From Blautia sp. (GTDB lineage Bacteria > Bacillota > Clostridia > Lachnospirales > Lachnospiraceae): 64,000 nt of DNA. A program made the translations under genes and the position numbers. This document shows positions 1 to 64,000 of this stretch, in pieces. The DNA lies in the NCBI GenBank assembly GCA_026169535.1, contig JAPFCU010000084.1:1-64000 (forward strand), written 5' to 3'. Numbering within the stretch: the stretch's first letter is position 1; each line of letters opens with the position of its first letter. The notes below the pieces were generated by a model that was not told where the DNA came from, made no database searches, and worked only from the letters and a program-made list of their open reading frames with translations.

Positions 1-63
1 TCACACGATTCCAAATGTCAACATGTATGTAGTTTTGAAAGTGCAATCCAAATACACTTTTAT

Positions 64-136
64 TCCTCCTTAGCTCAGTCGGTAGAGCATGCGGCTGTTA
101 ACCGCAGTGTCGTTGGTTCAAGTCCAACAGGGGGAG
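64..136 (+). tRNA. tRNA-Asn (GTT)
   Basis: A full cloverleaf can be drawn. The 7-bp acceptor stem pairs 64-70 with 129-135, and the discriminator is G136. The D arm contains AGCTCAG, the anticodon stem-loop is TGCGG-CTGTTAA-CCGCA with anticodon GTT, and the T arm is GTTGG-TTCAAGT-CCAAC. CCA is not encoded. It is the first of three closely spaced tRNA genes on the same strand, so co-transcription is likely. Confidence 0.96.
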
Positions 137-183
137 TTCGGAAATTAAACGTTTATGCGTGAAGTCCGATATAAATAGTACCT

Positions 184-255
184 GGCTCCATGGTCAAGCG
201 GTTAAGACACCGCCCTTTCACGGCGGTAACAGGGGTTCAAATCCCCTTGGAGTCA
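184..255 (+). tRNA. tRNA-Glu (TTC)
   Basis: The acceptor stem pairs 184-190 with 248-254 (one G-U pair), and A255 is the discriminator. The anticodon arm is CCGCC-CTTTCAC-GGCGG with anticodon TTC, and the T arm is AGGGG-TTCAAAT-CCCCT. No CCA is encoded. It lies 47 nt after tRNA-Asn and 34 nt before tRNA-Cys. Confidence 0.96.
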
Positions 256-289
256 CTTCCTTTAATAGGAAACATACAATATAATATAT

Positions 290-360
290 GGTGCCATAGC
301 CAAGTGGTAAGGCAAAGGTCTGCAACACCTCTATCCCCGGTTCAAATCCGGGTGGCACCT
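290..360 (+). tRNA. tRNA-Cys (GCA)
   Basis: The acceptor stem pairs 290-296 with 353-359. The anticodon is GCA in the loop TCTGCAACA, and the T arm is CCCGG-TTCAAAT-CCGGG. The discriminator is T360; U73 is the known identity element for CysRS, which supports the call. CCA is not encoded. It is the last tRNA before a terminator. Confidence 0.96.
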
Positions 361-362
361 CT

Positions 363-396
363 AAAAAACCTTGAAATTTATATTTCAAGGTTTTTT
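363..396 (+). terminator. Intrinsic terminator of the tRNA cluster
   Basis: A perfect 9-bp stem (CCTTGAAAT/ATTTCAAGG) with a TTAT loop is flanked by six A and six T, starting 2 nt after tRNA-Cys. The stretch from here to 527 holds no intact gene. A ribosome-binding-like AGGAGG (415-420) followed by a short reading frame ending at a TAA near 471 may be a decayed 5' end of the adjacent beta-galactosidase pseudogene. Confidence 0.9.
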
Positions 397-527
397 GTTA
401 TGTATAAAATCATCAGGAGGAATTGCCTGATTACGAAAATCAGATGGAGGAATCCCTACCTGTTTTTTAAAAGTGTTTTTGCATTTGTAATACGAAGGTT
501 TAGAATATACTGCATAGGTGTAAGATT

Positions 528-3211
<2,684 letters not shown>

Positions 3212-3217
3212 AGAAAA

Positions 3218-4573
3218 ATGAACGAAAAGAAATACTTGAAATGGTACAATAAGGTGGGATATGGTTCCGGTGACATTGCCGGAAATGTAGTGTATGCGTT
3301 TCTGTCTTCCTTTGTCATGATCTATCTTACGAATACAGTAGGGCTGAATCCCGGTATCGTAGGAACTCTGATTGCAGTATCAAAGCTTTTTGACGGCATC
3401 ACAGATATGTTTTTTGGATTTCTGATCGATAAGACAAAGAGCCGCCTTGGAAAAGCCCGTCCGTGGATGCTGTGGGCTTATATCGGCTGTGCGGTGACAC
3501 TGGCCGCAATCTTTGCCATCCCCACAAGTATGGGAACATTTGCCCAGTATGCATGGTTTTTTATTGCCTATACATTATTAAATGCTGTTTTTTATACAGC
3601 AAATAATATCGCATATTCTGCACTGACTGCACTGGTGACAAAAAACAGTAAGGAACGTGTGCAGATGGGTTCCTACCGCTTTATATTTGCGTTTTCCACC
3701 AGTCTTCTGATCCAGTCCCTGACCATTGGTTTTGTAGAATGGATGGGCGGCGGCGCTGCCGGCTGGAGAATGGTGGCTGTGATCTATGCGGTGATCGGTC
3801 TGGCAGTAAATACGATTTCTGTATTTTCTGTAAAAGAGCTGCCGGAAGAAGAATTAAATGATGGGAAAGCATCAGGAACAGACGAAAAATATTCTCTGCT
3901 TGATGCCGGGAAACTTCTTTTTACAAACAAGTATTATGTAATGATCTGTGCGACTTATATTCTGCAGCAGATCTATACGGCAATGTTGAATATGGGTATT
4001 TATTATATGACCTATATTCTTTTTAATGAAAAATTGTACGGAGTATTTTCCTGGGTCATTAATATCCCTCTGATCATAGCTCTTCTGATTACGCCTGTCT
4101 TAGTAGAAAAGTGGAACGGGATGTATAAACTGAATCTGACAGGATATGTCATTGGTACTGTGGGAAGGGCTCTGGTAGTCCTGGCAGGTTATATGGGAAG
4201 TGTTCCTCTGATGCTCCTGTTTACAGGAATTGCGGCCTTTGGTATGGGACCGTGGCAGGGAGACATGAATGCGGTGATCGCATCCTGCTCCGAGTATACT
4301 TATCTTACAAAAAATAAAAGAGTGGATGGAACCATGTATTCCTGTACTTCTCTTGGGATCAAGCTGGGCGGTGGCATTGGTATTGCAATTACCGGATGGC
4401 TGCTGGATTTTAGTGGATTTGACGGAACTCTTGCAGAACAGAGCGCTTCCTGTATCCGTATGCTTCAGATTATGTATCTGTGGATACCGGTTGTGATTAC
4501 TCTGGTTATTACGCTGCTGATGTCAAAGATGAATGTGGAACATGCAAATGAAGAACTGAAAAAGAAACTCTGA
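3218..4573 (+). CDS. GPH-family sugar:cation symporter (MelB/LacS/XynB-like MFS)
   Basis: The 451-aa membrane protein has about twelve hydrophobic segments and the glycoside-pentoside-hexuronide family hallmarks: an N-terminal GYGSGDIAGNVVYAFLSS, then DGITDMFFGFLIDKTKSRLGKARPWMLW, whose D and R-rich loop matches MelB. It lacks the PTS IIA-like tail of LacS. Members import oligosaccharides or glycosides with Na+ or H+. It starts 6 nt after the beta-galactosidase pseudogene and is closed by a terminator shared with pyrC, so it was probably the transporter of a two-gene beta-galactoside operon. The reading frame is intact, but its metabolic partner is broken; the actual substrate cannot be read from the sequence. 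Confidence 0.88.
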   Translation: MNEKKYLKWYNKVGYGSGDIAGNVVYAFLSSFVMIYLTNTVGLNPGIVGTLIAVSKLFDGITDMFFGFLIDKTKSRLGKARPWMLWAYIGCAVTLAAIFAIPTSMGTFAQYAWFFIAYTLLNAVFYTANNIAYSALTALVTKNSKERVQMGSYRFIFAFSTSLLIQSLTIGFVEWMGGGAAGWRMVAVIYAVIGLAVNTISVFSVKELPEEELNDGKASGTDEKYSLLDAGKLLFTNKYYVMICATYILQQIYTAMLNMGIYYMTYILFNEKLYGVFSWVINIPLIIALLITPVLVEKWNGMYKLNLTGYVIGTVGRALVVLAGYMGSVPLMLLFTGIAAFGMGPWQGDMNAVIASCSEYTYLTKNKRVDGTMYSCTSLGIKLGGGIGIAITGWLLDFSGFDGTLAEQSASCIRMLQIMYLWIPVVITLVITLLMSKMNVEHANEELKKKL

Positions 4574-4599
4574 TCTATTATTAAAGAGATCCTTTTGTA

Positions 4600-4637
4600 A
4601 AAAAACACCCTGGGAATCTGATTCTCAGAGTGTTTTT
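4600..4637. terminator. Bidirectional terminator between symporter and pyrC
   Basis: A 12-bp stem with two G-U pairs (ACACCCTGGGAA/TTCTCAGAGTGT) encloses a 5-nt loop and has A-rich and T-rich flanks. It serves two convergent genes. Confidence 0.85.
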
Positions 4638-4644
4638 TATCGGT

Positions 4645-5907
4645 TCATCCCTTATAAACTACTTCTCCACGGCAGATAGTATAGTGGATTTTTCCATAAA
4701 GCTCAGCACCTTTAAACGGTGTGTTTGAAGATTTGGAAAGGAAGGTGTCCGCAGTCCATTTTTCATCCGGATCAAAGATTACCAGATCTGCCGGGGCGCC
4801 TTTTTCAATGGAACCGGAAGGAAGATGATAAAGTGCAGCAGGATTCCAGGTCATTTTTTCCAGAAGCTCCATAAGTGTCAGGTGACCGGTTTTTACGAGA
4901 TTTGTGATACCAAGGCCAAGAGAGGTTTCCAGACCGGTGATGCCGCTGGGGGCTTCTGTAAGAGGTTTGTTTTTTTCTTCCTCACTGTGGGGAGCATGGT
5001 CTGTGGCAATCAGGTCGATGGTGCCGTCTTTCAGACCTTCTATGATAGCAAGGCGGTCCTTTTCAGTGCGGAGAGGCGGATTCATTTTTGCCAGGGTACC
5101 ATAGGTAAGAACCGCCTCTTCTGTCAGTGTGAAATGGTGAGGTGTTGCTTCAGCGTGGATATCGGCTCCCAGTTTTTTGGCAAGGCGAACCAGTGCAACG
5201 GAGTTTCCGGAGCTGATGTGCTGGATTACTACAGGAGCTTTGGTATGGAGAGCAAGCATACAGTCCCGGGCTACCATAACTTCTTCGGCAATGGAGGGAG
5301 ATCCCTTGATTCCAAGTTTTTCTGAGACTTCTCCGGCATTGATGCCATTATTGGTGATAAAGCTTTTGTCTTCTTCATGAAGGCTGATAGGCATATTTAA
5401 TTGTGCCGCTTTTTCCATGGCTTTGCTGCAGAAATCAGCATCCAGAAGCGGGATACCGTCATCAGTAAAACCACAGGCACCGGCAGCTTTCAGAGCATCA
5501 AAGTCATTCATGATCTCACCTTTTAAGCCCTGAGAAACAGCGGCGGTCTGATAGATACGGATTTTTTCTTTTGCGCCCCGGGTAAGGATGTCTTTCAGAG
5601 TTTCTATAGAGTCAACGGTGGGTTTTGTATTGGCCATACAGATCACTGAGGTTACACCGCCTTTTGCGGCTGCCAGAGCGCCTGTATGCAGATCTTCCTT
5701 ATAGGTAAGTCCCGGATCACGGAAATGGATATGGGTATCGATCAGTCCGGGGGAGACAGTAAGTCCGTTCAATTCGATCATCTGCTCGTCGTCAAGAGGA
5801 GAAAGACTGGAACCAAGCTCAGAGATCTGTCCGTCTGTAATACGGATATCGGTGATTTGGTTTGTGTTTGTACGAGGGTTTATAAGGAAACCATTTTTTA
5901 GTAACAT
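4645..5907 (-). CDS. pyrC: Dihydroorotase
   Basis: Dihydroorotase cyclises N-carbamoyl-aspartate to dihydroorotate in de novo pyrimidine synthesis. The 420-aa length and motifs fit the bacterial class I amidohydrolase type: DTHIHFRDPG near residue 60 supplies the first metal histidines, later histidines lie in LHEED and QHISS, and the C-terminal-side DHAPHS carries the catalytic Asp. Start ATG at 5907 follows an AAGGAGG site. It stands alone here, without other pyr genes, and faces the symporter across a shared terminator. An unusual perfect inverted repeat lies about 50 nt upstream. Confidence 0.95.
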   Translation of the reverse strand: MLLKNGFLINPRTNTNQITDIRITDGQISELGSSLSPLDDEQMIELNGLTVSPGLIDTHIHFRDPGLTYKEDLHTGALAAAKGGVTSVICMANTKPTVDSIETLKDILTRGAKEKIRIYQTAAVSQGLKGEIMNDFDALKAAGACGFTDDGIPLLDADFCSKAMEKAAQLNMPISLHEEDKSFITNNGINAGEVSEKLGIKGSPSIAEEVMVARDCMLALHTKAPVVIQHISSGNSVALVRLAKKLGADIHAEATPHHFTLTEEAVLTYGTLAKMNPPLRTEKDRLAIIEGLKDGTIDLIATDHAPHSEEEKNKPLTEAPSGITGLETSLGLGITNLVKTGHLTLMELLEKMTWNPAALYHLPSGSIEKGAPADLVIFDPDEKWTADTFLSKSSNTPFKGAELYGKIHYTICRGEVVYKG

Positions 5908-5952
5908 AGATAATTCCTCCTTTAGGATTTGTTTTATTGTAGGGAAGTACTG

Positions 5953-5977
5953 TTTTCAGTAAAGCTTTTACTGAAAA
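5953..5977. promoter_or_regulatory. Perfect 11-bp inverted repeat upstream of pyrC
   Basis: TTTTCAGTAAA and TTTACTGAAAA flank GCT, giving an uninterrupted dyad 46-70 nt before the pyrC start. It could be a repressor operator or an mRNA leader hairpin. It does not resemble a PyrR-binding loop, and I do not recognise the family. The rest of 5978-6119 is AT-rich with nothing else I can support. Confidence 0.45.
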
Positions 5978-6119
5978 ATATTTACTTTATAAAGATACAG
6001 GATTTTCTGAACATTTTCTACCTGTATTAACTTTTCCAGATTATTATAATATACAGATAAAAAATACTTCAAGCAGTAAGTGGATGTTTTTTAGAAATAA
6101 AAAAGATTAAAAAAAGTAC

Positions 6120-6148
6120 TTTACACAGATCAGAAAACATGCTAGAAT
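6120..6148 (+). promoter_or_regulatory. Sigma-A promoter of the rpsF-ssb-rpsR operon
   Basis: TTTACA (6120-6125), a 17-nt spacer and TAGAAT (6143-6148) match the housekeeping consensus well. The predicted leader is about 70 nt and includes a small CTCTG/CAGAG hairpin near 6180-6196. S6:S18 complexes autoregulate through such leaders in Firmicutes, but I cannot confirm that structure here. Confidence 0.7.
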
Positions 6149-6226
6149 AAACAACTGTGATATATTTTCATATCCTTGCTCTCTGACAGTACAGAGGGCC
6201 ATAATGACCATAAGGAGGTAAAAAGC

Positions 6227-6514
6227 ATGAACAAGTACGAGTTAGCATTAGTTGTGAGTGCCAAAGTTGAGGATGAAGTACGTGATGCAGTAGTAGAGAA
6301 AGCAAAAAGCTACATTACACGTTACAACGGCACAATCACAGAAGTAGAAGAATGGGGTAAGAAAAAATTAGCTTACGAAATTCAGAAAATGCATGAAGGC
6401 TTCTACTATTTCATTCAGTTTGAAGCAGACGCAGAGTGTCCGGCGGAAGTAGAAAGACATGTACGCATTATGGACAATGTATTAAGATACTTAGTCATTC
6501 GTAAAGACGCATAA
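6227..6514 (+). CDS. rpsF: 30S ribosomal protein bS6
   Basis: bS6 binds 16S rRNA together with bS18 in the small-subunit platform. The 95-aa product begins MNKYELALVV, the usual family start, and carries the conserved WGKKKLAYEI stretch. I chose ATG 6227 rather than an upstream in-frame ATG because AAGGAGG sits 8 nt before it and the shorter protein has the normal family length. It is the first gene of the conserved rpsF-ssb-rpsR operon. Confidence 0.97.
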   Translation: MNKYELALVVSAKVEDEVRDAVVEKAKSYITRYNGTITEVEEWGKKKLAYEIQKMHEGFYYFIQFEADAECPAEVERHVRIMDNVLRYLVIRKDA

Positions 6515-6589
6515 TCTTTTTACAGAAAGTGGATTTTAGAAAGCACCATTAAGAAACCCGTTCACTTACTGAAAAAGAGAGGTAGAATA

Positions 6590-7042
6590 ATGAACAAAGT
6601 AATTTTAATGGGACGCTTAACAAGAGATCCTGAGGTTAGATATTCCGCAGGTGAAAATGCTCTGGCTATTGCCAGATATACGCTGGCAGTGGACAGAAGA
6701 TTCCGTCGTGACGGAGAAGCAAGTGCTGATTTTATCAGCTGTGTAGTATTCGGACGCGGAGCAGAGTTTGCAGAAAAATATTTCCATCAGGGAATTCGTA
6801 TCGTGGTCAGCGGCCGTATTCAGACCGGAAGCTATACCAACAGAGAAGGACAGAAGGTGTATACAACAGAAGTTGTTGTTGAGGAGCAGGAATTTGCAGA
6901 GAGCAAAGCTGCAAGTGACAATTATGCCGCATCCCATCCGCAGCAGAATACAGCACCATCTATGCCTGGCCCGAGCGCTGCAAGCGCAGACGGTTTCATG
7001 AATATTCCTGACGGAATTGACGAGGAGCTGCCATTTAACTGA
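6590..7042 (+). CDS. ssb: Single-stranded DNA-binding protein
   Basis: SSB coats single-stranded DNA during replication, repair and recombination. The 150-aa protein has an N-terminal OB fold of about 105 residues (MNKVILMGRLTRDPEVRYS onward), a flexible Gln/Pro/Ala-rich linker, and the acidic tip DEELPFN, close to the DDDIPF consensus that recruits partner proteins. It lies between rpsF and rpsR as in most Firmicutes, where coupling to the ribosomal genes is normal. Confidence 0.97.
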   Translation: MNKVILMGRLTRDPEVRYSAGENALAIARYTLAVDRRFRRDGEASADFISCVVFGRGAEFAEKYFHQGIRIVVSGRIQTGSYTNREGQKVYTTEVVVEEQEFAESKAASDNYAASHPQQNTAPSMPGPSAASADGFMNIPDGIDEELPFN

Positions 7043-7099
7043 GAAATCAGAAAAATGACATGCACAAGATCAGATTGAAAAAAATAGGAGGAAACTATC

Positions 7100-7363
7100 A
7101 TGGCTTACAATAGAGGCGAAAGACCGGACTCTCCCATGAAGAGAAGAGGCGGACGCAGAAGAAAAAAAGTTTGTGTATTCTGCGGCAAAGAGAATAATGA
7201 GATCGATTACAAGGATGTAGCAAAACTTAGAAAATATGTTTCTGAAAGAGGCAAAATCCTTCCGAGAAGAATCACAGGAAACTGTGCAAAACATCAGAGA
7301 GCTCTGACTGTTGCTATTAAGAGAGCACGTCACCTTTCCCTGATGCCATACGTTCAGGACTGA
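7100..7363 (+). CDS. rpsR: 30S ribosomal protein bS18
   Basis: bS18 pairs with bS6 on the small-subunit platform. The 87-aa protein has a basic N-terminus with [11 protein letters not shown] and the conserved core ([23 protein letters not shown], then the [20 protein letters not shown] block). The Cys pair CVFCG near residue 25 is typical of the zinc-binding C+ form. It is the last gene of the operon and is followed directly by a strong terminator. Confidence 0.97.
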
Positions 7364-7373
7364 TTTAGAGATC

Positions 7374-7412
7374 AAATACCGCTGTCATTAATTGTGACAG
7401 CGGTATTTTTTT
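7374..7412 (+). terminator. Terminator after rpsR
   Basis: A perfect stem (AATACCGCTGTCA/TGTGACAGCGGTATT, about 13 bp) with a short loop is followed by a run of T. Confidence 0.92.
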
Positions 7413-7462
7413 CCATTAATTATTGGAAGGTGCCAATGACGGAGTTTCTTTTTTAAATCATA

Positions 7463-7491
7463 TGGCAATATGGCAGGAAATCTGGTATAAT
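7463..7491 (+). promoter_or_regulatory. Extended -10 promoter for gdpP-rplI-dnaB
   Basis: TGGTATAAT (consensus TATAAT at 7486-7491) has a TGN extension; the -35 region TGGCAA at 17-nt spacing is weak, as is usual for extended -10 promoters. Transcription would start near 7498, which bears on the gdpP start choice. Confidence 0.6.
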
Positions 7492-7541
7492 AAAATGCGT
7501 TGGAAGAAAACTCAGCACGAGAAAATGAAAAAAGAATGGTA

Positions 7542-9605
7542 ATGAAGATTATGGATGGTAAATTTAAGTTAAAAGGTCACCTGAAATATCTGACCAGATG
7601 GCCGCTGTATCTGACAGCTCTTCTGGTCATAGTAAACGTTGCAGTTTACGCGATAGAGGCAAAAGCCGGAGCAGTGATGACTGTGGGTATACTGATCTAT
7701 ATGGTCTGCGCTGCAGGGATTTTCTTTTATCACAGACCTCAGATGTTTAATGATCTTGTGGCTTTTGCCAGTCAATATGAGTTTCTTGAAAAAAGAGTCC
7801 TGGAAGAGCTGGCTCTGCCGTATGCAATCATGGATATGGATGGTCGGTTGATCTGGTGCAACCGGGTATTTGCAGAGCTGACTGGCAAGGATCAGTTTTA
7901 CAGAAAAAATATCAGTACGATTTTTCCGGATATTACAAAGGAGAAGCTCCCTGTTTCTGGAGAAAATGAAATTTCTGAGATAAGCACTCAGGCGGGAGAT
8001 CGTATTTACAGGATTTCCATGCAGCAGGTAAGGCTGGGAGAAGCAATGGTACATTCAGAAGTTCTGGAGGGGCTGTCAGAGAATACGAGTCTGATCGCTA
8101 TGTATCTGTATGATGAAACAGAGCTTAGAGAATATATCCAGGCAAACGAAGACAATAAACTGGTAGTTGCGCTGGCTTATCTCGATAACTACGAAGAAGC
8201 TCTGGAAAGCGTGGAGGATGTAAGGCGTTCTCTTTTGATTGCTTTGATAGACAGAAAGATTACGAAATACTTTTCAAATTACGATGGTCTTGTAAGAAAA
8301 CTGGAAAAGGATAAGTATTTTCTGATCATGCGCCAGAGCTCTCTCGAGACCTTAAAAGAACAGAAATTCCATATACTGGAAGAGGTTAAGACTGTTAATA
8401 TCGGAAATGAAATGACGGTTACGTTAAGTATCGGTATCGGTCTTAATGCGGCTACTTATCTTCAGAATTATGAGTACTGCCGTATTGCTATAGAGATGGC
8501 TCTTGGGCGGGGCGGTGATCAGGTTGTTATTAAGAATGGTGACAACATCTCCTATTTTGGAGGAAAAGCACAGCAGATGGAAAAGACAACCCGTGTGAAA
8601 GCCCGTGTGAAAGCGCAGGCTCTGAAGGAGTTTATGAGTACCAAAGAGCGAGTGGTAGTCATGGGACATAAGATAACGGACGTGGATGCCCTGGGGGCTG
8701 CTATTGGAATTTACCGCGCAGGAAAGACTCTTGGAAAACCGGTTCATATTGTAGTAAATGATCCTTCTACATCTATCAGACCTTTGATGGCAGGATATCT
8801 GAATAATCCGGATTATGAACCATCAATGTTTATTGACAGAGATCAGGCGATGGAGCTTGTGGACAATAACACGGTAGTAGTGGTTGTGGATACGAATAAA
8901 CCAAGCTATACAGAGTGCCAGGAGCTTCTTTATATGACAAAGACCATTGTGGTGCTGGATCATCATCGAAGAGGAAATGAGATCATACAGAATGCGGTAC
9001 TTTCTTATGTAGAGCCTTATGCGTCTTCTACATGTGAGATGGTGGCAGAAATTCTGCAGTATTTTTCAGATGATCTGCGTCTACGGAATATAGAAGCAGA
9101 TTGTATCTATGCAGGTATCATGATTGATACCAATAATTTTATTACGAGAGCAGGTGTACGTACTTTTGAAGCGGCTGCTTTCCTGCGCCGCAGCGGTGCG
9201 GATATGACCAGAGTACGCAAGCTTCTTCGTGATAATATAGAGTCTTATAAAGCAAAGGCAGAAGCTGTCCGTTCAGCAAATATCTATAAAGAATGCTTTG
9301 CTATTGCAAAATGCCCCAGTGAAGGACTGGAAAGTCCTACTGTAGTAGGAGCCCAGGCTGCTAATGAGCTTCTGAATATTTCCGGCGTAAAAGCTTCATT
9401 TGTACTGACACCTTATAACCATGAGGTATACATCAGTGCCAGAGCAATTGATGAGGTGAACGTACAGGTTATGATGGAAAAAATGGGTGGAGGCGGTCAT
9501 ATCAATATCGCAGGAGCCCAGGTCAAACTGCCTATTGATGAGGTAGAAGAGATGCTAAAGAAGATCATTGATGAAATGTATCAGGAAGTAGAGGAGAAAA
9601 AATGA
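7542..9605 (+). CDS. gdpP: Cyclic-di-AMP phosphodiesterase GdpP
   Basis: GdpP hydrolyses c-di-AMP to pApA at the membrane, tuning osmolyte and cell-wall homeostasis. Order of parts: two transmembrane segments in the first ~70 residues, a PAS-like domain ([13 protein letters not shown]), a degenerate GGDEF domain, then DHH and DHHA1 domains with [30 protein letters not shown] and the terminal [10 protein letters not shown]. The frame is open from a TTG at 7500, but that would make the transcript from the promoter just upstream nearly leaderless. I prefer ATG 7542 (687 aa; 7536 and 7551 are also possible), just before the usual GKFKLKG start. None has a strong ribosome binding site. The stop overlaps the rplI start (ATGA). 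Confidence 0.93.
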
Positions 9606-10048
9606 AAGTAATTTTATTGGAAGATGTAAAATCTCTTGGAAAAAAAGGACAGATCGTAAATGTCAGCGACGGTTATGCACGAAATATGATCCTTCCAAAG
9701 AAACTGGGAGTTGAGGCAACTCCAAAGAATCTTAATGATCTGAAACTTCAGAAAGCAAATGAAGAAAAGGTGGCTCAGGAAAATCTTGAAGCTGCTCAGG
9801 CATTTGCAAAGGATTTGGAAACAAAAGAAGTGATCCTTACCTTAAAGGTGGGAGAAGGCGGAAGGACATTTGGCTCCATATCTGCAAAGGAAATTTCAGA
9901 GGCGGCAAAAACGCAGCTGAATCTGGAACTTGACAAAAAGAAACTGCAGCTGGATGGTCCAATCAAAAATCTGGGCGTAACTCAGGTTCCGGTAAAGCTT
10001 CATCCGAAGGTAACAGGAAGTCTGAAAGTCTGGGTTAAAGAAGCATAG
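9602..10048 (+). CDS. rplI: 50S ribosomal protein bL9
   Basis: bL9 binds 23S rRNA near the L1 stalk and helps frame maintenance. The 148-aa protein shows the N-terminal signature [20 protein letters not shown] with VSDGYARN, a long central helix rich in Lys/Glu, and the C-terminal domain ([10 protein letters not shown]). Its ATG overlaps the gdpP stop by 4 nt, indicating translational coupling, and it precedes dnaB, a gene order common across Firmicutes. Confidence 0.97.
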
Positions 10049-10066
10049 CATGGAGGATGTAGTAGT

Positions 10067-11395
10067 ATGGAAGAAGCACTGATCAGAAGGATACTTCCTC
10101 ATAGTATTGAGGCAGAACAGTCTGTGATCGGTTCCATGCTTATGGACAGAGATGCGATCCTGGTGGCATCAGAGATTTTGACAAGTGATGATTTTTATCA
10201 GAATCAGTACGGTATTATTTTTGATGCCATGGTTGAACTTTGCAATGAAGGGCAGCCGGTAGATCTGATCACGCTCCAGAACCGCCTAAAGGAAAAGGAT
10301 CTTCCACCTGATATAAGCAGCATGGAATACGTCCGGGAACTTCTGGCAGCAGTACCGACCTCTGCAAATGTAAAATATTATGCAAATATCGTAAGTGAAA
10401 AAGCCTTACTTCGTCGTCTGATCAAAGCAACGGAAGAGGTTGCCAATAACTGTTATCTGGAAAAGGAAAGCACAGAAACTCTGCTTGAAGAAGCAGAAAA
10501 GAAGCTTTTCAGTATTTTGCAGAGAAGTATCGGTGGCGATTATGTTCCGATCCAACAGGTTGTTTTGAACGCCATCAATAATATTGAAAAAGCTTCTAAG
10601 TTAAAAGGAAATGTAACCGGTATCCCAACCGGATTTGTGGATCTTGACTATAAAACATCCGGTATGCATCCCTCAGATCTTGTTCTTATCGCTGCTCGTC
10701 CGTCTATGGGAAAAACAGCATTTGTACTGAACATTGCCCAGTATATGGCTTTTAGGAAAAATGTTACGGTTGCCATATTCAGTTTGGAAATGTCAAAGGA
10801 ACAGCTGGTTAATCGTCTCCTTGCCATGGAATCACATGTAGATTCTCAAAACATGCGTACCGGAAATCTAAAAGATGAAGACTGGACAAAGCTGGTAGAG
10901 GGAGCAGATATTATTGGCCGTTCCAATTTGATTATAGATGATACGCCAGGTATCAGTATTGCAGAAATGCGTTCGAAATGCCGTAAATATAAGCTGGAAC
11001 ATAATTTGGGAATAATTATGATCGATTACCTGCAGCTTATGAGCGGAAGCGGAAAGTCCGATTCCAGGCAGCAGGAGATTTCAGATATCTCCCGTTCCCT
11101 TAAGGCGCTGGCACGTGAGCTTGGAGTACCGGTGATTGCATTGTCACAGTTAAGCCGTGCAGTGGAACAAAGACCGGATCATAGACCTATGCTTTCGGAT
11201 CTTCGAGAATCAGGAGCAATCGAACAGGATGCCGATGTGGTTATGTTTCTTTACAGAGATGATTATTACCATAAAGATACAGAAAAAAAAGATATTGCGG
11301 AGGTTATCATAGCAAAGCAGAGAAATGGTCCTATTGGAACGATAGAGCTTGTATGGCTGCCGCGGTATACTCAGTTCGTAAATATGAAAAAATAA
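10067..11395 (+). CDS. dnaB: Replicative DNA helicase
   Basis: DnaB is the hexameric helicase that unwinds DNA ahead of the replisome. The 442-aa protein has an N-terminal primase-interacting domain (IEAEQSVIGSML), a linker helix and a RecA-like C-terminal motor. That motor carries Walker A ARPSMGKTA, Walker B-type IMIDYLQLM, the SQLSRAVEQR loop and the conserved DLRESGAIEQDAD. The length is normal and no intein is present. It is the third gene of the gdpP-rplI-dnaB operon. Confidence 0.97.
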   Translation: MEEALIRRILPHSIEAEQSVIGSMLMDRDAILVASEILTSDDFYQNQYGIIFDAMVELCNEGQPVDLITLQNRLKEKDLPPDISSMEYVRELLAAVPTSANVKYYANIVSEKALLRRLIKATEEVANNCYLEKESTETLLEEAEKKLFSILQRSIGGDYVPIQQVVLNAINNIEKASKLKGNVTGIPTGFVDLDYKTSGMHPSDLVLIAARPSMGKTAFVLNIAQYMAFRKNVTVAIFSLEMSKEQLVNRLLAMESHVDSQNMRTGNLKDEDWTKLVEGADIIGRSNLIIDDTPGISIAEMRSKCRKYKLEHNLGIIMIDYLQLMSGSGKSDSRQQEISDISRSLKALARELGVPVIALSQLSRAVEQRPDHRPMLSDLRESGAIEQDADVVMFLYRDDYYHKDTEKKDIAEVIIAKQRNGPIGTIELVWLPRYTQFVNMKK

Positions 11396-11406
11396 ATCCT
11401 TATATG

Positions 11407-11459
11407 CAAAAACCGGAGCTTTGGAAGTTATCTGCACTTTTGAACGCTTCGGTTTTTTG
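11407..11459 (+). terminator. Terminator after dnaB
   Basis: AAAAACCGGAGC pairs with GCTTCGGTTTTTT (one G-U) across a loop of about 26 nt, ending in a T tract. The loop is longer than usual. Confidence 0.6.
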
Positions 11460-11492
11460 CAGAATGGGTTGGATTCTGTCGAACGCTTTAGG

Positions 11493-11520
11493 TTGAAATC
11501 CATTTATACTCTGCTATAAT
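11493..11520 (+). promoter_or_regulatory. Sigma-A promoter of the MerR-type gene
   Basis: TTGAAA (11493-11498), a 16-nt spacer and TATAAT (11515-11520), followed by an AGGAGGTG ribosome binding site before ATG 11542. Confidence 0.7.
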
Positions 11521-11541
11521 TTATTTTGTAGGAGGTGTGGT

Positions 11542-12075
11542 ATGGAGACAAGATATACGGTCAGACAGGCAGCAGAAATGACAGGTATCAAGGCTTATGT
11601 TATGCGTTACTGGGAGGATGAGTTAGACCTTCATATTCAACGGAATGAACTTGGCCACCGTTACTACACAGGAAGCGATATTCAGCTTTTTATGAATATT
11701 AAGGAACTGAAGAAAAGAGGACTGCAGCTGCGAGCTATTCGTGATTTGATTCCTCAGATTCTCTATACAGCGGCGAACACGGACAAGAATAATATTCAGC
11801 TGCTGGAAGGGGAGACTGAAGAAATTTCTTCCCAGGATTCTTCGAACATCACGGAAAAGGCTGAGGAAAATGTGACAGATCCGAAGATATTGGAATTTCA
11901 GGCAATACTGGAAAGGCTGATCACACAGGAAATACGTTCAAAAAATGAAGATGAAGAGAGATTTCGTTCATTGGATCTTGCAATTAGGAAACAACAGATG
12001 GCAAGAAGAGAAATTGCAGCGGCATTGTCGGATAAGAGATCAACAAGGGAAACAAGGATCCATAAGAATATTTAG
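11542..12075 (+). CDS. MerR-family transcriptional regulator
   Basis: The first ~70 residues form the winged helix-turn-helix typical of MerR proteins: YTVRQAAEMTGIKAYVMRYWEDEL, then the wing with GHRYYTGSDIQLF and LKKRGLQLRAI. The rest (to 177 aa) is a helical, charged region without recognisable effector-binding cysteines, so no ligand can be inferred. It has its own promoter and sits alone between dnaB and a convergent ferredoxin gene. The role is unknown; MerR proteins usually bind as dimers to an over-long promoter spacer. Confidence 0.85.
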   Translation: METRYTVRQAAEMTGIKAYVMRYWEDELDLHIQRNELGHRYYTGSDIQLFMNIKELKKRGLQLRAIRDLIPQILYTAANTDKNNIQLLEGETEEISSQDSSNITEKAEENVTDPKILEFQAILERLITQEIRSKNEDEERFRSLDLAIRKQQMARREIAAALSDKRSTRETRIHKNI

Positions 12076-12120
12076 TAGGATACATAAGAAGAGTCTGTTA
12101 TATTTGTTATAATAGGAGAT

Positions 12121-12157
12121 AGAAAAAGAGCTGCAGCAAAACTGCAGCTCCCTGTTT
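12121..12157. terminator. Bidirectional terminator (regulator / ferredoxin)
   Basis: A perfect 9-bp stem GAGCTGCAG/CTGCAGCTC (12128-12136 with 12142-12150) and loop CAAAA, with A5 before and a T-rich tail after, lies between convergent genes. Confidence 0.85.
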
Positions 12158-12169
12158 TTATGTAGTGAA

Positions 12170-12343
12170 TTATTCACCTGGCTGAATAGCCTCTGTAGGA
12201 CAAACATCTGCGCATGTTCCACAGTCAACGCAAGCGTCAGCATCAATTTCAAAATGATCTGCGCCTTCAGAAATAGCCTCAGATGGGCACTCAGCTGCAC
12301 ATGTTCCACAGCTTACACATTCGTCAGTAATTACGTATGCCAT
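12170..12343 (-). CDS. 2[4Fe-4S] ferredoxin
   Basis: This small acidic electron carrier (57 aa) has two clostridial cluster-binding motifs, CVSCGTCAAECP and CVDCGTCADVCP, separated by about 19 residues and related by internal symmetry. I start it at MAYVITDEC (12343) because AAGGAGGATAT lies just upstream; a longer frame to 12373 would run through that site. Such ferredoxins serve pyruvate:ferredoxin oxidoreductase and hydrogenases in anaerobes, which fits a strict anaerobe. It is divergent from a DUF1858 gene. Confidence 0.95.
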   Translation of the reverse strand: MAYVITDECVSCGTCAAECPSEAISEGADHFEIDADACVDCGTCADVCPTEAIQPGE

Positions 12344-12459
12344 TATAATATCCTCCTTTTTTCTCGTTAGCACCTTTTACGGTTCTATATTGCTATTCTA
12401 ATATATCTTTCATAGGATTACAAGTATAAAATTATAAACATATTTTTATAATATGACCG

Positions 12460-12488
12460 TTGATTCTCACTGGCTTTTATATTATAAT
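12460..12488 (+). promoter_or_regulatory. Sigma-A promoter of the DUF1858 gene
   Basis: TTGATT (12460-12465), a 17-nt spacer and TATAAT (12483-12488) give a good consensus promoter about 80 nt before the DUF1858 start. Confidence 0.65.
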
Positions 12489-12569
12489 GAATGTGCTATA
12501 AACAGCATAACACTGCAGGGAATAATATGAAATTTTTTCTGCATAAAATATAAAAAGGAGGAAATAGAA

Positions 12570-12770
12570 ATGGCACAGGTTACAAAAGAAACTACAATTG
12601 GCGAGCTTCTCAGAATTGATCCGAACTGCGCTGCTATCCTTATGAGAATGGGAATGCACTGCATCGGATGTCCGTCTTCTCAGGGAGAATCTCTGGAAGA
12701 GGCAGCTATGGTTCATGGATTTGACTCAGATATTCTTGTTCAGCAGATCAATGATTTTCTTAGCAAATAA
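12570..12770 (+). CDS. DUF1858 domain protein
   Basis: The 66-aa protein consists of one DUF1858 domain: [39 protein letters not shown]. The pattern GMHCxGCxxxxxETLEEAA is characteristic; the domain is often fused to hybrid-cluster or di-iron repair proteins and its CxxC pair is suspected of a redox or metal role. A strong AAAAGGAGG site precedes the ATG. It is monocistronic, closed by a terminator, and divergent from a ferredoxin, consistent with but not proof of a redox function. Confidence 0.85.
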
Positions 12771-12775
12771 TAAGA

Positions 12776-12814
12776 CTAAAAAGGCGTTCCATTTATATGG
12801 AGCGCCCTTTTTCA
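12776..12814 (+). terminator. Terminator after the DUF1858 gene
   Basis: GGCGTTCCA/TGGAGCGCC stem (one G-U) with a TTTATA loop, flanked by A5 and T5. It may also serve the convergent mecA adaptor gene. Confidence 0.88.
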
Positions 12815-12832
12815 TACTGTGAAAATCATGGA

Positions 12833-13573
12833 TCAGATCTGTGCAAGCTGTTGAAGTGCATTTACGGAGATAGTCTCTCCATGTTCTTTCAGGTAGGCTT
12901 CGCCTGCAGAAGAAAAGGCTTTGCTGATGCCGTACTCGGAAAGAATGTTGCATGTCCGGTTGAAATCTTCCGGAGATATATCGGACTGGTGGAGAACAAG
13001 ACGATATTTTCCCTCAGCAGGATCTTTATACAGAGTGTTTACACCTGTAAAAAATCCGTTTAGTCCATGAGATGCGGCGATTACATCATCTAGCTGTGAA
13101 AAGCTGAAAAGCCGTATCAGATCAACGGAAGGAGCGTCCTGAGAAGATGTTTCTTTTGCAGGATCAGAAGCAGCAGAAGTCTTTTTTGAGTTTCCTTTTA
13201 ATTTAGCTTCACAGAGTTTCTGGAAAATATCAATGATATTGTCCGCTCCGTCGAGCTGGAGAGCTTCCGACTGTCCGCGGTCTTTAAAGGGAGTGAATTT
13301 TGAAAAACGGGTATCCAGCTCTTCAGGATCTTCTACCTTGGTAATAATAAGGATGATACTGTCTGAAGTGACTGGAATCGCTTCAATCATCAGAGGTATA
13401 TTATCAGCTTCGAATCCGAATTGCAGCTGTGCCTGTTCCATCATATCTCGGAAGAGCTTTTTAGCTTTTTCAGAACCATATGCAAGCTCACTAAGGCGGA
13501 TTTGATGAAGTTCCAGATCTTCCTTGGTGAGAGTGCAGCGAATTTGGTTTTCATTTATTTTTTCTATTTTCAT
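12833..13573 (-). CDS. mecA: Adaptor protein MecA (ClpC adaptor)
   Basis: MecA delivers substrates to the ClpC/ClpP protease and controls competence and development in Bacillus. The 246-aa protein has the family N-terminal domain (MKIEKINENQIRCTLTKEDL), an acidic/Ser-rich linker around residues 85-125, and the C-terminal ClpC-binding domain (IRLFSFSQLDDVIAASHGL, then YRLVLHQ). This gene is unrelated to the methicillin-resistance mecA; a protein of that other kind occurs at 33,996. It is monocistronic, with a long gene-free region upstream. Confidence 0.93.
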   Translation of the reverse strand: MKIEKINENQIRCTLTKEDLELHQIRLSELAYGSEKAKKLFRDMMEQAQLQFGFEADNIPLMIEAIPVTSDSIILIITKVEDPEELDTRFSKFTPFKDRGQSEALQLDGADNIIDIFQKLCEAKLKGNSKKTSAASDPAKETSSQDAPSVDLIRLFSFSQLDDVIAASHGLNGFFTGVNTLYKDPAEGKYRLVLHQSDISPEDFNRTCNILSEYGISKAFSSAGEAYLKEHGETISVNALQQLAQI

Positions 13574-13823
13574 ATGATCACATCCTATTCTTTATGTGCT
13601 GTATAACGTATATTTACCATATGCATATTAAATCATATGCAGAATATGGCATATTTACACAGACAGATTAGAATCCATGACTTTTGCCACGGCAAAAAAA
13701 TGCATATCAACTTAGCATCTATTATATACCACAACTATAGCAGATGTAAAGAAATTCAATTTACCTAAATTATAAAATATTTGGAAACTAAATCGAAATT
13801 TTTTTATAAACTGCTGAAAAGCC

Positions 13824-13851
13824 TTGCATATAGATAAAAATACAGTATAAT
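13824..13851 (+). promoter_or_regulatory. Promoter inside the long intergenic region
   Basis: TTGCAT (13824-13829), a 16-nt spacer and consensus TATAAT (13846-13851). The next convincing start codon with its own upstream -10 is over 500 nt away, so this may drive a non-coding transcript. Confidence 0.5.
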
Positions 13852-13946
13852 AGCTTATAAGAAAAATTTTCTGAGTGCAAGCCGGTAAATAATCCTGTTA
13901 GCATCAAAGAGATAATAATCGCTTATATATGACCTTTTTCAAAAAA

Positions 13947-13997
13947 GTATGTCTGCTGTTCTTCAGTCATGCAGCGTTCTTGCTGCAGCAGTCATAC
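13947..13997 (+). ncRNA. Possible structured RNA or long leader (hairpin core)
   Basis: GTATGTCTGCTG (13947-13958) pairs with CAGCAGTCATAC (13986-13997) with one mismatch, and GCAGC/GCTGC can pair inside. It sits about 90 nt after a good promoter. The surrounding stretch 13,858-14,220 holds no long frame; a 30-codon hydrophobic frame from ATG 13929 overlaps the hairpin but lacks a ribosome binding site. A second hairpin (GGGATT/AATCCC) lies near 14,171-14,195, but no clear T-tract end is visible. I could not match it to 6S RNA, tmRNA, RNase P or a riboswitch. Extent and class are unknown. Confidence 0.35.
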
Positions 13998-14374
13998 AAA
14001 TTTCCACAGTTATTCAGATAAAACTGGTATCGCATGCAGAGATTTTTCTCAGACCTATCAGGTGTTTTCTAAAATACTGAACAAATGAAAGGAGGCAGAA
14101 ACGAAAATATATCACAGATATACCACAGAGGACAATGTGTGGTCTGCATTTTAATAGGCAAAAGATAAAAGGGATTCAGCCATAGCAGAAATCCCCTTCT
14201 CATGCTTGACCTGGGTTGAGTCCCTGAATAATAAATATGAAAAAAATATAAAAAGAATTATTTATAAAGCAAATCAATAGAAAATATGATATAATAAAAC
14301 AGTCTCTGTAATGCTGCAGAGAGATTATATAGTTTTTCTGAAACAGATTATTCTGAATTGAAAGGAAAAAACAA

Positions 14375-16048
14375 ATGAAAAAAAACATAAAAAAGCAGAT
14401 GAAGAAGCAGTATATGCCGGCAGTGATTGTTGCTGGTCTGATTCTTTTGCTGGCGGCAGCCGGTATCGGTGTTCATGTGATCCGGAAATACATTCCGACG
14501 AAGGAGCGGATGGATCTGAACGAGTATTATGGACAGACTGCCGAGGGAGAGGCAGTAATCGTTCTCGGAACTAATATTATGGAAGAACGGGCGGTTACTT
14601 CTAATGGACAGATATATCTGCCTTTGAAGCTTGTAAATACCTACCTGAATCAGAGATATTACTGGGACAGCGGAAATCAGCAGATTTTATATGCAACTCC
14701 TTCTGAACTTCAAAAATATCCGGCTTCTCCCAATGGAGACAGTGATGTATGGATGAAAGATGAAGCGGTATATCTCAATCTGGCTTTTGTGCAGCGATAT
14801 ACAGATATGGATGTTTATATGGGCGAAGCTCCGGCCAGAATCATTATCCAGAATCAGTTTCAGGATGTAAATACAGCTTCTGTGCAGAAGGATACATATG
14901 TTCGCTATCGCGGAGGCATAAAATCTCCGGTTCTTACTCAGGCAAAAAAAGGTGACACATTAATCTACCTGGAAGAATTCGAAGAATGGGTTAAAGTGGC
15001 TACGATGGACGGATACATAGGATTCGTAAAAAAAGGTGACATTTCTTCAGCAGAGGTCAAGAATTTTGAACGAGATTTCAAAATGGAAGAGTATCAGTAC
15101 CTTTCCATGGAAGATCCGGTGAATCTGTCCTGGCATCAGGTGACATCGCCGGAAGCAAATGCCTATTTTGCAGATGCCACAGCAAATGTCAGCGGTGTGA
15201 ATGTGATTTCTCCTACCTGGTTTTATCTTGCAGATACAGATGGGAATATTGCGGATATATCCTCAGTGGAATACGTACAGCAGGCACATGACAGAGGTAT
15301 GAAGGTGTGGGGACTTATAGATAACTTTACTGCAGATGTCAGTACCACAGAAACCCTTTCCCAGCTTGCTTCCAGACAAAACATCATCAGTCAGCTTATG
15401 GCGGCTGCGGAAAATACCGGACTTGATGGAATCAATGTGGATTTTGAAACTCTTAGTGAGGATGCAGGACCACATTTTCTGGAATTCTTAAGAGAATTAT
15501 CTATTGAGTGTCATAAGAAAAATCTTGTGCTTTCTGTAGATAATCCTGTTCCGGAGGATTTTACCAGTCATTATGACAGGGAAGAGCAGGGAAAAGTTGT
15601 GGATTATGTAATCATCATGGGATATGATGAACACTATGTGGGATCAGAAGAACCGGGATCCGTTGCGTCCCTTCCGTGGGTAGAAAAAGGAGTGACGGAT
15701 ACACTGGCAGAAGTTCCGGCAGAAAGAACGATTCTCGCAATTCCTTTCTATACAAGACTCTGGAAAACAACAGGCGGAGCACTTACAAGTGAAGCTATCG
15801 GTATGGATCAGGCTCAGAAAGTGCTGTCCGAGAATAAGGTTCAGGCAATCTGGGATGGAAGTGTAGGACAGAACAGGGCTTCTTTTGAAAAAGAAGGTTC
15901 CAGCTATGATATCTGGCTTGAGGATGCTCAGTCAATTGCAGAAAAAGTGAAACTGATTCCGAAATATGGACTTGCAGGAGTTGCTCAGTGGAAGCTGGGA
16001 TTTGAAAACAGCAGTATCTGGAAGGTGATCAGTGATAATCTGAAGTAA
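14375..16048 (+). CDS. GH18-family glycosidase with SH3 domain
   Basis: The 557-aa protein is probably exported and membrane-anchored: a basic start (MKKNIKKQMKKQ) precedes one hydrophobic helix at about residues 15-37 with no lipobox. Residues ~50-160 resemble a copper-amine-oxidase-like stalk domain, ~165-225 an SH3-type domain (VRYRGGIKSPVL...WVKVATMDGYIGFV), and ~245-555 a GH18 barrel. The barrel keeps the catalytic DGINVDFE (DxxDxE type) and IIMGYDEHY. GH18 proteins of this type (YaaH/SleL-like) cleave N-acetylglucosaminyl bonds in peptidoglycan or spore cortex; the exact substrate is unproven. It follows the long intergenic region and is closed by a strong terminator. Confidence 0.85.
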   Translation: MKKNIKKQMKKQYMPAVIVAGLILLLAAAGIGVHVIRKYIPTKERMDLNEYYGQTAEGEAVIVLGTNIMEERAVTSNGQIYLPLKLVNTYLNQRYYWDSGNQQILYATPSELQKYPASPNGDSDVWMKDEAVYLNLAFVQRYTDMDVYMGEAPARIIIQNQFQDVNTASVQKDTYVRYRGGIKSPVLTQAKKGDTLIYLEEFEEWVKVATMDGYIGFVKKGDISSAEVKNFERDFKMEEYQYLSMEDPVNLSWHQVTSPEANAYFADATANVSGVNVISPTWFYLADTDGNIADISSVEYVQQAHDRGMKVWGLIDNFTADVSTTETLSQLASRQNIISQLMAAAENTGLDGINVDFETLSEDAGPHFLEFLRELSIECHKKNLVLSVDNPVPEDFTSHYDREEQGKVVDYVIIMGYDEHYVGSEEPGSVASLPWVEKGVTDTLAEVPAERTILAIPFYTRLWKTTGGALTSEAIGMDQAQKVLSENKVQAIWDGSVGQNRASFEKEGSSYDIWLEDAQSIAEKVKLIPKYGLAGVAQWKLGFENSSIWKVISDNLK

Positions 16049-16073
16049 GGATAAATATTATAATGAGAAACGG

Positions 16074-16122
16074 AAAAAGCTGTCTGGATTGCAGAGAAAA
16101 CCTCGAATCCGGACAGCTTTTC
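16074..16122 (+). terminator. Terminator after the GH18 gene
   Basis: AAAAGCTGTCTGGATT pairs with AATCCGGACAGCTTTT (16 bp, one G-U), loop of 15 nt, T-rich tail. Confidence 0.9.
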
Positions 16123-16193
16123 TATTTGTTATGTTTAATTCTGATATATAAGAAAAGAGAAAATTTCAGATAAACCCCCATAAATGGAAGGAG

Positions 16194-16213
16194 GCCGGTA
16201 CTTTCGTACCGGC
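16194..16213. repeat. Isolated perfect hairpin
   Basis: GCCGGTAC-TTTC-GTACCGGC is a perfect 8-bp palindrome preceded by GGAGG and lies between two terminators. No T tract follows, so it is not a canonical terminator. Function unknown. Confidence 0.4.
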
Positions 16214-16324
16214 GCGTATGAAAAAGAAAAATATTTATATAGAAAACATAATGTCTTCTATGTTTAATACTATACCTTAAAATTGTGAAAAATATATGAT
16301 AAATTTTTGAAAAAATTATGAAGA

Positions 16325-16373
16325 AATAAAAAAGAGACAAGGCATTTTTCATTTTTAGAATATACCTTGTCTC
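16325..16373 (-). terminator. Terminator of the trkA-trkH operon
   Basis: On the minus strand GAGACAAGG pairs with CCTTGTCTC (16365-16373 with 16334-16342) and is followed by a T-rich tail, just after trkH. Confidence 0.8.
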
Positions 16374-16380
16374 AGTATGA

Positions 16381-17820
16381 TCAGAATTTTTTCCATGTGT
16401 TTTTAAAGAATAACAGAAGAAGAGGGAAAATTTCCAATCGGCCTGCCAGCATGTCAAAAATAAGAACAGATTTGGAAAGATAGGAGAAGGAGGAAAAGTT
16501 TCCCATAGGTCCTACTATTTCCAGACCGGGTCCGATATTGTTCAGTGTGGCAGCAACAGATGTAAAGTTGGTAATAAGATCAAAGTTATCCAGTGAGATA
16601 AGAAGGACGGATCCACAGAATATGATCAGGTATACACTAAGGAAAATGTTTGTAGACCTGAGTGTTTCATGAGGTACCGTTTTCTGATCCATTTTAATCT
16701 TCTTTACTGCATTCGGATGCAGGTATAACTGAAATTCTTTACGGGCAGCTTTAAGTAGCAGTACGATACGCGATACTTTAATTCCGCCGCCTGTACTTCC
16801 GGCACATGCACCAATAAACATTAAAAGTACCAGAATCGTTTTTGACAGCGCCGGCCATTGATTAAAATCAGTTGTAGAGTAGCCGGTAGTTGTAATAATG
16901 GATCCGACCTGAAAGGCTGATTGCTGGAATGCCTGAGCAAAGCCGGAGAACATGTGCCTTGTATTAATGGCAATAAGGATAATGGAAGCCAGGATGATGC
17001 CAAAATAGTAACGGATCTCTTCAATATGAAAAGCTGCTTTAAACTTCTTTGTCAGTATAAGATAATAGGCAGAGAAGTTGACTCCAAACAGGATGATAAA
17101 AATAGTTGTTACAACCTGGCAATAGGTGCTGTAGCTTCCCAGACTGTCATTTTTTATTCCAAAACCACCGGTTCCTGCAGAACCAAAGGTGATGCAGAGG
17201 GTGTCAAATAATGGAACCCCTCCCAACAGCAGAAAAATGATTTGAAGAACAGTCATTCCAAGATAAATGCCGTAAAGGATCTTTGCTGTTGACTGTACCT
17301 TGGGAACCAGCTTGCTGACAGAAGGTCCGGGGCTTTCTGCACGCATAAGATTCATATGATAGCCTCCTGCAAGAGGCAGAAGGGACAGAAGAAATACAAG
17401 GACACCCATTCCACCTATCCAGTGGGTAAAGCTTCTCCAGAAGAGGATAGATTTTGGAAGGCTTTCTACCTCAGCAAGGATACTGGCTCCGGTGGTTGTA
17501 AATCCTGATACAGTTTCAAATATGGCATCAATAGGATGGGGAATGGAACCGGAGAGTACAAAAGGAATAGCACCAGTAATACTCAGTACAACCCAGCTCA
17601 GTGCTACAGCAACACACCCGTCTTTTATATAAAATACTTTGTTTGATGGTTTTTTTCTTGTAAGAGGAAGTCCAATGCCCAGACAGATAATAATGGCAGT
17701 AAAAAAGGCAAAAATATCTTTTTCCCCATAGATCACAGCTGTCAGGATTGGAAGTACCATAAATATTGCCTGAAGATTAAAAACCCATCCGACAATATAG
17801 GTGATAATACGGTAATTCAT
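16381..17820 (-). CDS. trkH: Potassium uptake channel subunit TrkH/KtrB
   Basis: This 479-aa integral membrane protein is the ion-conducting subunit of a Trk/Ktr potassium importer. It has the four pseudo-repeated pore loops with a central glycine: TVSGFTTTGAS, FGSAGTGGFG, TTTGYSTTDFN and the last one in the region TLNNIGPGLE; the GACAGSTGGGIKVSR stretch is also family-typical. Length favours the TrkH-like branch. It lies 11 nt after trkA on the same strand, forming a complete two-gene uptake system, and such channels are often c-di-AMP targets, which fits the presence of gdpP. Confidence 0.93.
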   Translation of the reverse strand: MNYRIITYIVGWVFNLQAIFMVLPILTAVIYGEKDIFAFFTAIIICLGIGLPLTRKKPSNKVFYIKDGCVAVALSWVVLSITGAIPFVLSGSIPHPIDAIFETVSGFTTTGASILAEVESLPKSILFWRSFTHWIGGMGVLVFLLSLLPLAGGYHMNLMRAESPGPSVSKLVPKVQSTAKILYGIYLGMTVLQIIFLLLGGVPLFDTLCITFGSAGTGGFGIKNDSLGSYSTYCQVVTTIFIILFGVNFSAYYLILTKKFKAAFHIEEIRYYFGIILASIILIAINTRHMFSGFAQAFQQSAFQVGSIITTTGYSTTDFNQWPALSKTILVLLMFIGACAGSTGGGIKVSRIVLLLKAARKEFQLYLHPNAVKKIKMDQKTVPHETLRSTNIFLSVYLIIFCGSVLLISLDNFDLITNFTSVAATLNNIGPGLEIVGPMGNFSSFSYLSKSVLIFDMLAGRLEIFPLLLLFFKNTWKKF

Positions 17821-17831
17821 GACTGTACTCC

Positions 17832-19190
17832 TTATTTTTCAAGAATATCGCTGATGTCGCGAAGTCCTTTATGTGTAGTTACAATGATCACATGATCTTC
17901 AACCTGAATGGTATCCTGACCTCTTGGAATACGGATCTTTCCGTCGCGGACAAGACTGCAAACCAGCAGGTTTTTTTTGAGGTTCAGATCAGCCAAAGGA
18001 ACTCCTACTACAGGAGAAATATCATGGACAACAAATTCCAGTGCTTCTGCCTGGCTGTCAAGAATGTGATACAGGGTTTCTACATTACTTCCAATGGTAT
18101 TCTGCATGGCACGTACATAACGCAGAATGGAATCTGAAGTGATATATTTAGGATAGATTACACTGCCAAGATCCAGCTGGTCAATTACATCTGTATAAGG
18201 AAGACGGTTTACCTTGGCCACCAGTTTGCCTTTGGAAATATTTTTGGCAAAAAGAGAAAGGAAGACATTCTCTTCATCCATGTTTGTCAAAGATACAAAA
18301 GATTCAACTGTTTCCAGTCCCTCCTCAAGAAGAAGAGAACGATCAGTTCCATCTCCATTGATAATCGTAGCATCCGGAAGCAAGTCACTTAAAAAATCAC
18401 AGCGTACAGGATCTTTTTCTACAATCTTAACCTGGATCTTTGAGGCAATCAGAGTCTTCGCCAGGTAAAAAGAGATGGTTCCTCCGCCAATGATCAGACA
18501 GTTTTTGACCTGATTGGTCTTTAAGCCGATTTTTTTGAAAAATAGGGCGGTATTCTGGGGGGCTGCAATAATGGAAACAAAGTCTCCATTGTGTATGATA
18601 TGGTCACCGCCGGGAATTGACAGTTCCTCTTTATTTTCTATACCACAGAACAGAATATCACAGCGATATTTTTCTGCTATCCTGGATACACTCATTCCAT
18701 CCAGGCCGAATTCAGGAAGTACTTTAAATTTTAAAAGCTCTGCTTTTCCTCTGGAGAACGGATCGATCTTAATAGCGGCAGGAAAACGAAGCAGGCGGGA
18801 TATTTCCTGTGCAGCAGCGTATTCCGGGTTAATAATCATAGATATTCCAAGTTTTTCTTTAATAAAGCCGATCTCCTGGCTGTAGATGGGATTCCGGACG
18901 CGGGCAATGGTCTGACAGTCTCCTGTTTTTTGCGCGATCAGGCAGCAGAGAAGATTTAATTCATCAGATGCAGTTACCGCGATCAGGATATCGGCTGTGT
19001 TAATGCCTGCTTCCATCAGTGTATTGATACTTGCACCATTTCCTACGATCCCCATGGCGTCAATGTCTTCGGTAACAGCATTTACAGTCTTTTCAATAGT
19101 ATCGATTACAGTCAGGTCTATGTCTTCTTCCTGAAGCTGCTCTGCCAGAGTACGGCCGACTTTTCCGCACCCAACGATTATGATATGCAT
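17832..19190 (-). CDS. trkA: Trk potassium regulatory subunit TrkA (two RCK domains)
   Basis: TrkA is the cytosolic nucleotide-binding ring that gates TrkH. The 452-aa protein contains two RCK (TrkA-N plus TrkA-C) units in tandem: the first opens MHIIIVGCGKVGRTLAEQL (GxGxxG Rossmann motif), the second has CLIIGGGTISFYLAKTL near residue 230. Start 19190 is chosen because GGAGGAAATT immediately precedes it; the frame extends four codons further upstream. It is the first gene of the trkA-trkH operon and divergent from mscS. Confidence 0.93.
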   Translation of the reverse strand: MHIIIVGCGKVGRTLAEQLQEEDIDLTVIDTIEKTVNAVTEDIDAMGIVGNGASINTLMEAGINTADILIAVTASDELNLLCCLIAQKTGDCQTIARVRNPIYSQEIGFIKEKLGISMIINPEYAAAQEISRLLRFPAAIKIDPFSRGKAELLKFKVLPEFGLDGMSVSRIAEKYRCDILFCGIENKEELSIPGGDHIIHNGDFVSIIAAPQNTALFFKKIGLKTNQVKNCLIIGGGTISFYLAKTLIASKIQVKIVEKDPVRCDFLSDLLPDATIINGDGTDRSLLLEEGLETVESFVSLTNMDEENVFLSLFAKNISKGKLVAKVNRLPYTDVIDQLDLGSVIYPKYITSDSILRYVRAMQNTIGSNVETLYHILDSQAEALEFVVHDISPVVGVPLADLNLKKNLLVCSLVRDGKIRIPRGQDTIQVEDHVIIVTTHKGLRDISDILEK

Positions 19191-19404
19191 AATTTCCTCC
19201 ATTGTAAAAATGATATTAATATAAGCGTAATCATTATAGCACTGAACCCCATGTTTTTAAATAGGTAAAAAGATCTTATTTTTATGTATTTTCAGAGAAC
19301 CTCATTGTCGAGAAAGAGCCTTTTATGGTATGATGAAAAAGAGTCTGATTTTTATGAAAAGGAAGTCTGTTTCCATATCTGGATACAGGAAAGGAGGCGG
19401 ATTT

Positions 19405-20328
19405 ATGGATGCAGCAGCAGTAAATGAAACAGTAGAAAAAGTTGATCATGGATTGGAAGAACTGGGAATTGAGGGGGTAGGAGATGATCTGAGAGAAATT
19501 TTGAATTTTAAAGAATATTTTGCACAACAGATTCCTTCAATTGTGGGATTCGGTATCAAAGTGATCCTGGCAATTGTTGTATTTTTCGTGGGGAGAAAGC
19601 TGATACAATGGTGTATCCGGTTTCTGAAACGTTCCATGGAAAAGACAAAGGTAGATGAGGGGGTCATACAGTTTGCCTGTTCTGCGGGAAAGGCAGTACT
19701 CTATACAATGCTGATTTTTAATATTGCAGTCAGCCTGGGCGTTACAGAATCCTCAGTGGCGGCGCTTCTTGGTACAGCAGGAGTAGCAATCGGACTTGCG
19801 CTTCAGGGAGGACTTGCCAACCTGGCAGGAGGCGTTCTTCTTCTTGTATTTAAGCCATTTACTGTGGGAGATTATATTATTCAAAATCAGCAGAATGGAT
19901 GCGAGGGAACAGTGGCAAGGATTGAAATGTGCTATACAACTCTTTTAAGTGTTGATAATAAAAAAATTGTAGTGCCAAATGGAACTCTTTCCAATAGTAC
20001 GATTATTAATGTAACGGCAAAAGAAACCAGAAAGCTTGAGATTAAGGTTGGAATTTCCTATGAGGCAAATATCCAGAAAGCAAAAGATATTCTTTATAAA
20101 ATCTTGTTGGATGATCCGGAGACCAAGGGGGACGAAAGCGAAATGGTTGTTTTTGTAGACCAGCTGGCAGACAGTGCAGTGATCCTTGGACTTCGTGTAT
20201 GGGTTCCTACCGAATCCTACTGGCCAGTGAAATGGAGACTGAATCAAAAAATCAAGGAAGAATTTGAGGCTCAGGGAATTGTGATTCCGTATAATCAGAT
20301 GGATATCTATGTACATCAAAAAGATTGA
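19405..20328 (+). CDS. mscS: Small-conductance mechanosensitive channel (MscS)
   Basis: MscS opens under membrane tension to release osmolytes. The 307-aa protein has three N-terminal transmembrane helices and the pore-lining helix signature GLALQGGLANLAGGVLLLVFKPF, followed by the beta domain (VGDYI, VPNGTLSNSTIIN) and alpha/beta C-terminal domain. I start it at MDAAAVNE (19405) because AAGGAGG lies 8 nt upstream; the open frame extends 25 codons further. Next to Trk it forms an osmotic cluster. Its TGA stop overlaps the first base of the downstream biotin operator. Confidence 0.94.
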   Translation: MDAAAVNETVEKVDHGLEELGIEGVGDDLREILNFKEYFAQQIPSIVGFGIKVILAIVVFFVGRKLIQWCIRFLKRSMEKTKVDEGVIQFACSAGKAVLYTMLIFNIAVSLGVTESSVAALLGTAGVAIGLALQGGLANLAGGVLLLVFKPFTVGDYIIQNQQNGCEGTVARIEMCYTTLLSVDNKKIVVPNGTLSNSTIINVTAKETRKLEIKVGISYEANIQKAKDILYKILLDDPETKGDESEMVVFVDQLADSAVILGLRVWVPTESYWPVKWRLNQKIKEEFEAQGIVIPYNQMDIYVHQKD

Positions 20329-20360
20329 TTGTAAACTTAAATATAAAATAGGTTGACAAT
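20328..20360 (+). promoter_or_regulatory. BirA operator overlapping the bioY promoter
   Basis: ATTGTAAAC (20328-20336) and GGTTGACAAT (20351-20360) match the two arms of the biotin repressor BirA box (TTGTwAAC, ~14-nt spacer, GGTTwACAA). The right arm contains a TTGACA -35 element (20353-20358), with a weak -10 GATAGA at about 20375-20380, so BirA-biotin-AMP binding would block the promoter. Family knowledge supports biotin control of bioY. Confidence 0.82.
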
Positions 20361-20363
20361 TAG

Positions 20364-20450
20364 CCTCCTGCTGTGATAGAGTAAAGCATGGAAAAAGTCC
20401 AGGTGTTGCTGAGCACTTTGTTCACAGTAATGTTTATGTACAGCAGGAGG
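20364..20450 (+). promoter_or_regulatory. Inverted repeat pairing with the bioY ribosome binding site
   Basis: CCTCCTGCTGT (20364-20374) is the exact reverse complement of ACAGCAGGAGG (20440-20450), the latter containing the bioY Shine-Dalgarno. In a transcript entering from mscS the ribosome site would be sequestered; in a transcript started at the BirA-controlled promoter the left arm would be absent. Confidence 0.45.
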
Positions 20451-20455
20451 GAAAA

Positions 20456-21007
20456 ATGAGTACAATGGCAGTATCAAGAGGTAAAACTTACGATATGGTA
20501 TATATCGGAGTATTTGTTGTTTTAATGGCAATCTGTTCCTGGATAGCCATCCCCACTGCGGTTCCCTTTACACTGCAGACTTTTGGTGTTTTTATGGCAG
20601 TAGAAATGCTGGGAGGAAAAAGAGGGACGATAGCAGTGCTTTTGTATATTCTTCTTGGAGCAGTTGGTGTTCCTGTGTTTGCAGGAATGACTGGAGGGAT
20701 TGGAATTATCACTGGGACAACAGGAGGTTATATTGTCGGATTTTTGTTTTCAGCTCTTACTATGTGGGCAATGGAAAAGATTCCCGGTAAAAAATCTCTG
20801 ATCCAGATTTTCTCCATGGCAGCAGGGCTTCTTGTCTGTTATGCATTTGGAACTCTGTGGTTTATGGCAGTTTATATGCGGACAAATGGTGCAATAGGTA
20901 TTGCAGCAGTACTCGGATGGTGTGTGATACCGTTTGTTATTCCGGATATTATTAAGATTGTTTTAGCTTATGGTTTGTCTAAAAAATTGAAAAAATATGT
21001 AATGTAA
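20456..21007 (+). CDS. bioY: Biotin ECF transporter S component BioY
   Basis: BioY is the substrate-binding membrane subunit for biotin uptake. The 183-aa protein has about six hydrophobic segments and the BioY hallmarks IPTAVPFTLQTFGVFMA and GTTGGYIVGF. Dedicated BioM/BioN genes are not adjacent, so it probably uses a shared energy-coupling module (EcfAA'T) encoded elsewhere. A BirA-type operator directly upstream supports the assignment. A DUF1284 gene starts one base after its stop. Confidence 0.95.
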   Translation: MSTMAVSRGKTYDMVYIGVFVVLMAICSWIAIPTAVPFTLQTFGVFMAVEMLGGKRGTIAVLLYILLGAVGVPVFAGMTGGIGIITGTTGGYIVGFLFSALTMWAMEKIPGKKSLIQIFSMAAGLLVCYAFGTLWFMAVYMRTNGAIGIAAVLGWCVIPFVIPDIIKIVLAYGLSKKLKKYVM

Positions 21008-21008
21008 T

Positions 21009-21410
21009 ATGGAAAAAAAGAAAGTATACAGGCTTCGTCCTCATCATGGCATGTGTCTGGCATATTTTGAGGGAAAAGGTTACAGCAGCAGTTTTTCTTC
21101 TCATATGGGTCAGATGCTGGAAATACTGGAAAATGGAGCGGAAATAAAGCTGATTGTCGCAGGCGATGAAATCTGTTCCGCATGTCCAAATCTGGAGCAG
21201 AATATATGCAGGACCGCAGAACAGACTGCTTTTTATGACCGGTCAGTTCTAGAATTGTGTGATTTTAGAGAAAATGAGATTCTTGGCTTCCAGGAGTTTG
21301 TATCCAAAGTGGAACAGATGATTTTAAAACCTGGAAGGAGAGAGGCTATATGCGGAGACTGCCAGTGGGATGAAATATGCAGGAAGAAAAAAAGCCGTTG
21401 GGAAAAATAA
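21009..21410 (+). CDS. DUF1284 protein
   Basis: The 133-aa protein shows the DUF1284 pattern: RLRPHHGMCL near the start and two cysteine clusters, CSACPNLEQNIC in the middle and CGDCQWDEIC at the end, suggesting iron-sulfur or zinc binding. Function is unknown. It begins one base after the bioY stop with no independent ribosome binding site, so it is probably translated by re-initiation and co-regulated with bioY. A link to biotin is suggested only by this position. Confidence 0.85.
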   Translation: MEKKKVYRLRPHHGMCLAYFEGKGYSSSFSSHMGQMLEILENGAEIKLIVAGDEICSACPNLEQNICRTAEQTAFYDRSVLELCDFRENEILGFQEFVSKVEQMILKPGRREAICGDCQWDEICRKKKSRWEK

Positions 21411-21412
21411 TA

Positions 21413-21442
21413 ACAGCAGTCGGATCAGGTCCGGCTGCTGTT
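21413..21442. terminator. Bidirectional terminator (DUF1284 / MFS)
   Basis: ACAGCAGTCGGA pairs with TCCGGCTGCTGT (one G-U), loop TCAGG. The hairpin includes the last codons of the convergent MFS gene. Confidence 0.75.
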
Positions 21443-22618
21443 TGTGCGTTCAGTAGCGAATAAAAGAATTATCATTCCGATAAATGCAGATACAGTGGCA
21501 AAGATCAACATGGCATTAACGCCTGCGGCATCAATCAGAGCCCCTCCTAACAAAGCGCCTATCACACTTCCAAGGGTATAGGTCATAGTAATATAAGCCT
21601 GCCCCTTGATAGCATCCTGTTCTTCCATGATAGAATTCACATAGTATACAGAGGAGACTGCGATAAGTCCCCATCCAAGCATCTGTAAAAACTGTACACC
21701 GTAAAAAACGGGGATATTAGGAGCTAAAAGTGTTCCCAGTGATTTCAGCATGAAGAAAATACCGCAGATTCTGAACCAGAAATGACAGGCGGCTTTTTTC
21801 AGCATAAAAGTAAAAAGAAACAGGGTAGGAAGTTCAATAAGAGCAGCAATGGCCATGGAGGTTCCCATTTCTGCACTTCCGCCTCCTTTACTTTCTACAA
21901 TCTGGAAGGTAAAGCTGTTCAGGAGTACATGGCTGAGGTAAATAAAAATACAGCCGATCAGAACAATGGCAAAACGTTTGTACTTTACCAAAAATGCCAG
22001 TGGGTTGGAAGCGGCAGTTCTTTGGGCAGAGACAGAAACTTCTGTCTTGCGAAATGGAAACAGAATCAGCGCTCCCACAAAAGCCAGAGAGAGAACAGAA
22101 ATAGAAAATGGTACGGATACGGCTCCTGCTTTTTCTGCAATGGCTCCTAAAAGATAGGACATAATGGCATAAGCAACGGACCCCATGCCCCTGGCAGCTC
22201 CAAAATTCAGACGTTTTCCCTGATTGATGCTTTCCATGCCAAGGGAATTGATAAAAGGGTTCAAAAGCTGCAGAAGTGTGATTGTACTTCCGTAAAGGAG
22301 CCCGGTAAAAAAAATAGTTTTTCGGAAAGAAAGAAGCATCAGGAGTCCAAGGATAAGCTGGAACAGTATAAGGACAAGTACGATCTTTTTTAAAGAAGGA
22401 CTTGACGGGCGATCAGCATATCCTGCGATCACCGGCTGAAGTATGGCAGAAATGATCCCTGCAACTGCCATGATCATGCCGATTTCAGTGTTGGTAAATC
22501 CGCTGTCCAGAAGATAAAGACTGGCAAAGCCCATAATGGCGGAAAAATTCATCCAGTAAAAGCCCTGTATAAAAGAATATCTAAGGGTGAGATTTGAATT
22601 TTTTACTGTATTTGTCAT
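21425..22618 (-). CDS. MFS transporter
   Basis: The 397-aa protein has about twelve transmembrane segments. The N-terminal pattern RYSFIQGFYWMNFSAIMGFASLYLL and the loop AGYADRPSSPSLKK place it in the MFS_1/LacY-like (PF12832-type) group of proton-coupled carriers; the direction and substrate are not evident. It is monocistronic and divergent from a flavin reductase-like gene. Confidence 0.85.
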   Translation of the reverse strand: MTNTVKNSNLTLRYSFIQGFYWMNFSAIMGFASLYLLDSGFTNTEIGMIMAVAGIISAILQPVIAGYADRPSSPSLKKIVLVLILFQLILGLLMLLSFRKTIFFTGLLYGSTITLLQLLNPFINSLGMESINQGKRLNFGAARGMGSVAYAIMSYLLGAIAEKAGAVSVPFSISVLSLAFVGALILFPFRKTEVSVSAQRTAASNPLAFLVKYKRFAIVLIGCIFIYLSHVLLNSFTFQIVESKGGGSAEMGTSMAIAALIELPTLFLFTFMLKKAACHFWFRICGIFFMLKSLGTLLAPNIPVFYGVQFLQMLGWGLIAVSSVYYVNSIMEEQDAIKGQAYITMTYTLGSVIGALLGGALIDAAGVNAMLIFATVSAFIGMIILLFATERTNSSRT

Positions 22619-22751
22619 GTGAAAAACTCCTTTTCTATAGTTGTTTTATTATATCAGGGTGAAAAGTGTCCGTCCACAAAAAATGAGAAAAATGAAAAGA
22701 TATTGTTGCTGTGAACAGTAACGGTATATTCGGAATGGAAAGGGGTTCTTC

Positions 22752-22780
22752 TTGCAATAAAAAGCTTTTTGTCATATGAT
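22752..22780 (+). promoter_or_regulatory. Promoter of the flavin reductase-like gene
   Basis: TTGCAA (22752-22757), a 17-nt spacer containing a small AAAAAGC/GCTTTTT palindrome, and TATGAT (22775-22780). Confidence 0.6.
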
Positions 22781-22818
22781 AAAGTCAGCTTAAAATGCAG
22801 ACAAGGAGGATATCGGAT

Positions 22819-23355
22819 ATGAAGAAGCAAATTGATGTATTTGAACATACAGGAGAAATCCTGCAAGGACTCAGAAATGGGGTTCTGATCACCTCAAAAT
22901 CAGAAGACAAGGTAAATTCCATGACGATTTCCTGGGGAATGCTGGGAATTGAATGGGGAAAATCTGTATTTATCACAGTGATTCGCGAAGGCCGTTTTAC
23001 CAGAGAACTTCTGGAAAAGAATGGAGAGTTTACGGTGAATATTCCTCTGGATGACAGCCAGAAAAAAGCCCTTGGATTCTGCGGCTCCAAATCCGGACGT
23101 GATACAGATAAGATCAAGGAACTGAACCTGACTCTGGAGGAGCCGGAGAGTATTTCAGTTCCCGGAATCAGAGAGTTTCCACTGACTCTGGAGTGCCGGA
23201 TTGTTTATAAGCAGCTGCAGGATATTCATGCAATGGACGAAGAAACCGTTGAGAAGTTTTATCCTCAGAATGTGGACAGTTCCTCTACCGGTTCCAATCG
23301 TGATGTGCACGTGGCATATTACGGAGAAATTGTAAACGCATATGTGATTGAGTGA
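22819..23355 (+). CDS. Flavin reductase-like (FMN-binding) protein
   Basis: The 178-aa protein belongs to the flavin-reductase-like split-barrel family: GVLITSKSEDKVNSMTISWG is the usual FMN-phosphate binding strand region, followed by FITVIREGRFTRELLEKNGEFTVNIP and a CGSKSGRDTDKI stretch. Members bind FMN and often act in electron transfer or NAD(P)H-dependent flavin reduction. I start at ATG 22819 because AAGGAGG lies 9 nt upstream. Monocistronic, between its own promoter and a strong terminator. Confidence 0.88.
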   Translation: MKKQIDVFEHTGEILQGLRNGVLITSKSEDKVNSMTISWGMLGIEWGKSVFITVIREGRFTRELLEKNGEFTVNIPLDDSQKKALGFCGSKSGRDTDKIKELNLTLEEPESISVPGIREFPLTLECRIVYKQLQDIHAMDEETVEKFYPQNVDSSSTGSNRDVHVAYYGEIVNAYVIE

Positions 23356-23362
23356 TTATTTG

Positions 23363-23397
23363 AAAAATCCCCCGGCCTGCAGACCGGGGGATTTTTT
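23363..23397. terminator. Bidirectional terminator after the flavin reductase gene
   Basis: AAAAATCCCCCGG/CCGGGGGATTTTT encloses CCTGCAGA. Its 20-nt core is identical to that of the terminator at 30,101. Confidence 0.93.
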
Positions 23398-23403
23398 CAC
23401 TTC

Positions 23404-24315
23404 TTATTGGATTTTCTGAAGATAAGAGTCATATTGACAGATAAGCTTATCCATCTGGAGACACTCTTCTGAAGAAAGCGGATGAAAGGGTCTTCGGCAG
23501 TTACCGGAGATAATTCTTCTTTTTGTCAGAATATATTTAACAGCACTGAATATTCCTACTTTACACATTTCTTCTACACAATAATTGATTTCCGTCTGTA
23601 TTTTTAACGCTTCGGAAACTTTTCCAGAATAAAAAAGATCACGAGCTTTGGTGAAAAGTGGAGCAAAAATATTAACAGTAGTTCCGATTGTTGCTTCAGC
23701 ACCCATTGCAAGAGCTCCTGTGAACTGTTCGTCAAATCCATTGAAAAATACTTTATCAGGATAGGCGCTTCTCATTCGCTCTAATGCATAAAGATTGTTG
23801 GAGGTATGCTTTACTCCGATGACTTGTTTATTAGAGAGAAGTCTTCCGGCATTGTCTTTATTAAATTCTATACCTGTAAACTGTGGGATATTATATACGA
23901 TGACGCCAATTTCCGGAACTGCCTGAATGATATTTTCATAATAGGTTATGATCTCATCCATGGTGAATTTATAATAATAGGGCGGGATCATAGATATGGC
24001 ATCAACTCCGGCAGCTGCTGCATGACGAGCAAGACAAATGGCGTCTTCTGTACGGACAGTTCCTACATGAGCAATGACAGGAACCCGTTTATCGACAATC
24101 TTCAGAATATGTTCCAGAGCATTTTTTCGTTCTTCCAGACTCAGAAGCAGCGCTTCACCGGAAGAACCCATGCAGTAAAATCCCTCAACTCCTATGCTGA
24201 GTTCATATTCAATCAGTTTGGAAAGCATCTCCATGTTAAGGGTCTCGTCTGAATTCATGGGTAATTCCAGAGCAGAAAAAATTTTTTTGAAAATATTGTT
24301 ATTTAAAGTATTCAT
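23404..24315 (-). CDS. DapA/NanA-family aldolase-lyase (N-acetylneuraminate lyase-like)
   Basis: The 303-aa TIM-barrel class I aldolase shows GSSGEALLLS (binding of the 2-oxo-acid carboxylate), YNIPQFTG (the catalytic Tyr) and GVKHTSNNLYALERM (the Schiff-base Lys). The last motif resembles N-acetylneuraminate lyases and other 2-keto-3-deoxy sugar acid aldolases more than dihydrodipicolinate synthase. Start 24315 follows AGAAAGGA; 11 further codons are open upstream. It sits 100 nt after a GntR regulator and divergent from an SDR-aldolase-TRAP operon, so catabolism of a sialic-acid-like or sugar-acid substrate is likely; the exact substrate is not determined. Confidence 0.82.
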   Translation of the reverse strand: MNTLNNNIFKKIFSALELPMNSDETLNMEMLSKLIEYELSIGVEGFYCMGSSGEALLLSLEERKNALEHILKIVDKRVPVIAHVGTVRTEDAICLARHAAAAGVDAISMIPPYYYKFTMDEIITYYENIIQAVPEIGVIVYNIPQFTGIEFNKDNAGRLLSNKQVIGVKHTSNNLYALERMRSAYPDKVFFNGFDEQFTGALAMGAEATIGTTVNIFAPLFTKARDLFYSGKVSEALKIQTEINYCVEEMCKVGIFSAVKYILTKRRIISGNCRRPFHPLSSEECLQMDKLICQYDSYLQKIQ

Positions 24316-24415
24316 AAGGTCCTTTCTACAGATAGTTGTTCTGTTCATTTTTTGATTTTTTATTAGACGTATGAGCGGACATATCCACGTTCAGGACGTT
24401 ATGAAATTTATTAGT

Positions 24416-25114
24416 TTATGAATTGAATTTACTTGCTTCCAGATCTTTGGCAACTTTTTTCATATGCTGTTTCATCTTTTTTTCTCCCAGTGCCATATCA
24501 TGTGTTTCAAAAGCTCTGATAATCGCATTATGTGCAGGAATAAAATTATCTATATTTTTTTTGATCTTAAAGGTATTTTGACGAAATTGTGCCAGCTGTT
24601 TGGTGATGATATCATTGATCTCCATTAAAAAAACATTTCCTGCAATAATAAAAATAGTCCGGTGGAATTCTTCATCATAGTGTGCTAATAAGGCTGCGTC
24701 GCACTGTTCCGCAGCTTTTTCTGCATTATGCTGATTGCGTTTTAACATTGCAAGCTGCTGTTCAGTGCATTTTTCGATGGCCAGTTTGGTTGCCAATGGC
24801 TCCAGAGCAGAACGGACAACGGTAAGATCCTGTAATTCCACTTCATTGGTAGCAAACCAGGTAGAAAGAGAATTTGTTTGTACAGGAGTTTTGCTTTTGA
24901 TAAAAGTACCGAGTCCAGGTTTAATCTCAAGAAGACCTTGTGAAACAAGAACTTTTACAGCTTCCCGGACAGTACCCCGTCCTACGCCGAGCGTGGTGCA
25001 CAATTCTTTCTCAGTGGGGAAACGATCTCCGATCAGTACTGAATCATCGGCAATATAAGCCTGTAGATTTTCAAGAGCCAGTTGTGTTGCAGATTTTTTA
25101 GTTATTGTCAACAT
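24416..25114 (-). CDS. GntR-family regulator (FadR/FCD subfamily)
   Basis: The 232-aa protein has an N-terminal winged helix (LIGDRFPTEKELCTTLGVGRGTVREAVKVLVSQGLLEIKPGLGTFI, residues ~25-75) and an all-helical FCD ligand domain whose metal-binding histidines may include HYDEEFHRTIF and PAHNAII. FCD regulators typically sense sugar acids or other carboxylates. It lies between the lyase gene and the divergent TRAP operon, the natural position for a local repressor of both. No perfect operator palindrome stands out in the 344-nt gap. Confidence 0.9.
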   Translation of the reverse strand: MLTITKKSATQLALENLQAYIADDSVLIGDRFPTEKELCTTLGVGRGTVREAVKVLVSQGLLEIKPGLGTFIKSKTPVQTNSLSTWFATNEVELQDLTVVRSALEPLATKLAIEKCTEQQLAMLKRNQHNAEKAAEQCDAALLAHYDEEFHRTIFIIAGNVFLMEINDIITKQLAQFRQNTFKIKKNIDNFIPAHNAIIRAFETHDMALGEKKMKQHMKKVAKDLEASKFNS

Positions 25115-25364
25115 GTATTTCTAGTTCACTCCTTCGTACTGCTTATATTCACCTTATAAGCATATTATCTGGTATGAATTTTCTTCATACATTGTAATTA
25201 AATGTTATACCTATATCTGCATAAAGTCAATATATCTATTTTGTATATTTTTGTGAAAATAAATTGTGGAAAATAACTAAAAAATTGTATAAATAATAAT
25301 TTGGAATAGAAATACAATGCAACTTGCACAAAAAATAATGTGAAAAATTGTAATAAAACAAATA

Positions 25365-25393
25365 TTGACACAAAAAAGATGTGGTGTTATCGT
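25365..25393 (+). promoter_or_regulatory. Probable promoter of the SDR-aldolase-TRAP operon
   Basis: TTGACA (25365-25370) with a 17-nt spacer and a weak -10 TATCGT (25388-25393); the weak -10 would suit a regulated promoter. The rest of 25,115-25,458 is very AT-rich with scattered ATTGTA half-sites that could serve the GntR regulator. Confidence 0.5.
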
Positions 25394-25458
25394 AAAGATA
25401 CGACGTTAGGACATCATATCACTACAGGGCAAAAGCAAAAAGAAAAGGAGAAGTAATT

Positions 25459-26292
25459 ATGAGGGATGAATTATTTGATGTATCCAACAAAATCTGTATT
25501 GTTACAGGGGGACTGGGACAGATTGGAAAGAACATGGCGAAGGCATTATACGACAGGGATGCAAAAGTTGCGATTTTTGCAGCACATCCGACACCGGAGA
25601 GAATAGAAGAGATTTTTCCTTCTGCTCAGTATGATCAGGATCGCCTGAAAGTATTTAAGGTAGACATTAATCAGAAAGCGACGATAGAATCTGCTCTTGA
25701 TGAATTACAGGAATTCTGGAGTGAGGCACCGGATGTTCTGGTAAATTGTGCAGGAATCGATACTCAGCCAAGTGCGCCGCCGGAAGTGTCAGGACCGTTT
25801 GAGAAGTTTCCGGAAGAAGTCTTTCGTGAGGTTGTAGATGTAAATCTGGTAGGAACTTTTTTGATGATCCAGGCAGTGGGGGCAAGAATGGTAGCTGCAG
25901 ACAAAGGTGGATCCATCATTAATATCGGTTCCATTTATGGAATGGTATCACCTATCCAGGATATCTATGCATACAAAGAAGAACGGACAGGAATTCCATT
26001 TATTAAACCAGTTGCTTATTCTGCTGCAAAATCAGGAATCTATAATCTGACAAGATATTGTGCAACTTACTGGGGCAAGAAAGGAATCCGTGTAAATACT
26101 TTAACACCTGCCGGTGTCTGGAGAGATACACAGGATGAAACCTTTATCAAGAACTTTACTTCAAGAATGCCAATGGGACGTATGTCTCAGGAAGATGAAT
26201 ACAATGGAGCAGTGATTTTCCTCGCATCGAAAGCCTCATCTTTTATGACAGGGGCCAATCTTGTGATCGATGGCGGATGGACAGCATGGTAA
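25459..26292 (+). CDS. Short-chain dehydrogenase/reductase
   Basis: The 277-aa protein is a classical SDR: nucleotide-binding TGGLGQIG near residue 16, NCAGI in the middle, the catalytic Ser in NIGSIYG, Tyr/Lys in YSAAKSG, and a C-terminal FMTGANLVIDGGWTAW. It likely oxidises or reduces a hydroxyl of the imported substrate with NAD(P). It is the first gene of the operon with an aldolase and a TRAP transporter. Its sequence recalls SDRs encoded near sialic or ulosonic acid genes, but the substrate is not known. Confidence 0.9.
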   Translation: MRDELFDVSNKICIVTGGLGQIGKNMAKALYDRDAKVAIFAAHPTPERIEEIFPSAQYDQDRLKVFKVDINQKATIESALDELQEFWSEAPDVLVNCAGIDTQPSAPPEVSGPFEKFPEEVFREVVDVNLVGTFLMIQAVGARMVAADKGGSIINIGSIYGMVSPIQDIYAYKEERTGIPFIKPVAYSAAKSGIYNLTRYCATYWGKKGIRVNTLTPAGVWRDTQDETFIKNFTSRMPMGRMSQEDEYNGAVIFLASKASSFMTGANLVIDGGWTAW

Positions 26293-26310
26293 TTTAAGGA
26301 GGATGAAAAC

Positions 26311-27129
26311 ATGAAAAATACAATCTATGAAAATCATTTAAAAGAAACTATGGCAAAAAGACCGGTATTTGGTATGACGATTTATTCTGGATGTCCGCAG
26401 TTTATTGAACTTCTGGGATATGCAGGTTTTGATTTTGTTTTTATTGATGCTGAGCACTGTCCATGGGAAACTACAGCGCTGAACAATGCAGTTCTGGCAG
26501 CACGTTCTGTAGGAATCAGCCCATTGGTAAGAGTAACGAAACCAGATATGATTGAAATTCGTAAAGCACTTGAAATGGGCGCAGAAGGCGTGATTATTCC
26601 TCATGTCCGTACAATCGAAGAAATGGAAACCTGTGTAAGCGGAGCAAAATTCCCGCCTCTTGGAAGACGTGGATTTGATGTGAATGTACGTGCAGCACAG
26701 TATGGATTTGATATGGGTGGAGTAGAGTTCTATGAAGAGGCAAACAGAACAGAACTTGTAATTCCTATGGCAGAGGATTTTGAATTTACGGATCAGTTAG
26801 ATGAGATGCTGGCTGTTCCTGGAGTAGATGCGATTAATTTTGGACCGGCAGATTTCTCCATGTCCTTAAATTGTAAAACAAATACCTCCGGTGGAAACTC
26901 TTTCTATGATCTTAATGACAGTCCGGCTGATATTGCTATGAAGGACATTATTGCCAAGGCTCGTCCAAAGGGAATCGGAGTTATGGCTCCCGCAGTTCCT
27001 CCGACATATGAGAATGCTAAAAAGCTTGTCGATAAAGGTGTAAATATGATCATTATGGGAAATGATTTTGGTAATTATGGTGCAGCATTGAAATCAATAA
27101 GAGAAGAGACACTTTCCAAGTTTAAATAA
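26311..27129 (+). CDS. HpcH/HpaI-family class II aldolase
   Basis: The 272-aa protein matches metal-dependent pyruvate aldolases of the HpcH/HpaI/GarL family: DAEHCPW (the His base), PLVRVTKPDMIEIRKALEMGAEGVIIPHV (the Arg that binds pyruvate and the metal-ligand region), and PGVDAINFGPADFS. These split 4-hydroxy-2-oxo acids such as 2-keto-3-deoxy-glucarate into pyruvate and an aldehyde. It follows the SDR by 18 nt. With the DapA-family lyase across the divergent promoter, this locus encodes two aldolases of different mechanism. Confidence 0.9.
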   Translation: MKNTIYENHLKETMAKRPVFGMTIYSGCPQFIELLGYAGFDFVFIDAEHCPWETTALNNAVLAARSVGISPLVRVTKPDMIEIRKALEMGAEGVIIPHVRTIEEMETCVSGAKFPPLGRRGFDVNVRAAQYGFDMGGVEFYEEANRTELVIPMAEDFEFTDQLDEMLAVPGVDAINFGPADFSMSLNCKTNTSGGNSFYDLNDSPADIAMKDIIAKARPKGIGVMAPAVPPTYENAKKLVDKGVNMIIMGNDFGNYGAALKSIREETLSKFK

Positions 27130-27170
27130 AATGTCAGAGATACTCTAATGAAGAGAGAAAGGAATAAATT

Positions 27171-28199
27171 ATGAAAAAAAGATTTTTAGCAGCTGTTCTT
27201 GCCGCAATGATGGTAGTGCCTACAGGAGTTACAGTATATGCAGATAAAAAAGAAGAAGTAGTTACAATTAAACTGGGATATACACACAGTAATCCAGATC
27301 GTGAGGCATCGGATGAGGTCATGTATGCTGAAACATTTAAAGAATATGTAGAGGCCAATTGCGATTCTATTAAGGTTGAATTATATCCAGGTAATGCACT
27401 TGGAAGTCAGCCGGATACAGTTGGTGCTGTGTCAGCCGGGACAGTTCAGATGACAATCCAGAATTCTTCTCTTCTGAATAATTATGATCCGAATACCATG
27501 ATCTTCAGTATGCCGGGAGCATTCAAAGATATTGAGGAAACAAACGCAGTTATGGATAGTGACTGGGCAAAGGGAGTCATGGAAGAGACTGGAAAAAATA
27601 CAGGAATCCGTATTTTAGGCAATTCTTGCACTGGAATGAGAAGTTTTACATGCAAAGGTCATGAAATGCGTTCTGTAGAAGATGCAAAAGGCCTTACATT
27701 CCGTGTACCAGATAGTCCTATATATACAGAAATGGTTAATGCCCTTAGTGCAAATGCGGTACCCATGCCGTCTTCTGAAATGTATGTTGCTATGCAGAAC
27801 GGTGTTGTAGATGGTCAGGAGAATCCTATTCAGAACGTTGTGATTGATAAGACTTACGAAGTACAGGACTGGTATGTTCTTGACAATCATACGCCTACTG
27901 TTATGAGCTATATGATGAGTAATAAATTTTATGAAAGTCTTTCAGATGAACAGAAGACAGTTGTAGATGCTGCAAATGAAGAAGCAATGAAGAAATCCAG
28001 AGAGGTGACAACAAAGCTCGAAGAAAGTGGTATTGCTACACTTGAAGAAAATGGAATGACTGTATATGTTCCTACGGAAGAAGAACTTCAGGGATGGCAT
28101 GATGCTTATGGACCTGTCTGTGAGGAATACATGAGAGAACAGGTTGGCGATGAACTGGTTGACGAGCTTCTTGCGCAGATTGAGGAAGTACGCAAATAA
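27171..28199 (+). CDS. TRAP transporter substrate-binding protein (DctP)
   Basis: The 342-aa protein captures a carboxylate outside the cell for the TRAP permease. After the signal peptide it has the DctP fold: KLGYTHSNPD, ALGSQPDTVGAV, FRVPDSPIYTEMVNALSANAVPMPSSEMYVAMQNGVVDGQENP; the Arg in FRVPDS is the usual carboxylate-binding residue. The signal peptide (residues 1-24, ending VTVYADKKEE) has no lipobox cysteine, which is unusual for a binding protein in a single-membrane Firmicute. Third gene of the operon. Confidence 0.93.
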   Translation: MKKRFLAAVLAAMMVVPTGVTVYADKKEEVVTIKLGYTHSNPDREASDEVMYAETFKEYVEANCDSIKVELYPGNALGSQPDTVGAVSAGTVQMTIQNSSLLNNYDPNTMIFSMPGAFKDIEETNAVMDSDWAKGVMEETGKNTGIRILGNSCTGMRSFTCKGHEMRSVEDAKGLTFRVPDSPIYTEMVNALSANAVPMPSSEMYVAMQNGVVDGQENPIQNVVIDKTYEVQDWYVLDNHTPTVMSYMMSNKFYESLSDEQKTVVDAANEEAMKKSREVTTKLEESGIATLEENGMTVYVPTEEELQGWHDAYGPVCEEYMREQVGDELVDELLAQIEEVRK

Positions 28200-28228
28200 A
28201 CTTATATAGAAAATGATTGGGGGAAAAT

Positions 28229-28795
28229 ATGGAGAACTTATATAACAGGCTAAATAAAATCTCCAATATGATCTGCAAAATACTCAGCATTTTGATTGTA
28301 GGCATAGTTATTGTCAATGCAGGATCAGTGTTTTTACAGGTGGTAAACCGTTATATCATTGTTAAAATATCTGATTTTTCTTTTCCATGGACAGAAGAGC
28401 TTGCCCGCTATTCTATGATATGGCTCTGCTATTTGGCATTACCTATTGTTTACAGGGAAGGATCTATGGCTCAGTTAGATTTGATATTTGACCGTTTGGG
28501 AAAGAAAGGAAAAATGACATTATATGTAATCACCCGGATTCTTTGTCTTATGGTACTTGCTGTGGCTGTTTATTTTGGGATCTATATTATACAGACTCGA
28601 ATGATGTTTAAATCTTCCATATTGCGTGCACCAGGATACGTATTATATTCGGCACCTGTATTTGGATGTATTTTAGTAGCATATGAGGTTATCACAGAAA
28701 TGATCGGTGTGTTCTCCGGAATACTTGAGCCCTTTTATGCTGGCGAAAAAAGACAGTATCCGGAAACGGAGAAAGGGGGAGAAAGCGAATGTTAA
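28229..28795 (+). CDS. TRAP transporter small membrane subunit (DctQ)
   Basis: The 188-aa protein has four predicted transmembrane segments and the DctQ pattern (FSFPWTEELARYSMIWLCYLALPIVYREG). It stabilises the large permease subunit. A frame is open from TTG 28217, but GGGGGA directly precedes ATG 28229, which I use. It overlaps the next gene by 7 nt. Confidence 0.92.
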   Translation: MENLYNRLNKISNMICKILSILIVGIVIVNAGSVFLQVVNRYIIVKISDFSFPWTEELARYSMIWLCYLALPIVYREGSMAQLDLIFDRLGKKGKMTLYVITRILCLMVLAVAVYFGIYIIQTRMMFKSSILRAPGYVLYSAPVFGCILVAYEVITEMIGVFSGILEPFYAGEKRQYPETEKGGESEC

Positions 28796-30066
28796 TGTTT
28801 TTGATCGTTCTTTTTCTGCTTATCATGCTGATCGGTACACCAGTTGGATTTGCCATGGGAGCTTTGACCAATATTTCTTTCGGTTTTCTTGGCGGAGATC
28901 AGTCCATGATTGCTCAGAAATTATTTTCTGGAATTGATACTTATACATATGTTTGTATCTTACTGTTTATTCTGGCAACAGATCTGATGTCTGTCGGTGG
29001 CATTACTAATGCGATTGTTACATTCTGTGAGAAGCTGGTAGGGCATATCAAAGGAGGCCTTGCCCACGTAAATGTGATGGCAAGTATGGTTTTTGCAGGG
29101 CTTTCTGGTTCGGCTATTGCAGATGCTTCCGGTTTGGGACCAGTTGAAATCAAATTGATGACCGACGGAGGCTACAAACGTGATTTTTCAGCTGCAGTTA
29201 CAGCCGCCAGCGCGATTATTGGTCCTATTATTCCTCCGTCAAATATCATGATTATTTTTGCTGGATGTATTGGAACAGTATCTGTAGGAAAAATGTTTCT
29301 GGCAGGAGCGATACCGGGAATCCTTCTTGGCCTGGCTTATATGATTCTATGCTATTTTATGGCGGTAAAATATAAGATGCCTTATCGTGAAAAGCGAGCT
29401 AGTTTTAGAGAAATAGCTCGTTCATTGAAGGAAACTCTGCCGGCATTATTGCTTCCTGTTATCATCATGGGATCTATTATAAGTGGAATCTGTACTGCAA
29501 CAGAATCCAGTGCATTGGCTGTAGTATATGCAATTGTTGTTTCTTTAATTAAAAAGAAACTTACCTGGAAGAGTTTTAAAGAATCCTGTATACGGTCAGC
29601 GAAAGCAACTGCAAACGTTCTTTTTATCATTGCGGTTTCAACAGCAATGGGATGGGCAATTACTACCCTTCAGGTTGCACAGACACTTGCGGCATTTTGT
29701 CTGGAATTTATCACCAGTAAAATTTTCTTTTTACTGTTCATGAATGTTTTGCTGCTGCTTCTTGGCATGGTATTGGATGCTACACCGGCAATTCTTTTAA
29801 TGGTTCCAATCTTATGGCCGGTTGCACAGACATATGGAATTGATTCAGTACAGTTTGGTATCATCATGTGCCTGAATTTAATGATTGGAAACCTGACACC
29901 TCCAGTTGGAATGATGCTTTTTGTTATTTCAAATGTAGGAAAAGTGAAGCTATCGGCACTGTACAGAGCGATATTGCCGTTTGTTGCAGTTGCAGTGGTA
30001 GCGTTGCTGTTAGTCACATATGTACCAGCTTTTTCTACATTTATTCCTAACCTTCTGATGCCATAG
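28789..30066 (+). CDS. TRAP transporter large permease (DctM)
   Basis: This is the 425-aa Na+-coupled translocation subunit with about eleven to twelve transmembrane segments and family motifs: GTPVGFAMGA at the start, FAGLSGSAIADASGLGPVEI, IIPPSNIMI, GICTATESSALAVVYA and NLTPPVGMMLF. ATG 28789 lies within the end of dctQ behind AAGGGGGAG, consistent with translational coupling; ATG 28795 is an alternative. Last gene of the operon, closed by a strong terminator. Confidence 0.94.
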   Translation: MLMFLIVLFLLIMLIGTPVGFAMGALTNISFGFLGGDQSMIAQKLFSGIDTYTYVCILLFILATDLMSVGGITNAIVTFCEKLVGHIKGGLAHVNVMASMVFAGLSGSAIADASGLGPVEIKLMTDGGYKRDFSAAVTAASAIIGPIIPPSNIMIIFAGCIGTVSVGKMFLAGAIPGILLGLAYMILCYFMAVKYKMPYREKRASFREIARSLKETLPALLLPVIIMGSIISGICTATESSALAVVYAIVVSLIKKKLTWKSFKESCIRSAKATANVLFIIAVSTAMGWAITTLQVAQTLAAFCLEFITSKIFFLLFMNVLLLLLGMVLDATPAILLMVPILWPVAQTYGIDSVQFGIIMCLNLMIGNLTPPVGMMLFVISNVGKVKLSALYRAILPFVAVAVVALLLVTYVPAFSTFIPNLLMP

Positions 30067-30100
30067 TGGATCAGCTAATGAGGTAAATTGCTGAAACTAT

Positions 30101-30135
30101 AAAAACTCCCCGGCCTGCAGACCGGGGAGTTTTTT
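30101..30135. terminator. Bidirectional terminator (TRAP operon / cotJC)
   Basis: AAAAACTCCCCGG/CCGGGGAGTTTTT around CCTGCAGA; shares the 20-nt core with the terminator at 23,363. It serves convergent operons. Confidence 0.93.
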
Positions 30136-30761
30136 CAGCTGTTTTTACAGGAAGCTTCGCAGGGCATATCAAAGCCTGGGTTAAAGGCATAAAAGTTTTT
30201 GGAATCCAGCTGTTCCTGGACGCTTCTGAGCGCTTCACCGAATCGCTGGAAATGCACCACTTCCCTTGCGCGGAGAAAACGGATAGGATCAGCAATTTCC
30301 GGGATGTTGCGTACCACACGAAGAATGTTGTCATAGGTGGCACGAGCTTTTTGCTCTGCGGCAAGGTCTTCAAAAAGATCAGTAAGAGGATCTCCTTTAC
30401 TCTGGAATTCACAGGCGTTAAATGGGATTCCACCTGCAGCCTGAGGCCAGACACCTACCGTATGGTCAATATAATAGGCACCTAAACCACTTTTTTCTAT
30501 TTCCTCCATAGAGAGATCCCGGGTAAGCTGATGGACAATGGTGGAAACCATTTCAAGGTGGGCGAGTTCTTCAGTGCCCACATCATTTAAGACGGCGGCA
30601 GCCATACGGTTCGGCATGGCAAATCGCTGAGACAGATAGCGGAGAGATGCGCTGATCTCGCCATCCGGGCCACCATACTGACTCATGATATATTGGGCGA
30701 TTTTTGCATTGGGAGTCTTGATATTGATTGGATACTGCAGTCTTTTTTCATAATTCCACAT
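30135..30761 (-). CDS. cotJC: Spore coat manganese catalase CotJC
   Basis: The 208-aa ferritin-like protein has the di-manganese catalase ligands: GEISASLRYLSQRF (Glu), GTEELAHLEMV (Glu and His), AEQKARATYDNIL (Glu) and REVVHFQRF (Glu and His). Start MWNYEKRLQYPI is typical of CotJC, which is shorter than free Mn catalases and sits in the spore coat. It is the last gene of cotJABC and indicates a spore former. Confidence 0.95.
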   Translation of the reverse strand: MWNYEKRLQYPINIKTPNAKIAQYIMSQYGGPDGEISASLRYLSQRFAMPNRMAAAVLNDVGTEELAHLEMVSTIVHQLTRDLSMEEIEKSGLGAYYIDHTVGVWPQAAGGIPFNACEFQSKGDPLTDLFEDLAAEQKARATYDNILRVVRNIPEIADPIRFLRAREVVHFQRFGEALRSVQEQLDSKNFYAFNPGFDMPCEASCKNS

Positions 30762-30764
30762 ATA

Positions 30765-31049
30765 CTATCTGCACCCTCCTTCCCTTTCCCATGGGAATGG
30801 CTGTTCCATCCATTTCCATGTGTCTGCATTGGTTTCTAATGCATCGTCTATGGTAAGCGGTCCATAGCATTCGGCATATTTCTTCATGAGGTTTTTACGT
30901 TTTTCCGCATATTCTTTGTAAAGTGCCATACCCTTTTCACAGCAGGGATGAGTGTCCAGATATAGAAGCAAGTCATCGACCGCAAAGCTTACTTCATTGA
31001 TCTGCTGAAGAAGCTGAGTTCTGGAACAGGAAGAATTGTGATACATCAT
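30765..31049 (-). CDS. cotJB: Spore coat protein CotJB
   Basis: The 94-aa protein matches CotJB: LLQQINEVSFAVDDLLLYLDTHP near the start and YGPLTIDDA with a Trp-rich end (WKWMEQPFPW). Start 31049 overlaps the cotJA stop (ATGA) and follows GAGGTGG; a longer upstream frame is unlikely. The stop is 3 nt before cotJC. It is needed with CotJA and CotJC for inner coat composition in Bacillus. Confidence 0.93.
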   Translation of the reverse strand: MMYHNSSCSRTQLLQQINEVSFAVDDLLLYLDTHPCCEKGMALYKEYAEKRKNLMKKYAECYGPLTIDDALETNADTWKWMEQPFPWEREGGCR

Positions 31050-31363
31050 CTCTGGCCACCTCGCTTTCCACAAAATGGCTTACATAACTGCGGAAAGATT
31101 GTTCCGGCATTTAATGCATAGCAAAGATCATAGGTGTTAGTAAGCTGTTGGCAGGGAACATATGCCATGGCAGGTTCCAGGTGATCGGTGTGGGTATACA
31201 TTTCTGCATTTTTTGTTATAGTACCTGGAATCCGGCATGCACAGGACTGTCTGTTTTGACCGGAATCACAGTGGCAGGCTGGGACAGGGGTCTGAGCCTT
31301 TGTCATACCACAGGTTGCATGGTAGGGACGGCTGCAGGAACGGCTCATCGAATAATTTTCCAT
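31046..31363 (-). CDS. cotJA: Spore coat-associated protein CotJA
   Basis: The C-terminal 45 residues match CotJA: LEPAMAYVPCQQL then ALNAGTIFPQLCKPF. The N-terminal ~55 residues are Ser/His/Cys-rich with no family match, giving about ten cysteines in a 105-aa protein. I start at MENYSMSRS (31363) behind AAAGGA; 27 more codons are open upstream. First gene of the cotJABC operon, expected to be read by sigma-E in the mother cell; the AT-rich upstream region has a possible but weak sigma-E-like -10 (ATACAGT). Confidence 0.9.
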   Translation of the reverse strand: MENYSMSRSCSRPYHATCGMTKAQTPVPACHCDSGQNRQSCACRIPGTITKNAEMYTHTDHLEPAMAYVPCQQLTNTYDLCYALNAGTIFPQLCKPFCGKRGGQR

Positions 31364-31563
31364 GGATAAATCCTTTCTTTTCAGAGTTACTGTATATTTT
31401 ATGTGGAGAAAATAGAAGTGTGAACGTTGCTGTCTGCATGGCATTATCCTGCGTTGCTGTGAACCAGGAGTTTTCTGTATTTCAATTAAATTCGTTGCTT
31501 TATATTGTAAAAAAATGATACAATAAAGAAAGATATTTTACCATTGATGCAAGGAGAAGTGCC

Positions 31564-32538
31564 ATGATATTAACAGAAGAAAAAAAATACACGATATCCC
31601 TGGAAATGGAGGATCGGGAAAGTACCACAGGGCTTACCAGCAAAAACACAGAACTGGAATTTTCTAATAAGGAACTGCTCCATGCAGTTGTTACCTGTGG
31701 GATGCCGATACAGAGAATGACTGCCGGCTTTTTTTCGAAAAAAAGACTGGAACTTACCTATAAACTGTTTCTTGCAGAAACAGCTCTGGATACGGAGGGC
31801 GACCGGATAAAAAAAGCAAAACGTATTGCATATCTGGATTCTTCAGAAAAAAGTGTGATGTCTTATTACATGGGAATGTTTCTTACAAAGCTAATCAGTA
31901 AGAGAATGTATGATACGGATTACCTGACTCATCTGAATCTGATTGAAAAAACAAATGGGGATGGTTTTATTGATTTTTTCAACAGCGAATGGCGTCCGGA
32001 TATGATTGGTCTGCAGGAGGCTGCTCAGACCTGGAGTGTATGGGAAGCAAAAGGCGGAAGCAACAGAAGAGAGCAGGCGCTGAAAAAAGGTAGCCAGCAG
32101 GCAGCTGCTATTGCATCCATTAATGGAACAATCCCATCTCCGGCAGCAGTCTGTATGACCTATTATGACCATGGATTTCTCTGCGGTGTGGTAAGAGAAC
32201 CGGAAAAACTGGAAGAAAAAAACAGAGAAGCAGTTCAGTTTACAGAAGAAGCTTTTTTCAGGGCATATTATAAGCCAATCTGTGAATTATTTACGGAGCA
32301 GGGAACAAGACTTCATTTTCATGGTAAAAATGCAGAAATTTCTGTGGCAGTTCCTTATTTTCCAGAGGAGAAAAAGGAAGAAGAGGAGCGTATGATTCAT
32401 GTGGGAATGTCCAGAAATCTGCTCTTCTGTCTAATGGAAAATGACTATAAAAAACTGGTGGAGAGCAGAAAAAAACTTCTGGATATTTCCTGCCCGGAGG
32501 GCGCCTTTATGGGAAGCGACGGGATTTATATCCGTTAA
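31564..32538 (+). CDS. Uncharacterised protein with PD-(D/E)XK nuclease-like motif
   Basis: I do not recognise this 324-aa protein as a named family. Residues 143-163 contain WRPDMIG (P145, D146) and, 14 residues later, WEAKGG (E161, K163), followed by a Gln/Arg/Lys helix (NRREQALKKGSQQ). This spacing and context fit the catalytic core of PD-(D/E)XK nuclease-like folds. The N-terminal half is helical and charged; no signal peptide or membrane segment is seen. A TACAAT -10 lies about 40 nt upstream. It is followed by two further uncharacterised genes on the same strand and is divergent from cotJABC. Nuclease activity is an inference. Confidence 0.7.
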   Translation: MILTEEKKYTISLEMEDRESTTGLTSKNTELEFSNKELLHAVVTCGMPIQRMTAGFFSKKRLELTYKLFLAETALDTEGDRIKKAKRIAYLDSSEKSVMSYYMGMFLTKLISKRMYDTDYLTHLNLIEKTNGDGFIDFFNSEWRPDMIGLQEAAQTWSVWEAKGGSNRREQALKKGSQQAAAIASINGTIPSPAAVCMTYYDHGFLCGVVREPEKLEEKNREAVQFTEEAFFRAYYKPICELFTEQGTRLHFHGKNAEISVAVPYFPEEKKEEEERMIHVGMSRNLLFCLMENDYKKLVESRKKLLDISCPEGAFMGSDGIYIR

Positions 32539-32602
32539 AATATAAGACAATGGAACAGAACCGGGCTTACTTCATAAGATAAACAAAAAAAGGTTTTTTA
32601 TT

Positions 32603-33085
32603 ATGACATATGCTTCCTATGAAAAAGTTGTTGGTATTATCCGGGATATCCGAAGCGGCGGTTCCTGCTGTTCCATTGTGGTATCAGTAGATACTGAGAG
32701 TGAGATTGTGAATTTTGTGGTGTCACCGGATACCATAGTAGTGGATAATATAAGACTGAGGAGAGGAATGCGGGTGGCTGCTTTTTATGATACCGGCCTT
32801 CCGGCTCCGAAGATTTTTCCGCCACAATATCAGGCAGAACTGATCACAGCGCTTAGAAATAGTCAGGACGTGGCTCTGAAATTTTTTGATGATTCACTGA
32901 CTGCGGAAGACCAGTCTCTGAAGCTGAACCTTTCTCCTCTGACAAACATCAGGACTCTGAATGGACAGAGATTTATGTGTACTCCGGAAGGCCAGGAGCT
33001 TTTGGTCTATTATGGATCTGTGACAAAAAGTATTCCTCCTGAGACAGCTCCGCAGAGGATCATTGTTATGTGTCCGAACCGGTAA
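32603..33085 (+). CDS. Conserved hypothetical protein (Firmicutes type)
   Basis: The 160-aa protein has no named family that I can assign. It is beta-rich in the first ~75 residues (VVGIIRDIRSGGSCCSIVVSV, then EIVNFVVSPDTIVVD and RLRRGMRVAAFYD), an OB-like pattern, followed by PPQYQAELI. Similar sequences with this FPPQY pattern are, as far as I recall, present in other Clostridia. It lies 64 nt after the PD-(D/E)XK-like gene and may share its transcript. Confidence 0.7.
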   Translation: MTYASYEKVVGIIRDIRSGGSCCSIVVSVDTESEIVNFVVSPDTIVVDNIRLRRGMRVAAFYDTGLPAPKIFPPQYQAELITALRNSQDVALKFFDDSLTAEDQSLKLNLSPLTNIRTLNGQRFMCTPEGQELLVYYGSVTKSIPPETAPQRIIVMCPNR

Positions 33086-33187
33086 GATACTGCGCGGACA
33101 GAAATTTACCATAAATCCTGTTATAAAAATGAATGAAATCAGAAGATTTGGAAATACTGTCCTGTATTAAGATCAGGAGGTGTTTTT

Positions 33188-33619
33188 TTGGAAGACGATA
33201 CCATTAAGCTGCTGAGAGAATGCAATGCAGGAATAAAGATGGGAGTTTCTTCTCTGGAGGATGTACTGAAGCATGTAACAGACAGCAATTTACGTAAACT
33301 GATACTGAAAAGTATGGAAACCCACTCCAGACTGGGAGATACGACTCATGAATATCTGATTTCCTTTCACGATGAGGGGAAGGAACCGCCTGTTATGGCA
33401 AAAATGATGTCCTGGGTGAAAACAAACATGAAATTTGAGGATGATGATCCGGATCGTGCAGCGGCAGATCTGCTTACAGACGGATGTAATATGGGAGTAA
33501 AGTCATTGTACCAGTATCTGCATCAGTATACAAAGGCAGAGGAAAAGGTAAAAAAACTCGCAGAAGATGTAATCAAAGCAGAGGAAACTCTGATAAAAGA
33601 ATTACAGGATTATCTTTAA
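33188..33619 (+). CDS. Uncharacterised helical protein with internal duplication
   Basis: The 143-aa protein is predicted all-helical and appears to contain two similar halves: CNAGIKMGVSSLEDVLK near residue 12 and GCNMGVKSLYQYLHQ near residue 99, each followed by a long charged helix ending in YL. This would suit a four-helix bundle, possibly ferritin-like (DUF2383-type), but metal ligands are not obvious. The start codon is TTG at 33188, supported by AGGAGG 6 nt before it. Strong terminator downstream. Confidence 0.7.
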   Translation: MEDDTIKLLRECNAGIKMGVSSLEDVLKHVTDSNLRKLILKSMETHSRLGDTTHEYLISFHDEGKEPPVMAKMMSWVKTNMKFEDDDPDRAAADLLTDGCNMGVKSLYQYLHQYTKAEEKVKKLAEDVIKAEETLIKELQDYL

Positions 33620-33662
33620 AACATGGACGGATAGATAAATGAAATATGATAACATGAAAAGG

Positions 33663-33703
33663 TGTCAGAAAGCCTGAGAGAAAGCTTTCTGACATTTTTT
33701 ATT
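33663..33703 (+). terminator. Terminator after the helical-protein gene
   Basis: Perfect 11-bp stem TGTCAGAAAGC/GCTTTCTGACA (33663-33673 with 33684-33694), 10-nt loop, T6 tail. Confidence 0.93.
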
Positions 33704-33745
33704 TATTAGGAAAGTAGTACATTTTGTACTAACTTTCCTAATAAA
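33702..33745. repeat. Long AT-rich inverted repeat
   Basis: Arms 33702-33720 and 33726-33745 pair over 19 bp with a single bulged T around an ATTTT loop. It directly abuts the preceding terminator and the following hairpin-rich element; no T tract follows. It could be the end of a small mobile element or a barrier to read-through. Confidence 0.6.
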
Positions 33746-33749
33746 TAAA

Positions 33750-33886
33750 AACGCTCCGCGGGGATGCGACCAGATGCATGCGGAATATGACTGCCCATGG
33801 CAGTCTGCATCTGGCGCGTAAAGCGCAACAAGTCCCTCAAGGATTGAGGGATTTAGAGAGTTCGAGGCGGACTTGTCCGCTTTTTT
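33750..33886 (+). ncRNA. Candidate structured RNA with intrinsic terminator
   Basis: Five hairpins follow in about 120 nt: CCAGATGCA/TGCATCTGG (33770-33778 with 33806-33814) enclosing GACTGCC-CAT-GGCAGTC; GCGC-GTAAA-GCGC (33814-33826); TCCCTCAA-GGA-TTGAGGGA (33833-33851); and a terminator GCGGA-CTTG-TCCGC with T6 (33867-33886). The stretch is more GC-rich than its surroundings. A frame across it (33778-33960) is contradicted by the stems and lacks a ribosome binding site. It ends about 40 nt before the promoter of a beta-lactam-type PBP gene, so it is a separate transcript or an attenuated leader. No clear promoter was found, and I know no Rfam class that fits. Confidence 0.55.
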
Positions 33887-33927
33887 ACCAGGAAAGAGTA
33901 TCAGCTACATTCTTTCAAAAAGAAAGC

Positions 33928-33977
33928 TTGACTTCTAATTCTTATAGATGTAATATTTAATAAACTTACAACTGTAA
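33928..33977 (+). promoter_or_regulatory. PBP promoter with BlaI/MecI-type operator
   Basis: TTGACT (33928-33933), a 17-nt spacer and TAATAT (33951-33956) are followed at 33966-33977 by the perfect dyad TTACA-AC-TGTAA, extended to TTACAACTGTAATATT. This closely matches the BlaI/MecI operator (TACAnnTGTA core). A repressor bound at about +4 to +15 would block transcription. The blaI promoter at 38,344-38,390 has the same design. Confidence 0.85.
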
Positions 33978-33995
33978 TATTTAGGAGGATAACGG

Positions 33996-36098
33996 ATGAG
34001 AAAAACATTAAGACGCAAAGAAAAGAAAAAAATCAGAAGAGCCCTGCTCTTTCTTTTGGGGATTATTTTGATTATAGGAGGGGCGGGTGTAGCTGGAAAT
34101 TTAATGCAGGAAAAACCGGAAAAGCTGCTTGCAGAGTATATGGCTCATATTGAAAAGAAGGAATACGAAGAAATGTATGAAATGACAGACACAGATGGAA
34201 AGTCTTCTGAACAAAAACAGCATTTTATAGAACGTAATTCCAGGATTTATGAGGGAATCGGTATAAAAAACTTGAAATTAAGCAATATTACAGAAAAGAA
34301 AAACAAAGGGAAAATGAAATCTGTTTTATATACGGTTTCCTTTGAAACAGAGGCAGGGAAGGTGGAATTTGATAATCAGGCAAATTTTGTCAGATGTAAA
34401 GACGGATATAAATTACTATGGCAGGACAGTATGATTTATCCGACACTGACAGAGACAGATAAAGTACAGGTTTCTGTGTTAAAGGCAAAGAGGGGACAGA
34501 TTCTGGACAGAAACGAAAAACGTCTTGCAGGGCAGGGAAGAGCGGTTTCTGTGGGAGTTGTTCCTGGGAAATTAGAAGAACATTCTTTAGAAGATCTGGC
34601 TGCCTTACTGGGTACAGATATAGAAAATATAGAGAATAAACTGGAGGCTGACTGGGTAAAAGACGGTTTCTTTGTACCGGTGGCAACCCTTCAGAAAATA
34701 CATGAGATTGATCGTATGAAGATACAGACAGATGAGGAGATGATGAGGGAATATGAAAGACAAAGGCAGATGAAAGAGATACCGGGAGTTCAGTTTTCAG
34801 ATATTGAGATTCGTACCTATGATATGGGAGAAGCAGCCGCCCATCTGACAGGGTATGTGCAGGCAGTTACGGCAGAAGATCTGGAAAAGCATCCGAACGA
34901 GGGATATCGCTCGGACAGTGTCATTGGACGAAGCGAAATGGAAGATCTTTATGAAAAAGAACTGAAAGGAAAAGATGGATGTGAGATCTGGATAGTAGAT
35001 GTGAAAGGAGAAAAAAAGGAGAAGATTGCTGGTTTTACAAAAGAGGACGGAAAGGATATACGTCTTACCATAGATTCTGAACTTCAGATGCAGCTCTATG
35101 AACAATTCAAAGAGGATGAGGGATGTTCTGTTGCCATGGATCCTTATACGGGAGAAATCCTGGCTCTGGTAAGTACGCCTTCGTATGATAATAATGATTT
35201 TGTCAGAGGAATGTCAGAAGAGCAGTGGGATACTTTAAATGAAAATAAAAAAAGACCATTATATAACCGGTTTCGGCAGATATGGTGTCCCGGTTCTGTA
35301 TTTAAGCCTGTAGTTGCCGGAATCGGAATGAAGGAGGGAATACTTGATCCGAATGAGGATTTTGGAAATGAGGGACTGTCGTGGCAGAAGGACTCTTCCT
35401 GGGGAGATTATCAGGTAACGACACTGCATGAATATGAACCGGTGATCCTGAAAAATGCCCTGATTTATTCGGATAATATTTATTTTGCAAAAGTGGCATT
35501 AAGAACAGGAGCCGAGAGACTGGAAAAATTCCTGGAGCAGCTGGGATTTAATCAGAAACTGCCCTTCGAAATAGAAGTGGTACAATCTCAATATTCAAAT
35601 ACGGAGCATATAGAAACCGAGATACAACTGGCAGACAGCGGATATGGACAAGGACAGATTTTAGTAAATCCAGTGCATCTGGCAAGTATTTATACAGCAT
35701 TTCTAAATGGAGGAAATATGATAAAGCCTTGTTTGCTGTATGAGGAGAGGCAGGAGAGAAAAATATGGATTCCCGAAGCATTTTCTCCGGAAACCTCGGC
35801 AGAAATACTGGAGGGATTAAAAGGTGTTGTGAATGATCCAAGTGGTACGGGATACGGCGCCAGCAGAGAAGATATTTTACTGGCCGGTAAAACAGGGACG
35901 GCTGAATTAAAAGCTGCAAAAGAAGATCATACGGGAACAGAAATCGGATGGTTTGCAGTTTTTACTGCAGATAAAAATGTGGAGAGACCGATTCGTATCC
36001 TCAGTATGGCAGAGAATGTTAAGGATACAGGGGGAAGCGGTTATGTTGTAAAAAAAGATAAAGCGGTATTGGAACAGTATTTTTCCATGCAGAAATAG
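33996..36098 (+). CDS. MecA (PBP2a)-type class B penicillin-binding protein
   Basis: The 700-aa transpeptidase crosslinks peptidoglycan outside the membrane. Parts: a basic start and one membrane anchor (residues ~15-35); an NTF2-like MecA_N domain (~38-150), the mark of low-affinity PBP2a-type enzymes; a dimerisation/pedestal domain (VLKAKRGQILDRNEKRLA onward); and the transpeptidase with CPGSVFK (S434, K437), YSDN (S492, N494) and KTGTAE (K632). It is monocistronic, starts behind AGGAGG, and carries a BlaI-type operator. It converges on blaR1-blaI, so beta-lactam-induced expression is expected. Whether its affinity for beta-lactams is actually low cannot be read from sequence. Confidence 0.9.
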   Translation: MRKTLRRKEKKKIRRALLFLLGIILIIGGAGVAGNLMQEKPEKLLAEYMAHIEKKEYEEMYEMTDTDGKSSEQKQHFIERNSRIYEGIGIKNLKLSNITEKKNKGKMKSVLYTVSFETEAGKVEFDNQANFVRCKDGYKLLWQDSMIYPTLTETDKVQVSVLKAKRGQILDRNEKRLAGQGRAVSVGVVPGKLEEHSLEDLAALLGTDIENIENKLEADWVKDGFFVPVATLQKIHEIDRMKIQTDEEMMREYERQRQMKEIPGVQFSDIEIRTYDMGEAAAHLTGYVQAVTAEDLEKHPNEGYRSDSVIGRSEMEDLYEKELKGKDGCEIWIVDVKGEKKEKIAGFTKEDGKDIRLTIDSELQMQLYEQFKEDEGCSVAMDPYTGEILALVSTPSYDNNDFVRGMSEEQWDTLNENKKRPLYNRFRQIWCPGSVFKPVVAGIGMKEGILDPNEDFGNEGLSWQKDSSWGDYQVTTLHEYEPVILKNALIYSDNIYFAKVALRTGAERLEKFLEQLGFNQKLPFEIEVVQSQYSNTEHIETEIQLADSGYGQGQILVNPVHLASIYTAFLNGGNMIKPCLLYEERQERKIWIPEAFSPETSAEILEGLKGVVNDPSGTGYGASREDILLAGKTGTAELKAAKEDHTGTEIGWFAVFTADKNVERPIRILSMAENVKDTGGSGYVVKKDKAVLEQYFSMQK

Positions 36099-36105
36099 AA
36101 TAAAC

Positions 36106-36154
36106 AAAAAGAACTGACAGGAGATTGAAAAAATCTGGTGTCAGTTCTTTTTAT
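36106..36154. terminator. Bidirectional terminator (PBP / blaR1)
   Basis: Perfect 14-bp stem AAAAAGAACTGACA/TGTCAGTTCTTTTT (36106-36119 with 36139-36152) between convergent genes. Confidence 0.93.
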
Positions 36155-37933
36155 TTAATACGGGATCTCTAATTTTGACAAAACAGAAGCCGTGATTTCT
36201 GCCGCTTTGCTTCCGGAAGCTGATGTGTCATTCTGGATATTGGTTGCAAAGTAATACACATTATCAGGGGTTTCTGTAAAACCGATAAACCAGCCGCTGA
36301 TATCTTTTCCATCTACACGGCCTGTTCCGGTTTTACCATAAAGAACACCCTCCGGAGAAGCGCTTTGAAGGATGGAAGCTTTGACTGTACGGATATGCTC
36401 CGGTGAAAAATGAAATTGGTTTTCATTCAGTTTTTTTAGCTGCTCTACCTGTTCAAAAGGAGAGATTTTCAGAGACATATCTGTCCAGTATAAGCGGATA
36501 TCAGAACTGATTTGCTGATTTCCATACTGGATTTTCTGCAGAAAGGATGTTACAGAATCAGATCCCAGCTGAGAATCAATAGACTGAAAATACCAGTTTA
36601 CGGAATTTTTCATGGCAGAGTCTAATGTCTGGTCTGCTTCCCATGCATGGAACGGCTGATCTTTGCCATTCCAGACCATACCGGTATTATTGGGAGTAAT
36701 GATACCGGATTCCAGGCCAAGCAATGCGTCATATATTTTGTAGGTGGAATTTGGTGAAATCCTCTCGGCAGCATTATGTGGGTGATAAACTGTCCATGTG
36801 TTTTTACCGGAATCATATAAAACGAAACTGCCGTCATAGTTGCTGAATATATCGCTCAGGTCAACGACAGTAATATGGTCCATATGTTCCGGAAAATAAG
36901 TTTCACCGTATTGTGAAGAGTCAGGGAAAGCAAGTACAGGGGCAGAAAAAACAAATACGCAGGTAAGTACTGTAAGTATAGCCCTTCCTCTTAGTTTTCT
37001 GATTTTAGTTTCTTGTTGAAAATGTATAATATTCAGGATTCTGTATTCCATCTGAGACTTATTTCCGCTGATTCCGGCGGTATAAGGAAAACGGGAAATT
37101 TTTTCGGCAAAATTAATCAGTGTTTTTCCATAGGCGCGATGATCAGAATGCTTAAGAAGCTGCAGAACGGCTGAGTCGCAGGCAATTTCACGATCACACT
37201 GTATTTCCCTCAGAGCATACCATACCAGAGGATTAAACCAGTACAGAATACCTATGAGAGGCATTAGAAAACTGATGAAGGTATCTTTTTGACGGCAATG
37301 CTGCAATTCATGCAGCAGGATAAAACGTAACTCAGCAGGATTAAGATCTGAGATCAGATGGATCGGAAGATAAATGCGTGTTTTTAATAATCCTGTAGCA
37401 TAAGGGGAAGCTAAAAATGCGGTACTGTAAACAGGAACAGTTTTTTTCAGTTTTATTTCACTGCAGCATTTTTTATATAAGTCCTGAACCTGAGGGTTCT
37501 GCACGGGCAGAGCAGATTTTTCTAATCTGTAACGGCGCAAAAAAGACCGGAGAGTAAAAAAACTCACTACAACCATACCGGAAATCCACAGGATCAACAA
37601 AAACAGAGGAATCGGTGCAGTCCTGCTGCTGACAGAAACTGCAAAGTCATTGGATTCTGTGAATATAGATCCCGGATCTGTGAAGAGACGTTGGGCAGAC
37701 ATATCCATAAGTCCCGTTTGCGAAAGGCGATCTGATGAAAGCTTTGGCAAAAGGAGAAAGATATCTGCAGGCAAAAAAGGAACAGCCATCAATCCTAGTA
37801 CGAAAAACCAAAGATAATAGAGGATCCGGGCAGATACATGTTTTTTCAGTAAATGCCTTACCATACTTATGATACCGATCCCTATGGAAATGAAAATATT
37901 GCATATGAAAAAATGAACGGCAAAATCAGGCAA
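36155..37933 (-). CDS. blaR1: BlaR1/MecR1-type beta-lactam sensor protease
   Basis: BlaR1 is a membrane sensor whose outer domain is acylated by beta-lactams and whose inner M56 metalloprotease then triggers BlaI inactivation. The 592-aa protein has transmembrane segments near residues 5-25, 35-60, 105-130, 220-240 and 315-335. Its zinc site is HELQH (208-212) with a downstream Glu in REIQCDREIACDS. The C-terminal sensor domain resembles class D beta-lactamases: STYK (396-399) and YGKTGTG near the end. All key residues are present, so it should be functional. Operon partner of blaI, 11 nt apart. Confidence 0.94.
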   Translation of the reverse strand: MPDFAVHFFICNIFISIGIGIISMVRHLLKKHVSARILYYLWFFVLGLMAVPFLPADIFLLLPKLSSDRLSQTGLMDMSAQRLFTDPGSIFTESNDFAVSVSSRTAPIPLFLLILWISGMVVVSFFTLRSFLRRYRLEKSALPVQNPQVQDLYKKCCSEIKLKKTVPVYSTAFLASPYATGLLKTRIYLPIHLISDLNPAELRFILLHELQHCRQKDTFISFLMPLIGILYWFNPLVWYALREIQCDREIACDSAVLQLLKHSDHRAYGKTLINFAEKISRFPYTAGISGNKSQMEYRILNIIHFQQETKIRKLRGRAILTVLTCVFVFSAPVLAFPDSSQYGETYFPEHMDHITVVDLSDIFSNYDGSFVLYDSGKNTWTVYHPHNAAERISPNSTYKIYDALLGLESGIITPNNTGMVWNGKDQPFHAWEADQTLDSAMKNSVNWYFQSIDSQLGSDSVTSFLQKIQYGNQQISSDIRLYWTDMSLKISPFEQVEQLKKLNENQFHFSPEHIRTVKASILQSASPEGVLYGKTGTGRVDGKDISGWFIGFTETPDNVYYFATNIQNDTSASGSKAAEITASVLSKLEIPY

Positions 37934-37944
37934 AAGCTTCCCTC

Positions 37945-38325
37945 CTATTTATTTTCGCTGGTGTCAGAAAGAAGATGGCGCAGGGCAGTGAGATCTGTTT
38001 CTGATAAATGTTCATCTTTTAAATAAGAAGAAACCATAGAAACAAGATTGCCGTTATAGAAACGGTTTAAGAAGGTGCTGCTTTCCTGACGAATGTATTC
38101 TTTTTCCTGAACCAGCGGAGTATAGACAAAGACCCTGCTGTGCTTTTCGTAAGTAATGGCTTTTTTGTTGACCAGACGCTTCAGCATGGTCTGTATTGTC
38201 TTGGGACTCCAGTCAGTTGTTTTTGTCAATTTTTCAGTTACTTCATTGGTACTGACAGGTGCATATTTCCAGACGATCTTCATTACTTCAAATTCAGCTT
38301 CTGAAATCTGGGGCAGTTTTGTCAT
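37945..38325 (-). CDS. blaI: BlaI/MecI-family repressor
   Basis: The 126-aa winged-helix repressor matches BlaI: ISEAEFEVMKIVWKYAPVSTNEV, the recognition helix region WSPKTIQTMLKRLVNKKAI, and a helical dimerisation tail. I start at MTKLPQ (38325) because TTTGGAGGGATC lies just upstream; 23 extra codons are open. Cleavage in BlaI homologs usually occurs in the dimerisation domain on BlaR1 activation. It should repress both its own operon and the PBP gene through the two dyads found here. Confidence 0.94.
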   Translation of the reverse strand: MTKLPQISEAEFEVMKIVWKYAPVSTNEVTEKLTKTTDWSPKTIQTMLKRLVNKKAITYEKHSRVFVYTPLVQEKEYIRQESSTFLNRFYNGNLVSMVSSYLKDEHLSETDLTALRHLLSDTSENK

Positions 38326-38343
38326 TGTGATCCCTCCAAATCC

Positions 38344-38390
38344 TACATATGTAATAAAAATAGTATAAGGGGATTTTTGAAGAAAGTCAA
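38344..38390 (-). promoter_or_regulatory. blaI-blaR1 promoter with BlaI-type operator
   Basis: On the minus strand, TTGACT (38390-38385), a 17-nt spacer and TATACT (38367-38362) are followed by the perfect dyad TACATATGTA (38353-38344), the classical Bla/Mec operator core. The layout mirrors the PBP promoter, supporting co-regulation. Confidence 0.87.
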
Positions 38391-38403
38391 ACAAAAAGAA
38401 AAA

Positions 38404-38452
38404 GAACAGACATTCGATTATCCTGTACTTTTATTTTACAGTCTGATATAAT
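38404..38452 (+). promoter_or_regulatory. uvrB promoter with possible LexA box
   Basis: An extended -10 TGATATAAT (38447-38452 core) lies about 40 nt before uvrB. GAACAGACATTC (38404-38415) differs by one base from the Gram-positive LexA/DinR core GAACnnnnGTTC; uvrB is a known SOS gene. The -35 is weak. Confidence 0.45.
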
Positions 38453-38490
38453 GACAGAAGAAACAGATAACAGATTCATAGGAGGAATTT

Positions 38491-40479
38491 ATGGATCATT
38501 TTGAATTAGTATCAGAATATGCCCCTACCGGAGACCAGCCCCAGGCTATTGAAAAACTGGTCAGGGGATTTAAAGAAGGAAATCAGTTTGAGACTTTGCT
38601 TGGTGTTACCGGCTCCGGCAAAACCTTTACCATGGCAAATGTTATTGCACAGTTAAATAAGCCCACTTTGGTGCTTGCCCACAATAAAACTCTTGCGGCA
38701 CAGCTGTATGGGGAGTTTAAAGAATTTTTTCCAAATAATGCGGTGGAGTATTTTGTATCCTATTATGATTACTATCAGCCGGAAGCCTATGTTCCTTCCA
38801 CAGATACTTATATTGCCAAGGATGCGTCTACCAATGATGAGATTGACAAGCTGAGGCTTTCTGCCACAGCGGCTCTCTGCGAACGCAGAGATGTGATCGT
38901 GGTTTCTTCGGTATCCTGTATTTACGGACTGGGAGCGCCTCAGGAATTTTTTGATATGATGATCTCTCTGCGTCCGGGGATGGAAAAGGACAGAGATGAG
39001 GTAATACGTCAGTTGATCGATATTCAGTATACGAGAAATGAAATGGACTTTCACAGGGGCACCTTCCGGGTGAAAGGGGATGTGCTGGAGATCTTTCCTG
39101 CCAATGCTACGGATCGTGCAGTACGGGTGGAGTTTTTTGGCGATGAGATTGAGCGCATTACAGAAATCGATGTACTGACAGGTGAAATCAAAAATGAGCA
39201 GAGCCATGCGGCTATTTTCCCGGCATCTCATTATGTAGTACCTCAGGAACAGATTAAAAAAGCCGCGGATGCAATCCTTGCAGAAATGAAGGAGCAGGTA
39301 GATTACTTTAAGAGCGAAGATAAACTGATCGAAGCCCAGAGAATTGCGGAACGGACAAATTTTGATGTGGAAATGATGAAGGAAACAGGATTTTGTTCCG
39401 GTATTGAAAATTATTCCCGGCATCTGACCGGTCTGGCGCCGGGGCAGCCGCCGTATACCCTTATGGATTATTTTAAAGACGATTTTCTTCTTATTATTGA
39501 TGAATCACATAAAACCGTGTCACAGGTGGGAGGAATGTATGCCGGAGACCAGAGTAGGAAACAGACACTGGTGGACTATGGGTTCCGTCTGCCCTCTGCC
39601 AAGGATAATCGTCCTTTGAGCTTCGAGGAGTTTGAGGGAAAACTGGATCAGGTTATGTTTGTTTCTGCTACACCGGGAGTTTATGAGGCTGAGCATGAAC
39701 TGCTTCGTGCAGAGCAGATCATCCGTCCGACAGGTCTTCTTGATCCAAAGGTGGAGGTACGTCCGGTAGAAGGCCAGATTGACGATCTGATAGGAGAGGT
39801 AAATAAAGAAGTCGAAAAAGGACATAAAATACTGATTACTACGCTGACTAAGAGAATGGCAGAGGATCTGTCTGCTTACATGAAAGATGTGGGAATCCGC
39901 GTTCGTTATCTTCATTCGGATATTGATACTCTGGAACGGGCGGAGATCATCCGGGATATGCGTTTGGATGTATTTGATGTGCTGGTAGGCATCAATCTTT
40001 TGAGAGAGGGACTGGACATACCTGAAATTACACTGGTGGCGATCCTGGATGCCGACAAGGAGGGATTTCTCCGTTCGGAAGTTTCGCTGATCCAGACCAT
40101 TGGACGAGCTGCCAGAAACAGTGAGGGACATGTGATCATGTATGCGGATGTGATGACAGACTCTATGAAAAATGCCATCCGTGAAACGGAGCGTCGTCGT
40201 ACGATACAGGAGGCATATAATAAGGAACACGGAATTACACCGACGACTATTAAAAAGGCGGTTCGCGACCTGATCACGATATCCAGGGCTGTAGCGGAAA
40301 CGGAAGTGAAGCTGAAAAAGGATCCGGAATCCATGAATCGCAAGGAACTGGTCAAACTGATCGCACAGGTGGAAAAACAGATGCGAGCAGCTGCAGCAGA
40401 CCTGAATTTTGAACAGGCGGCAGAGCTAAGAGATAAGATGCTGGATTTAAAGAAAAATCTTCAGGAACTGGAGAACTGA
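38491..40479 (+). CDS. uvrB: Excinuclease ABC subunit B
   Basis: UvrB is the damage-verifying helicase-like subunit of nucleotide excision repair, handed DNA by UvrA and cut with UvrC. The 662-aa protein has Walker A GVTGSGKT, the beta-hairpin [22 protein letters not shown] box (IIDESH), helicase motif VI (QTIGRAARN) and the C-terminal UVR motif ([19 protein letters not shown]). The length is standard. Here it is monocistronic, without uvrA downstream, and ends at a terminator. Confidence 0.97.
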
Positions 40480-40496
40480 TATAAGTATCCTGTATA

Positions 40497-40548
40497 TAAA
40501 AGACAGACATAACAGAGGATAAGCTTCTGTGTCGTCTGTCTTTTTTTG
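40497..40548 (+). terminator. Terminator after uvrB
   Basis: AGACAGAC (40501-40508) pairs with GTCTGTCT (40534-40541), a partly paired inner arm, and T7 follows. Confidence 0.78.
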
Positions 40549-40587
40549 ACGAAGAAAAAAGATTTTTATAAAAATACATCTTATCCC

Positions 40588-40616
40588 TTGACAAAAGATT
40601 TTAACGGTGCTATCTT
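40588..40616 (+). promoter_or_regulatory. Sigma-A promoter of the heat-shock operon
   Basis: TTGACA (40588-40593), a 17-nt spacer and TATCTT (40611-40616), immediately before the CIRCE operator. Confidence 0.8.
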
Positions 40617-40629
40617 AACAATGTAGATG

Positions 40630-40656
40630 TTAGCACTCCTTGAAATCGAGTGCTAA
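40630..40656 (+). promoter_or_regulatory. CIRCE operator (HrcA binding site)
   Basis: TTAGCACTC, 9 nt, GAGTGCTAA: an exact match to the CIRCE consensus, just downstream of the -10 box. HrcA bound here represses the operon until heat or unfolded protein titrates GroE. Confidence 0.98.
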
Positions 40657-40684
40657 CAAATGAAAAAGAAAAGGAGCTGAGGGC

Positions 40685-41746
40685 GTGGAAGATAATTTGA
40701 CAGATCGTAAGAAGAAAATTCTGAAAGCGATCATCAAAACCTACATGGAAACAGGAGAACCGGTTGGATCCAGAACTATTTCCAAGTATACAGATCTGAA
40801 TGTCAGCTCAGCAACAATCCGAAATGAAATGTCGGACCTGACAGATTTAGGCTACATTATACAGCCCCATACATCAGCGGGAAGAATTCCCTCTGATAAA
40901 GGTTACCGCTTATATGTAGATGAGCTGATGCAGGAAAAGGAAGATGAGATCGAAGAGATACGTAATCTGATGATCGAGAAGACAGACAAGATGGAAAAGG
41001 TCCTGAAAAATGTGGCCAAGGTTCTTGCTTCCAATACCAATTACGCTACGATGATCTCTGTTCCGCAGTACAGTGGAAGCAAGCTGAAATTCATCCAGCT
41101 TTCACGAGTCAATGAACTGCAGCTGGTGGCTGTAGTGGTTTGTGAGGGAAATGTGATCCGAAATCAGATTATAGATCTGGATGAGGAGATGGATGATGAG
41201 ACGATCCTGAAATTGAATCTGCTTTTGAATACGAATCTGAACGGCCTTCCTATTCAGGATATTAATCTGGGTATGATCGCAAGGCTGAAGGAGCAGGCGG
41301 GGATCCACAGCGGACTTGTTGCAAGAGTGCTGGATGCTGTTGCCGCAACTATTCAGGTGGATGAAGATGATTTGGAGATTTACACTTCAGGTGCTACAAA
41401 CTTCTTTAAGTATCCGGAACTTTCTGATAAGCAAAGAGCTACTGAACTGATATCCACCTTTGAAGAAAAACAGCAGCTTGCGGATCTGGTGAAGGAACAT
41501 ATGTCAGACTCTGAAAACACTGGGGTTCAGGTGTATATAGGAGACGAACTTCCCATTCCTACAATGAAGGACTGCAGTGTAGTGACTGCAACCTATGAAT
41601 TGGGAGAAGGGATGCACGGTACCATTGGTATTGTAGGTCCGAAACGAATGGATTATGAAAATGTTGTAAACAATCTGAAAACCCTGAAAGTTGAATTAGA
41701 TCAGGTATTCAGAAAGAATAAAAATGATAATGATGACAGCCAGTAG
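40685..41746 (+). CDS. hrcA: Heat-inducible repressor HrcA
   Basis: HrcA represses the dnaK and groE operons at CIRCE. The 353-aa protein has the N-terminal winged helix (RKKKILKAIIKTYMETGEPVGSRTISKY) followed by ATIRNEMSDLTDLGYIIQPHTSAGRIPSDKGYRLYVD and a C-terminal GAF-like dimerisation domain. The start codon is GTG at 40685 behind AAAGGAG. It is the first gene of the class I heat-shock operon and is autoregulated. Confidence 0.97.
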   Translation: MEDNLTDRKKKILKAIIKTYMETGEPVGSRTISKYTDLNVSSATIRNEMSDLTDLGYIIQPHTSAGRIPSDKGYRLYVDELMQEKEDEIEEIRNLMIEKTDKMEKVLKNVAKVLASNTNYATMISVPQYSGSKLKFIQLSRVNELQLVAVVVCEGNVIRNQIIDLDEEMDDETILKLNLLLNTNLNGLPIQDINLGMIARLKEQAGIHSGLVARVLDAVAATIQVDEDDLEIYTSGATNFFKYPELSDKQRATELISTFEEKQQLADLVKEHMSDSENTGVQVYIGDELPIPTMKDCSVVTATYELGEGMHGTIGIVGPKRMDYENVVNNLKTLKVELDQVFRKNKNDNDDSQ

Positions 41747-41774
41747 GTGAAGATAGAAAGGTGGTAGAAAAAGC

Positions 41775-42413
41775 GTGGCAGAAGAAATGAAAAACACGTC
41801 TGAGGTGCAGGAGGATACAGAACAGGTTGTTTCTGAAAACGAAACTGCAACAGAAGTGCAGGAGGAGTCACCGGAAGCCACAGCCGGAGAGGAAACTGCT
41901 GACGAGGTTCCGGAAGGAAATGAAGCCGGAGAGGATAAAACAGAAGGAAAGGCGAAAACCTCTTTTTTTGGTAAAAAGAAAAAAGATAAAAAGGATCAGC
42001 AGATTGAAGAGCTGACAGATCGTCTGAAACGCAGTATGGCGGAATTTGATAATTTCCGTAAGCGTACAGAGAAAGAAAAGTCAAGTATGTATATTGTGGG
42101 AGCAAAAGAAATTATCGAGAACATGCTTCCTGTAGTGGATAATTTTGAGAGAGGTCTTGCACAGGCTCCGGAAGGAGATGCATTTGCCGAAGGTATGCAG
42201 ATGATCTACAAACAGCTTATGACAACACTGGAAGGGCTGGGCGTAGAAGTGATCGAAGCTGTAGGAAAAGAATTTGATCCGGATTTCCACAATGCAGTAA
42301 TGCATGTGGAGGATGAAGAAGCCAGTGAGAACATTATTGTAGAAGAATTTCAAAAAGGCTACACCTATAAAGGAGTCGTAGTCAGACACAGTATGGTAAA
42401 GGTTGCTAATTAA
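41775..42413 (+). CDS. grpE: Nucleotide exchange factor GrpE
   Basis: GrpE releases ADP from DnaK. The 212-aa protein has an acidic, low-complexity N-terminus (~70 residues rich in Glu, longer than average), a long coiled coil (RLKRSMAEFDNFRKRTEKEK), and the C-terminal beta domain (FDPDFHNAVMHVEDE, KGYTYKGVVVRHSMVKV). The start is GTG at 41775 behind AAAGGTGG. Second gene of the operon. Confidence 0.96.
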   Translation: MAEEMKNTSEVQEDTEQVVSENETATEVQEESPEATAGEETADEVPEGNEAGEDKTEGKAKTSFFGKKKKDKKDQQIEELTDRLKRSMAEFDNFRKRTEKEKSSMYIVGAKEIIENMLPVVDNFERGLAQAPEGDAFAEGMQMIYKQLMTTLEGLGVEVIEAVGKEFDPDFHNAVMHVEDEEASENIIVEEFQKGYTYKGVVVRHSMVKVAN

Positions 42414-42422
42414 GGAGGATAA

Positions 42423-44309
<1,887 letters not shown>

Positions 44310-44333
44310 TAGAAAGCATAGGAAAGAGAAACA

Positions 44334-45515
44334 ATGGCTGATAAAAGAGATTACTATGAAGTCCTGGGGGTTGCCAAAAACGCCAGTGACGCGGAACTGA
44401 AAAAAGCATATCGAAAATTAGCCAAAAAATATCACCCGGATGTAAATCCGGGTGATAAAGATGCTGAGGCAAAATTTAAAGAAGCCACAGAAGCATACGG
44501 CATTTTAAGTGATCCGGATAAAAGAAGACAGTATGACCAGTTTGGTCATGCGGCCTTTGAAAATGGCGGAGGCGGTGCAGGAGGCTTCGGCGGATTTGAT
44601 TTTAACGGCGCAGATATGGGTGATATCTTTGGCGATATTTTCGGCGATCTGTTCGGCGGAGGAAGCAAAAGACGGGCAAACAATGGTCCTATGAGAGGTG
44701 CTAATCTTCGTGCGCGGGTAAATATTACCTTTGAAGAGGCTGTATTTGGATGCGAAAAGGAACTGGAAATTGTCCTGAAAGATGAATGTACTGTTTGTCA
44801 TGGAACCGGGGCAAAGCCTGGAACACAGCCGGTAACCTGTCCGAAATGTAACGGTGAGGGACAGATTGTCTATACCCAGCAGTCCATGTTCGGTATGGTA
44901 CGTAATGTACAGACCTGTCCGGAGTGCGGCGGTTCAGGAAAGGTGATCAAAGAAAAATGTACTTCCTGTCATGGAACCGGATATACTTCTTCCAGAAAGA
45001 AAATCCAGGTATCTATTCCGGCAGGTATTGATAACGGACAGAGTATCCGCATCCGTGAGAAAGGTGAACCGGGAACCAACGGCGGTCCGAGAGGAGACCT
45101 TCTTGTGGAAGTGAATATTGCCCGTCATCCGATCTTCCAGAGACAGGATATGAATATATTCTCCTCTGCACCAATTACTTATGCACAGGCAGCTCTTGGC
45201 GGGGATGTTCATATCAGTACTGTGGACGGAGATGTAGTTTATGAAGTGAAGCCTGGAACACAGACAGATACCCGTATCCGTCTGAAAGGAAAGGGCGTTC
45301 CGTCACTGAGAAATAAGAATGTGCGCGGAGACCATTACGTAACGCTTGTGGTTCAGGTTCCGACTAATCTGAATGATGAGGCAAAAGAAGCTCTGCGTAA
45401 GTTTGACGAAGCCTGCGGAAATAAGACAGCAGGAACGAAAAACAGCGGTTCTGAAAAAACAGAAAAAAAGAAAAAGAGCTTTATGGATAAACTGAAAGAG
45501 ACTTTTGAGGAATAA
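44334..45515 (+). CDS. dnaJ: Chaperone DnaJ (Hsp40)
   Basis: DnaJ stimulates the DnaK ATPase and delivers clients. The 393-aa type I protein has a J domain with HPD (residues 1-70), a Gly/Phe-rich linker containing repeated DIFGDIF, and a zinc domain with four CxxCxGxG-type repeats ([32 protein letters not shown]). The client-binding beta domains and a Lys-rich tail follow. Last gene of the heat-shock operon, 24 nt after dnaK. Confidence 0.97.
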
Positions 45516-45528
45516 GAAAGCTTTTGGG

Positions 45529-45559
45529 GAAAAGAGGGTAAATCCTCTTTTCTTTTTTT
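45529..45559 (+). terminator. Terminator of the heat-shock operon
   Basis: GAAAAGAGG/CCTCTTTTC stem (9 bp) with a GTAAAT loop and T7 tail. Confidence 0.85.
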
Positions 45560-45656
45560 GTATTTTCATGTATGATAGAGTGCGAGGTAGTATTTACTGT
45601 TCGGTCTATGGATAAGAACAGTCCATTTTTACAGAGTTAAAACAGGAGAAATTGTT

Positions 45657-46643
45657 ATGAAGTGGAAAAAATTTAAAATAAAAACAATAACAGAGGCAGA
45701 AGATGTGATCATCAGCACCTTATATGACATTGGATTTGAAGGGGCTCAGATCGAGGATAATGTACCTCTTACCGCTATGGAAAAGGAGCAGATGTTTGTG
45801 GATATCCTTCCTCAGATGAATGCGGATGACGGTACGGCATATCTCAGCTTTTTTGTAGAGGAAACAGAAGATGGAAAGCTTTTGAAAAATGCAGAAGAGA
45901 CAGATGCGGAAACAATCATCAAAGAGGTGGAAAGAGAGTTGGCGGACCTTCGTACCTTTATGGATATCGGAGAGGGAACTATTGAAGTCAGCGAAACGGA
46001 AGATATTGATTGGATCAACAACTGGAAGCAGTATTTTAAACAGTTTTATGTGGACGATATTCTGATCGTTCCCTCCTGGGAGGAGGTAAAGGAAGAAGAT
46101 AAGAGTAAGATGATCCTTCATATCGACCCGGGTACTGCATTTGGTACCGGAATGCATGAGACCACTCAGTTGGTGATCCGTCAGCTGAAAAAATATGTGA
46201 AAGAAGGCTGTGAGCTTCTTGATGTAGGAACCGGAAGCGGTATCCTCGGTATTACAGCACTTAAGCTGGGAGCAGGTCATGTAGTAGGAACAGATCTGGA
46301 TCCATGTGCAGTTCCAGCAGTTCAGGAGAATAAAGAGGCAAATCAGATTCCGGATAAAGATTTTGACATGATGATCGGAAATATCATTGATGATAAAGAG
46401 GTGCAGGATCAGGTGGGATATGAGAAATACGATATCGTGGCAGCGAATATCCTTGCGGATGTTCTGGTACCTCTGACTCCGGTTATTGTCCATCAGATGA
46501 AAAAGGGCGCTTATTATATTACTTCGGGAATTCTTGATGTTAAGGAAACAGTTGTAACTGAAGCTGTAAAAAAAGCAGGACTTACTCTTGTTGAGGTGAC
46601 AAAACAGGGGGAATGGGTATCTGTTACAGCAAGAAAGGACTGA
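45657..46643 (+). CDS. prmA: Ribosomal protein uL11 methyltransferase
   Basis: PrmA trimethylates ribosomal protein L11 with S-adenosylmethionine. The 328-aa protein has an N-terminal substrate domain, then the motif PGTAFGTGMHETTQL, SAM-binding LLDVGTGSGILGITALKLGA and the catalytic-region VAANILADVL. It directly follows the dnaJ operon and precedes rsmE by 3 nt, a gene order (dnaJ-prmA-rsmE) widely conserved in Firmicutes. Confidence 0.96.
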   Translation: MKWKKFKIKTITEAEDVIISTLYDIGFEGAQIEDNVPLTAMEKEQMFVDILPQMNADDGTAYLSFFVEETEDGKLLKNAEETDAETIIKEVERELADLRTFMDIGEGTIEVSETEDIDWINNWKQYFKQFYVDDILIVPSWEEVKEEDKSKMILHIDPGTAFGTGMHETTQLVIRQLKKYVKEGCELLDVGTGSGILGITALKLGAGHVVGTDLDPCAVPAVQENKEANQIPDKDFDMMIGNIIDDKEVQDQVGYEKYDIVAANILADVLVPLTPVIVHQMKKGAYYITSGILDVKETVVTEAVKKAGLTLVEVTKQGEWVSVTARKD

Positions 46644-46646
46644 TCC

Positions 46647-47390
46647 ATGCAGAGGTTTTTTGTAGAGCCATGTCAGATTGATGAACCTGCTCACCGGATC
46701 CATATTACAGGAACAGATGTAAACCACATTGTTAATGTTTTAAGGATGAAGCCCGGCGAGGAATTGTGGATCAGTGACGGGGAGAAAAAAGAATATCATT
46801 GCAGGATTGAATCAGCTGCGTCTGATGAAGTTTGTCTCCATATCCTTTATGCCCAGGAGCCGGATTATGAGCTGCAAAATAAGATATATCTTTTTCAGGG
46901 ACTTCCAAAGTCAGATAAAATGGAACTGATCATTCAGAAAGCAGTAGAACTGGGAGCTTTTGAAATTATTCCAGTGGAAACAAAAAGATGCGTAGTCCGT
47001 CTGGATGGAAAAAAAGCAGCAAAAAAAACTGAGAGATGGCAGCAGATCGCAGAAAGTGCAGCTAAACAGTCAAAACGGATGCTGGTGCCTTCTGTTCATT
47101 CCGTTATGAGCTACAGAGATGCAATTGCCTATGCTGAAGAGATGGATGTCTGTCTGATTCCTTATGAACTGGCAAAGGGCATGGCAGAGACGAAAGAGAT
47201 CATAAAGCAGATACAGCCAGGACAATCCATAGGGATTTTTATTGGACCGGAAGGTGGATTTGAAGAAAGTGAAGTGGAGACTGCTGTAAATTCAGGAGTA
47301 GCTCCCATTACTTTAGGAAAACGGATTCTTCGTACAGAGACTGCCGGTCTTGCAATCCTGTCAGTTCTGATGTTCCAGCTGGAGCAGTGA
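46647..47390 (+). CDS. rsmE: 16S rRNA m3U1498 methyltransferase
   Basis: RsmE methylates U1498 of 16S rRNA. The 247-aa SPOUT-family protein has an N-terminal PUA-like domain (MQRFFVEPCQI) and the C-terminal knot with LPKSDKMELIIQKAVELG, IFIGPEGGFEESEVE and LGKRILRTETAGLAIL. It begins 3 nt after the prmA stop, so the two are co-translated. Confidence 0.96.
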   Translation: MQRFFVEPCQIDEPAHRIHITGTDVNHIVNVLRMKPGEELWISDGEKKEYHCRIESAASDEVCLHILYAQEPDYELQNKIYLFQGLPKSDKMELIIQKAVELGAFEIIPVETKRCVVRLDGKKAAKKTERWQQIAESAAKQSKRMLVPSVHSVMSYRDAIAYAEEMDVCLIPYELAKGMAETKEIIKQIQPGQSIGIFIGPEGGFEESEVETAVNSGVAPITLGKRILRTETAGLAILSVLMFQLEQ

Positions 47391-47434
47391 TCATAAATCG
47401 TTTACAGGGTATGTAAAAATAAAGGGAGTATTGA

Positions 47435-48595
47435 TTGAACATGGAAGTATATTTTGATAATTCTGCAACTACCAGATGCTACGATTCTGTAAAAGATATT
47501 GTTATCAGGACTATGACAGAGGATTTTGGAAACCCTTCTGCCATGCATCTGAAAGGAGTAGAAGCTGAAAAATATGTAAAGGATTCTGAAGCCAGGCTGG
47601 CACGGATTCTGAAAGTACAGGAAAAAGAAATTCTGTTTACGTCAGGGGGAACAGAATCAGATAATCTTGCTCTGATCGGAGCGGCAATGGCAAATAAACG
47701 GAGCGGAAACCATATCATTACTACTGCAGTAGAGCATCCGGCAGTAAGTCAGCCGGCGCTGTTCCTTCAGGAGCAGGGATTTGAGGTGACTTATCTTCCG
47801 GTGGACAGTCGAGGGGTAGTAAAGCTGGATGCGCTGGAAGCCGTCCTGCGCCCGGATACGATACTGGTGTCTGTTATGTATGTAAATAATGAAGTAGGAG
47901 CAGTGATGCCTGTGGAGGAGATCGGCAGGCGTATCCGGGAAAAAAGCCCGAAAGCGCTGTTCCATGTGGATGCGATCCAGGCATTTGGCAAATACAGAAT
48001 CTATCCGAAAAAAATGGGAATTGATCTTCTTTCTGTCAGCAGCCATAAGATCCATGGTCCTAAAGGTGTTGGTTTCCTTTATATAAATGAAAAAGCAAAG
48101 ATTCAGCCGCAGATTCTTGGGGGCGGGCAGCAGAGTGGAATGCGTTCCGGTACAGACAATGTTCCGGGAATTGCCGGACTTGGAGTGGCAGCAGAAGAAA
48201 TATATCGTAATCTGGATGCCAATGTGGAAAAAATGTATTGCTTAAAAGAGCATATTGCAAAAGGGCTGACAAAAATCCCGGATATCCGTATTAATGGAAT
48301 GGAGTTAAGAGAGGGAGCGCCTCAGATCTTAAGTATCAGTGTTATGGGAGTACGAAGCGAAGTGCTTCTTCATTCTCTGGAAGAAAGAGGGATTTTTATA
48401 TCAGCAGGCAGCGCATGCTCCAGTCATAAGCGTAAGCCAAGCAGCACTCTTGCAGCAATGGGGATGCCGAAGGATCAGATAGAGAGTACAGTTCGCCTTA
48501 GTTTTTCGGAAGAAAATACTGTAGAAGAGGCTGATTATTTTCTTCAGGTAATGGAGGAGATGGTTCCTATGCTGCGGAGATATTCCAGGAGATAA
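47435..48595 (+). CDS. Cysteine desulfurase (IscS/NifS-like)
   Basis: This PLP enzyme releases sulfur from cysteine for transfer to ThiI, encoded next. The 386-aa fold type I protein has the N-terminal YFDNSATTRC, TSGGTESDNLAL, PLP-lysine SSHKIHGPKG and the mobile-loop nucleophile Cys in SAGSACSSHKRKPS. Start is ambiguous: TTG 47435 is 6 nt from AAAGGGAG, ATG 47441 is 12 nt away; they differ by two residues. It is paired with thiI, so its likely role is tRNA 4-thiouridine synthesis. Confidence 0.93.
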   Translation: MNMEVYFDNSATTRCYDSVKDIVIRTMTEDFGNPSAMHLKGVEAEKYVKDSEARLARILKVQEKEILFTSGGTESDNLALIGAAMANKRSGNHIITTAVEHPAVSQPALFLQEQGFEVTYLPVDSRGVVKLDALEAVLRPDTILVSVMYVNNEVGAVMPVEEIGRRIREKSPKALFHVDAIQAFGKYRIYPKKMGIDLLSVSSHKIHGPKGVGFLYINEKAKIQPQILGGGQQSGMRSGTDNVPGIAGLGVAAEEIYRNLDANVEKMYCLKEHIAKGLTKIPDIRINGMELREGAPQILSISVMGVRSEVLLHSLEERGIFISAGSACSSHKRKPSSTLAAMGMPKDQIESTVRLSFSEENTVEEADYFLQVMEEMVPMLRRYSRR

Positions 48596-48638
48596 AGATT
48601 TAAAAAGATAAAATTAAGAAGCATAAAGGAGAAAAAAT

Positions 48639-49820
48639 ATGATTTTTCATGCATTTCTGATCAAATATGCGGAAATTGCCATCAAAGGAAAGAACAGGTA
48701 TCTTTTTGAGGATGCCCTGGTAAAACAGATGCGTCTGGCGCTGGAACCTGTAGATGGAGATTTCCGTGTGATCAAAGAACAGGGAAGAGTATATGTGCTT
48801 TGTCCTGAAGAATATGATTTTGATGAGGCGGTAGAAGCGCTTCAGTGTGTATTTGGCATTGTGGGAATCAGTCCGGTTGTGATTTATGAGGATCAGGGCC
48901 TGGAGCAGATGGGAAAAGATGTAGTCAGCTATATGAAAAATCGCTATCCGGGATTTTCCGGGACTTTTAAGGTTTATACCAGAAGAGCAAAAAAATCTTA
49001 TCCGGTCAATTCTATGGAAGTCAGTGCACATCTGGGCGGACTGATCCTGGACGAGTTTCCAGAGGCATCTGTAGATGTTCATAATCCTCAGATGACGCTT
49101 TCAGTAGAAATCAGAGAGAAGATCTATGTTTATTCAGAGACCATTCCGGGACCGGGAGGAATGCCTGTGGGAACTAACGGTAAGGCAATGCTTCTTCTTT
49201 CCGGAGGAATTGACAGTCCGGTGGCAGGCTATATGATCGCTAAGCGTGGTGTAAAGATCGATGCGGTATATTTTCATGCACCGCCTTATACCAGTGAACG
49301 TGCAAAACAGAAAGTAGTGGATCTGGCTAAGCTGGTTGCCCGTTACAGTGGTCCGATCCGTCTTCATGTGGTGAATTTTACAGATATCCAGTTGTATATT
49401 TATGACCAGTGCCCTCATGAAGAACTGACTATTATCATGCGGCGTTACATGATGCGTATCGCAGAACACTTTGCGAAAGAATCAGGCTGTCTTGGGTTGA
49501 TCACAGGAGAAAGTATCGGACAGGTGGCAAGTCAGACGCTTCAGAGCCTTGCAGCTACCAACGAAGTATGCACACTTCCTGTGTATCGTCCTGTGATTGG
49601 ATTTGATAAGCAGGAAATCGTAGAGATTTCAAGAAAGATAAATACTTTTGAAACTTCTATCCAGCCTTTTGAAGACTGCTGTACGATTTTTGTGGCAAAG
49701 CATCCGGTAACAAAACCAAATTTAAATGTAATCCACAGATCCGAGACAAAACTGGAAGAAAAAATCGATCAGCTTATGGAGGAGGCATTAGCTTCCACAG
49801 AGGTGATTGAGATAAAATGA
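48639..49820 (+). CDS. thiI: tRNA 4-thiouridine synthase ThiI
   Basis: ThiI adenylates U8 of tRNA and inserts sulfur, and may also supply sulfur for thiazole. The 393-aa protein has an N-terminal ferredoxin-like plus THUMP domain (residues ~1-165), then the PP-loop ATPase LLLSGGIDSPVAGY and GESIGQVASQTL. It lacks the C-terminal rhodanese domain of E. coli ThiI, as is normal in Gram-positives, so persulfide transfer comes directly from the neighbouring desulfurase. Confidence 0.96.
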   Translation: MIFHAFLIKYAEIAIKGKNRYLFEDALVKQMRLALEPVDGDFRVIKEQGRVYVLCPEEYDFDEAVEALQCVFGIVGISPVVIYEDQGLEQMGKDVVSYMKNRYPGFSGTFKVYTRRAKKSYPVNSMEVSAHLGGLILDEFPEASVDVHNPQMTLSVEIREKIYVYSETIPGPGGMPVGTNGKAMLLLSGGIDSPVAGYMIAKRGVKIDAVYFHAPPYTSERAKQKVVDLAKLVARYSGPIRLHVVNFTDIQLYIYDQCPHEELTIIMRRYMMRIAEHFAKESGCLGLITGESIGQVASQTLQSLAATNEVCTLPVYRPVIGFDKQEIVEISRKINTFETSIQPFEDCCTIFVAKHPVTKPNLNVIHRSETKLEEKIDQLMEEALASTEVIEIK

Positions 49821-49826
49821 AATGAA

Positions 49827-49863
49827 AAAAGCCGCGGCGTATGATACGCTGCGGCAAAATAAA
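49827..49863. terminator. Bidirectional terminator (thiI / HPr-like)
   Basis: GCCGCGGCGTA pairs with TACGCTGCGGC (one G-U) around TGA; A-rich on both sides for both strands. Confidence 0.85.
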
Positions 49864-49867
49864 AAAC

Positions 49868-50104
49868 TTATTCGATCACATAAGCCTGAACAACAGCAAG
49901 GATGGAATCCAGAGTGGTTCCCTCTGCGTGGATGTTCAGATTTATAGGCTTGGATAAATCCAGGCTAAAGATACCCATGATAGATTTAGCATCGATAACA
50001 TATCTTCCGGATACCAGATCAAAATCGCAGTCAAATTTACTGATTTCATTTACAAATGCTTTTACTTTATCGATAGAGTTCAAAGATATTTTTAATGTTT
50101 TCAT
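49868..50104 (-). CDS. HPr-like protein lacking the active-site histidine
   Basis: The 78-aa protein has the HPr fold pattern, including VSGRYVIDAKSIMGIFSLDLSKP, which contains the regulatory Ser equivalent of Ser46 (AKSIMGI). The region that should hold His15 (GLHARPA in HPr) reads NSIDKVKAF, with no histidine. It therefore cannot relay phosphate in the PTS by the standard route. Like Bacillus Crh, it may be a regulatory paralogue, phosphorylated on serine by HPr kinase and acting with CcpA; that role is an inference. It is monocistronic and convergent with thiI. Confidence 0.85.
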   Translation of the reverse strand: MKTLKISLNSIDKVKAFVNEISKFDCDFDLVSGRYVIDAKSIMGIFSLDLSKPINLNIHAEGTTLDSILAVVQAYVIE

Positions 50105-50316
50105 AATGATGACCTCCTTTAATTAGTTGTATTACAGCTTTTATCTTATACGCCCCCTGATAAAAAGTCAAGGGAAAAGCTGTTAAATTTCCATGAAGTG
50201 GAAAATCTGAGATAGTGTAAATTGTAATGAAGATTCTGTTAATGCAAACGGAAGAGACAGTACCAATGATATTTGAAATAATGACCAGTTGACATAGAAA
50301 AAGGAATGACATAAAT

Positions 50317-51666
50317 ATGAGTAAAAAAGTTGCGCTTCATAATCTGGGATGCAAGGTGAATGCCTATGAAGTAGAGGCAATGCAGCAGCTTCTGGAGCAG
50401 GCAGGATATGAAATCGTGCCTTTTCAGGAGGGAGCAGACGTATATCTGATCAATACCTGTACGGTAACTAATATAGCGGACAGAAAATCCAGACAGATGC
50501 TTCATAAAGCAAAAAAAATGAATCCGGATGCTATTGTGGTAGCTACCGGATGTTATGCCCAGACTGATACTGAGAAGCTGAAGGAAGACGCTTCTGTAGA
50601 TCTGATCCTTGGAAATAATCAGAAAAATCAGATCGTGCAGGCGCTTGAAGAATTTGAAAAAGAACATGCAAAAAAAGCACGGGTGATAGAGATAAATAAA
50701 ACAAAAGAATATGAGGAGCTTTCTATTGATCATACTGCAGAACATGTGCGGGCATATATTAAAGTGCAGGATGGCTGTAATCAGTTTTGTACTTACTGTA
50801 TTATTCCTTATGCAAGAGGTAGAGTACGCAGCCGAAGGATCACAGAAATCCTGGAAGAAGTAAGGAATCTTGCTGCAGGCGGATATAAAGAGGTGGTGCT
50901 TACCGGTATCCATTTAAGCTCTTATGGTGTGGATTTTAAAGACGAAGATAAAAAAGAAGATCTGCTTTCTTTGATCAAAGCAGTCCATGAGATAGAGGGC
51001 ATCAAAAGAATTCGTTTGGGATCATTGGAGCCGCGTGTCATTACAGAAGAATTTATGGAAGGGATTTCGGCACTTCCAAAGGTATGCCCTCATTTTCATC
51101 TTTCTCTCCAGAGCGGCTGCAATAAGACTCTGAAGGATATGAACCGAAGATACACCGCTGAAGAGTATGCGGAAAAATGTGACCTGATCCGGAAATATTA
51201 CCAGGCGCCAGCGCTGACCACTGATGTGATAGTAGGATTTCCTCATGAGACAGAAGAAGACTTTATGGAATCCTATGAATTTGTAAGGAATATTCATTTT
51301 TATGAGACACATATTTTTAAATATTCCAGACGCCAGGGGACAAAGGCGGCAGCTATGGATGGACAGCTGACAGAAGCTGAAAAGGCAAAACGAAGCGAAA
51401 AAATGCTGGAATTACATGAACTCCGTGCCCGGGAATATGAAGAAAATATGATTGGCAGAGAGTTGGAGATTCTGGTCGAAGAAGAGACAGAGATCGATGG
51501 AAAAGTTTTTTATCTCAGCCACAGTAGAGAGTATGTAAAGGTTGCTGTAGAAAAACAGGAAGGAATTGGCATAAATGATCTTCTGACAGTCAAAATCACT
51601 GATTTTGCCAAGGAACACATTCTTCTTGGGAAACCGACAGAAAACTCACCTTGTATTTTACGGTGA
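50317..51666 (+). CDS. mtaB: tRNA ms2t6A methylthiotransferase MtaB
   Basis: MtaB is a radical-SAM enzyme that adds a methylthio group to t6A37 of tRNA decoding ANN codons. The 449-aa protein has the N-terminal UPF0004 domain with three cluster cysteines (LGCKVN, NTCTVTN, TGCYAQ), the radical-SAM motif CNQFCTYCIIPYARG, and a C-terminal TRAM domain. The N-terminal pattern LGCKVNAYE distinguishes it from MiaB (LGCQMNxxD). It has its own start after a 200-nt gap and a 46-nt gap to ireB. Confidence 0.95.
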   Translation: MSKKVALHNLGCKVNAYEVEAMQQLLEQAGYEIVPFQEGADVYLINTCTVTNIADRKSRQMLHKAKKMNPDAIVVATGCYAQTDTEKLKEDASVDLILGNNQKNQIVQALEEFEKEHAKKARVIEINKTKEYEELSIDHTAEHVRAYIKVQDGCNQFCTYCIIPYARGRVRSRRITEILEEVRNLAAGGYKEVVLTGIHLSSYGVDFKDEDKKEDLLSLIKAVHEIEGIKRIRLGSLEPRVITEEFMEGISALPKVCPHFHLSLQSGCNKTLKDMNRRYTAEEYAEKCDLIRKYYQAPALTTDVIVGFPHETEEDFMESYEFVRNIHFYETHIFKYSRRQGTKAAAMDGQLTEAEKAKRSEKMLELHELRAREYEENMIGRELEILVEEETEIDGKVFYLSHSREYVKVAVEKQEGIGINDLLTVKITDFAKEHILLGKPTENSPCILR

Positions 51667-51712
51667 ATTATATTAAAATAGAAAAGAAATAATAGTAAGG
51701 ACGTGAGAAAAA

Positions 51713-51985
51713 ATGGCAGAAAACAATTTAGGAAATACACAGTATTTCAGGACAAAACCGGATCAGGAACTGGAGGTAAAAGAAGTTTTGGATCTGGTGT
51801 ACAATGCAATGGATGAAAAAGGATATAATCCGGTCAATCAGATCGTAGGTTATATTATGTCCGGTGATCCAACTTATATTACCAGTCATAAAGGTGCCAG
51901 AAGTATGATCATGAAGGTAGAAAGAGATGAACTGGTAGAGGAACTTCTGAATGAATATATCAGAAATCGCTCCTGGGAACGCTGA
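51713..51985 (+). CDS. ireB: IreB-family regulatory protein (YrzL, DUF965)
   Basis: The 90-aa protein matches the IreB/YrzL family closely: [10 protein letters not shown] near the start and [32 protein letters not shown] in the middle. In Enterococcus, IreB is phosphorylated by the PASTA kinase IreK and affects cephalosporin tolerance. It begins the conserved run ireB-ruvX-yrzB. Confidence 0.94.
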
Positions 51986-51986
51986 T

Positions 51987-52412
51987 ATGCGTATATTAGG
52001 ACTGGATTATGGCTCTAAGACCGTAGGTGTGGCAGTCAGTGATCCTTTAGGGCTGACTGCTCAAAAAGTGGAGACCATATGGAGAAAGCAGGAAAACAAG
52101 CTTCGAAAGACACTGGCTCGCATAGAAGAACTGGTGGCGGAGTATGGTGTAGAACAGATTGTTGTGGGACTTCCGAAAAACATGAACAATACCCTTGGAG
52201 AAAGGGCAGAAAAATCTCTGGAATTTAAGGAAACACTGGAGAGAAGGACGGGTCTGCCTGTGATCATGTGGGACGAGCGTCTGACAACAATGGAGGCGAA
52301 CCGTGTTCTTATGGAAGGCGGAGTACGCCGTGAGGACAGAAAAGAGCATCTGGATTCTCTGGCGGCAGTTTTGATCTTGCAGGGATATCTGGATTCTCTG
52401 ACAAACAGATAA
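51987..52412 (+). CDS. ruvX: Holliday junction resolvase-like protein RuvX (YqgF)
   Basis: The 141-aa RNase H-fold protein has the N-terminal [16 protein letters not shown] (catalytic Asp), [16 protein letters not shown] and [10 protein letters not shown], diagnostic for YqgF, linked to pre-16S rRNA processing in E. coli. I start it at MRILGLDYG (51987), one base after the ireB stop; twelve additional in-frame codons lie upstream inside ireB. Co-translated with ireB. Confidence 0.95.
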
Positions 52413-52422
52413 GGATGGCAGA

Positions 52423-52680
52423 ATGGAAAAAATCAGATTTCAGTCCCCGGATGGGACAACAGAAGAGTTTTATGTAGAAGAACAGACAATGATCGCAGGG
52501 AAATCATATCTTCTTGTATCAGATTCCCTGGAAGATGAAGCATCTGCCTATATTTTAAAAGATACTTCTTCGGATGAAAGCCCGGAAGCATGTTATGAAA
52601 TGGTAGAAGAGGAAGAAGAACTGCAGGCAGTTTATAAAGTTTTTGAGCAAATGCTGGAAGATGTAGATCTGGAAATGTAA
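52423..52680 (+). CDS. DUF1292 protein (YrzB-like)
   Basis: The 85-aa acidic protein is of the DUF1292/YrzB type: short, beta-rich, ending in a Glu/Asp-rich helix (EEEEELQAVYKVFEQMLED). Function is unknown. It follows ruvX by 10 nt in the same order as in Bacillus. Confidence 0.88.
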   Translation: MEKIRFQSPDGTTEEFYVEEQTMIAGKSYLLVSDSLEDEASAYILKDTSSDESPEACYEMVEEEEELQAVYKVFEQMLEDVDLEM

Positions 52681-52712
52681 TTTAAAAAATAAATATAAAG
52701 ATAATATTACCA

Positions 52713-52766
52713 GTGTCTGCCTGAGGCAGACAAATTGAAAAGGAATGCCTTTGGTATTCCTGAGTT
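52713..52766 (+). terminator. Two tandem hairpins before the RNase J gene
   Basis: GTCTGCC-TGA-GGCAGAC (52713-52729 region) is followed by AGGAATGCC-TTT-GGTATTCCT (one G-U, 52741-52761) and a short T-rich tail. The second could terminate the ireB operon, or both could be a leader structure for the RNase J gene; RNase J and RNase mRNAs are often autoregulated through 5' structures. Confidence 0.5.
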
Positions 52767-52816
52767 TTCGTGCACAAATTTGTATAGAGCAGCACATAAG
52801 TATGGAGGTGCAATGT

Positions 52817-54736
52817 TTGAAAAGTGAAAATAGTAATATAAAAGAAAAAGATGAAAAACAGAGACGAAACGGAGGAAACCAGAAATCTTCCGATTACAAT
52901 ACAAAAAAACAGGTGACAAAACAGAAAAATAACAGATACAGATCACAGACAAGACAAGGTGGAAAATATACGGATAAACAGCAGAAGCCGATGAATAAAA
53001 ATGCTGTCAGAAACAATTCTGCCAAAAATTCTGTGAAAAATCCTGTGAAAAATACGTCCAGACAGGGAAGACGAAGCCGCAGAACAGGGGAACGTCTGAA
53101 AGTGATTCCGTTAGGCGGTCTGGAACAGATTGGAATGAATATTACAGCTTTTGAATATGGAGATAGTATAGTAGTAGTAGACTGCGGACTGTCTTTTCCG
53201 GAAGATGATATGCTTGGAATCGATCTTGTTATCCCGGATGTGACATATCTTAAAGATAATATTTCCAAGGTCAAAGGTTTTGTGATCACTCATGGACATG
53301 AGGACCATATCGGGGCACTGCCTTACGTATTAAAAGAAGTAAATGTGCCGATTTATTCCACAAAGCTAACCCTTGGACTGATCACCAACAAATTGAAAGA
53401 GCATAATCTGGTGCGCTCCACCAAATTAAAAGAGGTGAAGCATGGACAGGTGATCAATCTGGGAGAATTTTCAATTGAATTTATCAAGACAAACCACAGT
53501 ATACAGGATGCATCCGCCCTGGCAATTTATTCTCCGGCAGGTATCGTTGTTCATACAGGAGACTTTAAAGTTGATTATACTCCGGTATTTGGAGATGCGA
53601 TCGATCTGCAGCGTTTTGCAGAAATCGGTAAAAAAGGTGTACTTGCGTTGATGTGTGACAGTACCAATGCAGAAAGACCTGGTTTTACAATGTCAGAACG
53701 TACGGTAGGACGAGTGTTTGATAATCTGTTTAATGAATATCCTTCCAGCAGAATTATCATTGCTACCTTTGCTTCCAATGTAGACCGTGTGCAGCAGATC
53801 ATCAATACGGCATATCGCTTTGGCAGAAAGGTTGCGGTGGAAGGCCGCAGTATGGTCAATGTAATCTCCACAGCATCTGAGCTGGGATATCTTCGGATTC
53901 CGGAAAATACACTGATCGAGATCGATCAGGTGAAAAATTATCCGGATGAAAAGGTAGTGCTTATCACAACTGGAAGTCAGGGAGAATCCATGGCTGCATT
54001 GTCCAGAATGGCAGCTAATATTCATAAAAAGATCACCATTAAACCAAACGACACCATTATCTTCAGCTCCAATCCGATTCCGGGAAATGAAAAGGCAGTT
54101 TCAAAAGTTATCAATGAACTGTATATGAAAGGGGCAAAGGTTATTTTCCAGGACGCACATGTTTCTGGACATGCATGTCAGGAGGAAATCAAACTGATCT
54201 ATTCTCTGGTACGTCCTAAATATGCAATTCCGGTACATGGAGAATATCGTCATCTGACTGCTCAGAAGCATATTGCAGAGGAATTAGGAATTCCAAAAGA
54301 GAATATTTTTATTCTGGCTTCCGGTAATGTTCTTGAACTGGATGAATACAGTGCGCAGGTAACAGGAAGTGTTCAGACTGGCGGAATCCTGGTAGACGGG
54401 CTTGGTGTAGGCGATGTAGGAAACATTGTCCTTCGTGACCGACAGCATCTGGCAGAAGATGGAATCATGATTGTTGTAATGACATTGGAACGTCACAGTA
54501 ATGTGGTCCTGGCAGGTCCGGATATTGTATCAAGAGGATTTGTTTATGTAAGAGAATCCGAAGATCTGATGGTTCATGCAAAGGAAGTGGTGGAACAGGC
54601 CCTGGAATCATGTATGGACAGGAATATTACAGATTGGGGTAAGATCAAGCTTGTAGTAAAAGATGCAGTGGGTGATTATCTTTGGAAACGTACCAAGAGA
54701 AGACCGATGATATTGCCGATCATTATGGAGGCCTGA
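52817..54736 (+). CDS. rnj: Ribonuclease J
   Basis: RNase J is a metallo-beta-lactamase-fold 5'-3' exo- and endoribonuclease for mRNA turnover and rRNA maturation. The 639-aa protein has a basic, Asn/Lys/Gln/Arg-rich low-complexity N-terminal extension of about 90 residues, then the catalytic core: PLGGLEQIGMNI, zinc motif THGHEDHIGALP, VHTGDFKVDYTP, PIPGNEKAVSKVI and VHGEYRHL in the beta-CASP region. The start is inferred as TTG 52817, 6 nt after GGAGGTG; an ATG at 52802 lies before that site and another at 52813 is out of frame. Confidence 0.93.
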   Translation: MKSENSNIKEKDEKQRRNGGNQKSSDYNTKKQVTKQKNNRYRSQTRQGGKYTDKQQKPMNKNAVRNNSAKNSVKNPVKNTSRQGRRSRRTGERLKVIPLGGLEQIGMNITAFEYGDSIVVVDCGLSFPEDDMLGIDLVIPDVTYLKDNISKVKGFVITHGHEDHIGALPYVLKEVNVPIYSTKLTLGLITNKLKEHNLVRSTKLKEVKHGQVINLGEFSIEFIKTNHSIQDASALAIYSPAGIVVHTGDFKVDYTPVFGDAIDLQRFAEIGKKGVLALMCDSTNAERPGFTMSERTVGRVFDNLFNEYPSSRIIIATFASNVDRVQQIINTAYRFGRKVAVEGRSMVNVISTASELGYLRIPENTLIEIDQVKNYPDEKVVLITTGSQGESMAALSRMAANIHKKITIKPNDTIIFSSNPIPGNEKAVSKVINELYMKGAKVIFQDAHVSGHACQEEIKLIYSLVRPKYAIPVHGEYRHLTAQKHIAEELGIPKENIFILASGNVLELDEYSAQVTGSVQTGGILVDGLGVGDVGNIVLRDRQHLAEDGIMIVVMTLERHSNVVLAGPDIVSRGFVYVRESEDLMVHAKEVVEQALESCMDRNITDWGKIKLVVKDAVGDYLWKRTKRRPMILPIIMEA

Positions 54737-54738
54737 TA

Positions 54739-55077
54739 ATGGACGGGATTAACAGGAATATCCATATGCTGATCCAGTCTGTAAAAAAAAGCAGTGTTTA
54801 CAAAGAGTACAGACTTCAGGAGGGAATCCTGAACCAGAATCCGGAGCTGGCGGAACGAGTCCGTCAGTTTCGGGCTGATAATTTCCGTCTTCAAAATGAG
54901 GAGGACAGGAGTAATATGTTCCATCTTGCCGAAGTGCTTTCCAGAGAATCCGAAGAGCTTCGCCGTATTCCACAGGTAAATGCATACCTGGATGCAGAAC
55001 TGGCTCTCTGCAGGATGATGCAGAGGATATGCAGGACATTGACAGAAGGTATTGAGATGGATATTCCGCCGCTGTAA
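54739..55077 (+). CDS. YlbF-family regulator
   Basis: The 112-aa helical protein resembles YlbF/YmcA: KKSSVYKEYRLQEGILNQNPELAERVRQFRADNFRLQ, then RIPQVNAYLDAELALCRMMQRIC. In Bacillus, YlbF, YmcA and YaaT form a complex that guides RNase Y-dependent RNA processing and development. I start it at MDGINRN (54739), 2 nt after the RNase J stop; an upstream in-frame ATG would overlap that gene by 18 codons. Adjacency to RNase J fits an RNA-processing role. Confidence 0.82.
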   Translation: MDGINRNIHMLIQSVKKSSVYKEYRLQEGILNQNPELAERVRQFRADNFRLQNEEDRSNMFHLAEVLSRESEELRRIPQVNAYLDAELALCRMMQRICRTLTEGIEMDIPPL

Positions 55078-55103
55078 AGCTGGCGGCCAGTAAGGAGGAT
55101 TAC

Positions 55104-55505
55104 ATGGGAGATACAAGAGACCGTGTAGGGAAGGCAGGCGTGTTTGTTGCAGGCGGTGCGTTCAGGATCGCCCTGTATGTCTGCATTGTTGTTTTGATCA
55201 TCTGGATCGGAAGAGTGTCCTATCAGTTTGGACATGACATTTTTGACCAGCAGCCAATGAGTCCGGGTGAAGGACAGGAGATCACGGTAGTCATTAAGGA
55301 AGATGATTCTGTGTATGATATTGCTAAAACTTTAGAAAGCAAAGGACTCATAGAGGATGCGAAGGTGTTTTGGGTTCAGGAAAAACTGTCTAATTATAAA
55401 GGAAAAATGAAACCGGGAACTTATCTTCTCAGCACAGCATATGAACCTGCAAGACTTATGGCGATCATTTCCGGTGATGCAGAGCAGGAGGTAACAGAGC
55501 AGTGA
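55104..55505 (+). CDS. Short MltG/YceG-like membrane protein
   Basis: The 133-aa protein has one transmembrane helix (residues ~20-42) and an extracellular LysM-like module: ITVVIKEDDSVYDIAKTLESKGLIEDAKVFW followed by YKGKMKPGTYLL, the usual N-terminal domain of MltG. It ends where the catalytic transglycosylase domain should begin, so the glutamate-bearing active site is absent. It sits in the place of mltG (yrrL) in the Bacillus order, suggesting descent with loss of the catalytic domain. Overlaps trmR (GTGA). Confidence 0.8.
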   Translation: MGDTRDRVGKAGVFVAGGAFRIALYVCIVVLIIWIGRVSYQFGHDIFDQQPMSPGEGQEITVVIKEDDSVYDIAKTLESKGLIEDAKVFWVQEKLSNYKGKMKPGTYLLSTAYEPARLMAIISGDAEQEVTEQ

Positions 55506-56179
55506 TCGTAGAGGAGAGGATGAGAACTTATATCAATTCTCTTGATCCGGGAAATACAGAGTTTCTGGAAAAGCTGGAAAAAGATGCTCTTTCTTCAGGA
55601 GTTCCTATTATCCGCAGAGAGATGCAGAGCTTTATAAAGGTACTTTTGGCTGTAAAAAAGCCAAAGCGTATTTTGGAGGTGGGGACAGCCATAGGCTTCT
55701 CCACACTTCTTATGTGCGAGTATGGTCTGCCAGATCTTGAAATCACTACAATAGAAAATTATGAAAAAAGAATTCCTGTTGCCAAAGAAAATTTTCTCAA
55801 AGCAGGAAGGAACCGGCAGATCACGTTACTGGAAGGTGATGCCGGGAAGATCCTGAAAGAACTGGAAGGGGAATATGATCTTATTTTTATGGATGCAGCT
55901 AAAGGGCAGTATATCCATTGGCTGGAGGATGTGATCAGGCTTCTGGCACCGGAAGGAATTCTTCTTTCAGATAATGTACTTCAGGAAGGCGAGCTTATTG
56001 AATCGCATTATCTGGTAGAGCGGAGAAACAGAACCATCTATAAAAGGATGAGAGAATATCTTTATACACTGAAACATGATAAACGTCTTATGACCAGTAT
56101 ACTTCCATTGGGAGATGGAGCAGCCCTCAGTATAAAAATGCCACTGGATCCGATGACCATGGACAAGGAGGAAATATGA
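55502..56179 (+). CDS. trmR: tRNA 5-hydroxyuridine methyltransferase (TrmR-like)
   Basis: TrmR O-methylates ho5U34 of tRNA to mo5U. The 225-aa catechol-O-methyltransferase-fold protein has the SAM-binding ILEVGTAIGFSTLLM, ITTIENYEKRIPVAKENF, and the metal-binding LIFMDAAKGQYIHWLEDVIRLLAPEGILLSDNVL. The start is GTG at 55502, overlapping the preceding stop by 3 nt. Placement between the MltG-like gene and trhP matches Bacillus yrrL-yrrM-yrrN/O, which identifies it better than the fold alone. Confidence 0.88.
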   Translation: MIVEERMRTYINSLDPGNTEFLEKLEKDALSSGVPIIRREMQSFIKVLLAVKKPKRILEVGTAIGFSTLLMCEYGLPDLEITTIENYEKRIPVAKENFLKAGRNRQITLLEGDAGKILKELEGEYDLIFMDAAKGQYIHWLEDVIRLLAPEGILLSDNVLQEGELIESHYLVERRNRTIYKRMREYLYTLKHDKRLMTSILPLGDGAALSIKMPLDPMTMDKEEI

Positions 56180-57402
56180 GAAAAATAGAATTACTGGTAC
56201 CTGCCAGCAGTCTGGAGGTTTTGAAGATTGCAGTAATCTTTGGTGCAGACGCAGTATATATTGGAGGAGAAGCTTTTGGACTTCGTGCAAAAGCCAAAAA
56301 TTTCTCACATGAGGATATGAAAGAGGGAATTGATTTTGCTCATGAGCATGGAGTAAAGGTTTATGTAACAGTCAATATCCTGGCACATAATGAAGATCTT
56401 CCGGGAGTACGTGAATATCTTCAGGAATTAAAGGAATTAAAGCCGGATGCGCTGATCATTGCAGATCCGGGAATTTTTACCTATGCAAGGGAAATATGTC
56501 CGGAGATAGAATGCCATATCAGTACTCAGGCAAATAACACAAACTATGAAACTTATCGTTTCTGGTATCAGCTGGGGGCAAAGCGTGTGGTGACAGCCAG
56601 AGAGCTTTCTCTGGATGAGATAAGAGAAATACGTGCGCATATTCCGGAGGATATGGAAATAGAAACTTTTGTCCATGGCGCTATGTGTATTTCTTATTCC
56701 GGGCGCTGTCTTCTCAGCAATTATCTGGTAGGAAGAGATGCTAACAGAGGCGCATGTACACATCCGTGCCGCTGGAAATACTCAATAGTGGAGGAGTCCA
56801 GACCGGGTGAGTATATGCCTGTTTTTGAAAATGAGAGGGGAACCTATATTTTTAATTCCAAGGATCTTTGTATGATCGAGCATATGGATGATATCCTTAC
56901 CTGCGGCATTGACAGTCTTAAGATCGAGGGGCGTATGAAAACTGCTCTTTATGTAGCGACTGTTGCCAGAACATATAGAAAAGCAATTGATGATTATATG
57001 GAAGCTCCGGAAAAATACCATGCAAATATGGAATGGTATAAGGAACAGATATCTAATTGTACTTACCGTCAGTTTACAACTGGATTTTTCTATGGAAAGC
57101 CGGATGAAAATACGCAGATTTACGATAATAACACATATGTGAAGGAATATACTTATCTGGGATATGCAGAAGAAATTGATGAAAACGGTTTGGTCCATAT
57201 TACTCAGAGAAATAAATTTTCGGTAGGGGAGACTATCGAGATCATGAAACCTGACGGGCGGAATCTTACTGCTGTTGTCAGGGGAATTTATGATGAAAAC
57301 GGAGTTTCTGTGGAGAGCGCGCCCCATCCTCAGCAGAAACTTGCTGTAGATCTGGGCGCAGAGGCAGAAAAATATGATCTGCTGAGAAGAGCAGAAATGT
57401 AA
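56176..57402 (+). CDS. trhP: U32-family tRNA hydroxylation protein (TrhP)
   Basis: TrhP installs the 5-hydroxyl on U34 of tRNA together with prephenate-dependent or oxygen-dependent partners; TrmR then methylates it. The 408-aa protein has the U32 peptidase signature region ETFVHGAMCISYSGRCLLSNYL followed by RGACTHPCRWKY (cluster cysteines) and LCMIEHMDDILTCGIDSLKIEGRMK. The ATG overlaps the trmR stop (ATGA). A single gene here replaces the two consecutive U32 genes of Bacillus. Confidence 0.9.
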   Translation: MRKIELLVPASSLEVLKIAVIFGADAVYIGGEAFGLRAKAKNFSHEDMKEGIDFAHEHGVKVYVTVNILAHNEDLPGVREYLQELKELKPDALIIADPGIFTYAREICPEIECHISTQANNTNYETYRFWYQLGAKRVVTARELSLDEIREIRAHIPEDMEIETFVHGAMCISYSGRCLLSNYLVGRDANRGACTHPCRWKYSIVEESRPGEYMPVFENERGTYIFNSKDLCMIEHMDDILTCGIDSLKIEGRMKTALYVATVARTYRKAIDDYMEAPEKYHANMEWYKEQISNCTYRQFTTGFFYGKPDENTQIYDNNTYVKEYTYLGYAEEIDENGLVHITQRNKFSVGETIEIMKPDGRNLTAVVRGIYDENGVSVESAPHPQQKLAVDLGAEAEKYDLLRRAEM

Positions 57403-57406
57403 AAGA

Positions 57407-57453
57407 AAAAAGGGATGCTGCCGGATCCGTCGGGAGAAGGCGATATCCCTTTT
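57407..57453. terminator. Bidirectional terminator (trhP / sigK)
   Basis: AAAAGGGAT pairs with ATCCCTTTT, with TGCC/GGCG inside and a central CCGGATCCG loop region; it lies between convergent genes. Confidence 0.75.
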
Positions 57454-57455
57454 CC

Positions 57456-58085
57456 TTATGTCTGCTCCTGAAAAAGCTGACGCAGTTTTTTTAGCGCGTT
57501 TTTTTCGATCCTGGATACATAGGATCGGCTGATATGAAGTTTTTGGGCAATGATCTTCTGTGTTTGTTCAGGAATACCGTAGAGACCATAACGCAGACAG
57601 ATAACCTGATATTCTCTGGGAGTAAGAGCAGAATCCAGAGATGCAAGCAGAAAACGGATATCCTGACGGGCTGCATAGGCATCTACAATATCTACCGGCG
57701 GGCTTTCGATAATATCCAGGAGGCTGATTTCATTCCCTTCTTTGTCAGTGCCGATCGGTTCATATAATGAAACTTCCCGGGAATGCTTTTTTCTGGAGCG
57801 CAGCATCATAAGAAGCTCATTATCAATACATCGTGCGGCATAGGTGGAAAGTCTGGCAGATTTTGCCTGGTCAAAGGTAGAGACTGCCTTGATCAGTCCG
57901 ATGGTTCCAATAGAGATCAGATCGTCCAGATCCTCCTCAGGACCCTGATATTTTTTGACCACATGAGCCACAAGACGGAGATTCCGCTCGATTAGAATAT
58001 TTTTTGCCTCCAAATCTCCCTCCTGGAAGCGTTGAAGGTAGTACTTTTCTTCGGCTGATGTCAGAGGTTTCAGGAAAGTCTTCAA
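57456..58085 (-). CDS. sigK: Sporulation sigma factor SigK
   Basis: Sigma-K directs late mother-cell transcription during sporulation. The 209-aa protein matches SigK throughout: KPLTSAEEKYYLQRFQEGDLEAKNILIERNLRLVAHVVKKY, DDLISIGTIGLIKAV, TYAARCIDNELLMMLRS, then the SigK-specific EPIGTDKEGNEISLLDII and region 4 HISRSYVSRIEKNALKKL. It begins just where mature sigma-K would, so the membrane pro-sequence of Bacillus pro-sigma-K is absent, and the gene is not split by a skin element. Monocistronic and divergent from the ribokinase-like gene. Confidence 0.93.
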   Translation of the reverse strand: MKTFLKPLTSAEEKYYLQRFQEGDLEAKNILIERNLRLVAHVVKKYQGPEEDLDDLISIGTIGLIKAVSTFDQAKSARLSTYAARCIDNELLMMLRSRKKHSREVSLYEPIGTDKEGNEISLLDIIESPPVDIVDAYAARQDIRFLLASLDSALTPREYQVICLRYGLYGIPEQTQKIIAQKLHISRSYVSRIEKNALKKLRQLFQEQT

Positions 58086-58254
58086 GTCTTCACCTCAAAG
58101 GGGATTTCATTATAGTCTATGTCCGGGACAAGAAGTTCGTGCTTTTCCATCAAAAAGAAGCTGGTTCTTGACGGAAATTAGAATGAAATATATACTTGAA
58201 GATATAAAAATCGTATAGAGCAGAGAATGATACCTGTATAAAGGAGGGTGCAAT

Positions 58255-59139
58255 ATGAAGGTATTGAATTTTGGATCATTGAATCTGGATTATGTGTATC
58301 AGGTAGAAAGTATTTTGATCCCAGGGGAAACGCAGGCCTCAAAAGACAGAAAGACATTCTGCGGAGGAAAGGGACTGAATCAGTCGATTGCTCTGGCAAA
58401 AGCGGGGATTCCGGTCTATCATGCGGGAATGATTGGAGAAGAAGGCGATATTCTTCTGGAAACATGTCGGGATAATGGTGTAAATACAGAGTTTATCCGC
58501 AAGATACAGGGACCCAGCGGACATACAGTGATCCAGGTGGATAAGGATGGACAAAACTGTATACTTCTGTTTGGAGGAGCCAACAGAAGTATCACGAGAG
58601 AATTTGTGGATCAGGTACTGGAGAATTTTGAAAAGGAGGATCTTATCCTGCTTCAGAATGAGATCAGTGAACTGGATTATGTTATTGACAGAGCATATGA
58701 AAAAGGAATGACGATCATCCTGAATCCGTCTCCTTATGACAAAGGGCTGGAAAAATGTGACCTTTCAAAGGTGAGTCTGTTTTTGGTAAATGAGATTGAA
58801 GGATATCAGATTACAGGTGAAAAAGAACCGGATAAAATCCTTTCCAGGATAAAAGAAATTTATCCTGATGCACGGGTAGTACTGACTCTGGGCGGAGATG
58901 GATCTGTTTTTCAGGATCACACAGGAATTTACCGTCAGGGGATCTACAAGGTAAAAGCAGTAGATACTACTGCAGCAGGAGATACATTTACGGGATATTT
59001 TATTTCTTCTCTGATAGACGGGCTTCCGGTGGAAGAAGGATTGAAGCTGGCAGCGAAAGCCTCAGCCATTGCAGTGTCAAGACCGGGTGCGACAGCTTCT
59101 ATTCCTATGAAGGAAGAAGTTTTAAACACCATATTGTAA
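58255..59139 (+). CDS. PfkB-family sugar kinase (ribokinase-like)
   Basis: The 294-aa kinase phosphorylates a sugar, probably ribose. It shows the ribokinase layout: LNFGSLNLDYVYQVESILIPGET, GGKGLNQSIALAKAG (first PfkB signature), LLQNEI and the second signature VDTTAAGDTFTGYFI with the catalytic Asp and anion hole. AAAGGAGG precedes the ATG. No ribose transporter or rbsD is adjacent, so the substrate rests on family similarity only. It lies 39 nt before the DUF5717 gene. Confidence 0.88.
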   Translation: MKVLNFGSLNLDYVYQVESILIPGETQASKDRKTFCGGKGLNQSIALAKAGIPVYHAGMIGEEGDILLETCRDNGVNTEFIRKIQGPSGHTVIQVDKDGQNCILLFGGANRSITREFVDQVLENFEKEDLILLQNEISELDYVIDRAYEKGMTIILNPSPYDKGLEKCDLSKVSLFLVNEIEGYQITGEKEPDKILSRIKEIYPDARVVLTLGGDGSVFQDHTGIYRQGIYKVKAVDTTAAGDTFTGYFISSLIDGLPVEEGLKLAAKASAIAVSRPGATASIPMKEEVLNTIL

Positions 59140-59178
59140 ATAGAAACACTAGATAAAAGGACAAAAAGGTGAACCATA

Positions 59179-62100
59179 TTGAAAAAAAAGATTGAACAAA
59201 TACTCAGCGGAAAATTCAGATACGAAGAACCGGAGCTCCTTTTTTCTCAGGAGAGACTGGAAATTTCTTTGAAGGCAGGAGATGCTGTCAGAGGAGAGCT
59301 TTATCTGGGAACGGAAGATGATGAAAAAATCCAGGGCTACATAACCTCCTCACATCGAAGATTTGTACCTGGAGCCGGAAAATTTTCAGGGACAACTGTA
59401 TGTATTCCCTATGGAGCAGATGGAAGCGGTATGCTGCCAGGTGATGTCTGCAGTGGCTGGCTGTGTATTACCTCCAGTATAGGAGAGTATAAGATACCGT
59501 TTGAAATAAAAGCAGAAAAAGAGAGTTTTCAGGGTGCCGCAGGAGAATTAAACGATATGGAGAACTTTCGGAAGACAGCCAAAAAAGATTTCCGAAAAGC
59601 ATATCACCTTTTTACCGGCAGTTGTTTTTCTGCAATGATGGATCAGGCAGAAGAAAAACAAAAAGCTCTTTTTATGGGACTTTCACAGCAGCCTGTTACA
59701 TACCAGCATCTGGAAGAATTTTTTATTGCACTGAAGGAGAAGGAGCCTGTTTCAATTTCACTGAAAACTGTGAAAAATGAATTTTATGAGCTTGCAGAGT
59801 CAATACAGGAATCCTTTGATATCCAAAGGAGCGGCTGGGGACATTTAAGGCTTGATATAGAATCAGTAGGTGACTTCCTGGAGGTAGAACATCATGTAGT
59901 AACCCAGGAGGATTTTATCGGAAGTACCTGTCATATCGAATATGTGCTTCATGCAGACCGGCTTAAAGAGGGAAACCAGGTTGGGCAGATCATAGTGAGC
60001 AGTCCTTATCAGAAACTTGTGTATGAGGTAATGGCTTCCCGGGGACCTCGTGTAAGAGTAGATGTACGGGCAGAAGAAAAGCGCCACAGAATTGCATTGA
60101 TAAAAGATTATCTGGAATATCGGGAAGGCAGAATGGATTTTAACACCTGGACCGGGAGCAGCCATTTTATTTTGAATCAGCTTCATGCCTCAGGATGTGA
60201 TTATCCGGATTATCAAATGTATGAAGCATATATCGATCATCTGGAAGGTAAAGACACAGAAGCTGTTGAAATTCTGAAAAAATATGAGAATAAGGAGTTT
60301 TCCAGGGAGGAGCTGGAGCTTGCGGGTATTTACCTGTATCTTTGCAGTGTAACAGGACTGTATAGAGATAAAACGCAGGCAGTATGGAGAATCCAGAATT
60401 TTCATATGCAGAAAGCAGATAGCTTTCAGCTTTTGTGGCTTCTGATCCAGATGGACGGCGGATATAAAAAGCTTCCGTCCGAAGCCATTTTTATGATGGA
60501 GGAGCAGTTTGAGAGAGGATGTACCAGTCCGCTTTTATATATGGAGGCATGGCAGTGGATCAGCAGAGATATTTCATTGTTCCACAGACTTAGTCCTTTC
60601 TGGATTCAGGTATTTCGGTTTGCAGGAAGACGGAAACTTCTCACAGAAGAACTGGTTATGCGTCTTGCTTATCTTTCCGGTTACGAAAAGAACTTTTCAG
60701 GAAGTCTTTATCATGCTCTGGAGGCAGGATACGAACAGTTTCCTTCAGAAGATGTGCTGGAGGCGATCTGTAAATATATTATGAAGGGAAATCCAAGGAA
60801 AACTGAGTATTTTCGGTGGTTTTCTCTGGCAGTACAGCAGGGTCTCAGGCTTACCAGACTTTATGAATATTATGTGGAAACAATGGATATCACTTATCAA
60901 AGAGAGCTTCCCAAACCACTTTTAATGTATTTTAATTATAATGATAAAACACTTGGGGACAGCAGGCGTGCTTTTGTATATGCAAGCGTGATCACATATA
61001 AGGAAAAGGAGCCTCTGATCTACGAAGGCTATAAGGAAACAATGGAAAAATTTGCCCGACGCAAGCTGGCGGAAGGACAGATGGATGAAAATTATGCGGT
61101 TCTCTATCAGGAATTTTTGTTTGATCCGCAAAATACATCAGATGCAGAGCTGCTTGCACGAAACTTGTTTACCTGCCGGCTTTACTGTGATGATAAAAAA
61201 ATCCGTCAGGTCATTGTTTGTCACAGTCAGATGAAGAAAGAAGAAATTTATCCATGTGTAAAAGGTGTGGCATATCCAAGAATCTATACGGAAGATGCCG
61301 TGATTCTTTTTCAGGATGATAAGCAGCGCAGATATGCTTCTACAATCCATTATAACCTGAAAAAACTTAACGATGACAAGGCTGCGGTTTTAAAGGTATT
61401 AAAACTTGGGACAGAGGAACCGGGAGTACTGCTCCATCACTGTGAAAAAACGGGAATGAATGAGGAGAATCTGGAATATTTTTGTAAAATCACAGATTCT
61501 CCGGCTTATTCAGACCAATATAAAGATAAAATAAGAAAACGGCTGCTTGACTATTATGCGGAAAATGTGCAGGGAGATGAGCTGGATCATTATCTTCAGA
61601 AAATGGATTATAGAAAATATATAGCAGTTGACCGTCCAAAACTATTGGAAGTGCTGATCGGCCGCAGGATGTTCCGCCAGGCAATGGCGCTTGTGGAAGA
61701 ATACGGATATGAAGGATTGGATTTGGGGTGTTTGCTGAAACTTACCAGCCGCATGATACTGAAGGCAGATATGACAGAAGATGATGAACTTCTGGCTCTT
61801 GCTTCGGAAGTTTACCGGCAGGGCAAGTATGATGAAGTAATCCTTCATTATCTGATGCTATATCGGTTTGGACCGATAGATGAGCTGCTCTCCATATGGA
61901 AAAGTGCAAAAGGCTTTGAAATGGATACCTATGATCTGGAGGAGCGGATTCTTTCACTTTTGATTTTTTCTTCTGATTACAGGAAAGAGGGAGAGGCTGT
62001 TCTGGAATCCTATGTAAAGCAGTCCGGCAAAGAACGAATCATAGGTGCATACCTGACACAGGTAGCTTATGGAATCTTTGTTAAGGAATATCCAATGACA

Positions 62101-62724
62101 CGTTTTATACGGGAACGTCTGGAATATGCATGGGAAAACAGGTGGCCGTTAAATAGAATCTGCAGGCTGGCTCTTTTTATGGAACTGTCGAAAGAAAAGG
62201 AACTGAGTGAAAAATACCGGGAAATGATTCAAACATTTTTGGAAGACTGTGCCAAAAATCATATGGAATTCGGATTTTTCCGAAGATTGCCGCCGGAACT
62301 CCTCAGTCCATGGCAGCTGGATGACAAAACATTTGTAGAATGCCATGGGCATCCGGATGCAAAGGTTACCTTGTATTATGCACTGGATGCCGGTCTGGGA
62401 AAAGCACGGGAATATAAAAGTGAGCCTGTCCGTAATATTTATCAGGGGATTTTTGTTAAGACTTTTACATTATTTTATGGAGAAACGCTGCATTATTATT
62501 TCCGTATTGAAAGAAATGGAGAGGTAAAAGAAACGGCAGAACGTACAGTAACTATGAAAAAAGTAGAAGGAACACCGGGAAGCAAGTATCAGCTTTTAAA
62601 CAGGATTCTTTCTGCAAGACGCCTGGATAAGACAAAAGAAGTTAATGACGGGGTAAAACAGTATCTTTGCCAGGAGCAATATGTAAAAGAAATGTTTACC
62701 ATAGAAAAGGAACAGGAAGAATGA
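59179..62724 (+). CDS. DUF5717 family protein (1181 aa)
   Basis: This very large protein belongs to the uncharacterised DUF5717 group, known to me from Lachnospiraceae and relatives. Residues 1-115 are beta-rich (ELLFSQERLEISLKAGD, then FSGTTVCIPYGADGSGM). A second beta region near 215-295 (RSGWGHLRLDIESVGDFLEVEHHVV) is followed by some 700 residues of helical, TPR-like repeats rich in Tyr and Leu. The C-terminal ~130 residues again look beta-sandwich-like (DAKVTLYYALDAGLGK). No signal peptide or membrane helix. Start TTG 59179 follows AAAAGGTGA. Its stop overlaps the DUF5716 start by 4 nt, indicating a coupled pair. Function unknown. Confidence 0.82.
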   Translation: MKKKIEQILSGKFRYEEPELLFSQERLEISLKAGDAVRGELYLGTEDDEKIQGYITSSHRRFVPGAGKFSGTTVCIPYGADGSGMLPGDVCSGWLCITSSIGEYKIPFEIKAEKESFQGAAGELNDMENFRKTAKKDFRKAYHLFTGSCFSAMMDQAEEKQKALFMGLSQQPVTYQHLEEFFIALKEKEPVSISLKTVKNEFYELAESIQESFDIQRSGWGHLRLDIESVGDFLEVEHHVVTQEDFIGSTCHIEYVLHADRLKEGNQVGQIIVSSPYQKLVYEVMASRGPRVRVDVRAEEKRHRIALIKDYLEYREGRMDFNTWTGSSHFILNQLHASGCDYPDYQMYEAYIDHLEGKDTEAVEILKKYENKEFSREELELAGIYLYLCSVTGLYRDKTQAVWRIQNFHMQKADSFQLLWLLIQMDGGYKKLPSEAIFMMEEQFERGCTSPLLYMEAWQWISRDISLFHRLSPFWIQVFRFAGRRKLLTEELVMRLAYLSGYEKNFSGSLYHALEAGYEQFPSEDVLEAICKYIMKGNPRKTEYFRWFSLAVQQGLRLTRLYEYYVETMDITYQRELPKPLLMYFNYNDKTLGDSRRAFVYASVITYKEKEPLIYEGYKETMEKFARRKLAEGQMDENYAVLYQEFLFDPQNTSDAELLARNLFTCRLYCDDKKIRQVIVCHSQMKKEEIYPCVKGVAYPRIYTEDAVILFQDDKQRRYASTIHYNLKKLNDDKAAVLKVLKLGTEEPGVLLHHCEKTGMNEENLEYFCKITDSPAYSDQYKDKIRKRLLDYYAENVQGDELDHYLQKMDYRKYIAVDRPKLLEVLIGRRMFRQAMALVEEYGYEGLDLGCLLKLTSRMILKADMTEDDELLALASEVYRQGKYDEVILHYLMLYRFGPIDELLSIWKSAKGFEMDTYDLEERILSLLIFSSDYRKEGEAVLESYVKQSGKERIIGAYLTQVAYGIFVKEYPMTRFIRERLEYAWENRWPLNRICRLALFMELSKEKELSEKYREMIQTFLEDCAKNHMEFGFFRRLPPELLSPWQLDDKTFVECHGHPDAKVTLYYALDAGLGKAREYKSEPVRNIYQGIFVKTFTLFYGETLHYYFRIERNGEVKETAERTVTMKKVEGTPGSKYQLLNRILSARRLDKTKEVNDGVKQYLCQEQYVKEMFTIEKEQEE

Positions 62725-63968
62725 ACGAGACACGGGATTTGATTATTGGAATTGACCTTGGAAAAAAATATTCGCAGATCTGTTATTATGACCGGAAGGC
62801 GGAGGAATCCCGTTCTCTTCCGGTAAAAGTGGGAAGCAGCCTTTATGAAACACCTACCTGCCTGTGCAGACGGGCAGATCAGGGAGATTACTGTATTGGA
62901 CTGGAAGCAGAATATTTTGCCAGAGAGAAAGGTGGATTTTTAGTAGAAGATCTCTATCACATTTCCATGAGCAAAGAAAAAATCCAGGTTGCCGGAGACC
63001 AGAAAGAGCCCTGGGAGCTTCTGGGGTATTTTTTGAAGGGAATGCTGCAGTTTCTGGGTGTTTCGGAGGTAGAAAAAAATATAAAATACCTTACAGTCAC
63101 TATGGAGACTATGGATTCAATCCAGGTGAAGAACCTTCAGAAGGCAGCAGAATTTCTGGGAATCGAAGAGGAAAAATTCAGCCTTTTAGATTATGAAGAA
63201 AGCTTTTACTATTATGTTCTGACTCAGAAGATAGAGACCTGGAACCGTAGCGTGGGATGGTACAGTTTTAAAAAAGACAGGGTGCTGTTCCGTAAACTGG
63301 CAATGAGTTCAGGAACAAAACCGGTGTTTGTAAGGCTGGTGAATCCTATAGAAGCATCTCTGAGAGAACTGCCGGAAGAGAGGGACGAAGATTTTTATAA
63401 ATTTATAAAAGAAACACTGGGAACAGAGCTTTATTCCAGCATTCAGATGAATGGCGAAGGATTTGACCAGGAATGGGCGGTGAAATCAGTAAAACTTCTT
63501 TGTTATCAGAAGAGAAAAGTATTTTATGGGAATAACCTTTTTGCAGCAGGTGCATGCGGAGCCGGTGCAGAAAAATGTATTCACAGAAGACTGAAAGGAT
63601 ACCGGTATCTGGGAAGTTCCCTGGTTGTAAAAGATGTAGGAATGGAAATGCGAGTAATGGGAGCTCCGGTTTACTATCCTCTTCTTGAAGCCGGCACAAA
63701 CTGGTATGAATGCAAAGCTTCCTGCGAACTGATCCTGGACAATACGGAAGAACTGGTCTTTGTGGTGGGAACTATGGGAGAAACCGAAAAAAAACGAATG
63801 GGTATGCTGCTTCCGGGGATTCCAAAACGTCCAAATAAAACAACACGTATATCTTTGAAACTTCAGTATATTTCAAGAAAAGAATGTCAGATTACGGTAA
63901 AAGACCTGGGGTTTGGTGAGATGTTCCCGTCAAGCGGAAAGGTTTGGGAGGAGATTGTACAGTGGTAA
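62721..63968 (+). CDS. DUF5716 family protein, Hsp70/actin-like ATPase fold
   Basis: The 415-aa protein opens with an Hsp70-type phosphate-1 motif, IIGIDLGKKYSQICYY (D12, G14). Residues 121-170 (IKYLTVTMETMDSIQVKNL, LGIEEEKFSLLDYEESFYYY) align in pattern with the [14 protein letters not shown] and [11 protein letters not shown] segments of the DnaK in this window. The phosphate-2 motif (DLGGGTFD) has only a loose counterpart, SVGWYSFKKDRVLF, so ATP hydrolysis may be altered. The C-terminal third is beta-rich, as an Hsp70 substrate-binding domain would be, but without clear similarity. ATG 62721 overlaps the DUF5717 stop (ATGA); 18 more codons are open upstream. Role unknown. Confidence 0.8.
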   Translation: MNETRDLIIGIDLGKKYSQICYYDRKAEESRSLPVKVGSSLYETPTCLCRRADQGDYCIGLEAEYFAREKGGFLVEDLYHISMSKEKIQVAGDQKEPWELLGYFLKGMLQFLGVSEVEKNIKYLTVTMETMDSIQVKNLQKAAEFLGIEEEKFSLLDYEESFYYYVLTQKIETWNRSVGWYSFKKDRVLFRKLAMSSGTKPVFVRLVNPIEASLRELPEERDEDFYKFIKETLGTELYSSIQMNGEGFDQEWAVKSVKLLCYQKRKVFYGNNLFAAGACGAGAEKCIHRRLKGYRYLGSSLVVKDVGMEMRVMGAPVYYPLLEAGTNWYECKASCELILDNTEELVFVVGTMGETEKKRMGMLLPGIPKRPNKTTRISLKLQYISRKECQITVKDLGFGEMFPSSGKVWEEIVQW

Positions 63969-63981
63969 GGGAGGAAGACTT

Positions 63982-64000
63982 TTGAGCGGATATATTTTAT
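63982..64000 (+). CDS. Start of a further gene, cut by the window end
   Basis: GGGAGG (63969-63974) is followed 7 nt later by TTG and the codons for MSGYIL. Six codons are visible. Position, spacing and strand suggest the third gene of the DUF5717-DUF5716 operon. Confidence 0.5.

Follow-up and report, generated by a model that had tools for sequence, protein, structure and literature searches.

Genes for DUF5717 and DUF5716 proteins were present in all 33 sampled genomes of the Lachnospiraceae, yet these proteins have no assigned function. What the pair does, together with the gene which follows it, is the question raised by this locus of a Blautia sp. The window, i.e., the whole stretch of DNA analysed, comprises 64,000 nucleotides. 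An earlier note on it had proposed a chaperone- or scaffold-like machine, in which the giant repeat protein DUF5717 presents clients to a divergent Hsp70, DUF5716, or is remodelled by it.

Organization of the locus

The three genes appear to form one operon. The features referred to below are the following ("full operon" denotes the longer gene set of related families, see next section):

59179..62724, + strand: DUF5717 gene, TTG start, 1181 amino acids, PF18984 and PF18983; giant putative scaffold
59179..60078, + strand: N-terminal region of DUF5717 (approximately residues 1-300), which aligns with tandem homologous segments of full-operon orthologues; limits approximate
60181..60465, + strand: TPR-like stretch of DUF5717, residues 335-429 (profile numbering starts from the window protein), profile match to AimR
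62721..63968, + strand: DUF5716 gene, ATG start, 415 amino acids; predicted pseudo-Hsp70 with an NBD-like part without subdomain IIB and an SBD-beta-like C-terminus
62748..62774, + strand: phosphate-1-like motif GIDLGKKYS of DUF5716, with DnaK T11 and T12 replaced by K and K
63261..63287, + strand: site of the lost phosphate-2 loop, DUF5716 residues 181-189, from the alignment to DnaK
63982..64000, + strand: beginning of the gene for the TPR protein (third gene, 260 codons), TTG start; the gene ends outside the window, at contig position 64764 (L002:5983-6765)
42429..44309: housekeeping dnaK, in the same window as the trio

As the earlier note had stated, the two large genes overlap as ATGA, with the ATG of DUF5716 (62721) over the stop of DUF5717 (62724), and the third gene begins 13 nt past the DUF5716 stop. 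Extension of the sequence past position 64,000 identified the product of the latter as a TPR protein by its Pfam matches (TPR names). For its N-terminal domain two candidates were considered and not adopted: DUF5752 was weak (2 of 27 members, best value 0.0058), and OrfY gave a whole-sequence E of 0.0027 but 0.83 for the best single stretch. Behind the trio a two-TM protein was encoded in 26 of the 33 genomes of the window's family; nothing above the Pfam cut-off was obtained with the five sequences scanned, that of L102 among them.

The window proteins are members of the Pfam families DUF5717 (PF18984, E=1.8e-267, residues 1-865; PF18983, 1.6e-99, residues 868-1173) and DUF5716_C (PF18980, 2.8e-99, covering residues 124-415 only). 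DUF and TPR names were the only Pfam results for the window proteins; the descriptions of the three DUF models mention neither a function nor an Hsp70/GrpE operon, and those window proteins that were run against NCBIfam and, as single sequences, against the PDB gave no match. In the N-terminus of DUF5717, where the earlier note placed one of its two putative terminal beta domains, comparison of profiles from full-operon orthologues gave support for tandem homologous segments; the alignment (A10) had 15 rows, the last being window positions 59179-60138, and L091:3121-4275, an S-adenosylmethionine synthase, was left out. Of the long helical repeats which had been read into DUF5717, one TPR-like stretch was recovered, namely residues 335-429, which matched AimR in the PDB profile search (E=5.9e-5).

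The full operon in related families

Other families of this GTDB order have the genes arranged as DUF5717 (often split), an Hsp70 (Hsp70A), a GrpE-domain protein, DUF5716, a second Hsp70 (Hsp70C), an Hsp70-vWA fusion, the TPR protein and sometimes the two-TM protein. DUF5716 was reached in 23 of 24 out-of-family loci, all 23 with DUF5717-Hsp70A-GrpE-DUF5716-Hsp70C and 22 of them with Hsp70-vWA next; these 24 whole-region loci were chosen by hand, mostly with DUF5717 and DUF5716 on one contig, and over a wider set DUF5717 frequently lies elsewhere. DUF5716 and the GrpE-like protein were at most 15 kb apart in 70 of 72 cases, and every genome with the specific GrpE-like protein (85/85) also had DUF5716 or DUF5717. 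The chaperone context suspected in the earlier note is real, since the genes of the trio occur in these families alongside those for a GrpE-domain protein and for three Hsp70s whose catalytic residues are intact. In G003, the nearest full-operon relative in the tree (see below), the Hsp70-vWA and TPR frames are split.

At the window's locus 5 of the 8 full-operon genes are missing, and no Hsp70 or GrpE gene remains at the locus in the window's family. The GrpE-like protein of the full-operon type was found in none of 33 family genomes and the Hsp70-vWA fusion in none of 60; neither Hsp70A nor Hsp70C was present at the family loci. On a broader scale, the GrpE-like profile, which was positive within the order, retrieved nothing at 1e-12 from 348 phylum-wide genomes (five of this order, own family included), and the Hsp70-vWA profile nothing at 1e-180, a cut-off without positive control, from 245 class-wide genomes (eleven belonged to this order, and nine of the eleven to the window's family).

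Relationship of DUF5716 to Hsp70

A profile built from 48 DUF5716 sequences matched full-length DnaK in the PDB at 3e-14 (positions 9-405), and Ssz1 over positions 9-63 only (E=0.0022). The profile from 33 window-type sequences alone gave six matches below 0.01, all to DnaK, the best at 1.8e-4 and restricted to the NBD part. The search against Hsp70 structures suggested earlier thus returned DnaK first, by sequence profile. The full-operon DUF5716 of L080 matched both PF18980 (1.5e-26) and HSP70 (1.4e-17). The motif GIDLGKKYSQI (residues 10-20), which had been taken for phosphate-1, was aligned with phosphate-1 of DnaK, and the DnaK-like pattern noticed at residues 121-170 was aligned with DnaK from about residue 135 on. 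The C-terminal part was aligned with SBD-beta of DnaK by the mixed profile and MAFFT; the window-type profile fell short of it. Soon past this part the window protein stops, which leaves no room for an alpha lid. From these comparisons DUF5716 is identified as a relative of Hsp70 by descent, with a retained SBD-beta-like domain as its putative client-binding part.

The catalytic positions of active Hsp70, which we take to be K70, E171, T199 and the phosphate-2 loop DLGGGT (DnaK numbering), were compared in 15 full-operon and 33 window-type DUF5716 sequences aligned to DnaK (A6). The catalytic Lys was gone in 48/48 and the Glu in 46/48. K70 was kept in neither type (0/15 and 0/33, respectively), E171 in 2/15 and 0/33, and T199 in 0/15 and 1/33; among window-type sequences G196 and G198 were each kept in two. 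The phosphate-2 loop had been described as diverged, and the change goes beyond that: D194, G196, G197, G198, T199 and D201 of DnaK are S, K, K, D, R and L in the window protein. The IIB region had a median length of 14 residues in window-type DUF5716, compared with 80 in full-operon DUF5716 and 78-95 in Hsp70A, Hsp70C and Hsp70-vWA. All 14 positions examined, including K70, E171 and T199, were kept in Hsp70A (15/15), Hsp70C (15/15) and Hsp70-vWA (11/11). By this alignment DUF5716 is a degenerate pseudo-Hsp70 without the normal catalytic residues, and the window type is probably non-ATP-hydrolysing. Window-type sequences retained G6 (33/33), D8 (28/33), D194 (18/33), G197 (11/33) and G341 (33/33); with D8, D194, G197 and G341 kept, some nucleotide binding could still be possible.

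In the tree (56 of 91 rows, with two DnaK as the sole outgroup and 13 rows of odd composition) the DUF5716 clade (100/100) was sister to Hsp70C (98/96), and window-type DUF5716 was nested among the full-operon sequences, beside G003 (100/98). A single clade of full-operon DUF5716 was rejected (p-AU 0.0006). Long branches occurred, e.g., that of the full-operon sequence L089 (2.24), which was placed just outside the window-type clade. Since DUF5716 appears as a degenerate sister of Hsp70C, with the window type nested in the full-operon types, the trio is most simply regarded as a reduced form from which the ATPases and the exchange factor were lost.

Conservation of the trio

The linkage of DUF5717 and DUF5716 in the Lachnospiraceae, which the earlier note had made a test of its proposal, held in 33/33 family genomes of an order-wide draw. 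The TPR gene followed the pair in 32 of these, and that of G242 lay at the end of another contig. Outside the family the two co-occurred in 81 of 92 genomes having either; their linkage there was partial, since among 69 genomes with both places recorded they were at most 15 kb apart in 37, whereas one genome had them at a distance of 40 kb and 31 had them on separate contigs, partly owing to assembly fragmentation. Values of dN/dS were 0.037-0.114 in 9 of 12 close comparisons where computable, with dS of 1-2.3, i.e., near saturation; conservation of the locus is therefore not due to chance, and the trio is under purifying selection.

Possible function and alternative explanations

It is rather probable, in our opinion, that the trio descends by reduction from a dedicated chaperone operon with several Hsp70s. 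At the stem of the window's family the ATPases and the exchange factor would have been lost, while the non-catalytic subunits would have gone on serving a function of their own. Synteny is in line with this descent: next after the locus comes a valyl-tRNA synthetase gene, both in L089 (family f22) and in three genomes from two genera of the window's family, one of them checked by Pfam. DUF5716, with its SBD-beta-like domain, could be a constitutive, nucleotide-independent binder of clients or of DUF5717; DUF5717 (tandem domains and a TPR-like solenoid) and the TPR protein might form the scaffold which chooses clients, and the two-TM protein may anchor the assembly in the membrane in most of the family. 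Any ATP-driven work still needed would come from the housekeeping DnaK/GrpE, as non-canonical Ssz1 supports canonical Ssb in yeast. The trio would thus be likely to act, without ATP, as a scaffold or client adaptor, and it may serve housekeeping DnaK in this way. The wider proposal, that the whole family (33/33 sampled) runs an ATPase-free, Hsp70-derived machine, in which three Hsp70 motors and the exchange factor were lost and the pseudo-Hsp70, the giant scaffold and the TPR protein act as a nucleotide-independent, often membrane-anchored client-binding complex, is tentative; we regard it as quite possible, short of probable.

The machine envisaged in the earlier note could also be taken literally, with DUF5716 as an active, merely divergent Hsp70 ATPase driving DUF5717. 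The phosphate-1 core (G6, D8) and G341 are indeed kept and the protein is strongly conserved, but window-type sequences have almost entirely lost K70, E171, T199, G196 and G198, their IIB region is reduced, and the same positions are intact in 41/41 aligned sequences of the three neighbouring paralogues. Hsp70 descent thus stands, whereas an ATP-driven machine from the window's genes alone does not; remodelling of DUF5717 driven by ATP hydrolysis is unlikely, given the loss of Lys (48/48) and Glu (46/48), and this reading as a whole is very unlikely. Even less credible is decay of the trio to a remnant that is functionless today, to which the five missing genes and the split frames in G003 could point; the low dN/dS and the presence of DUF5717, DUF5716 and the TPR gene in 33/33 family genomes of the draw speak against it.

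A possible though doubtful alternative is that the trio regulates housekeeping DnaK or serves it as a co-chaperone, the pseudo-Hsp70 acting like an exchange factor or as a holdase (Hsp110- or Ssz1-like) and the TPR protein and DUF5717 as client adaptors; it overlaps with the reduced-descendant explanation, of which it is the DnaK-dependent variant. It is favoured by the occurrence of the same subunits beside intact Hsp70s and a GrpE-domain protein in related genomes, by the match of the DUF5716 profile to Ssz1 and by the known precedent of Ssz1/Zuo1 with Ssb. However, when the dedicated Hsp70s disappeared, dependence on any Hsp70 may just as well have ended with them, and no J-domain ORF was found at the loci searched, though dnaK lies in the same window: no ORF of L001-L099, and none of the genes called at the loci, matched residues 1-75 of E. 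coli DnaJ at E up to 1 (L128-L146 left out). A biological-conflict (immunity-like) system is quite unlikely. Its parts list is strikingly like the HSP70-GrpE theme of GAP1-N2 GTPase systems (PMC7159879), but none of the three window proteins hit a PADLOC 2.0.0 family at E up to 1, presence in 33/33 family genomes is unlike mobile defence genes, no GTPase was recognised in the conserved gene set (genes scanned or read, without a GAP1-type GTPase profile), and DUF5716 keeps its SBD-beta-like part.

Comparison with known systems

With Hsp70/DnaK (PF00012) DUF5716 shares an NBD-like core and an SBD-beta-like domain, and it groups with Hsp70C; it differs by lacking the catalytic Lys, the Glu and most of the phosphate-2 loop, and the window type lacks also IIB and room for an alpha lid. 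The GAP1-N2 theme, as described by Kaur et al. 2020 (PMC7159879), comprises HSP70, GrpE and an FNIII protein that carries a DnaJ or TPR fusion, with a second HSP70 without peptide-binding domain in a subset. Common to both are an HSP70, GrpE, an altered second HSP70 and a TPR-bearing repeat protein. In contrast, no GTPase was recognised here among genes scanned or read, the full operon has three Hsp70s whose catalytic residues are kept plus the pseudo-Hsp70, with vWA fused to Hsp70, it was found only within one order in the draws made, and the window's family is without Hsp70 or GrpE at the locus. The ribosome-associated complex with Ssz1 likewise has a non-canonical Hsp70 partnering a canonical one; it is eukaryotic, however, and no J-domain protein was found at the loci searched here.

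A pseudo-Hsp70 placed within a conserved operon of three Hsp70s with their catalytic residues kept, a GrpE-domain fusion and a vWA-Hsp70 fusion offers a testable handle. The loci resemble a natural deletion series, with the full machine in related species, a stripped one in the window's family and the smallest in the window's genus, and one could ask with it what role an Hsp70 has after ATP hydrolysis ends. If the proposal is true, an ATPase-free machine of this kind in bacteria would be to the Hsp70 fold what pseudokinases are to that of kinases.

The trio and its boundaries

The window corresponds to C7:1-64000 of a genome (G000) of 2.61 Mb in 85 contigs, and its contig runs on to 85,505 bp. 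Extension past 64,000, as suggested in the earlier note, identified the third gene as that of a TPR protein; the ATGA overlap of the two DUF genes and the start of the third gene 13 nt behind the DUF5716 stop were found as described there.

42429-44309: dnaK, in the same window
59179-62724, + strand: DUF5717, TTG start, 1181 aa
62721-63968, + strand: DUF5716, 415 aa, start overlapping the DUF5717 stop as ATGA (62721-62724)
63982-64764 (contig positions), + strand: TPR protein, TTG start, 260 residues, ending beyond the window

The TPR repeats (TPR_2, 8.5e-9) lie C-terminal to a part of about 110 residues, for which Pfam yielded no family match and in which P15, E29, E30 and W54 are nearly invariant. 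The gene is followed on the contig by an ORF which we take to be class II aldolase-like. The nearest named matches of DUF5716 were from a Lachnospiraceae bacterium MAG (92% identity) and two Blautia (86% and 85%), followed by Candidatus Blautia and Choladousia MAGs (75-77%). Values of dN/dS for the trio were 0.037-0.114 in the 9 of 12 comparisons with four close relatives in which synonymous sites were unsaturated, dS being already 1-2.3 in those nine.

Relationship of DUF5716 to Hsp70

A PDB search with a single DUF5716 sequence gave no match. A profile of 48 DUF5716 proteins aligned with DnaK across positions 9-405 (E=3e-14); the best 60 of 75 sequences (E up to 1) comprised 59 with Hsp70-family names and one putative uncharacterized protein. 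Since this profile included 13 sequences from genomes with a longer form of the locus (full operon, see below), the search was repeated with 33 window-type sequences only, i.e., those of the trio form (alignment A6: the window, eight named relatives, 23 genomes of the family and L047, a locus from G167 of another family; these 33 sequences are distinct from the 33 genomes counted below). Six matches fell below 0.01, all of them DnaK (best 1.8e-4) and reaching over the initial 130-200 positions or so; a seventh, at 0.9, was unrelated. The Hsp70 relationship proposed in the earlier note is thus upheld by the window-type sequences themselves.

Residues were compared in E. coli DnaK numbering, their functional roles (K70, E171, T199 and others) being assumed. 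Among the 33 window-type sequences G6 and G341 are retained in all and D8 in 28; K70, E171 and T11 are absent throughout and T12 is present once. The phosphate-2 loop, noted before as diverged, is mostly lost (G196 2/33, G198 2/33, T199 1/33, D201 1/33), with partial survival of D194 (18/33) and G197 (11/33). The region of subdomain IIB has a median of 14 residues, versus 80 in 15 full-operon DUF5716, which already are without K70 (0/15) and T199 (0/15) and mostly without E171 (2/15). The C-terminal part aligns with SBD-beta of DnaK. Because of the DnaK matches, the lost residues, the shrunken IIB and this alignment, DUF5716 is, by sequence, a pseudo-Hsp70.

The full operon in other families

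In 246 genomes drawn from the GTDB order of the window (match: E up to 0.001), DUF5716_C was found in 117 and DUF5717_N in 122, with 109 and 120, respectively, above the curated cut-offs. In f1, the family of the window, each was present in 33 genomes, taken to be all f1 genomes of the draw, since the near-to-far lists of genomes without match begin outside f1. Outside f1, other genes intervene between DUF5717 and DUF5716, as in locus L080 of genome G038.

Gene order at L080
DUF5717: 1326 aa
Hsp70A: PF00012, 5e-76
GrpE-domain protein (GrpE-like): 644 aa, GrpE domain C-terminal (3e-13)
DUF5716: PF18980, 1.5e-26, and HSP70, 1.4e-17
Hsp70C: HSP70, 7e-63, with a DUF5716_C-like end (7.5e-10)
Hsp70-vWA fusion: HSP70, 4.5e-96, and VWA, 1.9e-10
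TPR protein: related to the third gene of the window (43 bits)

Whole stretches of 24 loci outside f1 were chosen by hand, 15 (L080-L090, L095-L097, L099) and a further nine (L129-L136, L138), for the most part from contigs carrying both a DUF5717 and a DUF5716 match; they therefore overstate the linkage of DUF5717. The order DUF5717-Hsp70A-GrpE-DUF5716-Hsp70C was present in all 23 loci reaching DUF5716, a few with extra ORFs between; in L138 the contig ends past the GrpE-like gene. DUF5716 was weakly recognised (22-32 bits) in L134-L136. Hsp70-vWA came next in 22 of the 23 (exception: L084), followed in 16 of those 22 by the TPR protein; in L087, L095 and L096 the stretch stops short of the TPR gene, and a TPR match occurs at a more distant place on that contig. 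Many of the species have two separate genes in place of a single DUF5717. All 14 residues examined were kept in Hsp70A (15/15), Hsp70C (15/15) and Hsp70-vWA (11/11, leaving out four loci with absent, cut or split copies).

By profile, no TPR protein was recognised behind Hsp70-vWA in L134-L136 (genomes G131, G069 and G190), where a gap of about 960 nt before the gene of a further component, the two-TM protein, occupies the expected TPR site; its product, if any, would be too diverged for the profile. In G003, a genome of family f4 whose DUF5716 is, in the tree below, the closest of the full-operon forms to the window type, the Hsp70-vWA and TPR matches each extend across two frames (L128:8205-15353, L090). 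Its GrpE-like protein is short at 279 aa, and the profile match contains one stop; these are either assembly errors or a machine caught in mid-decay.

Co-occurrence and linkage

Counts were made from hand-copied tables, with GrpE-like accepted at E below 1e-10. Outside f1, DUF5716 was present in 84 genomes, DUF5717 in 89, GrpE-like in 85 and the TPR protein in 82; either DUF occurred in 92, both in 81 and all four proteins in 73. None of the 85 GrpE-like genomes lacked both DUFs, and seven DUF-bearing genomes were without GrpE-like. The profile search did not find GrpE-like in any of the 33 f1 genomes; seven matches there (9.6e-4 to 4.2e-5) covered no more than the end that this protein has in common with canonical GrpE, or the stretch 250-401. 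Hsp70-vWA was not found in 60 f1 genomes (14 of which miss the mark of 90% completeness or 5% contamination), the matches ending by position 556 of the 692-position model, where the vWA domain occupies about 504-650. At the f1 loci, to which inspection for these two was confined, there was neither Hsp70A nor Hsp70C.

DUF5716 and GrpE-like were within 15 kb in 70 of the 72 genomes with both places known. DUF5717 and DUF5716, a coupled pair in the earlier note, lie together in f1; outside f1, among 69 genomes with both places known, the two were within 15 kb in 37, 40 kb apart in one and on different contigs in 31, part of which is due to assembly fragmentation. DUF5717 is thus less tightly linked there, a point against regarding the two as a strict unit outside f1.

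A window-type trio was also seen in G167 (L137, contig C40), the sole genome of family f8 with a DUF5716_C match. As this assembly, assigned to f8, is 86% complete and 5% contaminated, either transfer or contamination is indicated.

Phylogeny and direction of change

A maximum-likelihood tree of 56 hand-chosen sequences from 91 aligned Hsp70-type proteins, rooted on two DnaK (flags: two long end branches, 13 rows of odd composition), recovered Hsp70A (100/100), Hsp70C (98/96), Hsp70-vWA (100/100) and DUF5716 (100/100) as groups, with DUF5716 sister to Hsp70C (joint branch 100/100). Window-type DUF5716 formed one clade (100/99) inside full-operon DUF5716, beside that of G003 (100/98); L089, a locus with a long branch, fell outside this grouping. 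A single clade of full-operon DUF5716 was rejected (p-AU 0.0006). Read directly, Hsp70C would have duplicated and decayed into DUF5716 before the families split; the lineage leading to f1 would then have lost Hsp70A, GrpE-like, Hsp70C and Hsp70-vWA, and the genus of the window, like a few others, the two-TM protein. The locus is followed by a valyl-tRNA synthetase gene in L089 and likewise in three genomes from two genera of f1 (one Pfam-checked), which fits loss in place. Later gain of the whole gene set in all other families would be a less simple account than such loss.

Possible mode of action

The full operon comprises three intact-looking Hsp70s, one pseudo-Hsp70, two repeat proteins, a vWA domain and a GrpE-domain protein of its own; such a machine has the appearance of a chaperone or assembly factor devoted to particular clients. 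In f1 just the apparently non-catalytic subunits are left at the locus, yet conserved; these would have to act without an ATPase or with a borrowed one. The f1 trio is probably a reduced system which would bind clients as a nucleotide-independent scaffold. Docking of the trio to the housekeeping DnaK, the main variant and one overlapping with the scaffold, is possible but less likely. The dnaK gene lies in the same window. In yeast, a canonical Hsp70 is reported to be assisted by a non-canonical one.

DUF5717 was not mentioned, and DUF5716 appeared in incidental use only, in the literature searched, which takes in few subscription papers or preprints. The closest published parts list found was that of the GAP1-N2 GTPase systems of Kaur et al. 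2020 (PMC7159879). Those systems contain HSP70, GrpE and FNIII-TPR/DnaJ proteins and, in some cases, a further HSP70 that lacks the peptide-binding domain, but are GTPase-centred. Nothing on the full operon was found among the matches listed, from mostly open literature, or in passages of a survey of DnaK paralogues (PMC11019930).

DUF5717 architecture and neighbouring genes

At the DUF5717 N-terminus three adjoining segments, each some 90-100 residues long and delimited by the L080 row of a 15-row alignment, were alike (hhalign 94.9%, 93.1% and 45.7%), i.e., they would be tandem domains, perhaps Ig-like by their pattern; a separate scan touched Cep192_D6 in 2 of 14 rows (best 0.1). Further on, positions 335-429 match the TPR part of AimR (5.9e-5). 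An 853-aa DUF5717 in G102 (L091:4387-6948) matches the family from profile position 279 and is without the tandem segments.

Directly behind the TPR gene, 26 of the 33 f1 genomes encode a protein of usually 390-424 aa (a member from L094 in the automatic cluster was a false join and was excluded). Simple hydropathy gives it two to three hydrophobic segments, which we read as a putative two-TM hairpin, between conserved charged, coiled-coil-looking stretches; five sequences scanned gave no Pfam match above cut-off. In families f4, f22 and f7, too, the gene stands behind the TPR gene. Among 21 chosen genomes the protein was found in 13: G242 and 12 of the 13 full-operon genomes (G243 being the exception), whether at the locus or in another place; it was not found in the seven f1 genomes searched that have no copy at the locus, including that of the window. 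Four of eight unlinked copies have a member of the valyl-tRNA synthetase cluster as neighbour (one Pfam-checked).

Near the unlinked two-TM gene a protein which we take to be zinc-ribbon-like and TPR-like (L139:919-2271) recurs in five genomes (L139, L140, L143-L145), in four of them together with the valyl-tRNA synthetase cluster; it is a possible further partner. In G038, short, regularly spaced repeats (L139:8609-10331), seen in translations, adjoin the unlinked two-TM gene, and the genes beside them are presumably CRISPR-associated. An Hsp90 gene (L092:1931-3979, PF00183, 1.7e-57) is directly upstream of DUF5717 in G234; a member of the Hsp90 cluster, assigned by similarity cluster only, has the same position in G222 (L124), and one lies one gene further away in G166.
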